Shown here one piece after another: positions 1 through 64,000 of a DNA stretch of 64,000 nt. The stretch is from Bacteroidota bacterium. GTDB taxonomy: Bacteria > Bacteroidota > Bacteroidia > Bacteroidales > Prolixibacteraceae. The notes below the pieces were generated by a model. That model worked only from the letters and a program-made list of their open reading frames with translations, was not told where the DNA came from and did no database searches. Positions within the stretch are counted from its first letter, which is position 1. The number at the start of each line of letters is the position of its first letter. Location of the stretch: positions 1 to 64,000 of the forward strand of contig JAUYMU010000005.1 of assembly GCA_030698405.1 (NCBI GenBank), written 5' to 3'. The position numbers were made by a program, and so were the translations under genes.

Positions 1-2
1 AC

Positions 3-122
3 AAGATGGTGATCAACAAAGAGGCATTCAACCCATGTGCCATAGAAGATTATCAGCAAAAATATAAAGAAAAGAAAATCAATCAACTAAAGAAGAAAAT
101 AGCCCTTCTTGAAGCTGCTTGA
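3..122 (+). CDS. C-terminal fragment of an unidentified protein (5' end outside window)
   Basis: An open frame enters from the left edge and ends at TGA (120-122), giving 39 residues that start KMVINKEAFNP and end in a lysine-rich helix (KKKIALLEAA). The run of Lys, Gln and Glu with leucines about every seventh residue suggests a charged or coiled-coil tail. Such tails occur in transposases, but there is too little to name a family. It runs towards the end of the convergent dusB gene, with about 75 bases between them. I am fairly sure it is coding and unsure of its function. Confidence 0.45.
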   Translation, partial: KMVINKEAFNPCAIEDYQQKYKEKKINQLKKKIALLEAA

Positions 123-197
123 AAAACAAGTTACATAAGAGCTTCCAGGCATTTGCTCCAATCTCAATGGTTCGTAGTTTTTTCATTTTCCTTTTGG

Positions 198-1211
198 CTA
201 TTTCAGACTGATATTGGAATAATCGACCCGAACTTTTCCGTACAATTCTTCTATCAGATCCAACGTTTCCATTACTGATTCGATTGTTTCTGCCTGTAAC
301 AGCCGGATGCGGTGCTCCCGAAAGTTGGGCAAGGTCGGGAAATATTTGGCGAAATGACGCCGCATCATCAAAATGCCGCTGCGCACATTGTCTTTCCATT
401 CAATCGACATATTTAGCTGATCGCGGACATTTTGCACCACATCGGAAACTGTTGGCGGTGGAAGTAGTTCACCTGTTTTCAGGTAATGTTTCACTTCGCC
501 GAAAATCCAGGGACGGCCAATTGCACCCCGGCCAATCATCAGCCCATCCACTCCTGTTTGATCCAGAAATGCCTTTGCCTTCTCCGGTCCATTAATATCG
601 CCGTTTCCAATGATTGGAATCGTCATGCGCGGATTGTTCTTCACTGCTCCAATCAGCGTCCAGTCGGCCTCGCCGGTGTACAACTGGCTGCGTGTGCGGC
701 CATGAATGGCAAGTGCAGCCACTCCGGCGTCCTGCAAACGTTCGGCTACGTCAACAATAATTTTGTTGTTTTCGTCCCAGCCCAGACGGGTTTTTGCCGT
801 AACAGGTACTTTCACTGCTTTCACAATCGCTGCTGTCATCCGCTGCATTTTTTCAGGATCGAGCAACATGCCGGCGCCCGCTCCGTGGCGGATAATCTTT
901 TTCATCGGGCAGCCATAATTGATGTCGATAAAATCGGGCTGACATTCTTCGGCGACTTTTGCTGCTCCAACCATCGAGTCGATGTCGTGGCCGTATATCT
1001 GGATAGCAACCGGACGATCGAAATCGAACAGTGTCATTTTTTGCTTTGTTTTCTCAATGTCGCGGATCAGCGCTTCCGACGAAACAAATTCGGTGTACAT
1101 CACATCGGCACCGTATTTTTTACACATGTACCGAAACGACTTGTATGTTACATCTTCCATTGGCGCCAAAAACAGCGGCATTTCCCCCAAATCAATAGTT
1201 CCGATCTTCAC
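198..1211 (-). CDS. dusB: tRNA-dihydrouridine synthase B
   Basis: An FMN-dependent enzyme that reduces uridines in the D-loop of tRNA to dihydrouridine in the cytoplasm. The 337 residues match the usual length. The FMN-binding TIM barrel opens with PLFLAPMEDVT (12-22). The catalytic cysteine is Cys101 in DINYGCPMKK, followed by the glycine-rich HGAGAGMLL. AKTRLGWDE, IHGRTRSQLY and GNGDI mark the substrate and flavin sites. The DusB/NifR3 branch is the best fit because of the NYGCPMKKI block and the length. The gene is monocistronic here and diverges from a lipoprotein gene. Confidence 0.95.
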   Translation of the reverse strand: MKIGTIDLGEMPLFLAPMEDVTYKSFRYMCKKYGADVMYTEFVSSEALIRDIEKTKQKMTLFDFDRPVAIQIYGHDIDSMVGAAKVAEECQPDFIDINYGCPMKKIIRHGAGAGMLLDPEKMQRMTAAIVKAVKVPVTAKTRLGWDENNKIIVDVAERLQDAGVAALAIHGRTRSQLYTGEADWTLIGAVKNNPRMTIPIIGNGDINGPEKAKAFLDQTGVDGLMIGRGAIGRPWIFGEVKHYLKTGELLPPPTVSDVVQNVRDQLNMSIEWKDNVRSGILMMRRHFAKYFPTLPNFREHRIRLLQAETIESVMETLDLIEELYGKVRVDYSNISLK

Positions 1212-1283
1212 AATCTATATTTTTATAACTTTACGCAACGTGAATAACCTGTTATTGGTATTGCTAAACCAAAGTACAATGAT

Positions 1284-1715
1284 ATGAAACTTCTTTCTGC
1301 TATAAAATATTTACTGGTTTTTTTACTTTTCGCCGGAATGGGGTGCAAAGAAAACCTTCTGGAACAAACATTTACGGTTGGTGAGGAATCGACTTTTCGC
1401 GTCAATCAAATTTACACTTCATCCGATGGACAATATACTTTCCAGATAAACGAAATAAACGATTCGCGCTGTCCGGAAGGCGTGGTTTGTTTCTGGTCGG
1501 GAGAAGTTGCGATAAACGGTGAGTGGATTGTAAATAAAAACAGAACGATCGTCGAACTTCATTCGGTTTTAAAAGACCAGCAAAAGGAACCTGGAGGATT
1601 TTCCATTCAAATTGTTGATGTAAAACCGTATCCCAAATTCGGTACTAAATACGAACCCAAAGATTTGGTAATTACTTTACTTATTTCGAAGAAATTGGGT
1701 ACTGCCAATATTTAA
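1284..1715 (+). CDS. Small exported lipoprotein, function unknown
   Basis: A 143-residue protein with a classic lipoprotein signal: short basic start, hydrophobic core LLVFLLFAGMG, then lipobox Cys21. The mature part looks like a small beta-sandwich and has two cysteines in SRCPEGVVCFWSGE, which could form a disulphide outside the cytoplasm. The pattern CP.GVVCFW.GE recurs in uncharacterised secreted Bacteroidota proteins, from memory. It stands alone between divergent dusB and convergent sod, so context gives no function. Confidence 0.75.
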   Translation: MKLLSAIKYLLVFLLFAGMGCKENLLEQTFTVGEESTFRVNQIYTSSDGQYTFQINEINDSRCPEGVVCFWSGEVAINGEWIVNKNRTIVELHSVLKDQQKEPGGFSIQIVDVKPYPKFGTKYEPKDLVITLLISKKLGTANI

Positions 1716-1721
1716 AAGTAA

Positions 1722-1752
1722 GTGAGCGAATGACTTGATGTCACCCGCTCAC
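1722..1752. terminator. Hairpin between convergent genes
   Basis: GTGAGCG (1722-1728) pairs with CGCTCAC (1746-1752), and an inner TGAC/GTCA extends the stem. It sits exactly between the stops of the lipoprotein gene and sod. T-tracts are weak on both sides, so this may be a bidirectional but imperfect terminator. Confidence 0.55.
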
Positions 1753-1779
1753 AAAATTCAATATTTTAAATTCAGCTGT

Positions 1780-2481
1780 TTATTTGTTGTCAAAACGTTT
1801 GCTCACTGCATCCCAGTTTACAACATTCCAGAAATTATCAACATATTCAGCCCTGAGATTTTGATATTTCAGGTAATAAGCGTGTTCCCAAACGTCGAGG
1901 CACAAAAGCGGAGTTCCTTTTTTATCGGCAACATCCATCAAAGGGTTATCCTGATTGGGTGTTGATGAAACGAAAAGTTTTCCGTCACTTCCCAACACCA
2001 GCCATGCCCATCCGCTTCCGAACTGTTTTTTAGCTGCACCGGCAAATTCTTCCTTAAATTTGTCCATTGTGCCGAAATCTTTTTCGATGGCTGTTTTTAA
2101 TTTGGCCGAAGGAGATGTTTTTGTAGGTGACATGTTTTCCCAAAAAAGCATGTGGTTATAGTAACCTCCACCATTGTTTCTTACGACTGCCGGTTGTTTG
2201 CTGATTTCAGCAAAAAGACTTTTAAGGTCAAGATTTGCTGCAGGAGTTTCCTTGATGGCAGCCAGAAAATTGGTGTAATATGCTTTGTGGTGTTTGGTGT
2301 AATGAATTTCCATCGTTTTCGCATCGATGGTTGGTTCGAGCGCATTGTACGCATACGGAAGTTCAGGAAAAACGCTGTCGATGGCTTTTACAGCCGGATT
2401 TGGCTTGTTGGCTGCGTTACCGCATGACGACGAAATAACCAATGTTAATCCAACAAGTGCAATAAAAAATGTTTGTTTCAT
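1780..2481 (-). CDS. Exported superoxide dismutase (Fe/Mn family), lipoprotein
   Basis: Converts superoxide to oxygen and hydrogen peroxide. The four metal ligands of the Fe/Mn family are visible: His60, His110 (YYNHMLFW), Asp196 and His200 (DVWEHAYY). NNGGG before His110 and the Gln in TPNQDNP are the residue choices usual in manganese or cambialistic forms. The N-terminus is a signal sequence ending in SSSC-G (Cys20), so the enzyme should be lipid-anchored outside the cytoplasm; the mature domain starts near residue 36. Most bacterial Fe/Mn enzymes are cytoplasmic, so export is notable. The gene is alone, with a divergent gap of about 120 bases before the next gene. Confidence 0.93.
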   Translation of the reverse strand: MKQTFFIALVGLTLVISSSCGNAANKPNPAVKAIDSVFPELPYAYNALEPTIDAKTMEIHYTKHHKAYYTNFLAAIKETPAANLDLKSLFAEISKQPAVVRNNGGGYYNHMLFWENMSPTKTSPSAKLKTAIEKDFGTMDKFKEEFAGAAKKQFGSGWAWLVLGSDGKLFVSSTPNQDNPLMDVADKKGTPLLCLDVWEHAYYLKYQNLRAEYVDNFWNVVNWDAVSKRFDNK

Positions 2482-2599
2482 GATAAAAAATTTAACTGTT
2501 TACTGTTTCATTAATTGTAAGCTGATAAACAGTCGGTCAGTACGTTTTGTTTAAAATTCAGAACATTTCGCGAAACACAAATTTTATTGCTGCTTATTT

Positions 2600-2875
2600 T
2601 TAGTTGCCCAACTCAAACATGCTGGCCATGTCGCTTTTCGACAAGGTTTTAAATGCCACCATCGATTCCGTTTTGGTGATTCCTTCCACTTTTGTAACTT
2701 TTTCGGTGATCAACTCAGCCAGATCGTCGGCATGGGGAAGCCTGATGACTGCCACCAGATCGAAGCGGCCGCTTACTGAATAAACTTCGGTAATCCCCGG
2801 CAGACTAACTAATTGTTCGGCTACAGAATTGATTTTTGTACGTTCGGCGTTGATGAGAATAATGGCGTTTATCAT
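2600..2875 (-). CDS. Stand-alone Lrp/AsnC ligand-binding (RAM) domain protein
   Basis: This 91-residue protein corresponds to the C-terminal effector-binding half of Lrp/AsnC regulators and has no DNA-binding domain. A beta-alpha-beta fold is suggested by AIILINAERTKINSVAEQL, the glycine-containing GITEVYSVSGRFDLVAVIR, and the closing TESMVAFKTL. Stand-alone RAM proteins form octamer-like rings that bind amino acids in characterised relatives; the ligand here is unknown. The gene is preceded and followed by intergenic sequence and appears monocistronic. Confidence 0.85.
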   Translation of the reverse strand: MINAIILINAERTKINSVAEQLVSLPGITEVYSVSGRFDLVAVIRLPHADDLAELITEKVTKVEGITKTESMVAFKTLSKSDMASMFELGN

Positions 2876-2979
2876 GGTAATTTTCTCCTGAATAAATTAG
2901 GGAATAAGTTAGAATTAATCGAAAACAAGATAGCAAGGATTTTTATTTACTATTGGTTTATTTGGAACAATTTTTAAGT

Positions 2980-3008
2980 CCCCTCCCTGAGGAGGGGATT
3001 TAGGGGAG
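2980..3008. repeat. C/G-rich hairpin repeat near the macroglobulin gene end
   Basis: CCCCTCC (2980-2986), loop CTGA, GGAGGGG (2991-2997), followed by ATTTAGGGGAG. A near-perfect 7-bp stem just past the stop of the macroglobulin gene (leftward). Elements with this CCCCTCC/GGAGGGG/TTAGGGG pattern are common intergenic repeats in Bacteroidota. It may also end transcription, although no strong T-tract follows. Confidence 0.5.
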
Positions 3009-3018
3009 GCTATTCTCA

Positions 3019-6000
3019 TTACTCCACCTTTACCCGTATTCCTTCCGAATGTGCTGCGAATTCTGGTGCATACATACATTGAACCGAAGTAATCCCATTA
3101 GAAAATTCACCCTTTTGTGTGGCAACCAACTTGTATTCGAATACATAAGTTCCTTTGGGCAACCAGCTAATAAAGAAGTTGGTCGAAGCATCGAGTGTTG
3201 ATTCGTAATAGCCAAGTCCGTCCTGCCAACGGTATCCTGAAAGTATATTGACAGGTTCGAAAGTAGATGCCCGCATGTCTTTCAGGTGAATGTATTCCAT
3301 GTCACGGTCTGACCGAAGTTCAACGCGAACCACAATCTTATCGCCAACCTGAATGGATGAATTTTCCGTAATTGGTTCAATGACCGGTCCTGTTGGCGTA
3401 TTTAATTCGCGGAATAATTTCTTGTTCAGGCTAAGCGGTGTTTGAGCCGGGGTGATTTTATCCAGTTGTTCGAAATACTGCCAGTACATCGCGCCCCATG
3501 CCACGGTCGGATTTGGATTGTTAACGGTCACTTTTCCCATTTCAGGTTTGATTTCCGAAGCGCCCCAACTGGTTTTGAAATAGCCGGTTCCAGCCTCCGG
3601 TTTCGAACCATCCTGCTTGTACGGATCAACTTTTTCGTTGCCTACGGTAATTTCTACCTGCTTGTCGGAAGCAAGCAGTGATGAGCCACGTAGCAACAAT
3701 GCGTAAACCGCTTCGGTTGTGGCTTTGGTGGTTTTCCAATCCTGAGTTTGTTTCTGTTTGAGCAGCCAGATTTTCATTTCTTCCACCGATTTTTGGTCAT
3801 TGCTGACTTCGTCAAAAGCTTCGATTAAAAGTGCCTGTGTTTCCACCGGCGCCTGATGCCACAACCAGCCGCGCTGTTCGTTTCTCCAGTACATTCCCAT
3901 TTCTTCAGAGTGCAAGGCAGTTTCCTTCAGCGAACGCATAATTAGCGAAGCCGTTTTTTCTTCGCCTGAACGGTTGAGGTACAAGGCCATCATCGCTTTC
4001 ATGTAGTTGTTTTGCGACTTCCAGTATTTGATGGATTGCGCTTTGTAATAGTCAAGCATCTCGGTGTATTCCTTGGAAATTGGGAATTCAGTAGTGAAAT
4101 AAGTTCGTGCATATAAATACTGAATGTCGCCATATCCCAGATGATTGTTTTTTAGGTAGTCTTTATCATCCTTTTTGATTTTTTCAAAATCAATTTTCAA
4201 AGTTTCATCAAGATAGTCAATGGCTTTTTTTAGCATCCTGTTGGTTTCGCTGTTTTCAAGCGGATTCAAAACCTTCAGGATGTACAAATGACCAAGACCT
4301 GTGACGATGTGCTGGGTGATGTAGCGACTTTCGGGCATTCCGGCAAACCAGGGCCAGCCACCATTTGGATTCTGCATGTCACGCAGTTTTTTCATGGCCG
4401 AAGACTGTTCCGAAGCCATCCGGTTCAGGTCGAAAAGCAACCCAATGCGTTGTTTGCGTTCACTTTCGCTGATTGCCTGGCGTACCCACGGACTTTCCTG
4501 AAGTAACACCGATTTTAATTCCTCGTTTTTTTCAAGGTTCGATTTCAGCGCATCCGGAGAAATGGTTTTCCAGGTTTCGAATATGCGTTTGATTTTCGGA
4601 TCGCTGTTGGCAATGTGGGTTGCCAGACTGTTGGCGTAATACCGGCTGAAAAGCTGTTCGGCACAATCGTACGGATATTCCATCAGGTAAGGCAATGCCT
4701 GCACGGCGTACCAGGCCGGATTCGAAGTATATTCGAGCGTAAGCCTGTAATTTCGCAACGTTGAGCCGGACTTTCCGGAGTTGATGAGTTTGTCGAAGTT
4801 GAACTTCTTTTGCTGCATACCGTTCACAGGCAACGGCATTGATTCGGTGACCAGCATCCGGTTGGTCAAAACAGGAATTGCTGCTTCTTCGCCATCACTG
4901 AATGTGCCTGAACTGGCTGTAATGCGGTAAACAACCGCTTGCAAACCTTCAGGAATACTGATTTTCCAGCTTACCGGCGAACTGAGCCCTTTATTGACTG
5001 CGAACGGAATATTTGCCGGTTTTAAACCCAAAATATCGTCGATTGGGTTCATGGTCAATGCGTCGAAGAAATGCAGCTCTGCTGTTCCTGAAAGGTCGCG
5101 ATCGCTGATGTTCGAGATTTTTGCAGCGAATTCCATCGTGTCGCCTTCGCGCATAAAACGTGGTGCATTGGTGAAAATCATCAGGTCTTTTTGAGTCACC
5201 AGCGTTTTCTCGATCTGTCCGTATTTCAAATCTTTGGTATGTGCCAATCCCATCATTTTCCAACGGGTAAGGGCTTCCGGAGCTTTGAATTTCAGGACAA
5301 TTTCGCCGTTTTCGTTGGTTGCCAACTGTGGAAAGAAAAAGGCGGTTTCGTTCAGGTTCTTGCGAATTTGGATGGCTTGCGGTTCTACAGGTTTTTGAAC
5401 CGGTGTGTTTTCTACGACCGACACCGCCCCTGTTAAAGACATTTTTTTCTCCATTTTGACATCGCTGACTGTAGCTTCATCGACCATTGCAAACATTTGC
5501 ACTTCTGAACTTTTCCCCCTTATCATGATACTCCCACTCTTCATCATTCGTATCCCACCTCCTGAATGTCCATTGTCAAATCCAAACCAGTTCAACTGGT
5601 CGTATTCACGCGATACCGGTTGGAAAAGCATTTCAGGATAATTAAACTGGTCGCCGGATTTGATTCCGAAACATTGATTGTCGGTCCATGGCCGTGTTCC
5701 GTAGTAGGAGTTGAAAATATTGAACGACCAGTTGTGTGGTACAAATGCGTCGAGCGAAGCATCGTACATCCCGGCAAGCATTTCGGCAACGGCTTTTTCT
5801 CCTTTGTTGTCGCGCAGGGTAATCTGCCATTCTTCTTCCTGTCCGGGCAGCAACTTATTCCGGAAAGTCGCGAATTGGATATCCAGTTTTTTATTGGTGT
5901 ACGGAACAGTAATTTGTGTGCTTTCCATGAAAGAACGGTTGTTTTTCACCATCGCCAGATTGATGGAGAAATTGCCCCGGTATTCTTCTTTTACGGGAAT

Positions 6001-9000
6001 ACTAATCAACTTCTGTTCATTGCTTAAGCTGAGAATTTCGCGGCTTAGAACTTTATCTTTCAGGACAATTTCATAGAAAATATTCGCTTTTTTAAGCGGT
6101 GTGGAGATGAGAAACTGAACATTCTGCCCTGGGTCCGCAGTTGGAGTTAACAGGGTAAATGAAAAAGGAGAAACACTTTCGGTTTTGGCAGATTTTGGCT
6201 GAAATGCGTTGAAATATTTTTGATACACAACCTCTTCTCCGAAAGCATCTTTGGTCTTAATTTCAATTACATACATGCCAGCCTGAATTGAGTTTTCAGG
6301 CTTAAAAATTGAGTCGGCAGGTGTGCTGAAGCTGGCTGAAAATACAGTACTTTCTTTTGCCCAGGTGCTTACATCGTCTTCGTCATTGTAAACTTCACCG
6401 GGAAATTCCTTTTCGAACTCACTTTTTGTCATTGTAAACTTATCCGGACGCTGCCATTTGCGCGAATACAGCACCTGATTTGGTTTCCGGAGTTTGGAGA
6501 TAGTAATGTTTCCTGAAGCGGCTTCTTTTTCGCCGTTCAGATTGGTTGTGGAAAGCGAAAACTGAAAGCCTTTTTCAAGGTTGATGTCGTCTGCCAAATC
6601 CGTTTTTATCAGGAGCGCCTGGTATCCAACCGAAACAGCGGTTTCGGCGCTGTGACTTTCTCCGTTGATATCGGCAACATCGGCATAAACGGTATAGGAA
6701 AATACAGGATTGCTTTTTCGGTCAAGCGAAAGATCAGGAATTGCCTTGAAGGTAACGGCAAATGATCCATCGCTTCCGGTAACTGCTTCTCCATTGGTAA
6801 TTTCCATTTCTGCTGACCTTGGCATCCCGCGCCAATTCCACCAGTAGTAGGGGAAATGAGCCCGCCGAACCACCCTGTAATTCACTTTGGCATCGGAAAC
6901 CGTACTTCCGGCGTAAGCCATTGCTTTTCCTTTGGCTGTGACCATTTCGCCCAATTTGTACGATCCTTTTACGGGTTCAAATGTGACTTCAAATTTGGGT
7001 CGTTTGTATTCTTCAACCTGTATAGAAACGCCTCCTGATTGGCAATTAATATTCATCGTTCCGGTTAATGCGCCTTGAGGAGCAGTGAAACTTCCGGCGA
7101 ATGAGCCAAAATCGTTGGTCGTTAGGTTTAGTTTTGAAACTGCCTGTCCATTTGCATCAGTGAAAGTAACTTCAGTCTTGTACTTCGTCTTTATCTTTAC
7201 ATCTTCACCCTTTCGTTCCAGCACAATTCCTTTGAAATAGATCGTTTGTCCCGGACGATAAATAGCCCGATCGGTAAAAAACTGGGTCTGAACAAAAGTC
7301 TGTGGTTCATTTTCCTGATAGGAATACGATGAAAAATAACTTTCTGTAATTAACTGATCATCCTTGTATTTGAAGACCAGATAAAACTGATTGTGCCTCC
7401 GATTGTCACTTCTGGCAGGAATACTTACCATTCCTGATTTGTTGCTCACATAAATTTCTCCGGCTTTATTATCATATTTCCGGGAAATGGAGTTGTATTC
7501 ACGGTAAAACTGCTGCACTTTTACGCCTGAAAGTGGTAACCCAGAATCGCGGTGCAACACCACAATTTCGTTATTGCCTTTGCTATCGTTCCGGCTGATA
7601 TAGCTGATGTTGCTTACCCAGAAACTGTTGGCAGTTAGCATTGCCGTTTTGGACGGGAATGTTGGATCGCTGCTTGCAAGAAGAACGTAGTGACCACGTG
7701 GCATGGCTGGTAGTTTTATTTCGGCGGAATGATTCCGGTAATCTCCATCATCGGGAAGCGCTTGTTCCCAGCTTGTTTCTGGTTTAGTATTACGATATTT
7801 TTCGAGCCTGATTTCCGAATTTTCAACCTGACGTTCATGGTCGGTTTCAGGATCAATTTTCAGGAGGCGGAAGTAAACTTTAGAAACATTTTTGAATTCC
7901 ACCAAAGCCAGTGAGGGCTTTCCAATAATCGTTGCATATCCGGCAGTAATGGACAAGGATGGTTGTTTGATACTTTCAATCAACGAGCGGCAGTTGATTG
8001 CTCCAAAACTATCCGGGAAACGGGCAATAGCTTTATCACAGATTTCAACAGCATTTTTTTTATCCCATTTATTTTTTTCTGAAATGGTCTGAACTGAAGT
8101 TGATTGACCTTTGTATGGAATCACCTCCTGCTCTCCATCGTTGTTAAGTTGAACTGCTATTTGATAAGCAACTTCGGTGGATGATGGATGATTCAGGTAT
8201 TTATTTTCCAACTGATACAAAGCTGCAAGGTACAGGCTGTCCTTTTCTGGAAGGGTACTTTTTTGGTGAACAAACGAAAGTCGTTCCAGATCAGCATCAA
8301 TCAATGCAGTTGGATCAGTGTCATTCAGGTGAAGATTCACAACTTCCTGATAAAGTTTCAATGCCTGAAATTCAAACGAAAATGCATCAGGAGAAGTGAT
8401 ATTTAATGCTGAAAATTCGGTGGAAGTTCCAAAGTAACCGGCATTATCTAAAAGAAAAGTAATTGCCGGTTTTGTGAGTCCGGCATCTGAAGATGAATAA
8501 AAGTCGATGGCCCGGTGTGCCAGTAAATCAAATAAAGTGGGCCTGAATTTCTGTGAATCATCCTGTTTGATCAGTATTTCTGAATAGGAGCTTAAAGCGG
8601 TATTTTTCAGTAAATCTTTGTCTGACAGCGATGCGGCATAGTTTTCCATGCAGGCAGATACGATTTTTTTCAAATCCCAGGTTTTGAGATCGCCCGGAAG
8701 AAAGTTGGATGTTTCGCTGCGTTCATGTATCTGCCAACGATTATTTTGGTAATACCGCCAGTAAAGTTCCGCCACAATTGAATGCAGTATTTGTTTCACC
8801 GGAGCTTTTGCCGATTGAATTTCAAGCCCGGTTCGTTCAATGGCTTTCTCATAATAATCTTCCTGAAAATCGGCTTCCAGCTTCATCCGGTACAAGGATG
8901 CTTTTACAAACTGGTCGGCCTGGTTGGAGGCTTTGGTTTGATCGTAGATGCGATTCACAATATCGAGCGCTGACTGTGATTGGCCAAGGTTGGAAAGTGA

Positions 9001-9090
9001 GTCAATCTGCTGCCATTCGCTTACAAATTTGTTTTGAGAAATGGATGTGAGGCTCAATAATAGGATGATGGTGATGAAGATTGTTTTCAT
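3019..9090 (-). CDS. Bacterial alpha-2-macroglobulin with thioester motif
   Basis: A 2023-residue exported protein (signal peptide MKTIFITIILLLSLTSIS). The first 350 or so residues look helical and repeat-rich, followed by a string of macroglobulin beta-domains (for example RAIYRPGQTIYFKG and LLPGQEEEWQITLRD). The bait and alpha-2-macroglobulin core includes EALTRWKMMGLAH. The thioester motif is CAEQ with Cys1476 (YDCAEQLFSRY), then a helical thioester domain (NPNGGWPWFAG) and a C-terminal receptor-like beta domain. In relatives the thioester covalently traps attacking proteases at the cell surface or in the periplasm. An odd segment near residue 1180 (GSIMIRGKSS) resembles a TonB plug motif. 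No penicillin-binding partner gene is adjacent, unlike the classical pairs. Confidence 0.92.
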   Translation of the reverse strand: MKTIFITIILLLSLTSISQNKFVSEWQQIDSLSNLGQSQSALDIVNRIYDQTKASNQADQFVKASLYRMKLEADFQEDYYEKAIERTGLEIQSAKAPVKQILHSIVAELYWRYYQNNRWQIHERSETSNFLPGDLKTWDLKKIVSACMENYAASLSDKDLLKNTALSSYSEILIKQDDSQKFRPTLFDLLAHRAIDFYSSSDAGLTKPAITFLLDNAGYFGTSTEFSALNITSPDAFSFEFQALKLYQEVVNLHLNDTDPTALIDADLERLSFVHQKSTLPEKDSLYLAALYQLENKYLNHPSSTEVAYQIAVQLNNDGEQEVIPYKGQSTSVQTISEKNKWDKKNAVEICDKAIARFPDSFGAINCRSLIESIKQPSLSITAGYATIIGKPSLALVEFKNVSKVYFRLLKIDPETDHERQVENSEIRLEKYRNTKPETSWEQALPDDGDYRNHSAEIKLPAMPRGHYVLLASSDPTFPSKTAMLTANSFWVSNISYISRNDSKGNNEIVVLHRDSGLPLSGVKVQQFYREYNSISRKYDNKAGEIYVSNKSGMVSIPARSDNRRHNQFYLVFKYKDDQLITESYFSSYSYQENEPQTFVQTQFFTDRAIYRPGQTIYFKGIVLERKGEDVKIKTKYKTEVTFTDANGQAVSKLNLTTNDFGSFAGSFTAPQGALTGTMNINCQSGGVSIQVEEYKRPKFEVTFEPVKGSYKLGEMVTAKGKAMAYAGSTVSDAKVNYRVVRRAHFPYYWWNWRGMPRSAEMEITNGEAVTGSDGSFAVTFKAIPDLSLDRKSNPVFSYTVYADVADINGESHSAETAVSVGYQALLIKTDLADDINLEKGFQFSLSTTNLNGEKEAASGNITISKLRKPNQVLYSRKWQRPDKFTMTKSEFEKEFPGEVYNDEDDVSTWAKESTVFSASFSTPADSIFKPENSIQAGMYVIEIKTKDAFGEEVVYQKYFNAFQPKSAKTESVSPFSFTLLTPTADPGQNVQFLISTPLKKANIFYEIVLKDKVLSREILSLSNEQKLISIPVKEEYRGNFSINLAMVKNNRSFMESTQITVPYTNKKLDIQFATFRNKLLPGQEEEWQITLRDNKGEKAVAEMLAGMYDASLDAFVPHNWSFNIFNSYYGTRPWTDNQCFGIKSGDQFNYPEMLFQPVSREYDQLNWFGFDNGHSGGGIRMMKSGSIMIRGKSSEVQMFAMVDEATVSDVKMEKKMSLTGAVSVVENTPVQKPVEPQAIQIRKNLNETAFFFPQLATNENGEIVLKFKAPEALTRWKMMGLAHTKDLKYGQIEKTLVTQKDLMIFTNAPRFMREGDTMEFAAKISNISDRDLSGTAELHFFDALTMNPIDDILGLKPANIPFAVNKGLSSPVSWKISIPEGLQAVVYRITASSGTFSDGEEAAIPVLTNRMLVTESMPLPVNGMQQKKFNFDKLINSGKSGSTLRNYRLTLEYTSNPAWYAVQALPYLMEYPYDCAEQLFSRYYANSLATHIANSDPKIKRIFETWKTISPDALKSNLEKNEELKSVLLQESPWVRQAISESERKQRIGLLFDLNRMASEQSSAMKKLRDMQNPNGGWPWFAGMPESRYITQHIVTGLGHLYILKVLNPLENSETNRMLKKAIDYLDETLKIDFEKIKKDDKDYLKNNHLGYGDIQYLYARTYFTTEFPISKEYTEMLDYYKAQSIKYWKSQNNYMKAMMALYLNRSGEEKTASLIMRSLKETALHSEEMGMYWRNEQRGWLWHQAPVETQALLIEAFDEVSNDQKSVEEMKIWLLKQKQTQDWKTTKATTEAVYALLLRGSSLLASDKQVEITVGNEKVDPYKQDGSKPEAGTGYFKTSWGASEIKPEMGKVTVNNPNPTVAWGAMYWQYFEQLDKITPAQTPLSLNKKLFRELNTPTGPVIEPITENSSIQVGDKIVVRVELRSDRDMEYIHLKDMRASTFEPVNILSGYRWQDGLGYYESTLDASTNFFISWLPKGTYVFEYKLVATQKGEFSNGITSVQCMYAPEFAAHSEGIRVKVE

Positions 9091-9102
9091 GAAAGAAGAT
9101 TG

Positions 9103-10548
9103 TTATTGTTTCATTATCTTAATCTGCCGGATAGCTTTACTTGCATCCAGTATTTTCAAAAAGTAAACTCCTGGAGTTAATGCACTCAAATCTATTTGTT
9201 CTTTGAGCTTTTCAGTTAGCATCAAATTACCAACAATATCATATATTTCAATTCTTTCGATGCTCCTTCCTTGATAATCAATTGTCAGATATTTTTTGAC
9301 GGGATTTGGGTAGATCTTCAATTCTGGACCGTGAAGTGTGTTTATTCCTGTTGGAATGTCAGTAATTCCATGTTTTACACCATTGATGATTGAGCCGATC
9401 AGTGTACTTGAATATTCACCCCATGAATAAGATCCTTGAAATATCTGACCCGCTCTGGTTGAAAAACCAACAGATAAACTCATATCAAATCCCATACGTA
9501 CATCACATGTCGATATATCTAAAGAAAAACCATCAAAACCATAATTAACAAATGTAATGGTGTCTTCGTTCTCAATTTTCAGTTCCAAAGAGCCTAGAAA
9601 GAATATATCTGATATTGGGTCAGTGCTGAATTTTGTTCCGACCCAACTGGTTTGGTTGCTTACGATTTTTCCTTCATTTTTTCGCAAATGGAATTTTGAG
9701 TAATTATTGGTAAATTCAAAAACGCCCTTCTCGTCAAAATTCGTTTGTCTAAATTGGTAAAACACTGAGTCGCTTGACAAATAGCTGTATTTGATGGTAT
9801 CAATGTGATATTTTGTATATCCACGTTGTTGAATATCCCAGGGGTCAGAATAATCGCACCAATATAAAATATCGCCCGCGTTTAAGTGAAAATAATCATT
9901 GAAATCAGGTTGGACATATCCTTTCGAGATGCTATTTTTACTGTATCCAATCAATTCAAAATACTGTGGTTGTTGATAATACAAGATAGAATAATAATGG
10001 AATGCACTAAATGGTAAAAACTTCGTAAATCCATACGATTTTGAAAGAATAAACTCAACAGAGTCAAAACCTGTTCCACTGCACTTAAAAGTTTTAATAG
10101 AATCGGGTTCTCCAAAAATATCCATCATCCCAACTTCAGTGCACCTGATTGTTATTCCGTTAATTACCCATGATTCATTTAATTTACAAAAAGGCTTAAA
10201 AATAAAGGTGTCAAGTTTTGAGTCAAAACTACTTATAAACAATAAAGAATCACCTGTCATTAAAAGACTGTCAATTTTATTGGAATTTTTCGCCCAGTAC
10301 ATTTTATTGGCTGTTTGCCTTAAGTTAAAATTACATACATCTTCCAATTCCGATTTAGCATTGAAGTACAAAAGCTGAAGGTTTCCAATGCTTTTGGTCG
10401 AATCCATTAAGAAACTCTCAACTTTTATCGAGGTTTCATTCTGCTGCTTGAAATAACTATTCTGATTTTTAGGAAAAGGATTCCAACTTTGCGAGAAAGC
10501 CAATTGACTTGTAATCAGAAAGAGGACTGACAGGAAGTTTTGTCTCAT
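9103..10548 (-). CDS. Secreted protein with type IX secretion (type A) C-terminal sorting domain
   Basis: I choose the ATG at 10548 because it directly starts a good signal peptide (MRQNFLSVLFLITSQLAFSQ); an upstream in-frame start adds 12 basic residues. The body of about 400 residues is tyrosine- and serine-rich beta sequence that I do not recognise. The last 75 residues form a type A sorting domain: LKIYPNPVKKYLTI, IEIYDIVGNLM, LTPGVYFLKI, IRQIKIMKQ. This sends the protein through the T9SS to the surface or medium. It ends 12 bases upstream of the macroglobulin start on the same strand, so the two may be cotranscribed. Confidence 0.85.
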   Translation of the reverse strand: MRQNFLSVLFLITSQLAFSQSWNPFPKNQNSYFKQQNETSIKVESFLMDSTKSIGNLQLLYFNAKSELEDVCNFNLRQTANKMYWAKNSNKIDSLLMTGDSLLFISSFDSKLDTFIFKPFCKLNESWVINGITIRCTEVGMMDIFGEPDSIKTFKCSGTGFDSVEFILSKSYGFTKFLPFSAFHYYSILYYQQPQYFELIGYSKNSISKGYVQPDFNDYFHLNAGDILYWCDYSDPWDIQQRGYTKYHIDTIKYSYLSSDSVFYQFRQTNFDEKGVFEFTNNYSKFHLRKNEGKIVSNQTSWVGTKFSTDPISDIFFLGSLELKIENEDTITFVNYGFDGFSLDISTCDVRMGFDMSLSVGFSTRAGQIFQGSYSWGEYSSTLIGSIINGVKHGITDIPTGINTLHGPELKIYPNPVKKYLTIDYQGRSIERIEIYDIVGNLMLTEKLKEQIDLSALTPGVYFLKILDASKAIRQIKIMKQ

Positions 10549-10746
10549 AATTAGCATCTTGCGTATTTTAATTCTGAATTCCACTAGCCAAAGTTTTTAG
10601 GAACTATAAAGTTAATCTTCTTGAGTTAACCAACTGTTCTAATTAACCTTGAAATTAGCAATAAAACTGTCCTGAAAATAATATTTAGGCTTGGCAGGAA
10701 TATCAATTATGATGCCATGGAACTGTTGTTTAAGAATTAAACCAAA

Positions 10747-10825
10747 TAGGCACATAGGACTCATAGATTATTTTTCTATGTGACCTATCCCGAGCATTCG
10801 GGACAAGTTGTGCCTATGTGGTTAT
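10747..10825. repeat. Bacteroidota-type intergenic repeat (CACATAG/CTATGTG) in the gap 10549-10855
   Basis: The 307-base gap holds AGGCACATAG on the left and TGCCTATGTG on the right as inverted arms, with an inner CATAGA..TCTATG hairpin. A second hairpin, TCCCGAGCATTCGGGA (10788-10803), appears inserted in the right half. Similar CACATAGG/CCTATGTG elements are scattered between genes in this phylum. No ORF is supported in the gap. Confidence 0.55.
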
Positions 10826-10855
10826 TTTCTCAGAGGTAGAAAAGAAGATACGATT

Positions 10856-11785
10856 CTAATGGCTGTCAATTCCTTCAATCATGTAAATGGAATGTTCGGC
10901 GGTGGGTAAAATCTCCTTGCAATATTCGGTGACAGCTTTTACGCTTCCGGGCAGGCAGTAAATCAAGGTTTTTCCTGAAACGCCTGCAATTCCCCGACTA
11001 AGCAAAGCAGCTGGTTTTTCCATGCCGTATTTGACCCGAATCAGTTCCATGATTCCCGGGATTTCTCTTTCAAGCAAAGGGCGAACGGTTTCCGGAGCAA
11101 AATCCCGCGGTCCGATCCCGGTTCCTCCGGTCGTAAAAACCACGTCAACCTGTTGTGAGATGGCAGATTTAATCAGTTGTGTAAGTTGTTCGGGATCATC
11201 CGGAATCAGATGATGGATGAATTCGGTCGGGCGGTTGATTCCAGCGAAAAAAGTTTCGGACAGGAGTTTTATTTGCGGGCCGCTTTTGTCGGCATATTCA
11301 CCGGCGCTGGCGCGGTCGCTCAGGGTTATGATGTGGATATTTATTACTTTCCGTAGATAGTTCAGCTTGTCGCCGGCCTTTAAATTTCCGTTTCGGATGA
11401 CTCTGGCAAAAATTCCTTCCTTTGGCATCACACAATTACCTACTTCGCGGAAAATAGAACAGTTGTCGCCGTGGCATTTTTTGCCGATCTGGGTCACTTC
11501 CAGTTCAATTTCTTCATTCATGAACCGGTCTAACGGTTTGCATTCGTGCAGTAAAAGTCCTTCAGTAGTAATGTTTTCGGCAAATTCACCGTATTTGATA
11601 GTGCGACCAGCCTCTTCAGAAAACCTGTTGATACTTTCGGTTGCCAGCATACTTACCTGCCGGTGCCATTTTCCTGAATGGGCATCACCGACGACTCCAA
11701 TTTCAGTAAGTTCAATGGATTCGACCGGTTTTTTTACCGTTCCTTTTTTTGTGGAAGTGTTGACCGAAAGGATTTTGATATTCAT
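10856..11785 (-). CDS. MOSC domain - MogA/MoaB fusion, molybdenum cofactor synthesis
   Basis: A two-domain protein of 309 residues. Residues 1-145 form a MOSC domain (IGVVGDAHSGKWHRQVSML, the cysteine-rich KKCHGDNCS and VMPKEGIFARV), a fold that handles sulphur or molybdopterin. Residues 150-309 form a MogA/MoaB domain (ITLSDRASAGEYADKSGP, TTGGTGIGPRDFAPE, LPGSVKAV), which adenylylates molybdopterin before metal insertion. The start overlaps the moaC stop by 4 bases, indicating translational coupling in the Moco operon. Joining the two activities suggests channelling of the cofactor. It is the last gene of the leftward operon. Confidence 0.9.
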   Translation of the reverse strand: MNIKILSVNTSTKKGTVKKPVESIELTEIGVVGDAHSGKWHRQVSMLATESINRFSEEAGRTIKYGEFAENITTEGLLLHECKPLDRFMNEEIELEVTQIGKKCHGDNCSIFREVGNCVMPKEGIFARVIRNGNLKAGDKLNYLRKVINIHIITLSDRASAGEYADKSGPQIKLLSETFFAGINRPTEFIHHLIPDDPEQLTQLIKSAISQQVDVVFTTGGTGIGPRDFAPETVRPLLEREIPGIMELIRVKYGMEKPAALLSRGIAGVSGKTLIYCLPGSVKAVTEYCKEILPTAEHSIYMIEGIDSH

Positions 11786-12237
11786 AGTTGTTGTTGTTTT
11801 GTTTTGCTGATTAACCTGATATTTTCAATCACCATTTCTTTGTCCACTGCTTTGCACATGTCGTAAACGGTGAGCAGTGCCACATTGACACCGGTGAGCG
11901 CTTCCATTTCAACACCGGTTTTGCCGAAACACAATGTTGTACATTCGGCCAAAACTCCATTTTCCTGAAGGGTGCATTTTACATCGATCTTCCAGAGTTG
12001 CAGCGGGTGACAAAGCGGAATCAATTCGCCGGTTCTTTTGGCTCCCTGAATTCCTGCAATTTCTGCGACCGTCAGCACATCGCCTTTTTTCATTTGGTTC
12101 TGGCGGATCAATTCTATGGTTTCAGGCTGAAGCCGGATAAAACCAGTGGCTACAGCTTCGCGTTCCTGATCAGGCTTCTGGCTGACATCAACCATTTTTG
12201 CCTTTCCTTTTTCGTCGGTATGTGATAGTTTTTTCAT
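11782..12237 (-). CDS. moaC: Cyclic pyranopterin monophosphate synthase
   Basis: Acts with MoaA in the first step of molybdenum cofactor synthesis, converting 3',8-cyclo-dihydro-GTP to cyclic pyranopterin monophosphate. The 151 residues are close to the normal 155-160. Family marks are MVDVSQKPDQEREAVATG near the start, PLCHPLQL in the centre, and the C-terminal GVEMEALTGVNVALLTVYD followed by KAVDK, which carries the catalytic lysine and aspartate. The start overlaps the moaA stop by 4 bases, and its own stop overlaps the next start. Confidence 0.96.
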   Translation of the reverse strand: MKKLSHTDEKGKAKMVDVSQKPDQEREAVATGFIRLQPETIELIRQNQMKKGDVLTVAEIAGIQGAKRTGELIPLCHPLQLWKIDVKCTLQENGVLAECTTLCFGKTGVEMEALTGVNVALLTVYDMCKAVDKEMVIENIRLISKTKQQQL

Positions 12238-13031
12238 CCTCCAATGTTGTAAAATTCTCCTGATTGATTATATGTTCCGCTTTTCGGCTTGTTCCCCAAA
12301 GCCAGGTTCAAGGCTTCCTGATGTCCCAGTTTGCGGATATTGTAACTTAAATCGCTGAACAGGCAGGGTTTGATGTCGCCGTTGGCCAGCAGTCGAACCC
12401 GGTTACATTTTTTGCAATTTCCGCCTTCACCGCCTTCAACCGTTGAGAATTCGCCGGTTTTGAGATTCATCTGGTGAATAAAACGAAGACTGAGTCCACG
12501 GCTTTCGCAAAAATGTTTTAATTTTTCAGTCTCATCGTTGGGTTGTCCAAGCAAAACACAATTGATTTTGATAGGTTCCAATCCGGCATTACGCGCTGCA
12601 TCTATTCCTTCCAGAACCTTCGCCAAATCACCGTTTCGGGTAATCTGGCAATATTGTTCGGGATTTACGGTATCAAGGCTGATGTTGATCCGGTTCAGCC
12701 CTGCTTTTTTTAGATCAACGGCATGTTCCGAAAGTAAAATTCCATTGGTGGTCATCGACAAATCTTCGAGTCCGTCAATTGCGGCGAGCATTGCAACCAG
12801 TTTGACGATATCTTTTCGAACCAATGGTTCACCGCCAGTCAGCCGAACTTTGGTAATTCCGTTCTCAACTGCCATTCGGGTAAAATCAGTGATTTCCTCG
12901 AAGCTTAAAATATCGGCGCGATTAAGCAGTTGAATGCCTTCTTCCGGCATACAATAAGTGCAGCGAAGGTTGCAGCGGTCGGTAACCGAAATGCGCAAAT
13001 AGTTGATTTGTCGGTTAAAGTGGTCGAACAT
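12234..13031 (-). CDS. moaA: GTP 3',8-cyclase, short form
   Basis: A radical SAM enzyme that rearranges GTP at the start of molybdenum cofactor synthesis. The N-terminal cluster motif is CNLRCTYC (Cys20, 24, 27), followed by TGGEPLVRKD. The C-terminal second cluster uses Cys206, Cys209 (GNCKKCNRVRL) and Cys223 (KPCLF). The C-terminus ends in the Gly-Gly needed for activity in relatives (FYNIGG). At 265 residues it is about 55-60 shorter than the common form. The missing part lies between LRFI and the second cluster, but the frame is intact and all key residues remain, so I take it as a genuine short variant. Confidence 0.93.
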   Translation of the reverse strand: MFDHFNRQINYLRISVTDRCNLRCTYCMPEEGIQLLNRADILSFEEITDFTRMAVENGITKVRLTGGEPLVRKDIVKLVAMLAAIDGLEDLSMTTNGILLSEHAVDLKKAGLNRINISLDTVNPEQYCQITRNGDLAKVLEGIDAARNAGLEPIKINCVLLGQPNDETEKLKHFCESRGLSLRFIHQMNLKTGEFSTVEGGEGGNCKKCNRVRLLANGDIKPCLFSDLSYNIRKLGHQEALNLALGNKPKSGTYNQSGEFYNIGG

Positions 13032-14190
13032 CTACAATTTCTCCTTTTTTGATTTCAGTTTTTTCGGCTGGAATTGAAATGTACCCGAATGCCTGGTGAT
13101 AGGCGTGAATATGCGCTGAACCATGATAGGCAATCATTTGCACTTCATTTTGATCGTTTATCTGAACCGGTAAACATTCTTCTCTGTCAGTTCTTTTTCT
13201 GCTGAAATCCCGGCTCATGGCCATTGGCAACCGAATTTCAGTCTGTTTATAATTCATCAACTTCCGGAGAAATGGCTTTGCGAAAACTTCGAATTGAATG
13301 AACGACGAAACAGGGTTTCCGGGAAGTCCGATGATGTATTTGTTCCCTTTTGAAGCAAAAGTGGTGTGCTGTCCGGGTTTGATGCTGATTTTGCTGAAAT
13401 GAATTTCGAAGCCCAGCTCCAGAATAATTTTGGGTACAAAATCGAAATCGCCTACCGAAACTCCTCCTGAAAGGATGGTCACATTGCTTTCGTTAACCGA
13501 TTTCTGAATGATTTGTTTGGTGAGTTGTTCATCGTCGGACACAATTCCGTAGTAATTTACCGGGAACCCACTTGTTTTTGCCTGCGCAAAAAGCTGAGGC
13601 CCGTTTGAATTGCGTATCTGAGATGTTTTTGGATTTTCTTCAGGATTGACCAGTTCCGAGCCTGTTGAAATAATTCCCACCAAAGGATTTTTATAAACAA
13701 GCGGAGAAACGCATCCGACCGAAGCCAGCATGGCAATGTGCTGAGGTTTTAGCTGAGTTCCTGAACTTAAAACCAGATCACCTTCTTTGAGGTCTTCGCC
13801 TTTCAGGCAAATATTTGAATTGGTTTTTGTTCCGGTAAAAAGAATTTTTCCTGCGGAAACTTCTTCAGAATATTCAACCATAAAAACAGTGTCGGCGCCT
13901 TCAGGAACCTGCGCCCCGGTCATTATTTTGCTGCATTGATCTGGACCAATTGTTTCGGTTGGTGTTTTTCCTGCCGGAATAATTTCGAGAACGGAAAGCT
14001 CTGTTCCCAAATCTGCACGGCGACAGGCATAACCGTCCATGGCCGATTTGTTGAAAGGCGGCATATCGGCATCGGCGAATACATCCTTAACGAGTATGCG
14101 ATCTGCCGATTGCATAAAATCAACATTTTCAGTCTCTAGCAGAATCGCTTTTGAAAATGCAATTTCAATGGCTTGTTCAAGAGTAATCAT
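13015..14190 (-). CDS. moeA: Molybdopterin molybdenumtransferase
   Basis: Inserts molybdate into adenylylated molybdopterin. I use the ATG at 14190 (MITLEQAIEIAFSKA), since the only upstream alternative is a TTG. Family motifs: MPPFNKSAMDGYA, KIMTGAQVPEGADTVFMVE, ISTGSELV, SGGVSVGDFDFVP and GLPGNPVSSFIQFEVF. Length is about 391 residues, as expected. It overlaps moaA by 17 bases and the upstream mobB-like gene by 14, so it is fully embedded in the leftward Moco operon. Confidence 0.95.
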   Translation of the reverse strand: MITLEQAIEIAFSKAILLETENVDFMQSADRILVKDVFADADMPPFNKSAMDGYACRRADLGTELSVLEIIPAGKTPTETIGPDQCSKIMTGAQVPEGADTVFMVEYSEEVSAGKILFTGTKTNSNICLKGEDLKEGDLVLSSGTQLKPQHIAMLASVGCVSPLVYKNPLVGIISTGSELVNPEENPKTSQIRNSNGPQLFAQAKTSGFPVNYYGIVSDDEQLTKQIIQKSVNESNVTILSGGVSVGDFDFVPKIILELGFEIHFSKISIKPGQHTTFASKGNKYIIGLPGNPVSSFIQFEVFAKPFLRKLMNYKQTEIRLPMAMSRDFSRKRTDREECLPVQINDQNEVQMIAYHGSAHIHAYHQAFGYISIPAEKTEIKKGEIVDVRPL

Positions 14191-14725
14191 CTTGTTTCGT
14201 TTTCCAGGTCTGGTCAAAAGTTATGGCTGTGGGATCCAAACTGAATTGTCCACTGTCGGAAAAAACAACAACATCAGCCATTTCCTGCATTTTGAGTGCA
14301 GCAGTTTTGATCGTTTCGAATTTTTTCTGAATAAAAATAAAAAAAGCAGGTTCGAATTTTTTCCGTAAGGCTGCTGACTCAACAATTACTGCCTGTTCAG
14401 GATCAAATTGTTCTGAAACCAGTAAAAAAGCTTCTTTCAGGAAAGCATCAGTGGTTTGAATATAGAAAACCTTTTCGGCTCCGGCCTGAAGAAACAGTGA
14501 ACTGTCTTTTGGTAACGAAGCATCGGTTTCCTGAAATACGCGGTAATTTTCAGTAACGTGGAGGGGAATCAATCCGCTGGTCGGTTCATGAAAGTGGGGG
14601 GAAATTTTTATAGCGACCAATTTGTGACTGGCATTGTGTGCAATCACCCGGCGAATGAAACTTGTTTTGCCAACGTTTTGCTCTGAGCCTGAAACCAAAA
14701 GAATATTTTTTGAATTTTGTGTCAT
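14177..14725 (-). CDS. P-loop protein of the Moco operon, MobB-like
   Basis: A 182-residue protein with an N-terminal nucleotide-binding loop VSGSEQNVGKTSFIRR (Walker A GSEQNVGKTS). Later parts, AIKISPHFHEP and VIVESAAL, fit the substrate and switch positions of MobB-like GTPases. MobB assists attachment of GMP to molybdopterin. The match is partial, so the name rests mostly on being the first gene of a Moco operon and on the P-loop. It overlaps the start of moeA. Confidence 0.7.
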   Translation of the reverse strand: MTQNSKNILLVSGSEQNVGKTSFIRRVIAHNASHKLVAIKISPHFHEPTSGLIPLHVTENYRVFQETDASLPKDSSLFLQAGAEKVFYIQTTDAFLKEAFLLVSEQFDPEQAVIVESAALRKKFEPAFFIFIQKKFETIKTAALKMQEMADVVVFSDSGQFSLDPTAITFDQTWKTKQDDYS

Positions 14726-14741
14726 AAGAATAATTTTAAAT

Positions 14742-15320
14742 TTACTTTTTGTAAAAGTTCATTTGTTGCATATAATCCCAGGTACGATAAGGAATAAAAT
14801 GGCGGACATCTTTGCCTTCTTTAATGGAGTTTCGGATGAAGGTCGAAGATATTTCCATGAGCGGGGCATTGGCAATCTGAACGCGCGGATATTTTTTTGC
14901 ACTTTCAGGATTAAAACCATGACGCGGATATACAATGATGTCATAATTTTCAAGCAGAACGTCCGCATTTTTCCATTTGTGAATGTTCTCCAGATTGTCG
15001 GTTCCCATCAGGATAAAAAACTGGTGTGTCGGATATTTTTCGCTCATATATGCAAGCGTGTCGATCGTGTACGAAGGTTTGGGCAAATTGAATTCCACCT
15101 TCGAGGCGCGAAAACGAAGATCATCACCGATTGCACGGTTTACCAGCTCTAATCGCTGATAATCGTCCAACAGTGTTTTTTTCTTTTTCAACGGATTTTG
15201 CGGACTCACCACAAACCACAGCTGGTCGATTTCGGTGTATTCGACCATAAAGTTGGCAATGGCCATGTGTCCGACATGTATCGGGTTGAATGATCCAAAG
15301 TAGAGTCCGGTTTTTATCAT
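14742..15320 (-). CDS. nadD: Nicotinate-nucleotide adenylyltransferase
   Basis: Transfers AMP to nicotinate mononucleotide in NAD synthesis. I choose the ATG at 15320 (MIKTGLYFGSFNPIHVGH), because the family always begins with this strand; a longer frame upstream overlaps gmk and has no homologous look. Nucleotidyltransferase motif HVGH is near residue 16, and ISSTFIRNSI near the end is the second signature. The product of 192 residues is of normal size. It lies 35 bases downstream of gmk on the same strand. Confidence 0.95.
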   Translation of the reverse strand: MIKTGLYFGSFNPIHVGHMAIANFMVEYTEIDQLWFVVSPQNPLKKKKTLLDDYQRLELVNRAIGDDLRFRASKVEFNLPKPSYTIDTLAYMSEKYPTHQFFILMGTDNLENIHKWKNADVLLENYDIIVYPRHGFNPESAKKYPRVQIANAPLMEISSTFIRNSIKEGKDVRHFIPYRTWDYMQQMNFYKK

Positions 15321-15355
15321 GATTTTGGTTTCTAATAACAGGTTTGCATTGAATA

Positions 15356-15946
15356 TCAGCTTCTGGCGGCTTGCGGCTTGCAACTGGCAAGAAATTCGCG
15401 GATGCACTTTTCAGCTTCTGCAAAAGCTATTTCCAAATGTTCGTTGACGATGATGCAGTCGAACTGGCTGGCAAAAGTCAATTCATACCCGGCTTTTGCA
15501 ATCCGTTTTTCAATCACTTCCAAAGAATCAGTCGATCTTGAAACCAACCGGTTGCGCAATTCTTCCACCGAAGGCGGCTGAATAAACACGGCCAAAGCTT
15601 CGTTGCCGTAATACTTTTTAATGTTGCAACCGCCAACCACATCCACATCGAAAACGACATTTTTTCCGTTGTTTCGGATTCGTTCAACTTCTGATTTTAG
15701 CGTTCCGTAATAAGTTCCGGCATAAACTTCTTCCCATTCCAGAAATTCATTGTTCGCAATTTTATTCCTGAATTCTTCCGGAGTGAGAAAATAGTAATCT
15801 TTCCCGTCAGTTTCGGTATGCCGCATCCCGCGACTGGTGGCCGATATAGAGAATTCAAGGTTTAAATCCTTGTTGAGCAAATGGCGAACAATGGTTGTTT
15901 TACCTGCTCCTGATGGCGCTGAAAATATGATTAGTTTTCCCTGCAT
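15356..15946 (-). CDS. gmk: Guanylate kinase
   Basis: Phosphorylates GMP to GDP. Walker A is FSAPSGAGKTT (residues 8-18). The GMP-binding region carries TSRGMRHTETDGKDYYF and the FLEWEEVYAGTYYGT segment. The lid is RNRLVSRSTDS. The 196 residues are typical, except that the last few (CKPQAARS) look like translated repeat sequence added to the C-terminus. It lies between yicC and nadD, a common Bacteroidota order. Confidence 0.96.
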   Translation of the reverse strand: MQGKLIIFSAPSGAGKTTIVRHLLNKDLNLEFSISATSRGMRHTETDGKDYYFLTPEEFRNKIANNEFLEWEEVYAGTYYGTLKSEVERIRNNGKNVVFDVDVVGGCNIKKYYGNEALAVFIQPPSVEELRNRLVSRSTDSLEVIEKRIAKAGYELTFASQFDCIIVNEHLEIAFAEAEKCIREFLASCKPQAARS

Positions 15947-15956
15947 AAAAGAGTTT

Positions 15957-15976
15957 CGGCTTCGACAAGCTCAGCC
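15957..15976. repeat. REP-like element (CTTCGACAAGCTCAG)
   Basis: CGGCTTCGACAAGCTCAGCC lies in the 139-base gap between yicC and gmk. The same core recurs, inverted, inside hsdS (62948-62996). Such CTTCGACAAGCTCA units are widespread REP-like repeats in Bacteroidota. The rest of the gap is A/T-rich with short TTATT/GAAATT repeats and no gene. Confidence 0.6.
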
Positions 15977-16085
15977 AGCGGCTCGCTAATCGACATTGCC
16001 TGAATTTGAGATTGTTTCTTATTCCTTATTTTTTGTTTCTTATTTCGAAATTGGTTATTGGAAATTCGACATTGGATATTTTGCA

Positions 16086-16964
16086 TTAAAGCACATTCAA
16101 AACCTGTTCCTTGATTTTTTCCAGGTTGTCTTTCATTTGTACCACAATGCGCTGAAGGTTGCTTTCGTTGGCTTTTGAACCTAATGTGTTGATTTCGCGG
16201 CCTATTTCCTGAGCGATAAAACCCAGTTTTCTTCCTGAAGGTTCTGATTCATCCATCATGGTTTCGGTAAAATAGCTGCAATGGTTGGTCAGGCGCACTT
16301 TTTCTTCGTTGATGTCGAGTTTTTCCATGTAGTAAATCAACTCCTGTTCAAAGCGGTTTTTGTCAACATTGCCATTCAGTTGCAATGCATCCAAACTGTC
16401 TTTTATTTTGGTCTTTACATTTTCCATCCGCTGATTTTCGAAAGGTTCAACCTGTTTCAGCAGATCCAGAATGTTGGCGATATTGGCTACAATGTCGGTT
16501 TTAAGCGCCAGCCCTTCCTGATCGCGGAATTTATTGAGTTCTTCCAGCGTTTTGACTAGGTTTTCACGAACTACCAGCCATTCCGATTCGTCGAGTTCAT
16601 CGTACACCATTTTTATGGTTTCGGGTAAGCGCAAAATGCTCTCCATGATGTTTCCATTCACTTCGAGCCCCAATTCCTGATAAACATCGCTGAGCTGACG
16701 GTAATAATCCTTGACAATTGCAGCATTGATTCTGGAAGTGCTTTCAGCTCCCAGATTGTCGAGATAAAGCGCAAAATCAACTTTTCCGCGGGTGAGCATT
16801 TCGGACATCAGGCGGCGGATTTCAATGTCTTTTTCGCGGTACATCGCCGGAATCCGGGTATTGATATCTAGTTGTTTGCTGTTAAGCGACTTAATTTCGA
16901 GGGTAATTTTTTTGTTTCCTACTTCGAATTCGGTTTTCCCAAATCCTGTCATTGATCTGATCAT
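16086..16964 (-). CDS. yicC: YicC-family endoribonuclease
   Basis: A 292-residue protein opening with MIRSMTGFGK, the hallmark N-terminus, then EIKSLNSKQLDIN. The C-terminal DUF1732 part contains RLTNHCSYFTETM, GRKLGFIAQEIGREINTLGSKAN and the closing VVQMKDNLEKIKEQVLNVL. Characterised relatives are ribonucleases that act on structured RNA or small RNAs. It is the first gene of the yicC-gmk-nadD run. The start is fixed by the conserved M-I-R-S-M-T-G-F-G. Confidence 0.94.
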   Translation of the reverse strand: MIRSMTGFGKTEFEVGNKKITLEIKSLNSKQLDINTRIPAMYREKDIEIRRLMSEMLTRGKVDFALYLDNLGAESTSRINAAIVKDYYRQLSDVYQELGLEVNGNIMESILRLPETIKMVYDELDESEWLVVRENLVKTLEELNKFRDQEGLALKTDIVANIANILDLLKQVEPFENQRMENVKTKIKDSLDALQLNGNVDKNRFEQELIYYMEKLDINEEKVRLTNHCSYFTETMMDESEPSGRKLGFIAQEIGREINTLGSKANESNLQRIVVQMKDNLEKIKEQVLNVL

Positions 16965-17026
16965 TTGTGAATAATTTAAGTCGATAAAGATAGGAGTTTG
17001 GTTTCGATTGGCAAGAAGTGAGCTTG

Positions 17027-17067
17027 TAAACTTATAAAACGATGACGAACAGTATTTTATAAGTTTA
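17027..17067. promoter_or_regulatory. 13-bp perfect inverted repeat upstream of the methyltransferase
   Basis: TAAACTTATAAAA (17027-17039) and TTTTATAAGTTTA (17055-17067) are perfect inverted copies separated by 15 bases. They sit between the divergent yicC and methyltransferase genes, about 36 bases upstream of a likely -7 box. The layout suits a dimeric repressor site controlling the restriction pair or yicC. The stem is A/T-only, so an RNA terminator is unlikely. Confidence 0.5.
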
Positions 17068-17102
17068 TTAATTGGATCTTAAATTTTCGTGCTTAAATTT
17101 CT

Positions 17103-17110
17103 TAATTTTG
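17103..17110 (+). promoter_or_regulatory. Bacteroidota -7 promoter element for the methyltransferase
   Basis: TAATTTTG matches the TAnnTTTG consensus of the Bacteroidota primary sigma factor. It lies 37 bases upstream of the chosen ATG (17147) and supports that start over the one at 17072, which would place the promoter inside the coding region. Confidence 0.55.
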
Positions 17111-17146
17111 TTTCAATTCCCACCAGAATTGAAATATTATTTGGCA

Positions 17147-20100
17147 ATGCGAAACGATTTACAAAATCTCCTAAATGAATTGGATTTACTCAGAAATGAG
17201 GCCGTTTTCTTCCTTGATGAAGAAAATTGGAAGTCGTTGGTAACTGCTGAGACAAGAAAGAAACTTGAAAAAATTAAGCCAACAGCCATTTATGTTTTTG
17301 ATGGCAATCCCTACATCCTTTTTTTCGATTTAACTGATATTGCTGATCCCGAACGGGAACAAACCATTCACAAGCAAGTATGGTCGTTCGACCAAGCACC
17401 ATTGGCTTTCGTTTTGAAAGGGAGTGATGTCAAAATTTACAATGCTTTTGCTTACGAGAAATCATTAAAGGCTCAAGGGTTACAAGAGATTCATTTAAAA
17501 GACGGAGAACGCAGGAAAATCTTTTCATTCTGGAACCTTCAAAGTGGGGCAACTTGGAAGTGGTTGCAGGAAAACTATAAAAAGAAAAAGCAAAATGATC
17601 GTGCAAAACGGGTTCATCAAAAGCTTTTCGATAACATAAAGACGGTCAGAGAGTATTTGAAGAAATCAAATGCAATCAACGATGATGCTGCCAATATTAT
17701 CATCTTACGTTTGATCTTTATCAGATATTTGATTGACCGAAACGTAGAAATCAATCCGGAATTCATAAGCGGAAAAACAATCGTTGAGCGACGGATTAGT
17801 TTTAGTGATCTTATTAAGAATCATGAAAAGCTAACACATTTCTTCAGCGATTTGAACTACATATTTAACGGTGTTCTATTTAAAGATGATATTGTATTGT
17901 CAATCGATCAGGCAGAATACCTTTCGTTTGTCTTTAGTGAAAAAGAAGGGTTCGATCGGCCAACATTGTTTGACGATTTCAAAGAATTCTATTTCAGTAT
18001 TTTTGATTTCAATATCATTCCGGTAGAGATGATTAGCGGTATCTATGAAAGCTTAATCGACCCGGAAACAAAAAATGCCGATTCTGCTTTTTATACACCG
18101 CTATTTATTGTCGAACACATTTTAACCAATACGCTTGATAAGTTCTTCGACCGAGTAGAAAACCAGAACAAATCAGAGTGTATGGTTTTTGACGCGTCAA
18201 TGGGATCAGGGATTTTCTTGGTTCAAGCCTTCCGCCGAATGGTTGACCGAGAAATAGAATTATCGGGAAAGAATCTTTCAAAGAAGCGTTTGTCTGAAAT
18301 TGCCACGAAAAATCTTTGGGGAATTGATGTCAATCCATCTGCTATTAAAGTAGCTTGTTTTTCGGTTTACATTGCCATCCTGGATTATGAAGACCCTGGA
18401 ACAATTATGGATCAGTTCCATTTCCGGGATTTAAACTTTCAACAAGCAGATTTTTTTGAGATAGAAGAGAAGCAAATATTAAATTCTCAGATCAAACAGA
18501 TCCCATTCGAATTCATTTTGGGAAATCCTCCGTGGAAAAAAGATAAATCGCCAAAACATTTGGCTTGGGTAAACAAACAGAAGATTTATAAAGAAGAAAT
18601 TATAGGCAAAATCGAAATTGCGCAAAACTTCCTGCTTCGGGCACGCGATTTCATGAAAGAAAATACTGTTTGTTCGCTCATTGTAACCAGCCCAGTTTTT
18701 TATAACATCTTGCCAACTTCAAAAACATTTAAGAACGAATTTCTTACTACAACCAACATATCAAGTATCCTCGATCTCTCACCTGTTCGGCGGTACATTT
18801 TTGATGGGAAAAAGGTTGAAATTGATGAAAAAACTGGGAAGAGGAAGACAAAGCGAATCAGTAATCCGGCTTTAATTATCACCTTCAAAAAGACAGATGG
18901 AAATTTTAGAGAAAGTGTAATTGAACATACATCGGTCAAGTCAAATTTCTTCACTAAACATTACAAGGCACTTGTTATCGAAAAATTTGACCGCAAACGA
19001 ATATTGCAAAGTCACTTTATCGACAATGAATGGATGTTTAAAGTTGCCCTTTACGGGAATGCTTTGGATTATAGGCTCTTGAGAAAAATAGAAGAGTCTA
19101 AAACAAAAATAATTGATCTGATTGATGGAAAAAAGATATTCAAAGGTACGGGTATTCTAAAAGGGAATATTACTGATTATAAATCTTTCCAGCCAATAAT
19201 TGACAAGCATATTCTTGAGAATGAAGATATAAAGGAATATTATACCCATAAAAACAACCCAAAGACAATAACAAAAAAGGAATCATTTATAAAAAGTGGA
19301 AAGCATGATCATTTATATGACGGTACCCAAATATTAATCAAAGAACAAGCAAAAGAGGAATCTGAATTAGTTATTTCATTCTCTAAGAACTACGTTTTCC
19401 GCAAAGGAGTGTTTGGGATTTCTTCGGAAGATTCTATTGTGATTACCGAACTTTATGGACATCTTATTTCGGATTTATACACTTACTATATCTTTTCAAC
19501 TTCTTGTGCATGGGGCGTTTCTACCAGACCCCAAATTAGACTAGATGAGGAGTATCTATCCTTTCCATTTTTAGAATCCAATCGAAGAGATGCATTTATT
19601 ACTCTTGTAAATGAATTTTTAGAACCAATTAGAATACATTATTCCCAAGAATTTACAAGGGGAAATCCTCCAATTAATGAAGAAGCCAAAAAAGTAATCA
19701 ATGAAATAATTTTTCAAACATACCAAGTCAATGGCTACGAAAAAGATTTAATTGATTACGTGTTAAATGTATCAAGATACCAGTTTCAGGAAAGCAAAAT
19801 TAACAAAGTCATAAAACCTGTGAGAAAGAATGATGGTATAGTTGATGCTTATGCCGATGTCTTTTTTTCTGAGCTTGAATCCATTTATCCCAATGAGCAC
19901 ATAAGTGTTGAGGTTTATAACCTCGATCATTTTGTTGCGTTGAATTTTGTGTTTTCAACCGAAAAGCCCATTGATAAGATTGATAACAAAACAAAGGGAA
20001 AAGATGAGTGGACAATCCTGAAAAAGATTTCCCAGACAGCATCTATGCCTCAACTCTCAAAAGATATTTTTATCCAAAAAGATGTCAAAGGATTTGAAGA

Positions 20101-20239
20101 GAATTCATTCTATATTATAAAACCTAATGAATACAAATGTTGGCACAGGGCTATGGCATGGTACGATGTCGCTGAGATTAAACAGATGATTGAAGCCGAC
20201 GAATTGGAGTATCTAAAAGAAAATCCTGATGCAATCTAG
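17147..20239 (+). CDS. Large N6-adenine DNA methyltransferase (Eco57I-like) of a two-gene restriction system
   Basis: About 1030 residues from the ATG at 17147. The N-terminal 170 residues form an accessory domain (WSFDQAPLAFVLKG, VKIYNAFAYE) seen in large restriction-methylation proteins. Motif X is SAFYTPLFIVEHIL, motif I DASMGSGIFLVQAF (from residue 349), and catalytic motif IV NPPW (460-463). The C-terminal half, about 500 residues, should hold target recognition. I see no nuclease motif in it, so cutting is probably done by the next gene, which it overlaps by 11 bases. No pglZ, brxC or drm genes lie nearby, which argues against BREX or DISARM. Low G+C relative to yicC and mnmA suggests acquisition. 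Confidence 0.85.
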   Translation: MRNDLQNLLNELDLLRNEAVFFLDEENWKSLVTAETRKKLEKIKPTAIYVFDGNPYILFFDLTDIADPEREQTIHKQVWSFDQAPLAFVLKGSDVKIYNAFAYEKSLKAQGLQEIHLKDGERRKIFSFWNLQSGATWKWLQENYKKKKQNDRAKRVHQKLFDNIKTVREYLKKSNAINDDAANIIILRLIFIRYLIDRNVEINPEFISGKTIVERRISFSDLIKNHEKLTHFFSDLNYIFNGVLFKDDIVLSIDQAEYLSFVFSEKEGFDRPTLFDDFKEFYFSIFDFNIIPVEMISGIYESLIDPETKNADSAFYTPLFIVEHILTNTLDKFFDRVENQNKSECMVFDASMGSGIFLVQAFRRMVDREIELSGKNLSKKRLSEIATKNLWGIDVNPSAIKVACFSVYIAILDYEDPGTIMDQFHFRDLNFQQADFFEIEEKQILNSQIKQIPFEFILGNPPWKKDKSPKHLAWVNKQKIYKEEIIGKIEIAQNFLLRARDFMKENTVCSLIVTSPVFYNILPTSKTFKNEFLTTTNISSILDLSPVRRYIFDGKKVEIDEKTGKRKTKRISNPALIITFKKTDGNFRESVIEHTSVKSNFFTKHYKALVIEKFDRKRILQSHFIDNEWMFKVALYGNALDYRLLRKIEESKTKIIDLIDGKKIFKGTGILKGNITDYKSFQPIIDKHILENEDIKEYYTHKNNPKTITKKESFIKSGKHDHLYDGTQILIKEQAKEESELVISFSKNYVFRKGVFGISSEDSIVITELYGHLISDLYTYYIFSTSCAWGVSTRPQIRLDEEYLSFPFLESNRRDAFITLVNEFLEPIRIHYSQEFTRGNPPINEEAKKVINEIIFQTYQVNGYEKDLIDYVLNVSRYQFQESKINKVIKPVRKNDGIVDAYADVFFSELESIYPNEHISVEVYNLDHFVALNFVFSTEKPIDKIDNKTKGKDEWTILKKISQTASMPQLSKDIFIQKDVKGFEENSFYIIKPNEYKCWHRAMAWYDVAEIKQMIEADELEYLKENPDAI

Positions 20240-20972
20240 TCCACGCCAGTTTAACAAACAAAGAATCCATAAGAATCCAACTGGCGGAATTATTAAAACC
20301 ACGGTTGATCAGATTATGCGATATGTGATTGATTGTTACTTATATATGCTTGAAGAAAAACCTCAATTTTCAAAATCGGATTTTAAGGAGACAACAACTT
20401 ACAAGTTTGAAGATCTTTTATCAGACAGATTTGTAGACGACTATCTTAGAAAAAGAAGGAAAGAATATTTCTCTCATACACTTCTGAATCAAATAATTTT
20501 CACAAAACAATCATCTGAAAATTACATTAACTGTTTCACTCACATACATCAACCGGATTTAATTGATATTTATGTCACAAATCTTCAGATAGACAAAGAA
20601 CTTAGTTCTAATCCTCAACCCTATTTTGCGATAGAATGTAAAAGGATTAGAAAATCAAGTTCCATAGATGAATATGTTGGTGATATCAAAAAGTTTACAG
20701 AACGAATTCATTCTCAACCCCGATTACCCTACGAAGGTCAAATCGCTTTCATAGAGAAATCTCAATATCCTCATAATGTTACTAAAGAAAAGATCAATAA
20801 TAAGTTGGGAATGCATGAGTCTATCAAGACAATTCAACCTTTGAAGCACAAACAATTTCATGAAATGTTCGATGGAAGTTATTGTTCAAAGCATCTAAAA
20901 AATTTCGGTATCAAAAACGAATTTGCAATTTACCATCTGATGCTTAATTACACTCAAATCGTAACTGATTAA
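20229..20972 (+). CDS. PD-(D/E)XK nuclease partner of the methyltransferase
   Basis: A 247-residue protein starting 11 bases before the methyltransferase stop. A PD-(D/E)XK active site is visible: Pro109-Asp110 in HQPDLIDIYV and Glu136-Cys-Lys138 in YFAIECKRIR, about 25 residues apart on successive strands. The N-terminal 90 residues are helical and basic (DYLRKRRKEYF), possibly binding DNA. I do not recognise a named restriction family. With the preceding gene it forms a plausible restriction-modification pair: the large protein marks self DNA and this one cuts unmarked DNA. It ends 6 bases before the convergent mnmA stop. Confidence 0.75.
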   Translation: MQSSPRQFNKQRIHKNPTGGIIKTTVDQIMRYVIDCYLYMLEEKPQFSKSDFKETTTYKFEDLLSDRFVDDYLRKRRKEYFSHTLLNQIIFTKQSSENYINCFTHIHQPDLIDIYVTNLQIDKELSSNPQPYFAIECKRIRKSSSIDEYVGDIKKFTERIHSQPRLPYEGQIAFIEKSQYPHNVTKEKINNKLGMHESIKTIQPLKHKQFHEMFDGSYCSKHLKNFGIKNEFAIYHLMLNYTQIVTD

Positions 20973-20978
20973 TTTCTT

Positions 20979-22157
20979 TTAAGCAATTACACCCGAGCCG
21001 ATCAATTCATCGCCATCGTACCATGCGGCAAACTGGCCGGAAGTAATACCGCGCTGTTCCTCATCAAAGATGATGTACATGCCTTCTTCGCGCTGGAAAA
21101 TGGTTGCTTTTTCGAGTGGTTGTCGGTATCGGATGCGAAGATCGTATCTCCGGTTTTCTCCTGAATTCATTATCAAATCAGTTCGTATCCAGTGAATTTC
21201 TTCGTTCGGAATAAAAAGACCCGGACGGTACAATCCCGGATGTTCGGTTCCTTCGCCGACATATAAAATATTCCGGTTTACGTCGGTTCCCAGAACAAAA
21301 AGCGGATTGTGATGACCGCCAATATTTAGTCCTTTCCGTTGTCCAACGGTGTAATAATGAGCGCCGCGGTGCTCGCCGATGACTTCACCGTTCCATGGTT
21401 TGTATGGAAATGCGGAACAAAGCTTGCGGAAGTTCTCTTCGGATTTTTCAACATTCTTTTTCTTGGCGATAAATTCAGCCGGAATTTCAATCACGTTGCC
21501 GGTTTTTGGTTCCAGTTGTTGCTGAAGGAAGGTTGGTAAATCGACTTTCCCTACAAAGCAAATGCCTTGTGAATCTTTGCGCTCTGCGGAAGGGAGATTG
21601 GCATGACGGGCAATTTCCCGCACTTCAGGTTTCTCCAGATGACCAATAGGAAACATGGCTTTCGACAATTGATATTGATTTAACTGGCACAGGAAATAGC
21701 TCTGATCTTTGTTGTCGTCTTTTCCGGCGAGCAATTGATGAATGGTCTGACCATCTTTTTCAAATTCCGCTTTTCGGCAATAATGTCCGGTTGCCACAAA
21801 GTCGGCATTGTATTTCAGACATTCGTCCAGAAAAATATCGAATTTGATTTCGCGGTTGCAAAGTACATCAGGATTTGGAGTTCGTCCCTTGCTGTATTCT
21901 GCAAACATGTAATCAACCACGCGTTTTTTGTAATCCACACTCAGGTCAACAATGTGGAATGGAATTTCGAGTTTTTTTGCCACCATTTCGGCAATCATGG
22001 CATCGTCTTCCCAGGTACAGCGGGATGTAATGGTTCCGGTTCGGTCGTGCCAGTTCACCATGAACAAAGCAACCACGTCATAACCTTGTTGTTTAAGTAA
22101 ATAGGCTGCAACACTCGAATCAACACCTCCTGAAAGACCTATCACAACACGTTTCAT
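20979..22157 (-). CDS. mnmA: tRNA-specific 2-thiouridylase
   Basis: Thiolates U34 of tRNAs for Lys, Glu and Gln. I start at the ATG at 22157 (MKRVVIGLSGGVDSS), since the family begins here; a further ATG 12 codons upstream is possible. The PP-loop SGGVDSS binds ATP. Catalytic cysteines are in NPDVLCNREIKFD and SQGICFVGK. YTVGQRKGLNIGG and the C-terminal GQFAAWYDGDELIGSGVI complete the family pattern. The product has about 392 residues. It is convergent with the restriction pair. Confidence 0.95.
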   Translation of the reverse strand: MKRVVIGLSGGVDSSVAAYLLKQQGYDVVALFMVNWHDRTGTITSRCTWEDDAMIAEMVAKKLEIPFHIVDLSVDYKKRVVDYMFAEYSKGRTPNPDVLCNREIKFDIFLDECLKYNADFVATGHYCRKAEFEKDGQTIHQLLAGKDDNKDQSYFLCQLNQYQLSKAMFPIGHLEKPEVREIARHANLPSAERKDSQGICFVGKVDLPTFLQQQLEPKTGNVIEIPAEFIAKKKNVEKSEENFRKLCSAFPYKPWNGEVIGEHRGAHYYTVGQRKGLNIGGHHNPLFVLGTDVNRNILYVGEGTEHPGLYRPGLFIPNEEIHWIRTDLIMNSGENRRYDLRIRYRQPLEKATIFQREEGMYIIFDEEQRGITSGQFAAWYDGDELIGSGVIA

Positions 22158-22277
22158 AGGATGCTCTTGTTTCAAATTCAAAGTTTGCTTCATTGGTCTT
22201 GATGGCGATTTAAACTTATGGGTTTAACCCAGTTTCTGTAGGCAGATGATTTTTGTACTGAATAAAAATTGGGTAGG

Positions 22278-22285
22278 CAAAAGTA
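22278..22285 (-). promoter_or_regulatory. Probable -7 promoter element for mnmA
   Basis: On the minus strand TACTTTTG (complement of CAAAAGTA) fits TAnnTTTG. It lies between the stop of the LuxR gene and mnmA, leaving a leader of about 115 bases. The leader has no obvious riboswitch. Confidence 0.4.
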
Positions 22286-22316
22286 TAGAAAACCGGCAAG
22301 TATTCCAACGTTCAGT

Positions 22317-22919
22317 TTAGATCAGTTCATCCTGATTAATATCGCCAACATCAATAATCTTTTTCAGGATGGCATACATGGTCATTCCCGATGCGGATTT
22401 GATACCTGTTTTTTCCGAGATATTTTTGCGGTGAGAGATCACTGTGTGGGTGCTTACGGACAAATGATCGGCGATTTCCTTGTTTGAATAGCCTTTTGTG
22501 ATGAGCTGCAGAACTTCTATTTCGCGTTTGGTGAGTTCGGTGTCGGTTTCTTTTATATTGTTTGCAAGGAAGGAATTCAGAATTTCATTCACCTTGTAGC
22601 AAATTAAAGCAGGGGCATCGTATAGATTTATAGATTGGTTAGAATGTGCTGAATTTGCTTCGAGATGGAATGTTAGAAACTGAACTGTGCTTGCTGAAGA
22701 AAGGATTTGCCGGATAAATGTGCCACTTTTTTCAAATTCGTGGGCAGTGCCTATTACCAGAATACTTCCGTTTAACTGCTGATAATCAATGATCTCGTCG
22801 CCACGGTGAAGTGCAATTACTTCGCCCGCAAGGCTGCCTTTCAGTATTTCGGTAAGTCCTGCCAAAACAATGTCAGAAGTACTGATCACCACGATGGATC
22901 TGTTCGGGTTGCTATTCAT
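22317..22919 (-). CDS. LuxR-type transcriptional regulator
   Basis: A 200-residue protein with a C-terminal LuxR/FixJ helix-turn-helix at about 130-190: LTKREIEVLQLITKGYSNKEIADHLSVSTHTVISHRKNI. The N-terminal 110 residues look like a degenerate receiver domain (SIVVISTSDIVLAGLTEIL) but the phospho-acceptor aspartate pattern is not convincing. It overlaps the upstream hemerythrin gene by 8 bases, so the two are made together. A redox or nitric oxide signal sensed by the partner could set its activity; that is inference. Confidence 0.88.
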   Translation of the reverse strand: MNSNPNRSIVVISTSDIVLAGLTEILKGSLAGEVIALHRGDEIIDYQQLNGSILVIGTAHEFEKSGTFIRQILSSASTVQFLTFHLEANSAHSNQSINLYDAPALICYKVNEILNSFLANNIKETDTELTKREIEVLQLITKGYSNKEIADHLSVSTHTVISHRKNISEKTGIKSASGMTMYAILKKIIDVGDINQDELI

Positions 22920-23643
22920 GGCTTTCCAGTAACTTTTCGAGCTGTTTTACCTTGGGAATTAAAATGTGATCTTCGATGCGCGAATGGTTTTTCAAGTCTT
23001 TTTCGAACATAAATAAGTTTGCCAGAAATGAATTTCCTCGATTTTGGTCGTAGTTTGGCGGTAAATATTTGATTATGATATTTTTAAGGTCATCCATCTT
23101 GTCGTCCATCTGCGAATGTTCTTTCTCGAAACTGGTGATTGAAAAATCCGGGTATTTTTTTGTAAACTGATTCCTGATTTCCGGATTTGTAATGACTGCA
23201 TTTAATTCAAGAATATATGGAAACATCTCGCGTTCCTCGAAATTGATATGAATCACGAATTTCTCCTTGAATTTGGCATAAAACTTCCGAACCAGACCAT
23301 TGTCGGTGCTTTCATCAGGGCTCGCCAACAGAAAAAGTTCAATCAACCGGTCGTTTTCCGGAATCAGGTAATCAATGTAATACCGGTGTGTTTTGATGAG
23401 GTAATCAATTACCATAGAAACGGGAAAGTCGAGCAGTCGTTTTTCAGGAAAATAGGCTTCGTAATGAAATACATTGATTGTTTCAACGAAAAAATTGAGG
23501 TCAATTCCCTTTTCCGCACAAATATCCCTGATGGTTTTGTCGCCAAAACCAAGTTGAATGCCAAGTCGGTTGATTACCGGCAACAATGAATGATCTTTCA
23601 GAATGACTGATGCGAGTTTGCTGTTTTCGTTAAACAATTCCAT
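22912..23643 (-). CDS. Hemerythrin-domain protein, RIC/ScdA-like
   Basis: A 243-residue protein. The first 70 residues resemble the DUF542 cap of iron-sulphur repair proteins (LPVINRLGIQLGFGDKTI, IDLNFFVETINVF), but the usual paired cysteines are absent. The remainder is a hemerythrin helical bundle with di-iron ligands suggested by KTHRYYIDYL, HINFEEREMFPYI, KEHSQMDDKM and NHSRIEDHILIP. Such proteins bind oxygen or nitric oxide and can repair damaged iron-sulphur centres. Coupling with a LuxR regulator by an 8-base overlap suggests a sensing or response unit. Confidence 0.85.
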   Translation of the reverse strand: MELFNENSKLASVILKDHSLLPVINRLGIQLGFGDKTIRDICAEKGIDLNFFVETINVFHYEAYFPEKRLLDFPVSMVIDYLIKTHRYYIDYLIPENDRLIELFLLASPDESTDNGLVRKFYAKFKEKFVIHINFEEREMFPYILELNAVITNPEIRNQFTKKYPDFSITSFEKEHSQMDDKMDDLKNIIIKYLPPNYDQNRGNSFLANLFMFEKDLKNHSRIEDHILIPKVKQLEKLLESHE

Positions 23644-23785
23644 ACCCCGAAAATTTAATTGATTGATTTGAATAGGACAATGTTTTCCATTAAAAGTTCA
23701 TCATTTGGGAAGTACTGATAAAAATACAACCCTTGCGGCCAACGTTAATGTGTAACTGAGGACGTAGAGAAAAATGAGGTATATA

Positions 23786-23960
23786 TTAGTCGATTAGTTC
23801 TGTTATTGTTTCAAAAATGTTTTTTGCACTCTCGTATAATGCCAGCGCATCTTTCCGGGTAGGCTTGCCAGAAGCAATCATTCCAATCTTCAAGAATTCG
23901 TTCACAGTTGATCAAGTCGGCTTTTGCAAAATCAAGCCATTGCTGGGTGCTTGTTTTCAT
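23786..23960 (-). pseudogene. HEPN-domain toxin remnant with internal deletion
   Basis: From the ATG at 23960 the frame gives MKTSTQQWLDFAKADLINCE.., the standard start of a HEPN protein. It soon runs out of frame. A second frame downstream gives IASGKPTRKDALALYESAKN and ends ETITELID at 23786, the standard HEPN C-terminus. The central part, about half the domain with the catalytic R-X4-6-H region, is missing. It overlaps the nucleotidyltransferase gene by 29 bases, the usual MNT-HEPN order. The toxin is therefore dead. Confidence 0.8.
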
Positions 23961-24246
23961 AAATAACTATTCCTTTGCTTAAAATTTCTTTGGAGAATGA
24001 ACTGCCTGTTTCAACGAACTGTTTATACATTGGCAGGGTGTAAACTATCAGATCAACAGGTACTTGCTTCGAAATATTTAAAATGTGTTCGCTTACAGAA
24101 ATGTATAAATTCGTTTTTTCCTGAAACGTTTGTGGTATAAATTCATCGTTCGTAACCACTAGTAAATCAATGTCACTGTCAATGTGCGGGGTGCCATATG
24201 CATAAGACCCAAAAAGAAATACCCGGTATGGATTTAGCTCTTTCAA
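23932..24246 (-). CDS. MNT-type nucleotidyltransferase antitoxin (start codon uncertain)
   Basis: A minimal nucleotidyltransferase with the active-site block FLFGSYAYGTP then DSDIDLLVV, as in MNT antitoxins that AMPylate HEPN toxins. The only near start is a TTG at 24246 beside the family core. The reading frame continues upstream for about 15 more codons (TYIQQLKEKLKE) that match the normal MNT N-terminus but contain no ATG. The native start may have been lost. With its HEPN partner broken, it is probably a decaying module. Confidence 0.8.
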   Translation of the reverse strand: MKELNPYRVFLFGSYAYGTPHIDSDIDLLVVTNDEFIPQTFQEKTNLYISVSEHILNISKQVPVDLIVYTLPMYKQFVETGSSFSKEILSKGIVIYENKHPAMA

Positions 24247-24356
24247 TTTCTCTTTAAGTTGTTGTATATACGTATTATCAGTTTGCTTGATTTATTTTTT
24301 TGCAAGATACAAAGTATTTTGCTTTACTGGAAATTTCAGTTCTTAAACTAAGAAAA

Positions 24357-24380
24357 CCCCACTTTTGGTGAGGCTTTCGA
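24357..24380 (-). terminator. Rho-independent terminator of the RhlE-like helicase gene
   Basis: On the minus strand CCTCAC, loop CAAAA, GTGGGG is followed by TTTTCTTAG. It lies about 35 bases past the helicase stop. One G-U pair is needed. No gene occupies 24293-24413. Confidence 0.55.
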
Positions 24381-24413
24381 ATCTTTATTTGATAAGAATC
24401 AATAATTTTTTGT

Positions 24414-25724
24414 TTATGGCCGTCTGCTCCAGAAACTTCTTTTGGGTTTCGGTTCGGGCTGCGATGATGGATGATTGCTTGGTCTTGGTTCGCGGTTGCC
24501 GGAGGTTTCCCTCACTGCCTGTCCGTTGTGTTCCCGCCTGATGGGTTTCCTTGCCGTTTTTGCAGGAGCTTTTTCAGGAGTAAAATCGGTCATTGCATAC
24601 GGATGATCAGTTACCACCGGAATGTTTTGTGAAATTAACCGCTGAATGTCGCGCAAAAACATGATTTCGGTGTTATCGCAAAATGAAAGTGCGATACCGC
24701 TTTGTCCTGCACGGCCAGTTCTCCCGATACGGTGGATATACGTTTCCGGAATATTTGGGATTTCGTAATTGATTACATGCGACAAATCGTCCACGTCAAT
24801 TCCGCGGGCAGCAATATCAGTCGCAACCAATACACGTATTTTTCCGCCTTTAAAGTCTGAAAGTGCTTTCTGACGGGCGTTTTGCGATTTGTTACCATGA
24901 ATGGCCTGTGCCTGATGTCCGTTTTTCTGAAGGAACTGAACGACTTTGTCGGCGCCATGTTTTGTTCTGGTGAAAACCAATGCAGAGATTATTTCCTGAT
25001 TTCTCAGGAGATGAAGCAGCAAACTGCGTTTGTCGGCATAATTCACCATGTACATTTGTTGCTCAACCTTTTCCGCAGTGGTTACTTCGGGAGTAACCTC
25101 AACTTTTACCGGATTTTTCAGGATCGTAGCCGAAAGTTTTACGATGTCGGTTGGCATGGTAGCCGAGAAAAAGAGCGACTGACGTTCTCTGGGTAATTCA
25201 GCGATGATGCGTTTTACATCATGTATAAAACCCATGTCGAGCATCCGGTCGGCTTCGTCGAGCACAAATAATTCTATGTTTCGCAGGTCGATATATCCCT
25301 GATTCATCAAATCAAGCAAACGGCCCGGAGTGGCAATCAGAATGTCGATTCCCTGGCGCAAAGCGTCGGTTTGTGGCCGTTCGCCAACACCACCATAAAT
25401 TACAGCATGTTTCAGTCCGGCATATCGTCCGTAAGCTCCAAAACTTTCGCCAATCTGTATGGCCAGCTCGCGGGTAGGGGTTACTATCAGGCACTTAATT
25501 TTACGTTTCCCTATAGCCGGAATGTGCGTATCGTAAAGTATCTGGATGATCGGAATGGCAAAAGCTGCAGTTTTTCCGGTTCCTGTCTGTGCACAACCAA
25601 GTAAATCTTTTCGCTGAAGTATAATGGGTATTGCTTGTTCCTGAATTGGGGTTGGTTTTGTGTAACCTTCTGTTTTTAAAGCCCTCAGGATGGGCTCAAT
25701 TAAATCTAAATTTTCAAATGACAT
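24414..25724 (-). CDS. DEAD-box RNA helicase, RhlE-like
   Basis: An ATP-dependent RNA helicase of 436 residues from the ATG at 25724 ([16 protein letters not shown]); a longer frame upstream lacks homologous sequence. Motifs in order: Q-motif TPIQEQAIP, Walker [23 protein letters not shown] in [16 protein letters not shown] in [16 protein letters not shown] and [18 protein letters not shown] is typical of RhlE. The C-terminal 75 residues are basic and Pro/Arg-rich (ending [11 protein letters not shown]), a low-complexity RNA-binding tail. Likely acts in rRNA or mRNA remodelling. Confidence 0.95.
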
Positions 25725-25929
25725 TTTATTTATTTGGAAAGACCGCGTTTTCTTAAAATCGTTCGGTGGCCTTTGTGTTATGGCAGCAAATTTAGTCATT
25801 AATCCGACAACCAGCCTGCATTCAGGATTAATTGTGGTGTTGAGCTGTAAAAGAATAAGTTACGGTGATGTTTGATCGATTTTTTGATTGAAAGATGATT
25901 TTATTGATGTGTATTTCTGTAACAATCCA

Positions 25930-25937
25930 TAACTTTG
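25930..25937 (+). promoter_or_regulatory. -7 promoter element of the AIM24 gene
   Basis: TAACTTTG fits TAnnTTTG and lies 43 bases before the ATG at 25981. It probably drives this gene and the following acidic-protein gene. Confidence 0.5.
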
Positions 25938-25980
25938 TCCGACACATTTAACCAAGTTCGGATTAATAAAAATTCATTTC

Positions 25981-26748
25981 ATGCAATCACACGAAATTGA
26001 TTACAAAATTATGGGTCACGATGTTCAGTTGGTGGAAATTGAACTCGACTCAGGAGAAACAGTGATCGCCGAGGCCGGCGCAATGCTTTATATGGAAGAC
26101 GGAATAAGCTTCGAGTCAAAAATGGGCGATGGGTCGAACCCCCGTGCCGGATTTTTTGACAAAGTACTTTCGGCAGGTTCGCGCCTGATTACCGGCGAGT
26201 CGTTGTTCATTACCCATTTTACCAATCAGGGATGGGGCAAAAAACATGTAGCTTTTTCGGCTCCATATCCCGGAACAATTATTCCGGTCAGCCTTACTCA
26301 ATATCATGGAACGCTGATCGTTCAGAAGGATGCATTTTTATGTGCAGCCCTTGGTACAAAAATTTCCATGCGATTTAACCGTAAACTGGGCGCAGGATTT
26401 TTTGGGGGCGAAGGTTTTATCCTCCAAACATTGCAGGGCGATGGAAAAGTATTTATCCACGCCGGGGGAACGGTGATCGAACGTCAGTTAAACAACGAAT
26501 TGTTAAGGGTTGATACCGGCTGCGTTGTGGCTTTTGAAGAATCCATTGATTTCGACATCCAACAGGCCGGAGGTTTACGTTCCATGGTTTTTGGCGGCGA
26601 AGGTTTGTTCCTTGCAACTTTGCGCGGAACCGGAAAAGTTTGGTTACAGTCGATGCCTATCCGCAAATTGGTGGCACAACTTAGTTCATTTGGACCCAAC
26701 AGCCGCAAGGAATCAAGCGGTGGTTTGCTGAATAATATTTTCGAATAA
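25981..26748 (+). CDS. AIM24 / TIGR00266 family protein
   Basis: A 255-residue protein of the AIM24 family, built of repeated beta segments: [68 protein letters not shown] and [22 protein letters not shown]. Length and order are typical. Biochemical function is not established in bacteria; the mitochondrial relative affects inner-membrane organisation. The next gene starts 27 bases downstream on the same strand, suggesting cotranscription. Confidence 0.93.
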
Positions 26749-26775
26749 GCATAGAGGGAAACAAATCAAAAGAAC

Positions 26776-28200
26776 ATGGGCAATAACAATAAAGGGAAAG
26801 TCATTCAGATGCTTAGTCCCGAAAATTATATCCGCAAAAAAGCCAGGACACTGCCAATTTATGAGTGTTTGGTCAGATCAGACTGGGAAGAAACAAAAAT
26901 GACAACTGTAACGGTTGCCCGAAACCATACCAATGGCAACATCACTGTCTGCAGTTATCTGGTTGACCTGTTTTGCCTGGGTGTGAAAGATTCAATGTAT
27001 TTGTTCAATGTACCTGTTCACAAGTACGAAGAATTTAAAGAAAGGGTAAATGGCGAAATGGAGATGACCGAAGTTGACTATACTTTGGCCCATAACATTG
27101 TTTATGCCGGAGTTGAGTTTGCTGAAGAGTTCGGGTTTAAGCCACACAAAGATTATGAATCGGTCACAAAATATATGCTCGAAGAAGACACTGAAGATAT
27201 TGAGCTGATTGAAATTGAGTGCGGTAATGACGGGAAACCTCTTTATATGCGTGGCCCATTTGAAGATGATGCAAAGGCCCGCAAAATAATTGCGCAGCTC
27301 GAAAAAAATGCGGGTCCCGGAAAATATGACTTTGTTGATGTTTCCGAGGATTGGGATGATGATGATGATGATTTCGACAATGATCAGGAATTTGACGATG
27401 ACGATGATGAGTTTGATGATGACGAAGATGACGTAAATGAGTTTTCTGAAATAGCTTTCGAGGAAAAACGGGAATTGTTTCTTGCCATGTCTCCAGAAAT
27501 TGATAACATGGATGAAGACGAGGGGAAACGTTTTATCAATCTTGTAAATTCATTGGTTGATGATCTTGTGGATGTTGATCAGCACAATAAATTCTACGAT
27601 GAATTTCTTGAAGAACTTCATATTGAAGTTGATGAAAATGAAATTCCGGATCAGTTGCTCGGCATCAGGCCGGGAGATCAACCGATTTCTGAAGAATTGA
27701 AAGACAGGTTTATATCTACCTATCAACTGATTAACGAAAATCCGGAGTTAGGAGAAGAAGAATTAAAATTAATCCAAAAGGAAATTATTGGAGTTCCCGG
27801 AGTCTATTTTCTTGAATTGCTGCTTCTTCAGATGAACGATTCATCCAAATATCCCCAAAAGATTAAAGAATATGCGCGGATTTATCCTCATTATCCATTG
27901 ATACAAATATTGTGGGCAACCGAGCAGGTAATCACGGAAAAAAAACACAAAAAAATACCGGGATATCCGTTTAAACCGGAAACATTCTTCCCAGATCGGG
28001 AAACGATTCATCCGATTGAACAGTTTTACACATTGATGTTGTATGCTTTTGTCTCAGGCACAGCAATGGACATAAACAAAATTGAAGCATTCAGTTCAGT
28101 CCTTTGGGAGTTCGACCTTCCGAAAATTCAGGAAACAACGCTGATAACAGCTATTTCGTTGTTTAAAATAAGCTTCCTGATTACCCATATCAGAAATTAG
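26776..28200 (+). CDS. Conserved hypothetical protein with an Asp-rich linker
   Basis: A 474-residue cytoplasmic-looking protein that I do not recognise by family. The N-terminal 180 residues form one domain (RTLPIYECLVRSDWEET, VARNHTNGNITVCSYLVDLF, CLGVKDSMYLFNVP). Residues about 190-225 are almost entirely Asp/Glu (for example EDWDDDDDDFD). The C-terminal 250 residues are helical (MSPEIDNMDEDEGKRFINLV, ISTYQLINENPELGEEEL). The acidic belt may bind metal or basic partners, or act as a flexible spacer. There is no signal peptide. It follows the AIM24 gene closely and ends at a shared terminator with kdsB. Confidence 0.8.
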   Translation: MGNNNKGKVIQMLSPENYIRKKARTLPIYECLVRSDWEETKMTTVTVARNHTNGNITVCSYLVDLFCLGVKDSMYLFNVPVHKYEEFKERVNGEMEMTEVDYTLAHNIVYAGVEFAEEFGFKPHKDYESVTKYMLEEDTEDIELIEIECGNDGKPLYMRGPFEDDAKARKIIAQLEKNAGPGKYDFVDVSEDWDDDDDDFDNDQEFDDDDDEFDDDEDDVNEFSEIAFEEKRELFLAMSPEIDNMDEDEGKRFINLVNSLVDDLVDVDQHNKFYDEFLEELHIEVDENEIPDQLLGIRPGDQPISEELKDRFISTYQLINENPELGEEELKLIQKEIIGVPGVYFLELLLLQMNDSSKYPQKIKEYARIYPHYPLIQILWATEQVITEKKHKKIPGYPFKPETFFPDRETIHPIEQFYTLMLYAFVSGTAMDINKIEAFSSVLWEFDLPKIQETTLITAISLFKISFLITHIRN

Positions 28201-28211
28201 CGGCATTCAAC

Positions 28212-28255
28212 AATTCAAAGTTGGACTTTCATTGCTGAAAGCCCAACTTTGAATT
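28212..28255. terminator. Strong bidirectional terminator hairpin
   Basis: AATTCAAAGTTGG pairs with CCAACTTTGAATT, extended inward by CTTTC/GAAAG. It lies between convergent stops (28200 and 28258). A/T tails on both flanks allow termination in either direction. Confidence 0.8.
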
Positions 28256-28257
28256 TA

Positions 28258-29001
28258 TTATCGCTTCAGAATTCTTACCGCTTCTTCCAGATCTTCAGGA
28301 GTATCAATCCCGATGTTTTCAAAATGGGTTTGTGCAGTTTTTATGCGGTATCCGTTTTCGAGCCAGCGCAATTGTTCGAGCGATTCGGCCATTTCGAGCA
28401 GGCCAACAGGCAGTTTTGTAAGTTCGAGTAAAATATCGTAACGATAGGCATACATTCCTACATGACTGTAAAACGTTTGGTGGGCGAGCCATTCTTCGGG
28501 ATTGAGCCCGCGCACAAACGGGATGGGCGAACGGCTGAAATACATCGCTTCCTGATTTTTATTAATCACCACTTTTGGCCTGTTGATGTTGGTAATTTCG
28601 GCAATATTCGAAATTGGTTTTATCAAAGTGGCAATTTCGGTTTCAGGAGTATTGAAGCATGTTTTAAGGCTTTCAATCTGCTCAGGACGAATAAAAGGCT
28701 CGTCACCCTGAATGTTCACCACTACATCCACCTTCCGCTTTTTAGCGAGTTCTGCGGCTGCTTCGGCGCACCGGTCGGTACCGCTTTGGTGATCGGCCGA
28801 GGTAAATATGGCTTTCCCGCCAAAAGCCTCCACAGCACTGAAGATACGTTCATCGTCGGTAGCCACGTAAACTTCATCAAGCGCTTTCCGTGCATTTTCA
28901 AATACCCATTGTACAATTGGCTTTCCACCAAGAATGGCGAGTGGTTTCCCCGGAAATCGTGTTGACTGAAACCGGGCCGGAATGATTCCTATAAAATTCA
29001 T
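28258..29001 (-). CDS. kdsB: 3-deoxy-manno-octulosonate cytidylyltransferase
   Basis: Activates Kdo with CTP for lipopolysaccharide inner-core synthesis. The N-terminus MNFIGIIPARFQSTRFPGKPL is the signature nucleotide site. VYVATDDERI, INIQGDEPFI-like VNIQGDEPFI, YFSRSPIPF and the C-terminal IGIDTPEDLEEA follow. The 247 residues are normal. It diverges from the sigma-54 activator gene, whose operon contains lptE, another LPS gene. Confidence 0.96.
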   Translation of the reverse strand: MNFIGIIPARFQSTRFPGKPLAILGGKPIVQWVFENARKALDEVYVATDDERIFSAVEAFGGKAIFTSADHQSGTDRCAEAAAELAKKRKVDVVVNIQGDEPFIRPEQIESLKTCFNTPETEIATLIKPISNIAEITNINRPKVVINKNQEAMYFSRSPIPFVRGLNPEEWLAHQTFYSHVGMYAYRYDILLELTKLPVGLLEMAESLEQLRWLENGYRIKTAQTHFENIGIDTPEDLEEAVRILKR

Positions 29002-29031
29002 ATTTTAATCAGTACTTAAGGGTTAAAATAG

Positions 29032-29039
29032 TAATTTTG
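29032..29039 (+). promoter_or_regulatory. -7 promoter element of the activator-lptE-secG operon
   Basis: TAATTTTG matches TAnnTTTG, 26 bases before the ATG at 29065. The operon thus seems to use the housekeeping sigma factor even though its first product is a sigma-54 activator. Confidence 0.5.
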
Positions 29040-29064
29040 CGAAGTTAAACATATTGGCCTTATA

Positions 29065-30297
29065 ATGGATATTCAGGAAATAAAACAACGTTTTGGAATT
29101 ATAGGCAGCTCACCCGGATTACAGCGGGTAATTGAAATTGCTGTTCAGGTGGCCCCAACAGATTTGTCGGTGCTGATTACCGGTGAAAGTGGTACAGGGA
29201 AAGAATCTTTTCCGCAAATCATTCATCAGTTTTCGACCCGCAAACACGGAAAATACATAGCAGTTAACTGTGGCGCAATACCCGAAGGAACAATTGATTC
29301 AGAACTATTTGGTCATGAAAAAGGTTCGTTTACCGGCGCAATGGCCGACCGCAAAGGTTATTTTGAAGAAGCCGACGGCGGAACCATTTTCCTTGACGAA
29401 ATTGGTGAACTGCCACTTTCTACTCAGGTGCGTTTACTGCGTGTTTTGGAAGCCGGTGAATTCATGAAAGTTGGTTCTTCAAAAACACTCAAAACAAACG
29501 TTCGGGTGGTGGCTGCTACCAATGTGAATGTTACTGATGCCATCGAAAAGGGGGAATTCCGCGAAGATTTGTACTACCGCCTGAATACCGTGCCCCTAAA
29601 GGTTTTGCCGTTACGCGACCGCAAGGAAGATATCCATTTGTTGTTCAGAAAATTTGCCTCCGATTTTGCCGAAAAATACAGGATGCCAACCATCAGGCTC
29701 GACAATGAAGCCGTCGGGGTTTTGATCAGTTACGACTGGCCCGGAAATGTACGTCAGCTAAAAAATATTACCGAACAGATTTCGATCATCGAAAAGGAAC
29801 GAATCATCGATGCAAAAACGCTTCAGCATTACATTCCGCTTCAGGCCGGAAGCAAACTTCCTGCATTGTACCGCGGACTGGATGAAAAAACCTTCGCGTC
29901 GGAGCGTGAAATTTTGTACCAGATACTGTTCGATATGAAGAAAGACATGAACGACCTGAAGAAGCTGGTTCATGATATGCTGGAGAATGAGGCTACTGTT
30001 GCCGACATCCGCGACGACAATGCCCAGCTAATCCGCAAACTTTATCAAACCGAAAACGGAAATTACGTTCCCGATCAGCAAGCTCCCGCCAGGGCTAACA
30101 GTAAACCGGTGGAGAACAACAATATCTTTGATACCGAAGAATTCGTTGAAGAATCATTGTCGCTCGAAGACAAAGAGGTTGAAATGATTCGCAAGGCGCT
30201 TGAAAAGCACAAAGGAAAACGGAAACATGCCGCCAGTGAACTTGGCATTTCGGAGCGGACACTTTACCGGAAAATAAAAGAATACAACATTCAATAA
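29065..30297 (+). CDS. Sigma-54-dependent activator (AAA+ and Fis-type HTH, no receiver)
   Basis: An enhancer-binding protein of 410 residues with no N-terminal sensory domain: the AAA+ core begins at about residue 10. Walker A is [10 protein letters not shown], the sigma-54 contact loop reads GSFTGA (usual GAFTGA), Walker [12 protein letters not shown], then the second-region block [10 protein letters not shown] linker with a helical segment follows, and the C-terminus is a Fis-type helix-turn-helix ([21 protein letters not shown]). It begins an operon with lptE, a TPR protein and secG (spacings 2, 4 and 10 bases). It may control envelope genes. Confidence 0.92.
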
Positions 30298-30299
30298 TT

Positions 30300-30818
30300 A
30301 TGAAAATACGAATTTACACACTCATATTACTTACAGCGGTTCTCTCAACAGCTATATTTACAGCCTGTAAAGTTAGCTATTCGTTTACCGGTGCCTCCAT
30401 TGCACCAAATGTGAAAACATTTTCGGTTTACTATTTTCCCAACCGGGCACGATTGGTAAACCCAAATTTAAGTCAACAATTTACCGATGGCTTACAGGAA
30501 AAACTGATCAAACAAACATCGCTCAACCAGATTTCGGAAAGCGGCGATCTTGAGTTTTCAGGACAAATAACTGATTACGATGTGAAGCCGATGAATATTG
30601 GTGAAGGCGACCTTGCAGCACAAAACCGCCTTACCATCACCATCAAGGTTAAATTCGTAAACAACAAGGACCACGAACAGGATTGGGACAAATCGTTTAC
30701 CGCTTACGAAGATTTCGACAGCAATCAGTCGCTCAGTGCAATAGAAGACGGCCTTGTTCCTGAAATCATCAAAAAACTGACCGACGATATTTTCAACGCT
30801 TCGATAGCCAACTGGTAA
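30300..30818 (+). CDS. lptE: LPS assembly lipoprotein LptE
   Basis: Plugs LptD in the outer membrane for LPS insertion. The 172 residues carry a signal ending at a lipobox cysteine (STAIFTAC, Cys23). The mature part starts YSFTGASIAPNVKTFSVYYF, the pattern of Bacteroidota LptE, with a later GDLEFSGQITDY segment and a C-terminal helix (LVPEIIKKLTDDIFNAS). It is 2 bases after the activator stop. The Bacteroidota type is only distantly related to proteobacterial LptE, so the name rests on family pattern and operon. Confidence 0.88.
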   Translation: MKIRIYTLILLTAVLSTAIFTACKVSYSFTGASIAPNVKTFSVYYFPNRARLVNPNLSQQFTDGLQEKLIKQTSLNQISESGDLEFSGQITDYDVKPMNIGEGDLAAQNRLTITIKVKFVNNKDHEQDWDKSFTAYEDFDSNQSLSAIEDGLVPEIIKKLTDDIFNASIANW

Positions 30819-30822
30819 ACAA

Positions 30823-31482
30823 ATGACAGCCGACCAACTATACAAATTCATGGAGGCTCCCGGACTGCTGAACCGGGAATCACTTCCGCTCCTGAAAGAA
30901 CTCACGGAACGGTATCCTGCATTTGAAGCCGGCTGGATGCTTTACCTGAAAAACCTGAAAAATCTGAATGAACCTTCATTTGAACAGGAATTGATCAGCG
31001 GAGCAATTCGTATTCAGGATCGCCGGAAATTATATCTTTTCCTGAATAAAACGGAACCCGAAACTGAATCGGATACCAGCAATGAACCATCAGAAAACAA
31101 GGATCCGGTTTTCAACCTGATATTTCCCGGTGAATACAAGCTGGATGCGAATGAAAAGCCAGCAGAAAGTCCGGAAGAAACAGTTCAGGAAACTCCCAAA
31201 AAAGCTGCAAAAGGATTTAGTTTGATCGATAAATTCTTGCAGGCGCAACCCAAAATGCCACAGATAACCGACAAGGAATCGGGTTCGCCAACTGAAGGCA
31301 AGACGGCAAAGGACGATGGCAGCGAAGAATTTGTAACCGAAACACTGGCCAACATTTACGCACAGCAGGGTTATTACAAAAAGGCCATCCAGATATTTGA
31401 GAAATTAACTTTGAAATATCCGGAAAAAAGTACTTACTTTGCCGGTCAGATTGAAAAAATCAAAATTTTAATGAACAATTAA
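30823..31482 (+). CDS. Operon protein with C-terminal TPR-like helices
   Basis: A 219-residue soluble protein between lptE and secG. Residues 1-75 are helical (LPLLKELTERYPAFEAGWMLYL resembles a TPR unit). A charged, low-complexity middle (about 85-165) contains repeated Lys/Glu/Pro. The C-terminal TPR is FVTETLANIYAQQGYYKKAI followed by FEKLTLKYPEKSTYFAGQI. The position in this operon is conserved in the phylum, from memory. Function unknown; a scaffold for envelope assembly is a guess. Confidence 0.8.
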   Translation: MTADQLYKFMEAPGLLNRESLPLLKELTERYPAFEAGWMLYLKNLKNLNEPSFEQELISGAIRIQDRRKLYLFLNKTEPETESDTSNEPSENKDPVFNLIFPGEYKLDANEKPAESPEETVQETPKKAAKGFSLIDKFLQAQPKMPQITDKESGSPTEGKTAKDDGSEEFVTETLANIYAQQGYYKKAIQIFEKLTLKYPEKSTYFAGQIEKIKILMNN

Positions 31483-31492
31483 TCCATTTAAC

Positions 31493-31837
31493 ATGTACAC
31501 ACTGATCACAGTTTTATTATTCATTACCTGCATTTTACTAATTTTAATTGTATTGGTACAGAACTCAAAAGGAGGTGGATTGGCAAGTAATTTTCAGGCT
31601 TCAAATCAGATTATGGGCGTTCGCAAAACAACCGACTTTCTTGAAAAAGCAACCTGGGCCTTAGCCGGAGCTTTGTTGTTCTTGTCTATTATAGGCGTTG
31701 CGTTTATTCCAAGAGATACTCAGGTTGGTGGCCAGTCGGTGATTAAGAATCAGATTGAAAACGCAGTTGACCCAAATCAACTTCCAAGTTTTCCTGCTCC
31801 TGCACCTACAACGGCTCCTGCTGATACTGCCAACTAA
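31493..31837 (+). CDS. secG: Preprotein translocase subunit SecG
   Basis: A small membrane subunit of the SecYEG channel. Two transmembrane helices are clear: TLITVLLFITCILLILIVLV (N-terminal) and LAGALLFLSIIGVAFI. Between them is the family loop VQNSKGGGLASNF followed by TDFLEKATW. The 114 residues end in a Pro/Ala-rich tail. It is the last gene of the operon, followed by a strong terminator. Confidence 0.95.
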   Translation: MYTLITVLLFITCILLILIVLVQNSKGGGLASNFQASNQIMGVRKTTDFLEKATWALAGALLFLSIIGVAFIPRDTQVGGQSVIKNQIENAVDPNQLPSFPAPAPTTAPADTAN

Positions 31838-31879
31838 GAAATATTCTTTCAGAATAAATTCTGGAATGCGATAAAAAAG

Positions 31880-31914
31880 AATCTTCAATGCTAAATCATT
31901 GAAGATTTTTTTTT
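31880..31914 (+). terminator. Rho-independent terminator after secG
   Basis: AATCTTCAATG, loop CTAAAT, CATTGAAGATT, then at least eight T. It closes the activator-lptE-secG operon and is the clearest terminator in the window. Confidence 0.9.
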
Positions 31915-31952
31915 GTTCCTTTATTTTCAAATAATACCTAAACCAACCAGCT

Positions 31953-33398
31953 ATGAAAAAACTTAGCCTGATTTTCCTGAGTATTTATTTCCTTTTAACT
32001 GCCTGCCAGAAAGTTGTTTCACCTCCCGAACCGGTTCTGCCTGTACCAACCGAACGTCAGCTCGCCTGGCACGAAATGGAGCAATACGCATTTGTACATT
32101 TTACCACCAATACTTTTACTGACAAAGAATGGGGATTTGGCGACGAAAGCCCTTCGGTTTTTAATCCAACCGCAATGGATGTGACACAATGGACCAAAAC
32201 CTTTAAAGCCGCCGGTTTGACAGGACTGGTTTTAACCTGCAAACACCACGACGGATTTTGTTTGTGGCCAAGCGAATTCACCGAACACTCTGTAAAGAAC
32301 AGCCCATACAAAGACGGGAAAGGAAATGTGGTTGACGAAGTTGAAAAAGCCAGTCGCGCTGATGGACTGAAATTCGGTGTTTACCTTTCGCCATGGGACC
32401 GCAACCACGCTGATTACGGCTCTCCACCGTACGTGGAATATTACCGGAATCAGCTAAAAGAACTTTTTACTGCACATGCTCCGGTTTTCGAAATGTGGTT
32501 TGATGGCGCCAATGGTGGCGACGGTTATTACGGTGGTGCAAACGAAAAGCGAAAAATTGATGGCAAAACTTATTATGACTGGCCAACAACTTTGGAGTTG
32601 ATTCGAGGAATGGAACCCAATGTAATTTTCTTCAGCGATGCCGGTCCTGATATTCGCTGGTGCGGCAACGAACGCGGATTTGTGAACGAAACCAACTGGA
32701 ACACCATTACAGCCGATACTTTGTATGCAGGAAAAGGCGGCATCGAGAAATTATTAAACACAGGTGAGGAAAACGGCATCAGCTGGATTCCTGCTGAAGT
32801 GGATGTTTCGATTCGTCCGGGTTGGTTTTACCATGAAAAAGAAGATTCGTTGGTTAAAACTCCGGAACAACTTTTCGATATTTATCTGAGTTCGGTAGGT
32901 CGCGGTTCAAACCTTATCCTGAATATTCCTCCCGATCGTCGCGGACTGGTAAATGAAATAGATGTGGCATCGCTGCTTGGCTGGAAAAAACTGATCGACG
33001 AACGTTTCGCTATCAACATTGCGTTGAACAAACCTGCAAAAGCCTCAACTGTTCGCGGAAATTCGCCGGTTTACGAAGCCTTAATGGTGACCGACGGAAA
33101 CAAGGAAACCTATTGGGCAACCAACGATCAGGAGCAAACCGGAACTTTGGAAATTGATCTGGGCGAAAGCAAATTAGTAAGTTATGTGCTGGTTCAGGAA
33201 TATATAAAACTGGGACAGCGTGTCAAAAGCTTTTCAGTAGAAATTGAAAAAGACGGCAAATGGCTGGAAGTAGCAAAAGGAACCACCATTGGCTACAAAC
33301 GCATTCTTCGTATCGATCCGGTTGAGGCTCAGAAAGTCCGCTTGGTAATCAGCGGTTCAAAAGCCTGTCCGGTAATCCACAATCTTGAGATTTATTAG
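31953..33398 (+). CDS. Alpha-L-fucosidase (GH29) lipoprotein with a C-terminal F5/8-type carbohydrate-binding domain
   Basis: A 481-residue exported enzyme with lipoprotein signal MKKLSLIFLSIYFLLTAC (Cys18). The GH29 barrel shows YAFVHFTTNTFTDKEWG, LTCKHHDGFCLWPS, KFGVYLSPWDRN and the nucleophile Asp in FEMWFDGANGG. Residues about 355-480 form a discoidin/F5-8 type C domain (NKETYWATNDQ, GTLEIDLGE, KVRLVISGSKACPVIHNLEIY). It probably removes terminal fucose from glycans at the cell surface. It is not in a visible polysaccharide locus. Confidence 0.93.
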   Translation: MKKLSLIFLSIYFLLTACQKVVSPPEPVLPVPTERQLAWHEMEQYAFVHFTTNTFTDKEWGFGDESPSVFNPTAMDVTQWTKTFKAAGLTGLVLTCKHHDGFCLWPSEFTEHSVKNSPYKDGKGNVVDEVEKASRADGLKFGVYLSPWDRNHADYGSPPYVEYYRNQLKELFTAHAPVFEMWFDGANGGDGYYGGANEKRKIDGKTYYDWPTTLELIRGMEPNVIFFSDAGPDIRWCGNERGFVNETNWNTITADTLYAGKGGIEKLLNTGEENGISWIPAEVDVSIRPGWFYHEKEDSLVKTPEQLFDIYLSSVGRGSNLILNIPPDRRGLVNEIDVASLLGWKKLIDERFAINIALNKPAKASTVRGNSPVYEALMVTDGNKETYWATNDQEQTGTLEIDLGESKLVSYVLVQEYIKLGQRVKSFSVEIEKDGKWLEVAKGTTIGYKRILRIDPVEAQKVRLVISGSKACPVIHNLEIY

Positions 33399-33402
33399 TT
33401 CA

Positions 33403-34071
33403 CTACTCGTGAAGGAACCGTCGGATGTCTTTAATTTCGCCGACCAAAACCAATATATCATTTTCCCTGAAGTCGATTTCAATTTTATCCTCGTTTTCGG
33501 CAGCCTGGGCTGAAGAATAAACAATCCGGTGGTTCCTTTTAAGGGCAATGATTTTCAGGTGCATTTCTTTCCTGAATTCAACAGGTGAATATTTTTTGCC
33601 GATGAGCAAAACAGGCATCACCATGTCAATAATTTTGAACGAATCGGTAATGGAGAACATGTTTTGAATTCCTTTGAAGGGAAGTTTGTGAGCGATGATC
33701 TTTGCCGATTCATATTCAGGATTGATGGTTTCCCTGATGCCAATCGCGTTCAATACTGTAAGGTGAATCGAGGAACTTTCGCGGCAAATGACTCTTGCCA
33801 CGCCCATTTTTTTAAGCAAGGCGGCAATCATTACTGATATTCCGAAATCGTCGCCAATGCAAACTACAAAAACATCTGCCTCTTTAACTGGCAAAAGCCG
33901 CAAGGCGTGTGGATCGGTTGCATCCAGGCAAATTGTATTTGCTACCACATCTTTAAAATATTCAACCTTGGTAAGGTCATTGTCCACGCCAAGCACTTCG
34001 TGGCCCAAAGAAGTGAGGATTTTAGCCAGCGAAGCGCCAAAATTTCCTAATCCAATTGCTACAATGTTCAT
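33403..34071 (-). CDS. TrkA/KtrA-family potassium channel regulatory protein
   Basis: A 222-residue cytoplasmic RCK gating ring subunit. The N-terminal Rossmann motif is VAIGLGNFGASLAKIL with acidic GVDNDLTKV, binding NAD(H) or ATP. A C-terminal RCK-C domain ends NDILVLVGEIKDIRRFL. It is 5 bases downstream of the TrkH gene, its membrane partner, in the same leftward operon. It regulates potassium uptake. Confidence 0.93.
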   Translation of the reverse strand: MNIVAIGLGNFGASLAKILTSLGHEVLGVDNDLTKVEYFKDVVANTICLDATDPHALRLLPVKEADVFVVCIGDDFGISVMIAALLKKMGVARVICRESSSIHLTVLNAIGIRETINPEYESAKIIAHKLPFKGIQNMFSITDSFKIIDMVMPVLLIGKKYSPVEFRKEMHLKIIALKRNHRIVYSSAQAAENEDKIEIDFRENDILVLVGEIKDIRRFLHE

Positions 34072-34076
34072 ATCGT

Positions 34077-35900
34077 TTAAGTTATAATTACATTTTCTTT
34101 TGGGAATCGGTACAACGACGAATTGCCATAAGAACGCACCAGCGACAATAAAAGCGTTATACTACCCATTCGTCCGGTAAACATGAGAAAAATGAGAATC
34201 ATTTTTGACGGGCTGGATAATTGGGATGTCAGGTCCAATGATAGTCCGACAGTACCAAAAGCAGAGAAGCACTCGAAGATAATTTTCAGCATTCCAAACT
34301 TGCCATCAAAAATATAAATGCCAAATGCGCCTGAAATAATGATAAAAATGGAGATGGTAATAATTGCAAATGCTTTATCAACAGAGTATTCATGAATCTC
34401 GTAACGGTGTATTTCGATGTGGTTTTTTCCTTTCATTATGCGGATGCTGTTCAAAATAGCCAATGCAAATGTGCTGGTTTTAATACCGCCTCCGGTTGAA
34501 ACCGGGGAAGCTCCAATCCACATTAAAAAAGTCATGATTAATATGGAAGGCATCGACAAGGCCGAAATGCTGAAATTGTTAAACCCGGCAGTTCGTGGCG
34601 TAACACTCTGAAAATACGACATCGCCAGACGCGCTTTCAAATCCATGCCCAGTTGCGTGTGCTGGGCTTCAAAATACAGAAATGATAAAGTCCCAAAAAC
34701 CAACAGTACAAAGGTTGAGAATATCACTATTTTCGAGTTTAGGGTGATCATTCCAACCCGGTGAGTGTATGGTTTTCCGGTTTTTATATATTCGGTCAGC
34801 CAGATTACCTGATTTTTGCAATATTGGTACAAATTCAATAAAATGGGAAACCCGATTCCACCCAGCACAACCAGATTGGCAATCCAAAAATGCACACTGT
34901 AATTTGACCTTATCCTGACATCGTACAAATTATCGGTAAGAGTCGAAAATCCGGCATTGCAAAAAGCTGATACAGAATGAAAAATTGAAAATTTAAGGTT
35001 GTCGCTTACTGAACCAAGCGCATTTTTTTCGAGCGACCAGTAAACCAAAGTCGCCCCAATGGCTTCTATAATTAGCGTAATCATCACCACTTTTATCAGC
35101 GATTTCAAAATAGCGTCAAAACTATCTTCGTTCAGGTAGTCGCGCAGCATCGACTGTTCGCGGAAGGACGATTTTTCCTTATAGAAAATGCCAAAAAAAC
35201 TGGTGATCGTCATTACCCCGATTCCGCCTATCTGGAAAAGACCCAAAATGATAAATTTTCCCAGAAATGTATATCTGGTGGCGGTGTCAACCACTGTTAA
35301 TCCGGTAACACACACCGCGCTGGTAGAAGTGAAAAATGCATCGATAAAATGAATCGGTGTATTGGTTGACATGGGCATCATTAGCAAGATGGATCCTGCG
35401 AAGATGATAAAGGCAAAACTCGCCATAAATAATTGCGCCGGATTGAGCACTTTTATAAGTGCGTTGATTTCCATTCGCGACAATTCAAGAAAAAACAGCA
35501 GAAAAGACAACATTTGCAGGCCGGATGCCTGATGCAGATAGTATTCAAATGTTTCGCCGTAGCTTACAACAAAAATTGGGATGAAAAACAGTAACAGAAA
35601 AATGCCAATGACGAGTTGTGTGATGAATACCTTACGGTTACTGGCATTTCCTTTGAAAAAGATCGAACGGACCAGGTAGAGGATTCCGATGATGGTGTAG
35701 GAAATCCTGAAAAACAGATTGTAAACATGATCGCTGTATGAATCGCCCGATTTCTGAAAACCAATATCCAGTATGGCCAGAATAAAAAGGCAAAACGTAA
35801 AAACAAAAAGTACCCGGTTAATTGCACTTTTTGCATTTGAACCATTGTTTTCCAACTTAAACTTACTGAAGGATATTTTTGGACTAAGCATATCTTGCAT
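34077..35900 (-). CDS. TrkH/KtrB-family potassium uptake channel
   Basis: About 607 residues from the ATG at 35900 (the codon before it is a TTG). Four extra hydrophobic helices at the N-terminus precede the four M1-P-M2 repeats. Filter-type segments are visible as TSTSAVCVTGLTVVD, SAFCNAGFSTL, TPRTAGFN and CFSAFGTVGLSLDLT. The inner helices carry IWIGASPVSTGGGIKTST. It works with the following TrkA protein to import potassium. The extended N-terminus is longer than the usual 450-480-residue form. Confidence 0.93.
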   Translation of the reverse strand: MQDMLSPKISFSKFKLENNGSNAKSAINRVLFVFTFCLFILAILDIGFQKSGDSYSDHVYNLFFRISYTIIGILYLVRSIFFKGNASNRKVFITQLVIGIFLLLFFIPIFVVSYGETFEYYLHQASGLQMLSFLLFFLELSRMEINALIKVLNPAQLFMASFAFIIFAGSILLMMPMSTNTPIHFIDAFFTSTSAVCVTGLTVVDTATRYTFLGKFIILGLFQIGGIGVMTITSFFGIFYKEKSSFREQSMLRDYLNEDSFDAILKSLIKVVMITLIIEAIGATLVYWSLEKNALGSVSDNLKFSIFHSVSAFCNAGFSTLTDNLYDVRIRSNYSVHFWIANLVVLGGIGFPILLNLYQYCKNQVIWLTEYIKTGKPYTHRVGMITLNSKIVIFSTFVLLVFGTLSFLYFEAQHTQLGMDLKARLAMSYFQSVTPRTAGFNNFSISALSMPSILIMTFLMWIGASPVSTGGGIKTSTFALAILNSIRIMKGKNHIEIHRYEIHEYSVDKAFAIITISIFIIISGAFGIYIFDGKFGMLKIIFECFSAFGTVGLSLDLTSQLSSPSKMILIFLMFTGRMGSITLLLSLVRSYGNSSLYRFPKENVIIT

Positions 35901-35970
35901 CAAAAGAGGTTCAAAATTAACTTAGAAATGCGAATGTTGTGTTGCAATTCATTTTTTATTTCTAAATGAC

Positions 35971-35978
35971 TATTTTTG
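35971..35978 (+). promoter_or_regulatory. -7 promoter element of the MMPL exporter gene
   Basis: TATTTTTG fits TAnnTTTG, about 64 bases before the ATG at 36042, in the divergent gap with the TrkH gene. Confidence 0.45.
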
Positions 35979-36041
35979 CCGCAATTAATTAACAATGACC
36001 AAAAATTCACATCCGGAAATTGATACTTTATTCCTTTGCCA

Positions 36042-38465
36042 ATGTTTGTACACGTATCCCGATTTATACTCAAGAACAGAATTTTACTGATTGTTTTCCT
36101 CGCGGTTTGTACCGCTTTTATGGCTTATAAAGGGCAGGATGTAAAACTGTCATACGAGAACACTTCACTTTTACCTGACAAAGATTCCACAAGAATTGAA
36201 TACCAGGAATTTAAAAAACTTTTTGGAGAAGATGGAAACGTAATTGTGATTGGTACAAAAAATCCGGATATCTTTTTGCTCGAACAGTTTAATGCCTGGG
36301 CCGATTTAGGTAAAACATTGCGCGAAATCGATGGAGTTGAAGAGGTTCTGAGTATTTCCAGATCAATAAATCTGATCAAAAACGATTCGACGCGCCAGTT
36401 TGATGTGTTGCCTGTTGTAAGCAAAAAAGCTATTTCGCAGGCAGAAGTTGACAGCCTGAAAAATCTCATATTAAGCCTGAAAATTTACGAAGGGATGCTC
36501 TACAATCCCAAAACTCAGGCTGCGCTGATGACCATTACCCTCGACAAGAAAAAAATCAACGATGAAAGTCGTATTGTGTTGGTTGATAATTTGGTGTCAG
36601 CAGTTGAGGCATACAGTGCAAAACACAATGTCGAGATTCATTACTCCGGAATGCCATACATCCGAACAGTGACAATGCAAAAAATAAAGCGTGAACTATT
36701 TATGTTCATACTCATGAGTACTGCGGTTGCGGCGCTCATCATGTTCCTGTTTTTTCGTTCGGTTAAAGTGGTTATCAGTTCGCTTCTGGTTGTTGGGATA
36801 AGTATCATGTGGGTAATGGGCAGTCTTGTACTTTTCAATTTCAAAATCACCATTCTTACCGGGGTAATCCCATCGCTCATTGTAATTATTGTCATCGAAA
36901 ACTGCATTTACATCCTGAACAAATATCATTGGGAATACAAAAGTCATGGCAACAAGTTACGTGCTTTGTCGCAGGTGATCCAGCGAATTGGGTTCGCCTC
37001 GTTAATGACAAATGCCGCCACTGCACTTGGTTTTGCTGCATTTATCCTGATTCCGAACCAGATGTTACGCGAATTCGGCATCATTACTTCCATTAATGTC
37101 ATGGTTTTGTATGGCCTCACCATTATATTGCTTCCAATCATTTTTAGCTTTCAAAGACCGCCAAAACCCAAACATGTAAAACACCTCGACAATAATTTTT
37201 TCGGAGCAGTACTCGACAAAATCATTTACCTGATCAGTTTCAGGCGTAACCTGATTTACAGCATTGCCGGCGCAATGGTACTTGTTGGTATTGTGGGTGT
37301 TAGCATGATGAAAACATCGGGTAAAATAGTGGATGATTTCAGGGACGATGATCCGATCTATCTGGATTTGAAATTTTTCGAGAATAATTTTGGCGGGGTA
37401 ATGCCCTTCGAAATTTCAATAGATACCAAAAAGAAAAACGGAGCGCTCGTTCATTCAAACATTCAGAAGATTGATCAAATGCAAAAAATGATCAATCAAT
37501 ATCCTGAATTTTCGAAACCGTTGTCACTGGCCGAAGTTTTCAAATTTGCGCGACAGTCATATTATGGTGGCGATTCCAGCAAATATTCGCTGCCAAGTTC
37601 AATGGAGCGAAACTTTATTCTGGGATATCTCCCTAAAAATATGCAAAGTACGGGAACAAATTTACTGCAATCGTTTCTCGACAGCACCAAACAAATTACC
37701 CGTGTGAGTTTTCAAATGGCCGATGTTGGCACCAAACACATGGATTCGCTCATGACAAAGATACGGCCACAGGTTGACAGTATTTTCGACCCCGCCAAAT
37801 TTGATGTCAAACTTACCGGAAACAGTGTTGTATATGCAAAAGGTACCAATTTCCTGATTAAAAACCTGTTTGAAAGTGTTGGTATTGCCATTCTCCTGAT
37901 TTCGTTGTTGATGGCTTTGCTTTTTTCATCGTTGCGTATGATCCTGGTATCAATGATCCCCAATATAATTCCGCTGCTCATTACTGCTGCAATCATGGGT
38001 TTTGCTGGCATTCCCATCAAACCATCTACCATCATCGTGTTCAGCATCGCACTCGGAATATCGGTAGATAATGCCATTCAATACCTTTCGCGCTACCGGC
38101 ACGAATTAAAAATAACCAATGGCGACATTAAAAAATCCGCTTTGCTCGCCCTGCACGAAGCTGGTTTCAGTATGATTTATACCAGTATTGTACTGGTGCT
38201 TGGTTTCAGCGTGTTTATCGTTTCTGAATTTGGCGGAACTCAGGCACTCGGAATCCTGATTTCAACCACCTTGCTCATTGCCATGTTCTTCAACGTGATG
38301 GTACTTCCTTCGCTTTTGCTCACGCTCGATAAACGTCTGGTAAGTAAGTCGTTCACAGAGCCAATCATTGAAATATATGACGAAGACGATGAGAAAGATT
38401 CTGCCGAACTGGATTTGGAGTTTCCTGATGAAGATGAACAACAACCGGAGGACAAGGGGAAATAG
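36042..38465 (+). CDS. MMPL/RND-superfamily membrane exporter
   Basis: About 807 residues from the ATG at 36042. The architecture is two copies of one helix plus large periplasmic loop plus five helices. The first copy has KNRILLIVFLAVCTAFMAY then the loop, then helices near 220-370 with GVIPSLIVIIVIENCIYILN. The second copy begins near NLIYSIAGAMVLVGIVG and has IKPSTIIVFSIALGISVDNAI, which carries the proton-relay-like Asp. The C-terminus is very acidic (EIYDEDDEKD). Relatives export lipids or hopanoids across the inner membrane; the substrate here is unknown. Confidence 0.9.
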   Translation: MFVHVSRFILKNRILLIVFLAVCTAFMAYKGQDVKLSYENTSLLPDKDSTRIEYQEFKKLFGEDGNVIVIGTKNPDIFLLEQFNAWADLGKTLREIDGVEEVLSISRSINLIKNDSTRQFDVLPVVSKKAISQAEVDSLKNLILSLKIYEGMLYNPKTQAALMTITLDKKKINDESRIVLVDNLVSAVEAYSAKHNVEIHYSGMPYIRTVTMQKIKRELFMFILMSTAVAALIMFLFFRSVKVVISSLLVVGISIMWVMGSLVLFNFKITILTGVIPSLIVIIVIENCIYILNKYHWEYKSHGNKLRALSQVIQRIGFASLMTNAATALGFAAFILIPNQMLREFGIITSINVMVLYGLTIILLPIIFSFQRPPKPKHVKHLDNNFFGAVLDKIIYLISFRRNLIYSIAGAMVLVGIVGVSMMKTSGKIVDDFRDDDPIYLDLKFFENNFGGVMPFEISIDTKKKNGALVHSNIQKIDQMQKMINQYPEFSKPLSLAEVFKFARQSYYGGDSSKYSLPSSMERNFILGYLPKNMQSTGTNLLQSFLDSTKQITRVSFQMADVGTKHMDSLMTKIRPQVDSIFDPAKFDVKLTGNSVVYAKGTNFLIKNLFESVGIAILLISLLMALLFSSLRMILVSMIPNIIPLLITAAIMGFAGIPIKPSTIIVFSIALGISVDNAIQYLSRYRHELKITNGDIKKSALLALHEAGFSMIYTSIVLVLGFSVFIVSEFGGTQALGILISTTLLIAMFFNVMVLPSLLLTLDKRLVSKSFTEPIIEIYDEDDEKDSAELDLEFPDEDEQQPEDKGK

Positions 38466-38517
38466 TTTACAGTCACAATGCTGAAGGTCATTCCGAGAAG
38501 TCAGAAAGTCAAAAGAT

Positions 38518-38710
38518 AGTCCTGAAGGGACTGAATTTGAATAACCGTGGGTGCAAACCCACGGAAGAATGAAAGACGAATATGCAGCCCTGAAGGGGCT
38601 GAATATAAGCATACTAAAGATTCAACCCTTTCAGGGTTGCCATTTTGATTTCATTTTTTTCCATCCCGAGATCTCGGGATGGTTATTCAAATTTTATCCC
38701 TTCGGGATAA
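38518..38710. repeat. Cluster of six hairpin repeats
   Basis: Consecutive short palindromes fill the gap between the exporter and the esterase: AGTCCTGAAGGGACT (38518-38532), CCGTGGGTGCAAACCCACGG (38545-38564), CAGCCCTGAAGGGGCTG (38585-38601), CAACCCTTTCAGGGTTG (38623-38639), CCATCCCGAGATCTCGGGATGG in two halves around 38661-38682, and TATCCCTTCGGGATA (38696-38709). Units of this CCTGAAGGG / CCGTGGGT type are known intergenic repeats in Bacteroidota. No coding potential. Confidence 0.8.
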
Positions 38711-38821
38711 CTGATCGACTTTTCGAAGTGGACTCAATGTTCAATGTGCAGTGTTCAATAAAAAGGCTCATAAAAATGGAATTAACCAACCATATTGTCG
38801 TATTTTAAAAATCTCAAACAC

Positions 38822-40117
38822 ATGAAAAATTTCATTCTACTATCTTTCTTCTTTTTCCTGATTTCAGGATTAGTTTCACTTGCTCAAAATCAAACGCTGG
38901 AATTAAAGCAATCAAATGAAACCGGAATTTATACAAAAGGCGAAAAAATACGTGTGATGGCTTTTGTTCAAAACCGGACAAATGATTCGATTTACGTTGT
39001 GGTGCGAAAAAACAGTGATCAGATTATTTCAGAAAAGGCATTTTTTCCTGAAGCTGACTCGCTGCTGGTATTTGAAGGTTCTTCCTCCAAACCATCTTCA
39101 TTTATGGTTGAAGCCCGTATAAAAGACCAGAAACAACTGCTCGGAATGATCGTTGATCCGCAGAATTTAAAACCCGGAATCAAAACACCCAAAGACTTCA
39201 ATAAATACTGGAACTCTGAAAAGCAATTATTGACGGCACTTCAGTTGGACGTAAAATTTGGCAGAAATGAAAGCAAAGAGTATGAATATGTCTGTTTTGA
39301 CACAGAGATCAACTGTCCCGGATCCAAATCAGCCCGTGGTTATTTTGCCAGACCCACGAAAGCTGCACCCAAATCGCTACCGATTGTTTTGCTGGTTCAT
39401 GCAGCCGGAGTGAAAGGTTCGTGGTGCAAGTCGGAAGCCGAAGAAGCGCTGCGTTATGCCAAAATGGGAAAAGGTGCAATGTGCTTCGACCTGAATGCAC
39501 ACGGAATGCTCAACAATCAGCCCGACGAATATTACGACAACCTGGAAGCTGGCGAACTGAAAAATTACTTCATTCAGGGACTTGAAGACCGCGACAGTGT
39601 ATATTTCAGGGGAATGTATTTACGAATGTTGCGCACACTCGATTTTCTCACCAAACTACCTGAGTGGGACGGGAAGCGGATTCTGGTAATTGGCGAAAGT
39701 CAGGGTGGGGGACAAGCGTTGGCTGCAGCAGGACTCGACCCGCGGGTAAGCGCTGTGGTGGCCACAGTTCCGGCGATGTGCGATTGGGGCGGAACATTGG
39801 TTGACCGCAAAGGTGGCTGGCCGCAACCTTTCGAGCGGTCCGGCGACATGAAAAAAATGAAAAAAGCGCTTCCTTATTTCGATGCTGCAAATCTGTTGAA
39901 AAATTCGAATGCCACCATTGTGGTCGAAATCGGTTTGGTTGACCGGACTTGTCCGCCTACTTCAATTTATGCAGCCATCAATCAGGCAAAAGGCGAAAAG
40001 ATAATTTACACAGTTCCTTACCGCGAGCATAGCTGGCCAAACGAAGCCCAACGCCCCGACTGGGACAAAATGGTATTCAATCCAAAGAACGCCTTCGTGG
40101 AAAATTATCTGAAGTAA
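38822..40117 (+). CDS. Secreted acetylxylan-esterase-like alpha/beta hydrolase
   Basis: About 431 residues from the ATG at 38822, which directly starts a signal peptide (MKNFILLSFFFFLISG). An N-terminal beta domain of about 100 residues (ETGIYTKGEKIRVMAFVQNR) precedes the hydrolase. The catalytic triad is suggested by Ser in IGESQGGGQAL, Asp in EIGLVDRTCPPTS and His in YREHSWPN; the GLVDRTCPPTS block marks the AXE1/CE7 group. ARGYFARPTKA is the strand before the oxyanion region. It likely removes acetyl groups from oligosaccharides. Monocistronic. Confidence 0.9.
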   Translation: MKNFILLSFFFFLISGLVSLAQNQTLELKQSNETGIYTKGEKIRVMAFVQNRTNDSIYVVVRKNSDQIISEKAFFPEADSLLVFEGSSSKPSSFMVEARIKDQKQLLGMIVDPQNLKPGIKTPKDFNKYWNSEKQLLTALQLDVKFGRNESKEYEYVCFDTEINCPGSKSARGYFARPTKAAPKSLPIVLLVHAAGVKGSWCKSEAEEALRYAKMGKGAMCFDLNAHGMLNNQPDEYYDNLEAGELKNYFIQGLEDRDSVYFRGMYLRMLRTLDFLTKLPEWDGKRILVIGESQGGGQALAAAGLDPRVSAVVATVPAMCDWGGTLVDRKGGWPQPFERSGDMKKMKKALPYFDAANLLKNSNATIVVEIGLVDRTCPPTSIYAAINQAKGEKIIYTVPYREHSWPNEAQRPDWDKMVFNPKNAFVENYLK

Positions 40118-40173
40118 TAATTGGATACTCTGCTATCTTTGTGTCTGAATTATTTCTTCACTCTTTTCTGAAA

Positions 40174-41451
40174 ATGGAATTTATCGTACTTGGATTTCTG
40201 ATTTTACTTAACGGATTCTTTGCACTATCCGAAGTGGCATTGATTTCGAGCAAACAGGCCCGGCTTGAGCAATTCAAGAAGAATGGGAAAAAGGGTGCGC
40301 GAACTGCTTTGAAACTGTTGCAAAATTCCGAAAATTTTCTTTCTGCCATTCAGGTCGGAATTACCTTGATTGGTATTGTAACCGGTGTTTACGGCGGAAT
40401 GAATTTGGCCGACGACTTTACACCTTTTTTCGCACAGTTTGAGTCGATCGCCAGATATGCGCATGAAATAGCGCTGACAATTACAGTACTGGTCATTACT
40501 TTTATTTCCATCGTTATTGGCGAACTGGTGCCAAAAACCATCGCATTGGGAAAACCTGAGAAGATAGCTGTCGCAGTGGCTCCAACAATTTATTACGTCA
40601 GTTTGGCTTTTTATCCTTTCGTCAGGTTCCTTGCCTTGTCAACGAATCTTATAAACAGGCTGCTTGGCATAAAACCAAATCCGGAACAAATGACAGAGGC
40701 TGAGCTTTTGTACATGCTCAAAATAGCGTCGCACGAAGGGGTGATTGAAAAAGAGCAAAACCAAATGCACGAAAAGGTATTCTATTTTTCGGACAAAAGG
40801 GCCAAACACATCATGACCTATCGCACCGACGTGGAATGGGTTGACATTGACCTGCCAGCAGATTTACTTCATGCAGAAATATTAAAAATGAATCACAGCA
40901 AGATATTGGCTTGCCGAAAATATCAGGAAGAATTCGTTGGCGTTTTGATCGTAAAAGAATATCTGTTGAATTATTTTTCGAATGAACCTGTCGAAATCAC
41001 TCAGATTTTGCATTCTCCAATTATAATTCCTGAAAGTACTGTTGCTCAAAAAGTACTGAATCTTTTTAAACAAAAGCAGTTTTACTATTCGGTAGTGGTG
41101 AATGAATACGGCAGTCTGGAGGGAATTATTACCCTGCATGATATTCTGGAGAGCATTGTTGGCGATTTTCCCGAGGAAAATGAAAGCGCTGAACCGGATA
41201 TTTTTGTACGCGACGACCAGTCTGTTTTGGTGAGCGGCGATGCCCCCGTTGAAATACTTGTCGGTCTGATCGAAGATTTTACAATCGACTTTGAAGAAAT
41301 TGAATACGCCACCGTTGCAGGTTTTGTTTTCAGTAAATTAAATAAAATTCCGGAATTGGGTGATAAGTTTGTTTTTTCCGACTCGATTATTGAAGTGGTT
41401 GACATCGACCACAACAAAATAGATAAAGTACTGATTACAAAAAAGAAATAG
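40174..41451 (+). CDS. CNNM/CorC-family membrane protein with CBS domains (hemolysin-like)
   Basis: About 425 residues from the ATG at 40174; an upstream GTG would add 11. The N-terminal DUF21 membrane domain has LNGFFALSEVALISSKQARLE, AIQVGITLIGIVTGVYGG and IGELVPKTIALGKPEKIA. A CBS pair (residues about 215-340, including VVVNEYGSLEGIITLHDILE) follows. The transporter-associated C-terminal domain reads VSGDAPVEILVGLIED. Relatives handle magnesium or cobalt efflux. The ispE gene starts 22 bases downstream. Confidence 0.94.
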   Translation: MEFIVLGFLILLNGFFALSEVALISSKQARLEQFKKNGKKGARTALKLLQNSENFLSAIQVGITLIGIVTGVYGGMNLADDFTPFFAQFESIARYAHEIALTITVLVITFISIVIGELVPKTIALGKPEKIAVAVAPTIYYVSLAFYPFVRFLALSTNLINRLLGIKPNPEQMTEAELLYMLKIASHEGVIEKEQNQMHEKVFYFSDKRAKHIMTYRTDVEWVDIDLPADLLHAEILKMNHSKILACRKYQEEFVGVLIVKEYLLNYFSNEPVEITQILHSPIIIPESTVAQKVLNLFKQKQFYYSVVVNEYGSLEGIITLHDILESIVGDFPEENESAEPDIFVRDDQSVLVSGDAPVEILVGLIEDFTIDFEEIEYATVAGFVFSKLNKIPELGDKFVFSDSIIEVVDIDHNKIDKVLITKKK

Positions 41452-41461
41452 CAGTAATTCT

Positions 41462-41469
41462 TATTTTTG
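41462..41469 (+). promoter_or_regulatory. -7 promoter element directly before ispE
   Basis: TATTTTTG ends 4 bases before the ispE ATG (41474). Transcription would start at or beside the start codon, giving a leaderless message if this promoter is used in addition to read-through from upstream. Confidence 0.35.
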
Positions 41470-41473
41470 CTGA

Positions 41474-42295
41474 ATGATAAGTTTTCCAAATGCCAAAATA
41501 AACATTGGTTTAAATATTACTGAAAAAAGATCGGATGGTTTTCACAACCTCGAAACCGTTTTCTTTCCGGTTGGCTGGAGCGATGCCCTCGAAATTGCGA
41601 CTTCGGATCAGGTTCAGTTTTCTTCGGGCGGAATCCTTATTTCGGGCGATCCTGAGTCGAACCTTGTAATGAAAGCCTATCGGTTGCTGCAAAAGGAATT
41701 CAGTTTACCTGCCGTGAAAATACATTTGCACAAACAAATTCCGTTTGGGGCAGGTTTGGGTGGAGGCTCCGCAGATGGCGCTTTTATGCTGTCCTTGTTG
41801 AATAAACAGTTCGATTTAAACCTTTCAGGAGAAGAATTAGAACGATATGCAGCTAGCCTGGGGAGTGATTGTCCGTTTTTTATTCGCAATAAACCGGTTT
41901 TTGCCTTCGGAAGAGGCGAAATTATGGAGCCGGTACACCTTTCACTTAACGGTATGTTCATATTGCTGGTGAAACCTCCGGTAGAAGTTACAACCGGAAA
42001 AGCTTTTCAGCTGGTTGTTCCAGCCAAACCCGAAATTTCATTGAAAACGCTCATTCAACTACCTGTTCAGGAGTGGAAACATAAAATTTTTAATCAGTTC
42101 GAACTGTCTGTCTTTGAACAGTTTCCGGAGATTGGAGAGGTCAAGCAATCATTGTACGATTTGGGAGCTGTTTATGCCTCGATGTCGGGCAGCGGATCGT
42201 GTGTTTTTGGCCTTTTTTACGAGCTTCCCGACACGTGGGAAAGTATGTTTCCCGCGCCATTCTTAACATTCAGCCAAAAAATTGAAATCGTTTAA
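41474..42295 (+). CDS. ispE: 4-diphosphocytidyl-2-C-methyl-D-erythritol kinase
   Basis: A GHMP kinase of the non-mevalonate isoprenoid pathway, 273 residues. The N-terminus FPNAKINIGLNITEKRSDGFH binds substrate, the ATP loop is IPFGAGLGGGSADGAFML, and the C-terminal GHMP motif is ASMSGSGSCVFGLF. It lies closely behind the CNNM gene and may have its own promoter. Confidence 0.96.
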   Translation: MISFPNAKINIGLNITEKRSDGFHNLETVFFPVGWSDALEIATSDQVQFSSGGILISGDPESNLVMKAYRLLQKEFSLPAVKIHLHKQIPFGAGLGGGSADGAFMLSLLNKQFDLNLSGEELERYAASLGSDCPFFIRNKPVFAFGRGEIMEPVHLSLNGMFILLVKPPVEVTTGKAFQLVVPAKPEISLKTLIQLPVQEWKHKIFNQFELSVFEQFPEIGEVKQSLYDLGAVYASMSGSGSCVFGLFYELPDTWESMFPAPFLTFSQKIEIV

Positions 42296-42301
42296 GGTTT
42301 A

Positions 42302-42377
42302 ATTAAGATAAGTTTATCTTTTAATTAACTGGTTCCTGAGTCACTTTCAGGTTACTTTGTAGTCTTAATAGTGAAAA
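42302..42377 (+). promoter_or_regulatory. Duplicated upstream control block, copy 1
   Basis: ATTAAGA, then 19 bases on TTAATTAACT (42321), then 40 bases on AGTCTTA (42361) followed by GTGAAAA. The same elements with identical spacing occur at 42801-42876 before the paralogous gene. AAGATAAGTTTATCTT in this copy is also a small palindrome. Shared spacing suggests one regulator or sigma factor controls both small genes. Confidence 0.6.
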
Positions 42378-42448
42378 CAAAGTAGAACAGAAAACAATCC
42401 CGATCCCGATTACTCGGGGGGAGAAACAACAATTAAAAGATGAAAATT

Positions 42449-42703
42449 ATGAAAACGAAAATTAGAACAATTATTGGAATGGCTGCACTGGGAATTATTG
42501 GTTTTACCAACATCAATGCAACTGCCGACAACAAAAGTATCGTCAACGCTGAAGTTGTTATGGAGAAAGAAGAAATGTTGACCATCGAATCGTGGATGCT
42601 CGAAGATGAAAATTGGGCAACAAAAACTGAAGTGGATACTCTGGAAGTTGAAAAAGCGCTTGAAGTTGAATCGTGGATGACAAATGAAAGCTTATGGAAT
42701 TAA
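42449..42703 (+). CDS. Small exported protein with ESWM repeats, paralogue 1
   Basis: About 84 residues from the ATG at 42449, chosen because it aligns with the start of the second paralogue; an ATG 3 codons upstream also exists. A signal-like N-terminus (TIIGMAALGIIGFTNINATA) is followed by a short acidic mature region containing two tandem units, LTIESWMLEDENW and LEVESWMTNESLW. Each unit is an acidic-hydrophobic ESWM core with a closing aromatic. I know no function. The pattern could be a binding repeat or a processed peptide. It is followed by a strong terminator. Confidence 0.75.
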   Translation: MKTKIRTIIGMAALGIIGFTNINATADNKSIVNAEVVMEKEEMLTIESWMLEDENWATKTEVDTLEVEKALEVESWMTNESLWN

Positions 42704-42740
42704 GCTTCTACCCTGAAAAATATGCATTTTTAGCATATTA

Positions 42741-42777
42741 AAAGAGCTACACCAAATGGGAGTAGCTCTTTCTTTTT
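42741..42777 (+). terminator. Rho-independent terminator after ESWM gene 1
   Basis: AAAGAGCTAC (42741-42750) pairs perfectly with GTAGCTCTTT (42762-42771) and is followed by CTTTTTG. It separates the two paralogous transcription units, so each has its own control block. Confidence 0.88.
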
Positions 42778-42800
42778 GTAGTAAAATCCTTTAACATTTT

Positions 42801-42876
42801 ATTAAGACATTTTTACCTTTTAATTAACTGATTTGGAATTAACTATTTGCCTGTTAGCCAGTCTTACCAGTGTAAA
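42801..42876 (+). promoter_or_regulatory. Duplicated upstream control block, copy 2
   Basis: ATTAAGA (42801), TTAATTAACTG (42820) and AGTCTTA (42860) followed by AGTGTAAA, with the same 19- and 40-base spacings as copy 1. Bases between these boxes differ, which points to the boxes as the functional parts. Confidence 0.6.
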
Positions 42877-42915
42877 TAATTTCTTTAAAACAATCAATAA
42901 TTAAAAGTTAAAATC

Positions 42916-43320
42916 ATGGAAACAAAAATCAAAACATTTATCGCAATCGTTGCTCTGGGAATATTCGGTTTAGCCAACATCAACGCAACAGCTAGCAACA
43001 AAAGTAAAACCAGTGCCATTGTTGTTTCAGAAGCAGAGAAAAGTTTGACCATTGAGTCATGGATGCTTAAAAGCGAATTATGGGAAGCACGGTCGGAATC
43101 CAACCTGGCAGAATCAGAAAAAGCCCTCGAAGTTGAAGGATGGATGTTAGCAGACGAGAAGTTCCTGGCACAATTCCTAAAGGAGCAAAAACTGGAAATT
43201 GAGCCATGGATGACCGATGTGGCGCTTTTTAGCTCAGCCGAATCTTTTTCTGAATCAGGAGTTGCCTGTAAGAACCTGAAATACATTCATTCGCACAGGC
43301 CAATGCGTCACCGCAATTAA
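42916..43320 (+). CDS. Small exported protein with ESWM repeats, paralogue 2
   Basis: A 134-residue paralogue of the preceding gene. The signal region TFIAIVALGIFGLANINATA is nearly identical. The mature region has three units: LTIESWMLKSELW, LEVEGWMLADEKF and LEIEPWMTDVALF, then a basic, Cys- and His-containing tail. One unit more than paralogue 1 shows repeat gain or loss. Its stop overlaps the convergent exporter gene stop by 4 bases. Function unknown. Confidence 0.75.
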   Translation: METKIKTFIAIVALGIFGLANINATASNKSKTSAIVVSEAEKSLTIESWMLKSELWEARSESNLAESEKALEVEGWMLADEKFLAQFLKEQKLEIEPWMTDVALFSSAESFSESGVACKNLKYIHSHRPMRHRN

Positions 43321-43820
43321 ACCACCAGCTTTTTATTTTTATTGAATTTCGATTTTTTTATCGATTCTTTTCTTGACAGAAGCATGGGAATTGCAACTCC
43401 TGTTCCGAGTGAAATCAGCACAAACATCATTTTTGCGCCGTTGTTTACAGTTTCAATCAGGGTTTGTATGTATTCGTCTGTATTTTCCATTCGGGTTAGT
43501 GCAACCAGCCCGAGCATCATTTTGTATGCAAAAAGACCTGGAACCATTGGTATAACAGCAGGAATAGAAAATACAAGCGGCGGGCTTTTCTTGATGTGTG
43601 CTGTTTGAATACTTGCAATTCCGATGGCTGTAGCACCAAGAAACGAAGCGAAAACGATTCCGAGATCAAAATGCATAACAGAGAATTTGATCAAGCCACC
43701 CAAGAATCCGAGTGTCCAGATGGTAAAGATGGTTCGGCGCGGAACGTTAAACAGAATGGCGAACCCAATTGCTCCGATTCCCGCCCATATACTTTTGATA
43801 AAGATGTCTATTATAATCAT
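43317..43820 (-). CDS. Threonine/serine exporter, small subunit (DUF3815/ThrE C-half)
   Basis: A 167-residue membrane protein with four to five hydrophobic helices (SIWAGIGAIGFAILFNVPRR, PAVIPMVPGLFAYKMM, LGTGVAIPMLL). It matches the C-terminal half of ThrE exporters, which move threonine and serine out of the cell. It follows the large subunit by 2 bases, forming a split transporter. Confidence 0.9.
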   Translation of the reverse strand: MIIIDIFIKSIWAGIGAIGFAILFNVPRRTIFTIWTLGFLGGLIKFSVMHFDLGIVFASFLGATAIGIASIQTAHIKKSPPLVFSIPAVIPMVPGLFAYKMMLGLVALTRMENTDEYIQTLIETVNNGAKMMFVLISLGTGVAIPMLLSRKESIKKSKFNKNKKLVV

Positions 43821-43822
43821 AT

Positions 43823-44590
43823 TTAGACGTTTAAAATCATTTTTACTGCGAAAAGGCCCATTGCAATCGAAAAGGCAATCATTAATCCGTTCATGGCACG
43901 TACAATCCCGTTTTGAATGTTTCCATCCATTAAGTCGGATACCGAATTGATGAGCGGTACTCCCGGAACCAGAAACAGGACAGAGGTGGCAAATGCTTTG
44001 TCGGGTTGCAGTCCAACATGATAATATTCTGCCAGTCCGGCAAATAATGAGGCGGTAAAGGCTGCAAAAAATACGCAGAGATACGGATTGAATTTCTTTT
44101 TCATGGCTTCCTGCCTTACAAATAAACCGGCAATAGTTGCAGCAAAAGCAACGGCCATTTCAGTTGTTCCGCCGCCAAAAATATGGCAGAAGGCAGCTCC
44201 TGCAAGTCCTACGAAACCCAAAACTACATACCGCGGATAATGTGGCAGCGATTTGAGGCGCTGAAGTTCTTCTGTTATTTGGGCAACAGTCCAATTTTCC
44301 TCCATTACGTACCAGCTTAAATGGCTTATTCCGCTTACAATCCTGAAATTGACTCCATGAGGCGAAATACGTTTCAGCCGGCTGAAAAAATGCTGCTGGT
44401 CTTTTTCAATGATGGTAAGCATCAGGGCGCGCTGGGTGATCAATAATTCAACACCGTAGCCAAGTCCTCTGGCAATTCGTTCAAGTGTAACCCTGGTGCG
44501 GTTGGTGCTGGCGCCCGAACTCATGAGCAATGCCCCGATTTCGAGCAGTATATTGCCCACCGATTGGGCATCTTCTTTTAATGTCTTCAT
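43823..44590 (-). CDS. Threonine/serine exporter, large subunit (DUF1212/ThrE N-half)
   Basis: A 255-residue protein. The cytoplasmic N-terminal part (LLMSSGASTNRTRVTLERIARGLGYGVELLITQRALML) is the ThrE signature. Five helices follow, including YVVLGFVGLAGAAFCHIFGG and FLVPGVPLINSVSDLMDGN. Together with the small downstream protein it reconstitutes one ThrE exporter. Confidence 0.92.
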   Translation of the reverse strand: MKTLKEDAQSVGNILLEIGALLMSSGASTNRTRVTLERIARGLGYGVELLITQRALMLTIIEKDQQHFFSRLKRISPHGVNFRIVSGISHLSWYVMEENWTVAQITEELQRLKSLPHYPRYVVLGFVGLAGAAFCHIFGGGTTEMAVAFAATIAGLFVRQEAMKKKFNPYLCVFFAAFTASLFAGLAEYYHVGLQPDKAFATSVLFLVPGVPLINSVSDLMDGNIQNGIVRAMNGLMIAFSIAMGLFAVKMILNV

Positions 44591-44624
44591 TTAAAAAGTT
44601 TCTGTCGTTGTTTCTACGGAAGTG

Positions 44625-44632
44625 CAAAAATA
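44625..44632 (-). promoter_or_regulatory. -7 promoter element of the split ThrE operon
   Basis: TATTTTTG on the minus strand, about 34 bases before the ATG at 44590. The gap to the res gene stop (44740) otherwise holds only a short CCAACTTAGTTGG palindrome. Confidence 0.5.
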
Positions 44633-44739
44633 GGTATTTAGGTTTTTTAAGTTTCTCCTGAATGTTTTAAACCTCACAATTGAACGAAAAGTTCACATTG
44701 CATTGTAGATTCCAACTTAGTTGGTATGCTGGTATTCAA

Positions 44740-47412
44740 CTATCTCACAAATTGCGCTATCAAAAATGCAAAGCTGTTGGTACGGCTGACAGATGAATGC
44801 GGAATGATGCCATATTTCCACGGCTTTCCACTATTTTGAGAGGTGTAGTCGGTGGCATGTTTACAGTACTTTTCGGCGGCTTGTTTCTTAGCTTGCACGT
44901 CTAAAGCATCAACTTGTGTTGACATTTTTGTTTCGAGCATGTAAATAGTGTCTGCGGTTTCAATGATAAAATCGGGTTCGTACCGCTTTGAATTGTGGTC
45001 CCAATATATTCGGAATTGATTGGGCGATGGGCGTAGCCATTTAATTACCTGTTTGTCGTTTTCGAGAATGAATGCCAAATCCTGCTCGGTTTTGGAATCG
45101 AACTTGTACTCGAAATGACAGGCTTTCTCAAATCCGCGGAATACATACCGGGGAATGGAACTTGTCGGACTTATTGTATCCCGGTAGTCGCGATATCCTT
45201 CGTTAATCAATGCCGAAAAATTCCACTGTTCGATCTTTACAAATGGAAAAACTTTCGGATCGACATATTCAGCGCCTGAAATTACAAAGTGCTTTTTCAT
45301 TTGCAGATATATTTTCTCGGCAATGGCTGTTTTAAACTGAAAGACCACTTTGCTGATGTCTTCCGATTCATTCAGGTTATTTTTTAATGCGGTGTAAGCT
45401 TGTTTTGCCAGATGGTATAATAATTCCGCATTGTCGTCATAATCAATTTCAGGATAGTTGATCAGTTCCGAAATGATCAGCTTAACCGGATCACCATAAT
45501 AGCCGCTTGATTTCGCCTGAACGGTATCAATCACATGATCTTTCAGGTTCATGCGGATGATTTCCTGATCGAGTGCATGATAGGTAAATTCTGATGTATC
45601 GAGGTCGAAAAGAGAAAAGCTGATCGTAGTGTCGGCCTGTGAAAGCACCATTCGGGGAATTTCAATGATGTTGTTTTTGAACTCCGTCACCATTGCATCA
45701 TAAACGGTTTTGGCTTCTTCAACAATTTGATCGGCAAACAAATTCCCCTGCCCTTTTGCGAGATTTTCCTGAATCTGACGAATCACTTTGCGTTTTACTT
45801 CTTCTTTCCGCAAATCATCCACTTTTGTAATGCCCGGCAATGAGTTGAAATCGGGCAATACCTGAATAATCGCTTTTTTTGCATCAACATTGTTTTGTGC
45901 GATCTGTTTTTGCTGAACGTCAACAATTTTGTCAATCCGCTTTTGATCTTCAGCAAACCGGGTTTCGATGGTAGGTTTCGAAGTAATTACTTCGGTCTTC
46001 GACTTTAAATCATCGAACGGAATTTCCACAAAACTCATTTTATTCAGCACAGAATTGGGATCGTTGGCCGCTGCAATTACCGCATCGAAATTCTCATGTG
46101 CAACTACGGTCAGTTTATCGATCTTGTCAACTCCGGTGCGTTTGCCATCAAATGGAAGGCGCAAACCACGACCGATGGTTTGTTCTACCAAAATGGCTGC
46201 ATTGGCTGCCCTAAGCGGAACAATGGTGTAAAGATTGGTTACGTCCCATCCTTCTTTCAGCATATTTACATGGATGACCACTTCAATCTGACTTTCCTGA
46301 TTCTCTAAATTCAAAAACTGTTCTTCAATTCCTCCGTCTTTTTTTGTTGTCGAGTCAATCTGTAGCACTTTGTCCCGGTATTCGCCTTCATAGAAATCAT
46401 CCGAATTGATCAGGTCATATATTTCCCTGGCATGAGTAGTGTCTTTACAAACCACCAGAATGAAAGGTTTTACCAATTTTACGTTTTCATTCAGGGAATA
46501 AACTTCCAATTCTTTTTTGGTATCCTGATGAATGCTTATGGCATCTTCCAGCTTGATAATTTCCAATTCGCGATCGGACATGCTTCCACGCTGAAAATCT
46601 TTGCGTTTGGCAATGGCCGGGTTTTTTACGTATTTCCCATCAGACAATGCCTGGGCTAAAGAGTATTCGTAAACTATGTTTTTGAATTGATTGTTGTTAT
46701 CGTCAAGCGGGGTTGCTGTTAGTTCCAAACCTAAAATCGGTTTCAATTCGTTGATTGCATTCTTTGAACGGTCAGCGTGATAACGGTGGGCTTCGTCCAT
46801 CAGGATGACCAAATCATCGAGATTGGAAAGGTATTCCCAATAGGATTGACCTAAATATTCGGAAAGCCGTTTGATGCGTGGAGCCAGACTTACTCCACCT
46901 TGATTGGTTCCGCGTGTTTCAGAATTAAACTTTGAGATGTTGAAAATATTGATTCGGATTTCCTGATCGCCAAACAAAGCTCCCTGCTGTGCATAGTTGT
47001 CGCCGGTGATGATAACCGGACGGTTGTGCACAAACTCCGAAATCCCTGCAAAAACGTATTTGTAATAAGCAGGATTTCCAAAATCTTCAATCAGCTTGTT
47101 GTAAATGGTGAGGTTGGGAGCCAAAACAAAGAAATTGCGTACTCCTTTTGCCAAATGCAGATATGCAATGCAAGCTCCCATTAAACGGGTTTTGCCCACT
47201 CCGGTAGCGATGGAGAATGCCAACGATGGAAACTCCCGTTCGAAATCGGTACACGTGGGATAAAGCGCTTTCACTTTGGCAAGCTCGTCGGGCAGCGAAA
47301 CTTCCTTTTTTAAGGAAAGCTGGTCGGTGAGAGTTGCAACAATGTCTAAAGAATCTTGTAAAGGGTCGCGAAGCGAAAGGCGTTGTTTGATGTAGTTGGC
47401 TATGTTGTTCAT
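44740..47412 (-). CDS. Type III restriction enzyme, Res subunit
   Basis: An 890-residue SF2 helicase-nuclease that cuts DNA with Mod. Walker A is SIATGVGKTRLMGA (about residue 70), Walker B is the DEAH in LVILMDEAHRYH, motif III LTATPLDDN, and motif VI VEQTIGRGLRLPF. The C-terminal nuclease has the PD-(D/E)XK pattern YEPDFIIETADTIYMLETK. It starts 12 bases after the mod stop in a leftward operon. All expected active-site residues appear present. Confidence 0.94.
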   Translation of the reverse strand: MNNIANYIKQRLSLRDPLQDSLDIVATLTDQLSLKKEVSLPDELAKVKALYPTCTDFEREFPSLAFSIATGVGKTRLMGACIAYLHLAKGVRNFFVLAPNLTIYNKLIEDFGNPAYYKYVFAGISEFVHNRPVIITGDNYAQQGALFGDQEIRINIFNISKFNSETRGTNQGGVSLAPRIKRLSEYLGQSYWEYLSNLDDLVILMDEAHRYHADRSKNAINELKPILGLELTATPLDDNNNQFKNIVYEYSLAQALSDGKYVKNPAIAKRKDFQRGSMSDRELEIIKLEDAISIHQDTKKELEVYSLNENVKLVKPFILVVCKDTTHAREIYDLINSDDFYEGEYRDKVLQIDSTTKKDGGIEEQFLNLENQESQIEVVIHVNMLKEGWDVTNLYTIVPLRAANAAILVEQTIGRGLRLPFDGKRTGVDKIDKLTVVAHENFDAVIAAANDPNSVLNKMSFVEIPFDDLKSKTEVITSKPTIETRFAEDQKRIDKIVDVQQKQIAQNNVDAKKAIIQVLPDFNSLPGITKVDDLRKEEVKRKVIRQIQENLAKGQGNLFADQIVEEAKTVYDAMVTEFKNNIIEIPRMVLSQADTTISFSLFDLDTSEFTYHALDQEIIRMNLKDHVIDTVQAKSSGYYGDPVKLIISELINYPEIDYDDNAELLYHLAKQAYTALKNNLNESEDISKVVFQFKTAIAEKIYLQMKKHFVISGAEYVDPKVFPFVKIEQWNFSALINEGYRDYRDTISPTSSIPRYVFRGFEKACHFEYKFDSKTEQDLAFILENDKQVIKWLRPSPNQFRIYWDHNSKRYEPDFIIETADTIYMLETKMSTQVDALDVQAKKQAAEKYCKHATDYTSQNSGKPWKYGIIPHSSVSRTNSFAFLIAQFVR

Positions 47413-47423
47413 GTGCTATTCGA

Positions 47424-49229
47424 TTAGTCGAAAAGAGATGTTTGACGGTTCGTTTGATTTATTTCCTGAACGCTGCGTTTATCTTTTTTTGCAGGCTTTG
47501 TGACTGGAATCTCTGCTTGCGAAACCGGAAAATCCAAGTCTTCGGATTGTTCTTCAACCGGCATGTTTACAATATTTAGGCTGTAGTCGTCTCGGCCAAA
47601 CTCACAACGACCCAACAACATCTGCGGTATCTTTTTAATGGAGATGTTGGTATATTTGCTTTTACATTCCTTCTGAAATGCTTTGCAGCAAATCATCAGA
47701 CTTTCGCCCGGCAGCATTTCGTCGTGGATTTGGTCGAGGGTTTCGACGGTGATAAACTGCGTGGTTGTGAAAATATAGTCGTTCTCGCTACTGTTGCCCT
47801 GTTTCCAATAAAGCGTTTCGTGTGGATTGAACCGAAACCCTTCCTGTTTGGCCGTTGCAGCAGCCAGCATTTGCGCGTTGTACTCGCTGCTGATGACCCA
47901 ATTACCAAATTTATCCTGGTTCAGCAAGCTTGGAGCTAGGGTATAGAATTTGAACCCGCCACCGCCTTGCCAGTTTACCGCCTTGCTAATACCCCTTTGC
48001 TCTCCATGAATTACAGATTTCAGTCTGGGCACACAATGAGATTTGGCATGTTCGCCAAGCTCAATACCTATCCATTTGCGGTTCATTTTTGTTGCAACTG
48101 CCGCAGTTGAGCCACTTCCTAAAAAACTATCCAGAACAATATCATTTTCATTTGAAGCAAGCAAAAGGATTCTCTGTATAAGTTTCTCTGGTTTCTTTCC
48201 TTTTCTAAATTCTACACCACCTTCGTTATGCAAATCGTTTGGCAAAACATCGTCCCAGATATCGGTTAGGGGCTCACTAAAACTTAATTCACCATCAATC
48301 ATAGATAGTCTATCCTTTACAAACAAAATTAACTTACCATGATTAATGTAATATGGTCTTTTCCCCTCCCTTTCAAGTAGGTAAGTTTTACCAGTATCAA
48401 TTTCTGATTGTTTCTTTAAAATTGTTGCTTGCTTACTTACACTTTTTTCATCTAGAGTGGCAAATTGAACTATACGATGTGCATTTTTATAAACAAAATT
48501 TTCCAATGTATTTTCATATTCACCACCAAAATGTTTTTTCAACAAAGTACTCTTGATTCCAACTTCTTGAGCAAATGCTTGAAGCAATGGGATAAATCTC
48601 CATTGCGAAAAATCATCATCAAAATTTTCAATATAAGTTCCATACCTATCGTCTCGATCCTTTTGTCTTGATAATCTATTTGGTATCCATTTCATCGCAT
48701 TCTTTGTATAAATGAGAATGAACTCTGAAATATTTACAAGGCCAGGATTAATAACTTTTGCGCCTGTTACAGATCCTCGTTTTATAATGATAATATTCTT
48801 CCTGTTTTTTCTTTGAAAAACTTCATCCATTAATACCTGTAAGTAAGCCATTTCGTTGTTGTCGATTGAAACATAGATAGATCCATCTTCAGAAAGTAGA
48901 TTTCTAAGTATTTCTAACCTCGGTTTCATCATACACAACCATTCAGAATGTTCTAATCCATCCTCATAACCAACCTCTTTGCCATCTGCATCTATGCGAG
49001 AACCTGTGTTATACGGTGGGTCGATATAAATGCACTTAACTTTGTTTGAGTAATCCTGTTCGAGGGCTTTAAGGGCAAGGAGATTATCTCCGTGAATTAG
49101 CATATTGCCTGTATTGGTATTCCCGTAGCTGTATTCGGGTTGCTCAATCAGGATTCGGGGTTCGAGCTTGGGTTCTTCGCCTTTGCCAATCCAGGTGAGT
49201 TCGAGTTTTTGGAGTTTATTTGCGGTCAT
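47424..49229 (-). CDS. Type III DNA methyltransferase, Mod subunit
   Basis: A 601-residue beta-class N6-adenine methyltransferase. Catalytic motif IV CIYIDPPYNTGS is near residue 90, and AdoMet motif I LDSFLGSGSTAAVA comes after the target-recognition region, the order expected for Mod. The stretch between (about 130-350) is the variable recognition domain and is more A/T-rich. It gives sequence specificity to Res. Upstream lies an unusual 180-base gap with a candidate small RNA on the other strand. Confidence 0.95.
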   Translation of the reverse strand: MTANKLQKLELTWIGKGEEPKLEPRILIEQPEYSYGNTNTGNMLIHGDNLLALKALEQDYSNKVKCIYIDPPYNTGSRIDADGKEVGYEDGLEHSEWLCMMKPRLEILRNLLSEDGSIYVSIDNNEMAYLQVLMDEVFQRKNRKNIIIIKRGSVTGAKVINPGLVNISEFILIYTKNAMKWIPNRLSRQKDRDDRYGTYIENFDDDFSQWRFIPLLQAFAQEVGIKSTLLKKHFGGEYENTLENFVYKNAHRIVQFATLDEKSVSKQATILKKQSEIDTGKTYLLEREGKRPYYINHGKLILFVKDRLSMIDGELSFSEPLTDIWDDVLPNDLHNEGGVEFRKGKKPEKLIQRILLLASNENDIVLDSFLGSGSTAAVATKMNRKWIGIELGEHAKSHCVPRLKSVIHGEQRGISKAVNWQGGGGFKFYTLAPSLLNQDKFGNWVISSEYNAQMLAAATAKQEGFRFNPHETLYWKQGNSSENDYIFTTTQFITVETLDQIHDEMLPGESLMICCKAFQKECKSKYTNISIKKIPQMLLGRCEFGRDDYSLNIVNMPVEEQSEDLDFPVSQAEIPVTKPAKKDKRSVQEINQTNRQTSLFD

Positions 49230-49306
49230 ATCGCGTTCCTCAATTATATCTGGTATATTTTGTTTTGTAATGTTTAATTCCTAAGGTTTACCTTTAGTTT
49301 TTTCCC

Positions 49307-49314
49307 TACATTTG
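49307..49314 (+). promoter_or_regulatory. Plus-strand -7 element of the candidate small RNA
   Basis: TACATTTG fits TAnnTTTG and faces right, opposite to the surrounding genes. No good -33 TTTG is seen at the usual distance, so support is moderate. Confidence 0.4.
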
Positions 49315-49319
49315 ACACG

Positions 49320-49403
49320 TAATACTTGTTCAAGCCTCTTCACACTTGTGTGAACGTAATCAAGTGAAAGATTTAAAGCCTGCTGAAAAGCGGGCTTTTT
49401 TAT
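49320..49403 (+). ncRNA. Candidate small RNA antisense-oriented in the higA-mod gap
   Basis: About 84 bases start just after a -7 box and end at a terminator. Inside are CTTGTTCAAG, a perfect hairpin TTCACAC-TT-GTGTGAA (49339-49354), and the terminator AAGCCTGC-TGAAAA-GCGGGCTT followed by TTTT (49376-49401). No rightward gene explains this terminator. There is no ORF of note. It could act on the Mod leader, which is transcribed across the same bases on the other strand. No known RNA family is recognised. Confidence 0.45.
49376..49403 (+). terminator. Orphan plus-strand terminator
   Basis: AAGCCTGC, loop TGAAAA, GCGGGCTT (one T-G pair), then TTTT. It points right, ahead of the higA stop, so it cannot serve the leftward genes well. 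Confidence 0.7.
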
Positions 49404-49411
49404 TTCCAAAT

Positions 49412-50521
49412 TTATCCCAATTCTATTTTTTTAAAAAAGCCCAATGCCCATCCTTGCTGATTTAATTTGACATTATTTCTGGCAATTCGTCCCATGATAC
49501 ATGCAGGGTGGGTATTGTATTTTTCAGCCAGGCGATTGAGATCGGATGGTCTTGACAGTGGAAAATAGCTTCTGATTTCAGTTTCCTGCTCATGGGTTAA
49601 GGTATATTCAATGGCCACTTCGTCGGCTTCCTTTTCTTTTTTCATCGATTCCTGAGTGTGTTGAAGTCCTTCGATAAAAGTGGCTTTTTTGCCATGTTTT
49701 AAAATGTGACCAGCTTCGTGAAAAAAGGTAAACCAAAAAATGTCATTTCGCTTGTACCTATTTGACAATTGAATGACCGGAGTATCTTTTTCCCAATGGG
49801 TTGAGCCATGTAAGGATGCACCGGGCAAGCAAGGTGTATGCACTACTTTTACTCCGGCTTCATTACAAAGCATGGTAAGCTGTGCGAAAAAATCATCGGG
49901 TTGATTAATCGAAAGCGATTTAATTTTCTTCAGGTTTTCTTTAAAAGTAGAAGCAGAATATGGTGCAATGTTTAATTCGTAAGCTTGCAATTCACCTTTC
50001 CGTAACCATGAAGCAATTGCAAATTTGTTGGACAAACCGTGTGAATCCGTTCTAAAATCAGCATATTGAAACTTCGGTTGATACACGGGTTCAAATCCTT
50101 CTGTTCCTGAAATGGACAGAAATGAAAGAATTGCTTCCATCTTTGAGATTATTGTGTTTTCAAAATCGATCCATTGCAATTTTTTCATAGCCAACAATGG
50201 AAAATTCAGGAGCCATTCAGCTTCATTCAGAAGCTTTTCGGCCTCCGCAATTTCGGCCAAGTCCAGTCTGTATTGTTTTTCATAACTTAACCAAAAGGCA
50301 GCAGAAGGGCCAATAACTCTTTCAAGCTGAATAGCGGTTTCTGGTGTAATGGCTGCCTTCCCCATAATAATTTCGTTTATGGTTTTCAATGGTCTTCCCA
50401 TTCTCAATGCTAAATCTGATTGTGAAAGACCTTTTGCTTTAATGGTTTCCAACAAAGTATCACCTGGGCAGGATATAACTTCTTTTGCGTCATTAATATC
50501 TTGTAGTGTTTTGTACTTCAT
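49412..50521 (-). CDS. HigA-type antitoxin fused to an ImmA/IrrE-like metallopeptidase domain
   Basis: A 369-residue protein. The N-terminal 85 residues are an XRE helix-turn-helix of the HigA group (GDTLLETIKAKGLSQSDLALRMGRPLKTINEI). The C-terminal part, about 190-340, is an ImmA/IrrE-type zinc peptidase with HEAGHILKHG. The antitoxin part binds DNA and should repress the operon; the peptidase part may cleave a partner protein in response to a signal. It starts 9 bases after the higB stop. This long form is common among antitoxins near defence genes. Confidence 0.9.
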   Translation of the reverse strand: MKYKTLQDINDAKEVISCPGDTLLETIKAKGLSQSDLALRMGRPLKTINEIIMGKAAITPETAIQLERVIGPSAAFWLSYEKQYRLDLAEIAEAEKLLNEAEWLLNFPLLAMKKLQWIDFENTIISKMEAILSFLSISGTEGFEPVYQPKFQYADFRTDSHGLSNKFAIASWLRKGELQAYELNIAPYSASTFKENLKKIKSLSINQPDDFFAQLTMLCNEAGVKVVHTPCLPGASLHGSTHWEKDTPVIQLSNRYKRNDIFWFTFFHEAGHILKHGKKATFIEGLQHTQESMKKEKEADEVAIEYTLTHEQETEIRSYFPLSRPSDLNRLAEKYNTHPACIMGRIARNNVKLNQQGWALGFFKKIELG

Positions 50522-50530
50522 GATTTTGAA

Positions 50531-50872
50531 TTATTTTTTGTGGTAATCGTATGCAATTTCAATAATAGTAACTTCGGTGACTTTTGTCCAGTCTAAGCCT
50601 CCATCAGTTTTCAAAGGAATGGGGTCGTTTGCAGGTTTAAAAATTATTCGGTGGTTAACCGAAACATCAACAGCCAAATGACCTTCAAGATTTTGAAAAA
50701 GCTCATGGCAATTTGCCTGTGGCAGAAAACGCATATCTTCGAGCGAAGTGGCATGTGTTAGTTCATTAATTCTGGTATTTACATCTTTGGCCATTGTGCC
50801 ATAGTTTTTTTTTATGGCAGACAGATTAGCAACGGTTTTACCCAGTTTATTAGGTTTATATGTTATTATCAT
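50531..50872 (-). CDS. HigB/RelE-type toxin
   Basis: A 113-residue basic protein with the RelE-fold pattern of HigB killers: KTVANLSAIKKNYGTMAKDV (helices), MRFLPQANCHELFQNLEG, then VSVNHRIIFKPA with the RNA-contacting basic strand, and a C-terminal VTIIEIAYDYHKK. Relatives cut mRNA on the ribosome. Order toxin then antitoxin is typical for HigBA. A palindrome upstream is the likely operator. Confidence 0.88.
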   Translation of the reverse strand: MIITYKPNKLGKTVANLSAIKKNYGTMAKDVNTRINELTHATSLEDMRFLPQANCHELFQNLEGHLAVDVSVNHRIIFKPANDPIPLKTDGGLDWTKVTEVTIIEIAYDYHKK

Positions 50873-50892
50873 GCAAAGATATTTATATATTT

Positions 50893-50911
50893 ATTAACCC
50901 CAAGGGTTAAT
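50893..50911. promoter_or_regulatory. Probable HigA operator upstream of higB
   Basis: ATTAACCC-CAA-GGGTTAAT is a perfect 8-bp inverted repeat centred about 30 bases upstream of the higB ATG and touching the helicase stop. Its place and size suit binding by the HigA helix-turn-helix, as in other autoregulated toxin-antitoxin pairs. Confidence 0.55.
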
Positions 50912-53820
50912 CAAATTAATTTCCATTTAATGGTGAACAATTCTTTTATTTCGGTTTTTTGCTTCAACCGTTTTTCAATATCGGTCAATAAATCTTCTTT
51001 TTTCTGATCAATCAAGTCCTGTGCTTCGTATAGCGACAAGCGTTTTTCGCTGCGTTTCTTTTCGAGTTCTTTAATGTGTCGCTGCGCTTTTACTTTCTGC
51101 TCCAGGTTCATCATTTTTTTTGCTTCCGATTTCCGGAGTTTTATTTCTGCATCCAAATCATCGATTTCACGCGACAAACTAATTTTCATATCATCAGCCC
51201 ATTGGTCGAGTTTATCCATTTCGGTATCGAAGAAATCACGATTCCGGTTGATATTTTCATTTAAAATTATTCCACGTTCCTGCAAACTGATCTCTTCAAA
51301 CCTTGACTTTTGTTCGTCGGTAAGATAGATAGAATGGTCTGAAACCTCAGCCGGTAATGAAAAAAACTGTTGGGATGTTTCGGTATCAACTATTTCCCCA
51401 TCATCCATTTGATTGGCGAAAATGATATAATCCTCCTCCTCAAATGAGGAGATTGTAAAATATGTAACCTTCAACCAGCCCGATTTGCCCACCAAATTTT
51501 TCAATACAGTTATTTGTGTCGGTGTGTTGGTATAATCAAATGTTAACTGCTTAACAGGTGTATTTGCTTGTCTGCAAGTTTCAAGTATTCTTTTGGCTAA
51601 TGGATGACCAATACGATAAATGTTGGTATCATCAGGAACCGGAATGTCTGATTTTCGTTGACCAAGTTTCGGTTTTAATATGATGTAAGGACCAGGGTGT
51701 ATTTTTTCACTTTCAAATGGATTTGTATTGAGTTTGAAAGAATAGTCTTCGTCGCTGAATGATGCGTAATCTTTCAAATAATATTGGGTAACCTTCCAAA
51801 GATGTTGCTCAAAAAGATTAAGATATCCCTTTGTTTCTTCAAAACTCACCTTTAATTTCCGGATTACTTCCTGATCAACGTTTTCAAGTAATTTATTGCG
51901 AGTTTCCCGGTATCGATCAATCTTTTCGGAATGTAATTCTTCATCCAGTTCATCAAATCGTTGTTGAATGGTTTCATTATCGCGACATTCCAAAAGAATC
52001 TTTGCAATGCGTTTTTCAAAATCAACACCGCTTCCGATGGCTCCCAATACTTCATCGCTGGCCCCAAATACACCATCAAACAACTTGAATTTATCGCGTA
52101 ATAGCTGGTAAACCCTTTGATCAGCGGCATTGGCCTTGTTCAGAAAATTAACCACAACAACATCATGTTTTTGACCGTATCGATGACAGCGGCCAATTCG
52201 TTGTTCTATTCGTTGCGGATTCCAGGGTAAATCATAATTTACAACCAACGAACAAAATTGTAAGTTAATACCTTCGGCAGCAGCTTCAGTGGCAATCATT
52301 ATTGTTGCTTCATCCCGAAAATTATCAACCAGTGCAGCTCGTTTGTCGGCAGTAGGTGAACCTGAAATCCGGTCGGTACCTTTGTGCTTTATCAACCAAT
52401 CTTTATAGATTTTCTGTGACTGGGCATCGTTATTTGTTCCATTGAACAAAACAACCTCACCTTCATAATCACTTCCTCTTGCATTCAGCAGGTTGTAAAT
52501 AAATTCCTGTGTTCGTCTGGATTCAGTGAAAATCAAAGCCTTTCTATTAGCTCCAATCTCACTCAATGTCTCAAAGCCTCTTTCAAGGGCTGTGAAAAGC
52601 TTGTCTGCCTTGGTGTTTTTCTTGATATTGTAAGCCAAATCACGGAACTCAATCAAATATTCAATTTCAGATTTTATGTCATCAATTTCAGATTCTGACA
52701 GTTGTTCAGCTTCTTCGACAATTGTATCAGCTTCGTCATCATCCGGCCATTCTTCTTTTATTTCCTCAAATTCTTCGAAATCTTCAGCAACTACATTTTC
52801 AAGGTTATTGTCTGTAATCAGTCCTTCCAATCGGGCGACCAATGATGAGAGTGTGCCATGAATTGCATAAGATGATGAAGCCAAAAGCTTCCGTAGAATC
52901 AACGTCATCAATTGTCGTTGCGAACGAGGTAAGGCATATAATTTATCCCGTTGAAGATATTCGCTTACACCATTGTAAAGATTTTGTTCATCTTCGGTTG
53001 GATAGAAATCTTCAACCAATGCCCTTCGTTCTGTGTATTCAATATAACCCAAAACTTGTCGGCGAAGTGTGCGCTGACAAATGGGGACTAACCGTCTGCG
53101 AAGTTCTTCATAATTTTCTTCATCAATCAGTCGCGAAAATTGGCTTTTAAAACTCTTTAAATCTCCAAAAATATAATCATCAATAATGCTAACCAGACCA
53201 TATAATTCGAGAATAGAATTTTGTAATGGAGTGGCAGTCAGGAGTACCTTTTTCCGTTCATGGATAGCATTCTTTATTGAAATGCCGATACGGTTTGAAG
53301 ATTTATAGACATTTCGCAAGCGGTGTGCTTCATCAATGATAACCAAATCCCATTCAGTAAGTTTCACATAGAGTTCTTTGTTCCGGGCAAACTGGAAAGA
53401 ACAAATGACAATGTTTTTATTTGTATCAAAGGGATTGAAATGCCCTTTTTTGATCTCTTCATTAAATGACTTGTTCTCCATAATCAATGAAGGGAGAAAA
53501 AATTTATCTGCAAGTTCCTGGCTCCATTGTTTGCGTAAGTTTGATGGGCAAATAATTAGTAGTCTTCGTTTTCTTTCAGCCCATTGTTGAGAAAGAATTA
53601 TTCCAGCCTCAATTGTCTTCCCCAGACCTACTTCATCTGCTAACAAAGCTCCTTTTGAAAGTGGAGATTTGAAAGCAAAAAGAGCAGCATCAATCTGATG
53701 CGGATTTAAATCAACCTGGGCATCCTGAAGTGAAGCGGTTAGCTTGCCAATATCATTAGCTGACCTACGTTTTAATAGGTCGTACGAGAAATATTTTGCG
53801 TGATAGGAGGTTAATTGCAT
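50911..53820 (-). CDS. SNF2/RapA-like helicase of the type III island
   Basis: About 969 residues from the ATG at 53820 (MQLTSYHAKYFSYDLL). SNF2-type motifs: Walker A DEVGLGKTIEAG, DEAH in LVIIDEAHRLRN, LLTATPLQNS, and in the second lobe NLQFCSLVVNYDLPWNPQRIEQRIGRCHRYGQ. An acidic insert (about 390-430) splits the lobes. The C-terminal 150 residues are a long charged coiled coil. Such ancillary helicases accompany type III-like and DISARM systems; no other DISARM gene is here. It is the first gene of the leftward island. Confidence 0.92.
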   Translation of the reverse strand: MQLTSYHAKYFSYDLLKRRSANDIGKLTASLQDAQVDLNPHQIDAALFAFKSPLSKGALLADEVGLGKTIEAGIILSQQWAERKRRLLIICPSNLRKQWSQELADKFFLPSLIMENKSFNEEIKKGHFNPFDTNKNIVICSFQFARNKELYVKLTEWDLVIIDEAHRLRNVYKSSNRIGISIKNAIHERKKVLLTATPLQNSILELYGLVSIIDDYIFGDLKSFKSQFSRLIDEENYEELRRRLVPICQRTLRRQVLGYIEYTERRALVEDFYPTEDEQNLYNGVSEYLQRDKLYALPRSQRQLMTLILRKLLASSSYAIHGTLSSLVARLEGLITDNNLENVVAEDFEEFEEIKEEWPDDDEADTIVEEAEQLSESEIDDIKSEIEYLIEFRDLAYNIKKNTKADKLFTALERGFETLSEIGANRKALIFTESRRTQEFIYNLLNARGSDYEGEVVLFNGTNNDAQSQKIYKDWLIKHKGTDRISGSPTADKRAALVDNFRDEATIMIATEAAAEGINLQFCSLVVNYDLPWNPQRIEQRIGRCHRYGQKHDVVVVNFLNKANAADQRVYQLLRDKFKLFDGVFGASDEVLGAIGSGVDFEKRIAKILLECRDNETIQQRFDELDEELHSEKIDRYRETRNKLLENVDQEVIRKLKVSFEETKGYLNLFEQHLWKVTQYYLKDYASFSDEDYSFKLNTNPFESEKIHPGPYIILKPKLGQRKSDIPVPDDTNIYRIGHPLAKRILETCRQANTPVKQLTFDYTNTPTQITVLKNLVGKSGWLKVTYFTISSFEEEDYIIFANQMDDGEIVDTETSQQFFSLPAEVSDHSIYLTDEQKSRFEEISLQERGIILNENINRNRDFFDTEMDKLDQWADDMKISLSREIDDLDAEIKLRKSEAKKMMNLEQKVKAQRHIKELEKKRSEKRLSLYEAQDLIDQKKEDLLTDIEKRLKQKTEIKELFTIKWKLI

Positions 53821-54011
53821 TATAAAAACCGTTCTTTCTAACTTGAAATTTAAAAACCCAAAATAGACAAATAAATGCACTAAATTTTGGATTCGGTAAA
53901 TTTAGAAAAACGAACCTATTTATTGATAATAATATTGAATGATTTGTATTTTATCATAAAAGGTGAATCTAAACCTAATTTGGATAAACTTGTTATTCAG
54001 AAAAAACAATC

Positions 54012-54692
54012 ATGCCCAAAGCCGAAGAATATAAAAATAAGCCCATCGAACTTGCTGAAGTTACTGTAACCGGAAATGAAGAAATATCGCCGGGAGTGCA
54101 CCTGATTTCGTGGAAACGGGCACACTCATTTCAACCCGGAATGGTTGTAAAGATTACCGACGATCGCGCCCTGGCACCGCGAATTTACAGTGTTTACAGC
54201 GGAAATGACGAAGCTGAAATCCGCGTACTTTTCAACATCAAGGAAGATGGTATTTTGACGCCCCGTCTGGCTGGAGTGATTCCCGGAATGAAAATTTGGG
54301 CCACCAAACCTTATGGTAGTTTCCTCGATAACAAAAAGCCGGCATGGTGGATTGCCACCGGAACCGGAATCGCTCCGTTTTACAGCATGTTCCGCTCCGG
54401 AATTTCAGAAAATAAAACATTGATTCATGGTGTCCGAAACCTCAATCAGTTCTATTTCGAAGATGAACTCGAATGGGCAATGGGCGACCGCTATATTCGT
54501 TGCTGTTCGCATGAACAATCGTGCAATGTTTTTCCCGGACGGGTTACACAATACCTTCAGGAAATAACTGAATTCCCTGCCGATATTAAATATTTTCTTT
54601 GCGGCAAAGCTTTGATGGTGGTTGAAGTGCGCGATTTGCTTATTGCAAAGGGCGTTCCTTACGAAAACATTCTGGCAGAAATCTATTTTTAA
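54012..54692 (+). CDS. Ferredoxin-NADP reductase-type flavoprotein
   Basis: A 226-residue FAD/NAD(P)H oxidoreductase. The FAD domain carries APRIYSVYSG (the RxYS flavin site), the nucleotide domain IATGTGIAPFYSMFRS, and the C-terminal GKALMVVEVRDLL. Two cysteines in RCCSHEQSCNVF are unusual for the plain form. It likely moves electrons between NADPH and a small carrier. It stands alone, divergent from the helicase. Confidence 0.92.
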   Translation: MPKAEEYKNKPIELAEVTVTGNEEISPGVHLISWKRAHSFQPGMVVKITDDRALAPRIYSVYSGNDEAEIRVLFNIKEDGILTPRLAGVIPGMKIWATKPYGSFLDNKKPAWWIATGTGIAPFYSMFRSGISENKTLIHGVRNLNQFYFEDELEWAMGDRYIRCCSHEQSCNVFPGRVTQYLQEITEFPADIKYFLCGKALMVVEVRDLLIAKGVPYENILAEIYF

Positions 54693-54700
54693 GTGATTTT

Positions 54701-55345
54701 TTATTTCTCGAAGTTGAAACCTAACTTCAATCCGGCTACCAGTAGCGAACCGGAGTAACCATTGTCGAACCAGGTTTGGTTGTAGGTTTCCATCAGTTCC
54801 ATATTTTTATCCATGCTGTAACGGAATCCGATACCCAAATAATAATCAACAATAAAAGGTTTGTAACGAACTACCTGCTTGCCTATTATGAAATTTAAAA
54901 GCACCCGGTTAATGGTTGTATTTACTTCTTCCAAACGGTAACTTATGTAATTCGTATCGTGTTCAGAATAAGTATATTGAACGTTTTGGTCGTTTTTAAT
55001 CCCAAAAACCTGAAGTCCACCGCCATAAGCAAAATAAAAGCCATAACGTTCGTTGGGTTCTTTCATGAAATATTTGTGGTGTACTTCCAGACCGACACCT
55101 CTCATGCTTTTGTAATTGGCATTGGTCATGTTGTTGCCGTCAGTACTGATGAATAGTTCGGGCGAAAATTGCAGCCACGATTGCCGGTTATTCTGCAGGG
55201 TAAACTCATAATCAACGCGGAAGCCATTCTGAAAAACATATTGCGGAACGATGCTCAGGATTTTTTCGCGTTGAAAAGGTTTTTCATCCTGTGCAAAAAC
55301 AATGGTTGAAGTGAGCAATACAAGTATAATAAGTATGATTTTCAT
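54701..55345 (-). CDS. Outer-membrane beta-barrel-like protein
   Basis: A 214-residue exported protein with signal peptide MKIILIILVLLTSTIVFAQ. Alternating hydrophobic strands with aromatic ends (FRVDYEFTLQNN, YGFYFAYGGGLQVFG, LGIGFRYSMD) and a final strand LLVAGLKLGFNFEK indicate an eight-strand barrel. No specific family recognised. It follows the LVIVD gene by 4 bases and is probably cotranscribed. Confidence 0.75.
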   Translation of the reverse strand: MKIILIILVLLTSTIVFAQDEKPFQREKILSIVPQYVFQNGFRVDYEFTLQNNRQSWLQFSPELFISTDGNNMTNANYKSMRGVGLEVHHKYFMKEPNERYGFYFAYGGGLQVFGIKNDQNVQYTYSEHDTNYISYRLEEVNTTINRVLLNFIIGKQVVRYKPFIVDYYLGIGFRYSMDKNMELMETYNQTWFDNGYSGSLLVAGLKLGFNFEK

Positions 55346-55349
55346 AAAC

Positions 55350-56105
55350 TTAGTCTTTTAAAATGGAACTTAATAGTTTGAATTCGTTGTTTTTGATTTG
55401 ATATTGATAAAAGCCATCGTCGCCAATTACCAGCCAGTTGTTTCCAAGACTAATCAAATCGGTGGCCTTGATGTTAAATTCGGTCAGCAGGGTTACAGTT
55501 TTCCGGTCTTCAGAAACCTTATATACTTTCAGCCCATTGTCGCAAACTACCAGTGTATCGTTTTGAATACTCAGGCCGCGCGGGCTGTTCATACTTTTGC
55601 TTAAAACCATTTTGGGATTTCTCAAGTCCGAGATGTCAACGATTTCGAGCAGGTTCGTGTTTTGTCCGCAGTTTCCCCACACCGAATTCATCGTAACATA
55701 GGCAAACCTATCGTCGGCAACTACAGGGTCGCACGAAAAAATATGCTGGTAAAACGATAATCTTTGTGGATTTTCGGCATCGGTAGCATCGTATATGTAC
55801 ATGCCGGTTTGCGAACCTAAAAACAGGTATTTGCCTCGCGGGAAAATGGTTTCGATGCCAAAACCGGGGCTAAACGCTTTCCTGAATTTTGGATGCTCCG
55901 GGTCGCTGATATCGGCAACTTTTAAGTGACTGGCTCCCCCAATGGTATAAAGGTGATCGCCAATAATGGTGAATCCCGCCATTGAGCCGCCTTGCCCAAC
56001 TCCTGAACCAGCATCAGAATATCCGCCTGAACCTCCTTCGTTCATCGAACAGCCAATTCCCAGAAAAATCAGGAAAAGAACGGGTACAATTGTTTTATGT
56101 TTCAT
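55350..56105 (-). CDS. LVIVD-repeat lipoprotein
   Basis: About 251 residues from the ATG at 56105, whose first base overlaps the upstream TGA in an ATGA arrangement. The lipoprotein signal MKHKTIVPVLFLIFLGIGC ends at Cys19. A glycine/serine-rich spacer follows. The rest is beta-propeller-like with units such as LKVADISDPEHPKF, YIYDATDAENPQRL and EIVDISDLRNPKMV, the LVIVD pattern. These proteins are surface propellers of unknown binding role. Coupled with its shorter relative upstream. Confidence 0.88.
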   Translation of the reverse strand: MKHKTIVPVLFLIFLGIGCSMNEGGSGGYSDAGSGVGQGGSMAGFTIIGDHLYTIGGASHLKVADISDPEHPKFRKAFSPGFGIETIFPRGKYLFLGSQTGMYIYDATDAENPQRLSFYQHIFSCDPVVADDRFAYVTMNSVWGNCGQNTNLLEIVDISDLRNPKMVLSKSMNSPRGLSIQNDTLVVCDNGLKVYKVSEDRKTVTLLTEFNIKATDLISLGNNWLVIGDDGFYQYQIKNNEFKLLSSILKD

Positions 56106-56605
56106 CGGTTTGAATTGTTGGTTTTCCATGCTACAATGACTGAATTGGCAGGCCGTTTTGCAAATGCATAAGATGGAATACCCCAGCCATCAGGGGCTGC
56201 CATCTCCGGAAAATAATTTCTGAGCCGTTGACTCACCGAAACCGATGTAAGCGATTCATTGAACTTAATGGCAATCAGGTCAACAGCATTGTCGGCGTAC
56301 AAAACATCGTTTTTCATGGCAATGTCGCGAACTCCGTCAATGTGAACAAATCCAATTTTTTCGGGGTTCGCCGGATTGCTGTTGTCAATTAAATGAACCC
56401 CCTTGTATTTTTCGACGATCATTAACCAGGGGGTTTTGTAGTAGATTTTGCCCGGTTCGATCATTGGTCGCGGTGGTTCGAGTTTTACTGCACGTTCCAT
56501 TTCATCGCGGTCCATTAATACAGGAACATAACTTGACGTTGGGTAGAAATCGCTGCAAAGCAATATTGCAGCACTAAACAGCAGGAGGTACTTAGTGATT
56601 TTCAT
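56102..56605 (-). CDS. Exported propeller-type protein paired with the LVIVD lipoprotein
   Basis: A 167-residue protein with an N-terminal signal (MKITKYLLLFSAAILLCSD). One clear LVIVD-type unit, VHLIDNSNPANPEKIGF, follows a proline-rich segment. It seems too short for a full propeller and may join the neighbour, to which it is linked by a 4-base ATGA overlap. Function unknown. Confidence 0.8.
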   Translation of the reverse strand: MKITKYLLLFSAAILLCSDFYPTSSYVPVLMDRDEMERAVKLEPPRPMIEPGKIYYKTPWLMIVEKYKGVHLIDNSNPANPEKIGFVHIDGVRDIAMKNDVLYADNAVDLIAIKFNESLTSVSVSQRLRNYFPEMAAPDGWGIPSYAFAKRPANSVIVAWKTNNSNR

Positions 56606-56745
56606 GTGTTTTTTGTTTTAAGATGGATTGTTTGGGTCAAAGGTTGCGTCAAATATAAATTAATTTAACAAAAAAAGTAGTTTTATTTACCGTATTTTTT
56701 GATTTTCCTTTATGAGTATCCTTGAATTTAACCAATGCCATAAGA

Positions 56746-56824
56746 AGTCATTCAATTGTCATTTGGTAGTCATTAAGTTGCAAGTAATGACAATAAATGA
56801 CTACCGAATGACCAGTGAATGACT
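56746..56824. repeat. Large imperfect inverted repeat with repeated GTCATT/AATGAC units
   Basis: Inner arms GTCATTTGGTAGTCATT (56758-56774) and AATGACTACCGAATGAC (56796-56812) differ by one base. Outer arms AGTCATTCA (56746-56754) and TGAATGACT (56816-56824) are perfect. The TCATT unit thus appears three times on one side and four on the other. It lies in the 292-base gap before rlmN and has no coding content. It may be an operator array or a mobile hairpin repeat. Confidence 0.65.
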
Positions 56825-56847
56825 CGGCATAGGGTAATATTACGGAT

Positions 56848-56880
56848 ACTATCAGTTGTGCTGATAGTTTTGTATTTTTG
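56848..56880 (+). promoter_or_regulatory. Hairpin and -7 promoter element of rlmN
   Basis: ACTATCAG-TTGTG-CTGATAGT (56848-56868) is a perfect 8-bp inverted repeat directly upstream of TATTTTTG (56873-56880), a TAnnTTTG box 17 bases before the rlmN ATG. The repeat overlaps the expected -33 region, so a protein bound there would block transcription. Confidence 0.5.
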
Positions 56881-56897
56881 CAGACGGAAAAACAGCT

Positions 56898-57926
56898 ATG
56901 ATGGAAACAAAAACTCCGCTCTTCGGAAAAACACTCAATGAACTCACCGCTTTAGCGATTGAACTCGGTCTGCCCAAATTTACCGGCAAACAAATGGCCG
57001 AATGGCTCTATCAGAAAGACATTGCTTCGATTGAAGAAATGACCAACCTGTCGAAAAAAGCGCGTGAACTGCTGAGTGGGCGATTCGAATTTGGGTTGGT
57101 CGATTCAACCAAAGTTCAGGAAAGTATTGACGGAACCAAGAAATACCTGTTTCCAACCGCAAAAGGTAAATTTATCGAAACGGCCATGATTCCCGATGAC
57201 GACCGCAAAACGGTTTGCGTTTCGTCGCAGGTGGGTTGCAAAATGGGCTGTTTGTTCTGCATGACCGGCAAACAGGGGTTTCAGGGGCAATTAACTGCCG
57301 GCGAAATTGTGAACCAAATTCGCAATATTCCTGAAAGGCGCGATATCACCAACATTGTCTATATGGGAATGGGCGAGCCTTTCGACAATCTGGAAGTAGT
57401 GCTGAAAAGCCTCGAAATACTGACCTCGGAATGGGGTTTTGCCATGAGCCCGCGCCGGATAACGGTTTCAACCATTGGAATTGTACCGGGAATGGTGACT
57501 TTCCTAAACCAGTCGGAAGCACATTTGGCCGTAAGTATGCACACGCCGTTCGACGATGAACGTGAAAAACTGATGCCCGTACAAATTGCTTATCCGCTGG
57601 CTGAAGTAATCCGCGAAATAAAAAGCTGGGACTTTGGCCGTCAGCGCCGCGTTTCGTTCGAATACATTGTTTTTAAAGGCCTGAACGATTCGCCCCGACA
57701 TGTGCGCGAGCTGGCTCAAATACTGAATGGCATCAAATGCCGCATCAACCTAATACGTTTCCATCCAATCCCCGGAACACCGCTTGAAGGAACCGACGAA
57801 GCCACCCTTCAGAAATTTAAAGAACAGCTCAACGACAAAGGCATTTTAACCACTATCCGTGCCAGCCGTGGCCAGGACATTTATGCGGCTTGTGGGTTAT
57901 TGAGTACGAAGGAGATGATGGGGTAG
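56898..57926 (+). CDS. rlmN: 23S rRNA A2503 / tRNA A37 C2-methyltransferase
   Basis: A radical SAM enzyme that methylates C2 of an adenosine in 23S rRNA. The cluster motif is CKMGCLFCMTG. YMGMGEPFDN, RRITVSTIGIVPGM and HTPFDDEREKLMP follow. Its C-terminal segment GQDIYAACGLL holds the second catalytic cysteine. Full length at 342 residues. The last 87 bases are repeated at 59445-59531, so this 3' end may have been supplied by an integrated element that restored the gene. Confidence 0.96.
   Translation: MMETKTPLFGKTLNELTALAIELGLPKFTGKQMAEWLYQKDIASIEEMTNLSKKARELLSGRFEFGLVDSTKVQESIDGTKKYLFPTAKGKFIETAMIPDDDRKTVCVSSQVGCKMGCLFCMTGKQGFQGQLTAGEIVNQIRNIPERRDITNIVYMGMGEPFDNLEVVLKSLEILTSEWGFAMSPRRITVSTIGIVPGMVTFLNQSEAHLAVSMHTPFDDEREKLMPVQIAYPLAEVIREIKSWDFGRQRRVSFEYIVFKGLNDSPRHVRELAQILNGIKCRINLIRFHPIPGTPLEGTDEATLQKFKEQLNDKGILTTIRASRGQDIYAACGLLSTKEMMG
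57840..57926 (+). other. rlmN 3' tail, putative attachment side 1
   Basis: The terminal 87 bases of rlmN, of which 78 match the copy at 59445-59531. The last 27 bases are identical. Most differences fall in third codon positions. Taken with the copy, it looks like one boundary of an inserted segment of about 1.6 kb. Confidence 0.55.
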
Positions 57927-57940
57927 GGAGTATGCCGTTT

Positions 57941-59110
57941 TCAGTTCCTTTTTAATTCTTTGATTTTAGAGGTAATTGAAGAAATGTTCTTGTTATATTT
58001 TGTAATAAAACCTGGATTTTGTTCCGTTCCAACTTGCTCCTCGTCAATCTTTTTTAATAGGTTGCTGATTGATTCCTTGTTGTGTTTTGGAAGTTTTAAC
58101 GCATTTTTCAACTGAGCCTTATTGTTATCTATATTTCTATTGACAAGAAATATGTATTGTTTTGAGTACTCATTAAAAATCTTGACAAATTCATACATAG
58201 TCTCAAGATTTTCGTTGATGTAGGTGATTTCTGGTTTGTGATTATAATCCGCATGTTTAAATTCCCTACTTCCACTTGAACTGTAATTCATGATTTTGTT
58301 TACCTGCAATGTTATACTATTTTGCAACTGAATAGAGGTGTTCTTCTCAAAGTCACCTTTTAATTGTTTAATATCGTTAACAAAATCTGCGTAAAAAAAC
58401 GAGAATTTCGATAAGTCTTCATCGAAGCCTGTATTGACTTTGTTTAGCTCAACATAGAAACTGATATATGGCCCAAGCTTCCTTGTAAAGGTTCCAATAA
58501 ATGCAGTATCCATAGATGATACATTTTCCTTAAACACAATGTCATTTATATGTTTTACTTTTCCGTCAAGGTTTGCAGGATATGGTATGATCGTTTTATC
58601 AGTATAAGCTGATATGCCTGAAATGATTGATGAAACAAGCTGCAGGGGTGGAAAAAACGAACTAAATCCATAGGTTAAATTACTTATAATATTTTTAACT
58701 GGTTTAGCTTTTTCTGGTGAAACATTCCGCTCTTTCAAAGTTTCATCCAATGATGTGTTGATTACATCAGTCAGTTTAAATCCAAGTATGTCACTCGACG
58801 GGTTGTTTGCCTGGTTTATCTTATTAAAGGTGCTTGATTGTTTCTTGTCATTTTCAATCAGGTTTATCGTAGAATTCAATTCGTTTACCAGTTCTGCCAT
58901 CGATAGCATTCGATTGTAGTTTTTTTCGTAATTGTTTTGTGCTCCCGCAGAAATATATATTTTTTGACTTTTAACATAGTCTTTAAGTTCCTGAACATCA
59001 TTGTCTAATTCCCGGACTTTCTCGATTGTCGAAACTTTTGTGGTGTCCTGACCGAAAGCAGGATGAACAAAAAGTCCTAGCGTTACAATCAGCAAAATTA
59101 TTGGTCTCAT
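57941..59110 (-). CDS. Exported coiled-coil protein, unknown, inside the rlmN-flanked segment
   Basis: A 389-residue protein with signal peptide MRPIILLIVTLGLFVHPAFG. Helical, charged sequence follows, with heptad-like regions (VRELDNDVQELKDYV at the start and a Lys-rich end, ITSKIKELKRN). A more hydrophobic part sits near 155-175 (YGFSSFFPPLQLVSSIISGIS). No family recognised. It is the only clear gene between the two rlmN tails, and its codon use is more A/T-rich than rlmN. It may be cargo of the inserted segment. Confidence 0.65.
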   Translation of the reverse strand: MRPIILLIVTLGLFVHPAFGQDTTKVSTIEKVRELDNDVQELKDYVKSQKIYISAGAQNNYEKNYNRMLSMAELVNELNSTINLIENDKKQSSTFNKINQANNPSSDILGFKLTDVINTSLDETLKERNVSPEKAKPVKNIISNLTYGFSSFFPPLQLVSSIISGISAYTDKTIIPYPANLDGKVKHINDIVFKENVSSMDTAFIGTFTRKLGPYISFYVELNKVNTGFDEDLSKFSFFYADFVNDIKQLKGDFEKNTSIQLQNSITLQVNKIMNYSSSGSREFKHADYNHKPEITYINENLETMYEFVKIFNEYSKQYIFLVNRNIDNNKAQLKNALKLPKHNKESISNLLKKIDEEQVGTEQNPGFITKYNKNISSITSKIKELKRN

Positions 59111-59444
59111 ATTTTTAAGATTTGATTATTCCTAATTGTTTTGTCTGTCGTGTTTAAAAGTGTCTTTATTACTTAGCTCCCTCTTTGAAAATGGCGATAA
59201 TATGGAAGCGCTTTCTCTTTTTTCCGTTTCCGCACGTCGGGAAAACCTTCTGCTGAAAACCGACTTTTCAATTCGCGTTAAACTCGTTCACGAAAATAGC
59301 GATTTTCTATCAATGCGCGATGGAAATAAATCTTCCGTTAGATATTCTTCGGTGTCACGCGAATTTTCTGCGAAACACGGATGATTTAAGCCATAAATAA
59401 ATTCTGCCGAAACACTCATTTTTTATGAACAGCATAACTTTATG
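59111..59444. other. Gap of unclear content before the second rlmN tail
   Basis: A 334-base stretch with an 82-residue rightward frame (59136-59384) whose last part reads LKTDFSIRVKLVHENSDFLS. It has no convincing start signal or ribosome site. It could be a gene remnant. Nothing else is supported. Confidence 0.3.
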
Positions 59445-59531
59445 GGCATTTTAACCAACATTCGAACCAGCCGTGGACAGGACATTTATGCGGCTTGCGG
59501 CTTGTTGAGTACGAAGGAGATGATGGGGTAG
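59445..59531 (+). pseudogene. Second copy of the rlmN 3' tail
   Basis: Translates as the final residues of RlmN (GILTNIRTSRGQDIYAACGLL ends then STKEMMG and TAG) but has no upstream gene body. 78 of 87 bases match the true tail; of eight changed codons six are synonymous. This suggests a tail that evolved under selection in another rlmN, then was displaced, rather than a recent copy that decayed. Confidence 0.85.
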
Positions 59532-59596
59532 AGCAGTTTCAAGTTTCAGGTTTCAAGTTTCAAGTTGCGCAGTTTTTTACTGAAAATCTTTCCTAT

Positions 59597-59821
59597 TCAG
59601 TTCTTGTTTCCACTCCAAAGTGTCGTTTCAAAAACGATAAGATCCATCAGGGTGTCTGAATCATTGTCCGCATCAAAAACAAACATCTTCCCATCCCAAG
59701 ACCCCAGCATTTTGGCCGCTGAGATTAATTCCTGCTTATTGCTGTCAACTGCATAGTTAAAAATATCACCTGCTAATTCTTTTCCGGATTCCCTAATGGC
59801 CTTGTAATCTGTTAATTCCAT
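59597..59821 (-). CDS. Small hypothetical protein at the end of the type I locus
   Basis: A 74-residue acidic protein beginning MELTDYKAIRESGKELAG, with a pattern LGSWDGKMFVFDADNDSDTLMDL that could be a compact domain. No family recognised. It is the last leftward frame of the type I restriction locus and ends shortly after the second rlmN tail. It could be an immunity or regulatory protein; context only. Confidence 0.55.
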   Translation of the reverse strand: MELTDYKAIRESGKELAGDIFNYAVDSNKQELISAAKMLGSWDGKMFVFDADNDSDTLMDLIVFETTLWSGNKN

Positions 59822-59857
59822 TGTATATAATATTTAATTGCCAGAATCTTTTTTTCT

Positions 59858-59963
59858 TTATTGTGTTTCCGAAGCTGCCGCAATTTTCATCACTTCGTTT
59901 TCAGCATAAATAACTGTCAAGGTTCTTTCGAAATCGTCGAACAATTGAATTATGACTGTTCAT
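59858..59963 (-). pseudogene. Remnant Z: short gene with start and end in different frames
   Basis: An ATG at 59963, exactly 8 bases after TTGGGAGG in the rhuM end, begins MNSHNSIVRRFRK and closes early. In another frame the sequence reads LFDDFERTLTVIYAENEVMK and ends IAAASETQ at 59858. The ending resembles that of remnant Y (VAAATET). It is probably a gene with its centre lost. Confidence 0.45.
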
Positions 59964-60978
59964 CTTTTTTTCCTCCCAACTCTTTTTTTATCATTCTATC
60001 GAAATCGGATTCAAACAATTGATCTTGCACAATGCGGTATTTTTCAAATTCAGTTTCAGCAAAAGCTTTGGCAATTTCTGCGGAAATTTTTCCGGCGTGC
60101 TGTAGTATCTCGCGGTCGTCGAAAGTTAGAAACAAGTCAAGGCGTTTTGCCCAGTCTTCCATGGTCATGGGCATTTTGCGTTTGGCGCGTTCTTCGGCCA
60201 GATCGAGGTAAGCATTCACGATACGTCCCAATGATTGTAGTTCGTCTTGCGATAAATAGTTTTTTGCAACGAAAACATCGCTTTTCAGAATCTTTCCTTC
60301 GGGACTGTTTTCCCAGTGTGTAAGCCCCATGTGTTGTTTTCGGCTATCGGCGTGTTTTACAATCAGTTCGGCTGCCGTGTTGCCGTGTATGGCATAGTGC
60401 AGTTTGTTTTGAACCTTGGCAAAAAAGGTCCGGGTAGTAGGTGCATCGTTGTTGTAATCGATACTGGTAGCATAAATGTCAGTAATTTTCTGGTAAAAGA
60501 GGCGTTCGCTCAGGCGTATCTCCCTGATCTCTTCGAGCAGACGTTCGAAATAGTTTTCGCCCAAAAAAGAGCCGTTCTCCATGCGTTTTTTGTCTATCAC
60601 ATAACCTTTAATGGCAAAATCGCGCAACACTTGCGTGGCCCATTGCCGAAACTGCGTGGCTCGGGTGCTGTTCACCCGGTATCCAACAGAGATAATGGCA
60701 TCAAGATTGTAAAATTGTGTGTTGTAGTTTTTGCCATCGGCGGCAGTTATTCGAAATTTTCGAATAACTGAATTTTCTTGTAGTTCCTCTGCTTTAAAAA
60801 TCTCTTTTAGGTGATAATTGATGGTGTTCACTTCAACCTCGAATAACGTTGCCATCAATTTTTGACTTAACCAAATGGTTTCGTCCTCGTAACGAGCCTT
60901 GATTGATTTCTCAGCGCTTTGCGTCGTGAAGATCAGGAATTCGGCTGTACTGTTGCGTATTTGAGTCTTTTTACTCAT
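59950..60978 (-). CDS. RhuM-family protein, intact copy
   Basis: A 342-residue RhuM-family protein, commonly found beside type I restriction genes. The N-terminal DNA-binding-like region is ETIWLSQKLMATLFEVEVNTINYHLKEIF, then SVIRKFRITAADGK, FYNLDAIISVGYRV and FRQWATQVLRDF. The C-terminal half is helical (VAKNYLSQDELQSLGRIVNAYLDLAE) and ends FESDFDRMIKKELGG. Biochemical role is unknown. Its start overlaps the end of a defective second copy by 8 bases. A 27-base palindrome lies in its coding region (60744-60770). Confidence 0.88.
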   Translation of the reverse strand: MSKKTQIRNSTAEFLIFTTQSAEKSIKARYEDETIWLSQKLMATLFEVEVNTINYHLKEIFKAEELQENSVIRKFRITAADGKNYNTQFYNLDAIISVGYRVNSTRATQFRQWATQVLRDFAIKGYVIDKKRMENGSFLGENYFERLLEEIREIRLSERLFYQKITDIYATSIDYNNDAPTTRTFFAKVQNKLHYAIHGNTAAELIVKHADSRKQHMGLTHWENSPEGKILKSDVFVAKNYLSQDELQSLGRIVNAYLDLAEERAKRKMPMTMEDWAKRLDLFLTFDDREILQHAGKISAEIAKAFAETEFEKYRIVQDQLFESDFDRMIKKELGGKKDEQS

Positions 60979-61314
60979 AGTTTGCTCCTCCCAATTCTTT
61001 TTTTATCAGTTTATCGTAATCGGATTCAAATAGTTGGTCTTGCACGATCTTGTATTTTCAAATCTTTTCCCTTCGGTTTGAACTATTCGAAAATTTCGAA
61101 TAGTTGCCTCCTCCTTTTGTTCCTGTATTTTGTAAATCTCTTTGATATGGTAATTGATCGTATTTACCTCTACCTCAAAAAGCACGGCAAGCAACTTTTG
61201 GGTGAGCCATACGGTTTCATCTTCAATTCGCACATCAATGGTACTTTCGCCTGCCTGTTTGGTGAAAACCAGAAACTCGGCTGTACTATTGCGTGTTTGC
61301 AGGTTTTTACTCAT
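60971..61314 (-). pseudogene. Second RhuM-family copy with large internal deletion
   Basis: From the ATG at 61314 the frame gives 80 residues matching the intact copy (TAEFLVFTKQAGE, ETVWLTQKLLAVLFEVEVN, ATIRNFRIVQTEG). It then jumps, out of frame, to the last 30 residues (YKIVQDQLFESDYDKLIKKE then LGGANYE), stopping at 60971. About 230 central residues are missing. The junction is near 61047-61058. A 25-base palindrome remains at 61081-61105. Confidence 0.85.
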
Positions 61315-61397
61315 GGTTTAATCCTCCCAATTGCTTATTTATTTCAACTTCCAGCTCTTTTGATTGCACAGCACTTTTCTATTTTTTCATTTTCCAT
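61307..61397 (-). pseudogene. Remnant X: start and tail of an unidentified gene
   Basis: Begins MENEKIEK at 61397 and shifts into a frame reading SAVQSKELEVEINKQLGG then LNHE, stopping at 61307 inside the start of the second rhuM. The tail shape (coiled EVEIN.QLGG) could be the end of a type I HsdM-like or similar protein. Centre missing. Confidence 0.45.
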
Positions 61398-61404
61398 ACC
61401 AATT

Positions 61405-61486
61405 TTAAAAACCCACATCCTTTTTTAAGTAAGTAGTTTCTGTTGCTGCCGCAACCCTCAATATCTTGAATGTCGAGTTCGTTCAT
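61405..61486 (-). pseudogene. Remnant Y: start and tail of an unidentified gene
   Basis: Begins MNELDIQD at 61486 and in another frame reads ILRVAAATETTYLKKDVGF to a stop at 61405. The tail resembles remnant Z. Start and stop neighbours are close (12 bases after dinD end, 7 bases before X), as expected of a former operon member. Confidence 0.4.
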
Positions 61487-61497
61487 TTTGTTTTTTG

Positions 61498-62127
61498 CTA
61501 TTTTTTATCAATTCTTTTCTTCTCTTTATTTTCAATTTGCTTGATGCTTTCTTCCGTTGGTAAATTTTCGGGCATGGTGCCACCCAATTCTTTAATGGTT
61601 TGACGTACCTTTTTCTAAGCGGCATAATCAACAGGCTCAATAACTCCGGCATCTTTGGCTGCCTCGGCCAACTGAGTGTTGTGCGTTTTCATTTCGTTAC
61701 GCAGGAACAACCGTTTTTCTTCTTCGGTAGTCAATCGGTTGTACTCATCCATTTGCCGAATTTCCTGCAACCGGGTTTGAATGGCAAAATAAGTTTGACC
61801 GGTGGCAACAATTTCTTTCGATGGATCGGCATTTTGGACAATGAGGTAACAGGCGTAGCGTGAGAGTTTTACACTTGGATACAATTGTGTTGCACCTTTA
61901 CCATGAGTTATCTCCTCGTTGAATTCAACAAGGTGATGCCCTATTTCCTGTCCACTATTTTTACATGCTTCTTTGGCTTTTTCAATTACAGAAAGAAAAT
62001 TTCTGAAGTCAGTGTATTCAAGAGCCTTGGCCAGTTGGCGTGCGCCCCAATATTCATTTCCATGTTCATCGACCTGACGTATTTGTTCAAAAATGCTCAG
62101 GGCTTTTTTTGATAATTCGTTTGCCAT
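61498..62127 (-). pseudogene. DinD-like gene with internal deletion
   Basis: The first 170 residues are DinD-like (IFEQIRQVDEHGNEYWGARQ, LEYTDFRNFLSVIEKA, GVIEPVDYA). A stop follows at once. In another frame the normal C-terminus KKVRQTIKELGGTMPENLPT continues to IENKEKKRIDKK and a stop at 61498. About 80-90 residues between them are gone. DinD/BRO-type proteins inhibit RecA filaments in characterised cases and are common near type I loci. Confidence 0.82.
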
Positions 62128-62184
62128 ATTTATTCGTGTTTAGGGTTCTTATCTTGGCTTTGATGTTGCTTACTAGCCGCCTAT

Positions 62185-62192
62185 CCTCCCAA
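62185..62192 (-). promoter_or_regulatory. Junction-type ribosome site at the ancestral hsdS end
   Basis: TTGGGAGG followed by ATAG, encoding the ancestral last residues MILGG of hsdS in the shifted frame. The same octamer precedes four other starts in this locus at an exact 8-base distance. Here no start follows at 8 bases. Confidence 0.5.
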
Positions 62193-62203
62193 TATCATTT
62201 TCT

Positions 62204-63574
62204 CTACTTCGCGTTTGGCTTCTTCCAACACCCTCCCGGCTCCGCAGCCACATCCATTCCTTCCGTTACTTCGTAGCTTACCTTTTCTTTGGCGCCTACC
62301 GTAACCTGCCCGTTCATCAGCATGGGCAACAGCCAGTCGCGGAGCGAAGCGAGTTGCTGGTTTTCGAGCTCAAGTAGATTTTGCCGTTCAAATATTGGCG
62401 TTATAACTTCCGTAAATTTCTTAACGACACTCTTCTCTGGAAAGCAGGTTTTTATGGTCTTTAAAATACCACTGGATATTTCTTTAAATGTTGATCCTAC
62501 TGCATGATTTTCAATTGTTGGAATCAAATTCTTGATTGTGTAGCAAATATATTCTGTGGGGAATCCTTTATTTGGTATAAATGATTTAAAGCCTTGATTG
62601 GTTGTTACTTTTTCGCGCGAAATTGCCAAATAACCTATGGGGGCGCGAGAACTGAATAACACTGTACCTTTTGGCATAATATTTAAAGAAGCAGCTTTTA
62701 TTCCTTTTTCACTGACATCCAATTCACCTTTTGTAATGAATTTATTTCCTGAATTTAAAGACAAATCTTTAGGCGTAATCCAGGCAGTACCAGTCTTCGA
62801 AAAGTATTCATCTATTTCTCGTGGAGGCGTGCTACCTCCAATGATCTCACCTAAACAAGATAAATTTCCAACTTTCCATCCCTCCGGAATCTCCCTTTTC
62901 AATTCCTCGTTCCAAACCATTTTGCCGCCACTGGACTTGTAGCCCCTGCCTTCGGTGGTTGAGTTTGTAGAGGCGTTCCCTGAGCTTGTCGAAGGGGGAA
63001 ACTCAAACTGCACAAACCAGTAATCGTAAAGCAATTTGGCCATTTGCTCCAACTCGCGGTTGATGCGGTTGTTGAGTTCGATTTTGGAATCGAGGGAGGA
63101 AAGTACGGAAGCGATTTTTTGTTGGGTGCTTACATCAGGAATTGGTAAAACTTGTAACTTCAAAGCACCTTCATTTACTCTCTTACGGCCAGAAGTGCCT
63201 TCCATACAGCTTATTGCTTTTTTTCTAAAAGCAGGGCTTTTGGCTAAGTAAAAAACATAATCCTGAATAGAGTTCCCATTACTTCTTAAAACTATGAATT
63301 CTGAAGAGCCAAATGCAACCTCTCCATCATCCAAAATATCAACTTGTGCAGTTTTCCCATTTTCAAGACAAGGTGTTATTTTTGCAACCAATGTATCTCC
63401 ATTTCGAAATTTTGGACCCGCACTGTATTCTGCCAACACGAATCCTCTAATTTTCTTTTCAAATGGAGTCAGCTTTTCCATTGCTATTTTCTTAGCAATG
63501 TTCCCTTTTGTAATTCTTTCAGGAGGATTAAATTGAATTGCTTTCCCAAGTTCTATATTTCTCCAACTACTCAT
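62204..63574 (-). CDS. hsdS: Type I restriction specificity subunit
   Basis: A 456-residue HsdS with two target-recognition domains (residues about 1-150 and 235-400), each followed by a conserved helix: TQQKIASVLSSLDSKIELNN and ENQQLASLRDWLLPMLMNG. The second domain opens IPEGWKVGNLSCLGEIIGG. A linker near residue 200 (PSTSSGNASTNSTTEG) is translated from a REP-like repeat. The C-terminus looks frameshifted: near 62245 the frame that continues family-like (VLEEAKREVEKMILGG) is replaced by GCWKKPNAK. hsdM and hsdR are expected beyond the right edge. Confidence 0.92.
   Translation of the reverse strand: MSSWRNIELGKAIQFNPPERITKGNIAKKIAMEKLTPFEKKIRGFVLAEYSAGPKFRNGDTLVAKITPCLENGKTAQVDILDDGEVAFGSSEFIVLRSNGNSIQDYVFYLAKSPAFRKKAISCMEGTSGRKRVNEGALKLQVLPIPDVSTQQKIASVLSSLDSKIELNNRINRELEQMAKLLYDYWFVQFEFPPSTSSGNASTNSTTEGRGYKSSGGKMVWNEELKREIPEGWKVGNLSCLGEIIGGSTPPREIDEYFSKTGTAWITPKDLSLNSGNKFITKGELDVSEKGIKAASLNIMPKGTVLFSSRAPIGYLAISREKVTTNQGFKSFIPNKGFPTEYICYTIKNLIPTIENHAVGSTFKEISSGILKTIKTCFPEKSVVKKFTEVITPIFERQNLLELENQQLASLRDWLLPMLMNGQVTVGAKEKVSYEVTEGMDVAAEPGGCWKKPNAK
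62948..62996. repeat. REP-like element inside hsdS
   Basis: CCTTCGGTGGTTGAG and TGAGCTTGTCGAAGG face each other with a short spacer. The right half is the inverse of the unit at 15957-15976. It is read in frame as a Ser/Thr-rich linker between the two recognition domains, so the coding frame tolerates it. Confidence 0.65.
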
Positions 63575-63701
63575 CCTTCGCCCCTCCCAACTTTTTGATC
63601 AGTTTATCGAAATCGGATTCATAGCTATTATAGAGTTTTCGCTTATTTGAGTTATCCGGAATTTCCGGATAGGTGCAATTCTCATTTATTTCGTTGTTCA
63701 T
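63567..63701 (-). pseudogene. 44-residue frame upstream of hsdS, probable rhuM-type remnant
   Basis: ATG at 63701 follows a GGAGG site. The translation starts MNNEINENCTYPEIPDNS and ends YESDFDKLIKKLGGAKDE, the last part matching the RhuM C-termini. In a shifted frame the early part reads PIRKFRITQ, matching RhuM as well. So it looks like a RhuM-type gene cut down to two ends. Its stop overlaps the hsdS start by 8 bases, so it may survive as a coupling leader. Confidence 0.55.
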
Positions 63702-63704
63702 AAT

Positions 63705-64000
63705 TTAATCCTCCGCCAGATTTTCAAATTCGTGCAGCCATTCGGTCAGTTTTTGCTGTAGCAATTGTTTGTCGGGCAAATAGAGGCTGTATTCCGAAGC
63801 ATAAATATTGGCTTCTTTTCAGAATATCTTCGGGTTTTACCACCCTGTGGCCTTCGTTGGCCAGCTTCATCACTTCTTCTTTGTTCCGGCTCAAAGCAAG
63901 GCGTTCGTAAAGTGATGAGTGGTATTGACGTTTCAAGTCTTTTAAGCTCCAATTGTTCGCGGCACATTCAATCTCATAAAAGCTACGCTCCTGTGGATTT
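63705..64000 (-). pseudogene. DUF1016 (YhcG-type PD-(D/E)XK nuclease) gene with internal deletion, 5' end outside
   Basis: The right edge cuts the gene. The visible part reads ERSFYEIECAANNWSLKDLK, YHSSLYERLALSRNKEEV and VKPEDILK, the DUF1016 N-terminal core. It then shifts frame near 63830 to ANIYASEYSLYLPDK and QKLTEWLHEFENLAED, the DUF1016 C-terminus, stopping at 63705. The central nuclease half is missing. DUF1016 genes often accompany type I loci. Confidence 0.75.

What the first reader, a model, noticed from the sequence alone, without database searches (positions are those of the whole stretch)
59858..64000. Accessory genes of the type I locus have lost their centres but kept both ends
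At least three recognisable genes (dinD, second rhuM, DUF1016) and four small frames (44-residue frame, X, Y, Z) keep a proper start and a proper family-type end, with the middle gone and the ends out of frame. Random decay would also remove ends. Retention may preserve ribosome sites and overlaps that the operon needs, or reflect a deletion mechanism acting inside genes. The HEPN remnant at 23786-23960 shows the same pattern. An assembly fault is the main alternative.
Basis: partly seen in the sequence, partly recalled or inferred. Interest (0 to 1): 0.8.

Follow-up and report, generated by a model that had tools for sequence, protein, structure and literature searches.

The report
Dead defence genes keep ribosome-landing tails
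In a bacterial defence operon several accessory genes have lost their middles, and some of the surviving gene tails carry what looks like the ribosome-landing signal of the next gene, a signal that bacteria of this group are thought to ignore.

Summary
Observation largely right. Against intact homologues, DUF1016-B (377 bp lost), dinD (220), rhuM1 (about 700), a second-system hsdR cut to 82 bp (frame X, 3263 lost) and the operon's last gene (403 lost) keep both ends of one gene. The 44-residue frame looks like a rhuM remnant with both ends. Y and Z do not fit: Y's "start" is rhuM2's own C-terminus; Z joins an unknown start to an hsdM tail. Two junctions show 3-4 bp microhomology, the others short unassigned bases; no shared site. 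Scrap Z recurs in another genome and centre-losses with other breakpoints in further genomes, which argues against assembly error in general, not for each window junction.

Why ends stay (inferred): several tails hold the next gene's ribosome site. GGAGG precedes 6 of 12 gene starts here; among long ORFs 4 of 8, against 3 of 510 in background loci, although Bacteroidia ribosomes are reported to ignore it. It occurs in all three codon positions, persists in dead tails, and the hsdM tail is re-used upstream of rhuM, DUF1016 and hsdS, once in a shifted frame. This does not explain dinD, X or the last gene, nor retained starts; one-ended scraps are common too.

The parts
63724..64000 (-). DUF1016-B with centre lost; the gene begins at contig base 64488, beyond the window; junction about 63816-63819; original-frame C-terminus runs to about 63705, with GGAGG at 63710-63714 before the next start
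   Evidence: intact L030, L032; GGAGG in codon position 3
63567..63701 (-). 44-residue frame: RhuM-like start, frameshifted mid fragment (both by eye) and RhuM tail; GGGAGG, 8 nt before the hsdS start
   Evidence: Sequence; tail 83% to RhuM of L029; junction pattern 63568-63590
62204..63574 (-). hsdS, intact, two Methylase_S stretches
62182..62244 (-). Tail scrap of another HsdS (L036 477-aa type), overlapping the hsdS end
62139..62185 (-). Fragment near the 3' end of the second-system HsdS (83% to L041/L042)
   Evidence: HsdS of L031/L042 by Pfam
61498..62127 (-). dinD (Bro-N) with about 220 bp lost inside; reading stops at 61615; original-frame C-terminus 61498-61614
61405..61486 (-). Frame X: second-system hsdR (1111 aa in G007) reduced to first 23 and last 50 bp plus 9 unassigned
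   Evidence: (start also in L042)
61307..61397 (-). [not shown]
60971..61314 (-). rhuM1 with about 700 bp lost inside; tail carries GGGAGG before rhuM2
   Evidence: pattern 60972-60994
59950..60978 (-). rhuM2, intact RhuM; its tail also carries GGGAGG (59960-59984)
59858..59950 (-). Frame Y: HsdR tail joined just after rhuM2's stop; its apparent start is rhuM2's own C-terminus in another frame
59594..59821 (-). Last gene of the operon: 211-aa accessory gene (intact in L028; similar 210-aa gene in L118) with about 400 bp lost inside; both ends kept

Best explanation
This is a patchwork type I restriction-modification operon: intact hsdR, hsdM, DUF1016A, hsdS and rhuM2, interleaved with the ruins of a second system and of older accessory genes. 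The centres were lost by deletions without shared sites (shown). Much of what remains of a dead gene is what its intact neighbours need (inferred): in this operon type the last codons of several genes hold a strong Shine-Dalgarno sequence, GGAGG, usually 8 nt before the next start, which overlaps or lies close to the stop. Deletions that keep this tail leave the next gene translatable and survive. The hsdM tail (ending ...KQLGGLKYE, then ATGA) behaves like a portable ribosome site: copies detached from hsdM stand in front of rhuM, DUF1016 and hsdS in other Bacteroidota (shown as sequence; that they drive translation is inferred).
For: GGAGG precedes 6 of 12 starts here. Among ORFs of 150 aa or more: 4 of 8 here (the 8 include one antisense ORF), 6 of 46 in loci related to it, 3 of 510 in the rest, Fisher 8e-7 for first against last. 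In 19 junctions looked at it lies in codon positions 1, 2 and 3 and 15 have 8-nt spacing. It persists in dead tails: Z, 44-aa rhuM, rhuM1, DUF1016-B, L030, L032. In L118 a RhuM ends on the hsdM-tail nucleotides in a shifted frame. In L029 tblastn finds no HsdM or HsdR, yet an hsdM-type tail ends the Abi_2 gene before DUF1016A. A rhuM with no HsdR or HsdS match within 8 kb keeps HsdM's residues 494-541 just upstream (L124/L138). Of 45 RhuM ORFs listed, some truncated, the 2 with an LGG/GGAGG tail are both of this operon type. Pattern ARSARYTGGGAGGN8ATGA: 4 matches in the 5.49-Mb genome, all in this operon; 8 of 393 genomes of the order match, reversed control 1.
Against: dinD's and X's tails have no GGAGG before the following start, and the last gene has no operon gene after it, yet all keep both ends. 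Start scraps are not enriched at upstream stops; 19 of 31 tail scraps do not end within 30 nt of an intact same-strand start. Part of the GGAGG signal comes with a conserved Leu-Gly-Gly: synonymous recoding keeps GGAGG in about 36% of draws for each LGG tail, and tails share ancestry, so they are not independent. Bacteroidia ribosomes are reported not to recognise such sequences (PMC9976891, PMC6728339: passages seen). No expression data.
Confidence: 0.6

Rival explanations
1. Plain survivorship: random internal deletions were kept because they spared neighbouring genes; the GGAGG is a by-product of conserved Leu-Gly-Gly tails and plays no role.
For: No shared site at the breakpoints; dinD, X and the last gene keep ends without GGAGG; many scraps are one-ended or internal; Bacteroidetes reported not to use the motif (PMC6728339 passages).
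Against: GGAGG lies in three codon positions and survives in out-of-frame and stop-bearing tails; excess over background 4 of 8 against 3 of 510.
Confidence: 0.22
2. Assembly fault: repeats among rhuM and DUF1016 paralogues collapsed longer intact genes.
For: Draft genome of 138 contigs; no reads; none of the listed matches in 61 genomes spans the DUF1016-B, dinD, rhuM1 or X junction, the window's own genome apart (where only 4 candidates per genome were scored and the listing was cut).
Against: Scrap Z recurs in another genome; similar centre-losses with other breakpoints in G007, G014, G019 and G015/G006; the own-genome search listed no second copy of dinD or X (40 of 61 candidates scored).
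Confidence: 0.06
3. Cassette insertion: accessory genes enter at the hsdM-tail/start junction and duplicate it, so scraps are insertion scars as well as deletion remnants.
For: In L118 and L099 rhuM is flanked by hsdM-tail copies with identical 8-nt spacers (CTTAAAAT twice; GTTGACCT twice); two copies in one record (L136, L134; relative order not checked) differ at one of eight. Second hsdS-tail copies lie just upstream of another gene in G014 (L031), G012 (L042), L047 and L096 (HsdS by Pfam).
Against: Only three cases with matched spacers; the shared stretch varies (37-38 aligned bases in L099 and L118, 55 between the window's hsdM and Z), with no fixed outer edge; no recombinase searched for.
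Confidence: 0.35
4. A dedicated mechanism deletes gene interiors.
For: Two different hsdR families reduced to start plus end (X here; G014 L051, 3612 of 3858 bp).
Against: Breakpoints vary, no shared motif or repeat seen at the seven junctions measured; one-ended scraps common.
Confidence: 0.03

Closest known systems
Translational coupling by termination-reinitiation at overlapping genes (Nat Commun 2019, PMC6728339; passages seen)
   Same: Start of the downstream gene overlaps the upstream stop, with a Shine-Dalgarno motif inside the upstream gene's 3' end.
   Different: That survey gives Bacteroidetes about 10% or less of overlapping pairs with the motif and strong ones near zero; here it is strong, repeated along one operon and kept after the upstream gene died.
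rpsU autoregulation by ribosomes lacking bS21 in Flavobacterium johnsoniae (NAR 2023, PMC9976891; abstract and passages seen)
   Same: A strong Shine-Dalgarno sequence in a Bacteroidia mRNA.
   Different: There the exceptional gene is rpsU; here several genes of a restriction-modification operon. This genome's rpsU has no GGAGG in the 30 bases upstream. Pairing energies were not computed here.
Conserved Shine-Dalgarno sequences in intergenic spacers of Buchnera that also hold decaying pseudogenes (PLoS Genet 2011, PMC3164680; abstract and passages seen)
   Same: Ribosome sites persist while surrounding sequence decays.
   Different: Sites spread over many spacers of a reduced genome (88 in 78 spacers); a junction shared by unrelated genes is not what the passages describe.
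Type I restriction-modification operon with accessory genes, intact example Mariniphaga L118: hsdR (cut by the record's end)-hsdM-rhuM-DUF1016-hsdS-210-aa gene
   Same: Same gene families, overlaps and GGAGG junctions.
   Different: Window operon has extra dead genes and remains of a second system between hsdS and the last gene.

Membership tests
Type I restriction-modification operon | hsdR, hsdM and hsdS adjacent or nearly so on one strand | tested here: met
   HsdS, HsdM N6_Mtase and HsdR HSDR_N/SWI2_SNF2/T1R_D3, order, with DUF1016 and remnants between hsdM and hsdS
Gene with internal deletion (centre-loss pseudogene) | Both ends of one gene colinear with an intact homologue, interior absent | tested here: met
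   DUF1016-B, dinD, rhuM1, X, last gene
Gene with internal deletion (centre-loss pseudogene) | Same test for Y and Z | tested here: not met
   [not shown]
Shine-Dalgarno junction | GGAGG 4-10 nt before start, above background | tested here: met
Shine-Dalgarno junction | Drives translation in this organism | not testable with these tools
   Needs reporters or ribosome profiling
Termination-reinitiation coupling | Downstream translation depends on upstream translation | not testable with these tools
   Overlaps present; dependence unknown
Integron-like gene cassettes | Recombination site at fixed position and a dedicated integrase | tested here: inconclusive
   Direct repeats of variable length seen; no integrase searched for

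The most novel reading that the evidence does not exclude
The hsdM tail with its Shine-Dalgarno sequence and overlapping start is a portable cassette boundary in Bacteroidota: accessory defence genes enter type I operons at this junction, duplicating it, and are translated preferentially by ribosomes whose anti-Shine-Dalgarno tail is exposed (for example lacking bS21), so that a whole defence operon would answer to ribosome composition.
Probability: 0.18. Interest if true: 0.85.

Novelty: new variant of a known kind. Interest (0 to 1): 0.6.

Why it matters
Strong Shine-Dalgarno sequences are described as all but absent in Bacteroidia apart from a few ribosomal genes. An operon family that keeps them at several junctions, in any codon position and after the upstream gene has died, gives a natural test of whether and when Bacteroidia ribosomes use them. 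It also offers a simple reason why ruined genes in tight operons keep their tails, and a way to trace how accessory genes move through restriction loci.

Tried and rejected
Long direct repeats at deletion ends: none at the seven junctions measured. Out-of-frame stops placed to keep coupling: looked at by eye, but short out-of-frame stubs stop early anyway, so not counted. GGAGG before rpsU as a sign of bS21 control here: absent. Close relatives on plasmids: 30 records, all at 60-80% identity, none covering 80% of the query. Retained starts explained by overlap with the upstream stop: not supported by the census. Literature: searches returned no paper; in the listings (10 of 108; 12 of 358; 10 of 11; 10 of 11) I saw no title or abstract start describing these junctions or remnants; open PMC papers only, and apart from the three papers cited none was opened.

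Census limits: 71 loci from 19 of the 23 genomes held for the genus, chosen by matches to HsdM, RhuM, HsdR or the window DNA, so not random; ORFs of 150 aa or more count as intact genes; records are matches, so both halves of one remnant count separately. Dropped before the count: matches weaker than E 1e-3 or below 65% (DNA) or 50% (protein) identity, overlapping weaker matches, locus-edge matches, references covered for 75% or more, and one antisense ORF (L006_2919). 86 records were listed; 84 remained after two that cover 45% or more of the reference. Start matches to one long RhuM (L064_7435) recur and may be upstream sequence. Pattern scan of 84,980 species: 37 stretches, 23 are this junction by their flanking genes and 14 are not; L122 and L133 are the same sequence, L124 and L138 nearly so. 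The pattern required TGGGAGG, so variants are missed. Matches outside the window genome were not examined for flanking genes.
Full report
Setting. The window is bases 1-64000 of a 173,800-base contig in a 5.49-Mb, 138-contig genome. The minus-strand operon runs beyond the window: hsdR 67124-70201, hsdM 65496-67127, DUF1016A 64472-65509, DUF1016-B from 64488, the 44-residue frame, hsdS, then dinD, X, Z, rhuM1, rhuM2, Y and a 74-aa frame (HsdM and HsdR by Pfam).

Check of the observation. Comparison with related loci shows internal losses in DUF1016-B, dinD, rhuM1, X and the last gene. X is the most extreme: its parent is a 1111-aa HsdR (Pfam), intact in G007 (L028 1400-4735) and present by its first 751 residues, to the contig end, in G014, where it follows dinD, a 339-aa gene without Pfam match and a Fic-family gene. 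Another HsdR family met the same end in G014 (L051: first 196 and last 50 bp of 3858, 9 bp before an intact rhuM). Other centre-losses: rhuM in G007 (607 bp, in frame, 140 aa left), rhuM in G019 (about 200 bp), and an AlbA-family gene in G015 and G006 that share the left junction. One-ended scraps are frequent: hsdM tail only in L032, hsdS tail in L031 and L042, dinD tail in L042, hsdR starts in L068 and L069.

The window locus is a composite. L118 (Mariniphaga) has the simple form hsdR-hsdM-rhuM-DUF1016-hsdS-210-aa gene, its hsdR cut by the record's end. In the window an hsdS fragment, dinD and hsdR stub of a second type I system and two rhuM copies lie between hsdS and the 211-aa-type gene.

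Why the ends. At DUF1016A, DUF1016-B, the 44-aa frame, hsdS, rhuM1 and rhuM2 the start is preceded by GGAGG inside the upstream gene's tail; hsdR, hsdM, dinD, X, Z and the last gene lack it. In 564 long ORFs of the fetched loci 13 starts have it, 10 of them in loci of this operon family; split differently, 4 of 8 here, 6 of 46 in related loci, 3 of 510 in the rest. Synonymous recoding keeps the motif in about 36% of draws for each of five LGG tails and 4% for DUF1016A's Arg-Arg tail (the script did not find the DUF1016-B tail, so it is not included). The motif lies in codon position 1, 2 or 3 of the upstream frame; in 15 of 19 junctions the spacer is 8 nt, in the others 4, 4, 6 and 9. In L118 rhuM reads through the hsdM-tail nucleotides in another frame, and DUF1016A's tail there keeps AGGAGG in a different codon position from the window's DUF1016A. 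In scrap Z the window and G007 agree in 78 of 92 columns, with GGGAGG kept in both.

Portability. A scan of 84,980 species found 37 stretches with the long junction pattern. In 23 (24 matches) the flanking genes identify it as this junction; 21 of these 23 stretches carry titles within Bacteroidota (rank of some names from my own knowledge), one is an untitled bacterium and one an Ignavibacteria bin. In 16 matches the upstream frame is HsdM (some cut by the record's end), in 8 it is something else: the Z-like scrap, RhuM, DUF1016 scrap plus tail, DUF1016A fused to the tail, AlbA, or a bare tail before rhuM. That last rhuM (L124/L138) has HsdM residues 494-541 directly upstream and no HsdR or HsdS match in its 8 kb. 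In 120 genomes drawn from the family the stricter pattern with ATGAGTA occurs in 3: three times in this operon and once each in two other genomes, where HsdM, rhuM or DUF1016 frames flank it (control 0). The looser pattern occurs in 8 of 393 genomes of the order, 4 of the 12 places being in this operon and none elsewhere in this genome; the reversed control gave 1. Bacteroidia ribosomes are described as failing to recognise such sequences because the 16S tail is sequestered, with rpsU and, in Bacteroidales, often rpsR as exceptions (PMC9976891, abstract and passages); overlapping genes in Bacteroidetes carry the motif in about 10% (PMC6728339, passages).

Mechanism offered. Shown: deletions without shared sites; GGAGG-bearing tails before intact genes; the same tail on unrelated genes. 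Inferred: that the tails drive translation and that selection for this preserved them; that insertion at the junction duplicates it (matched spacers in L118, L099 and nearly in L136/L134). Not explained: retention of both ends in dinD, X and the last gene, which may be plain survivorship, and the HEPN remnant, which was not aligned with an intact relative.

Verdict. The general statement that dead genes keep both ends is only partly true.

Noticed in passing
L069 1431-5285 (G006): An HsdR open frame of 1284 aa carries a Y1 (IS200-like) transposase domain inside it (PF01797 at 718-802), while its relative in L068 is 1071 aa without that stretch and still open.
   Followed up: partly
window 59421-59528 (+): A copy of the last 36 codons of rlmN (intact at 56898-57926) lies beyond the 389-aa gene, also in G014 (L034) and G007 (L028), as if something had inserted at the rlmN 3' end.
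   Followed up: no
L029 (G010) 4653-8538: Type I core genes are lost or reduced (no HsdM or HsdR match in 14 kb, HsdS residues 376-448 only) while DUF1016A and rhuM stay intact, so accessory genes seem to outlive the core.
   Followed up: partly
L118 276-908; L028 5415-6050; window 59594-59821: A 210-211-aa gene recurs next to the type I operon; L028's copy has no Pfam match.
   Followed up: no
L124, L138: A rhuM away from other hsd genes keeps HsdM residues 494-541 just upstream; its neighbours in L138 are a 1097-aa frame with weak AAA matches below cut-off and a 453-aa frame without match.
   Followed up: partly
window 60744-60770: A near-perfect 27-bp palindrome within rhuM2 coding sequence (self match on the opposite strand), found inverted in G007's rhuM (L028 5034-5060).
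   Followed up: no
L076 3112-3250, 4165-4256, 5183-5304: The 5' start of one gene (L076_2109) is repeated three times downstream of it.
   Followed up: no
window 23786-23960: HEPN start and end kept next to an MNT gene, seen by eye only.
   Followed up: partly
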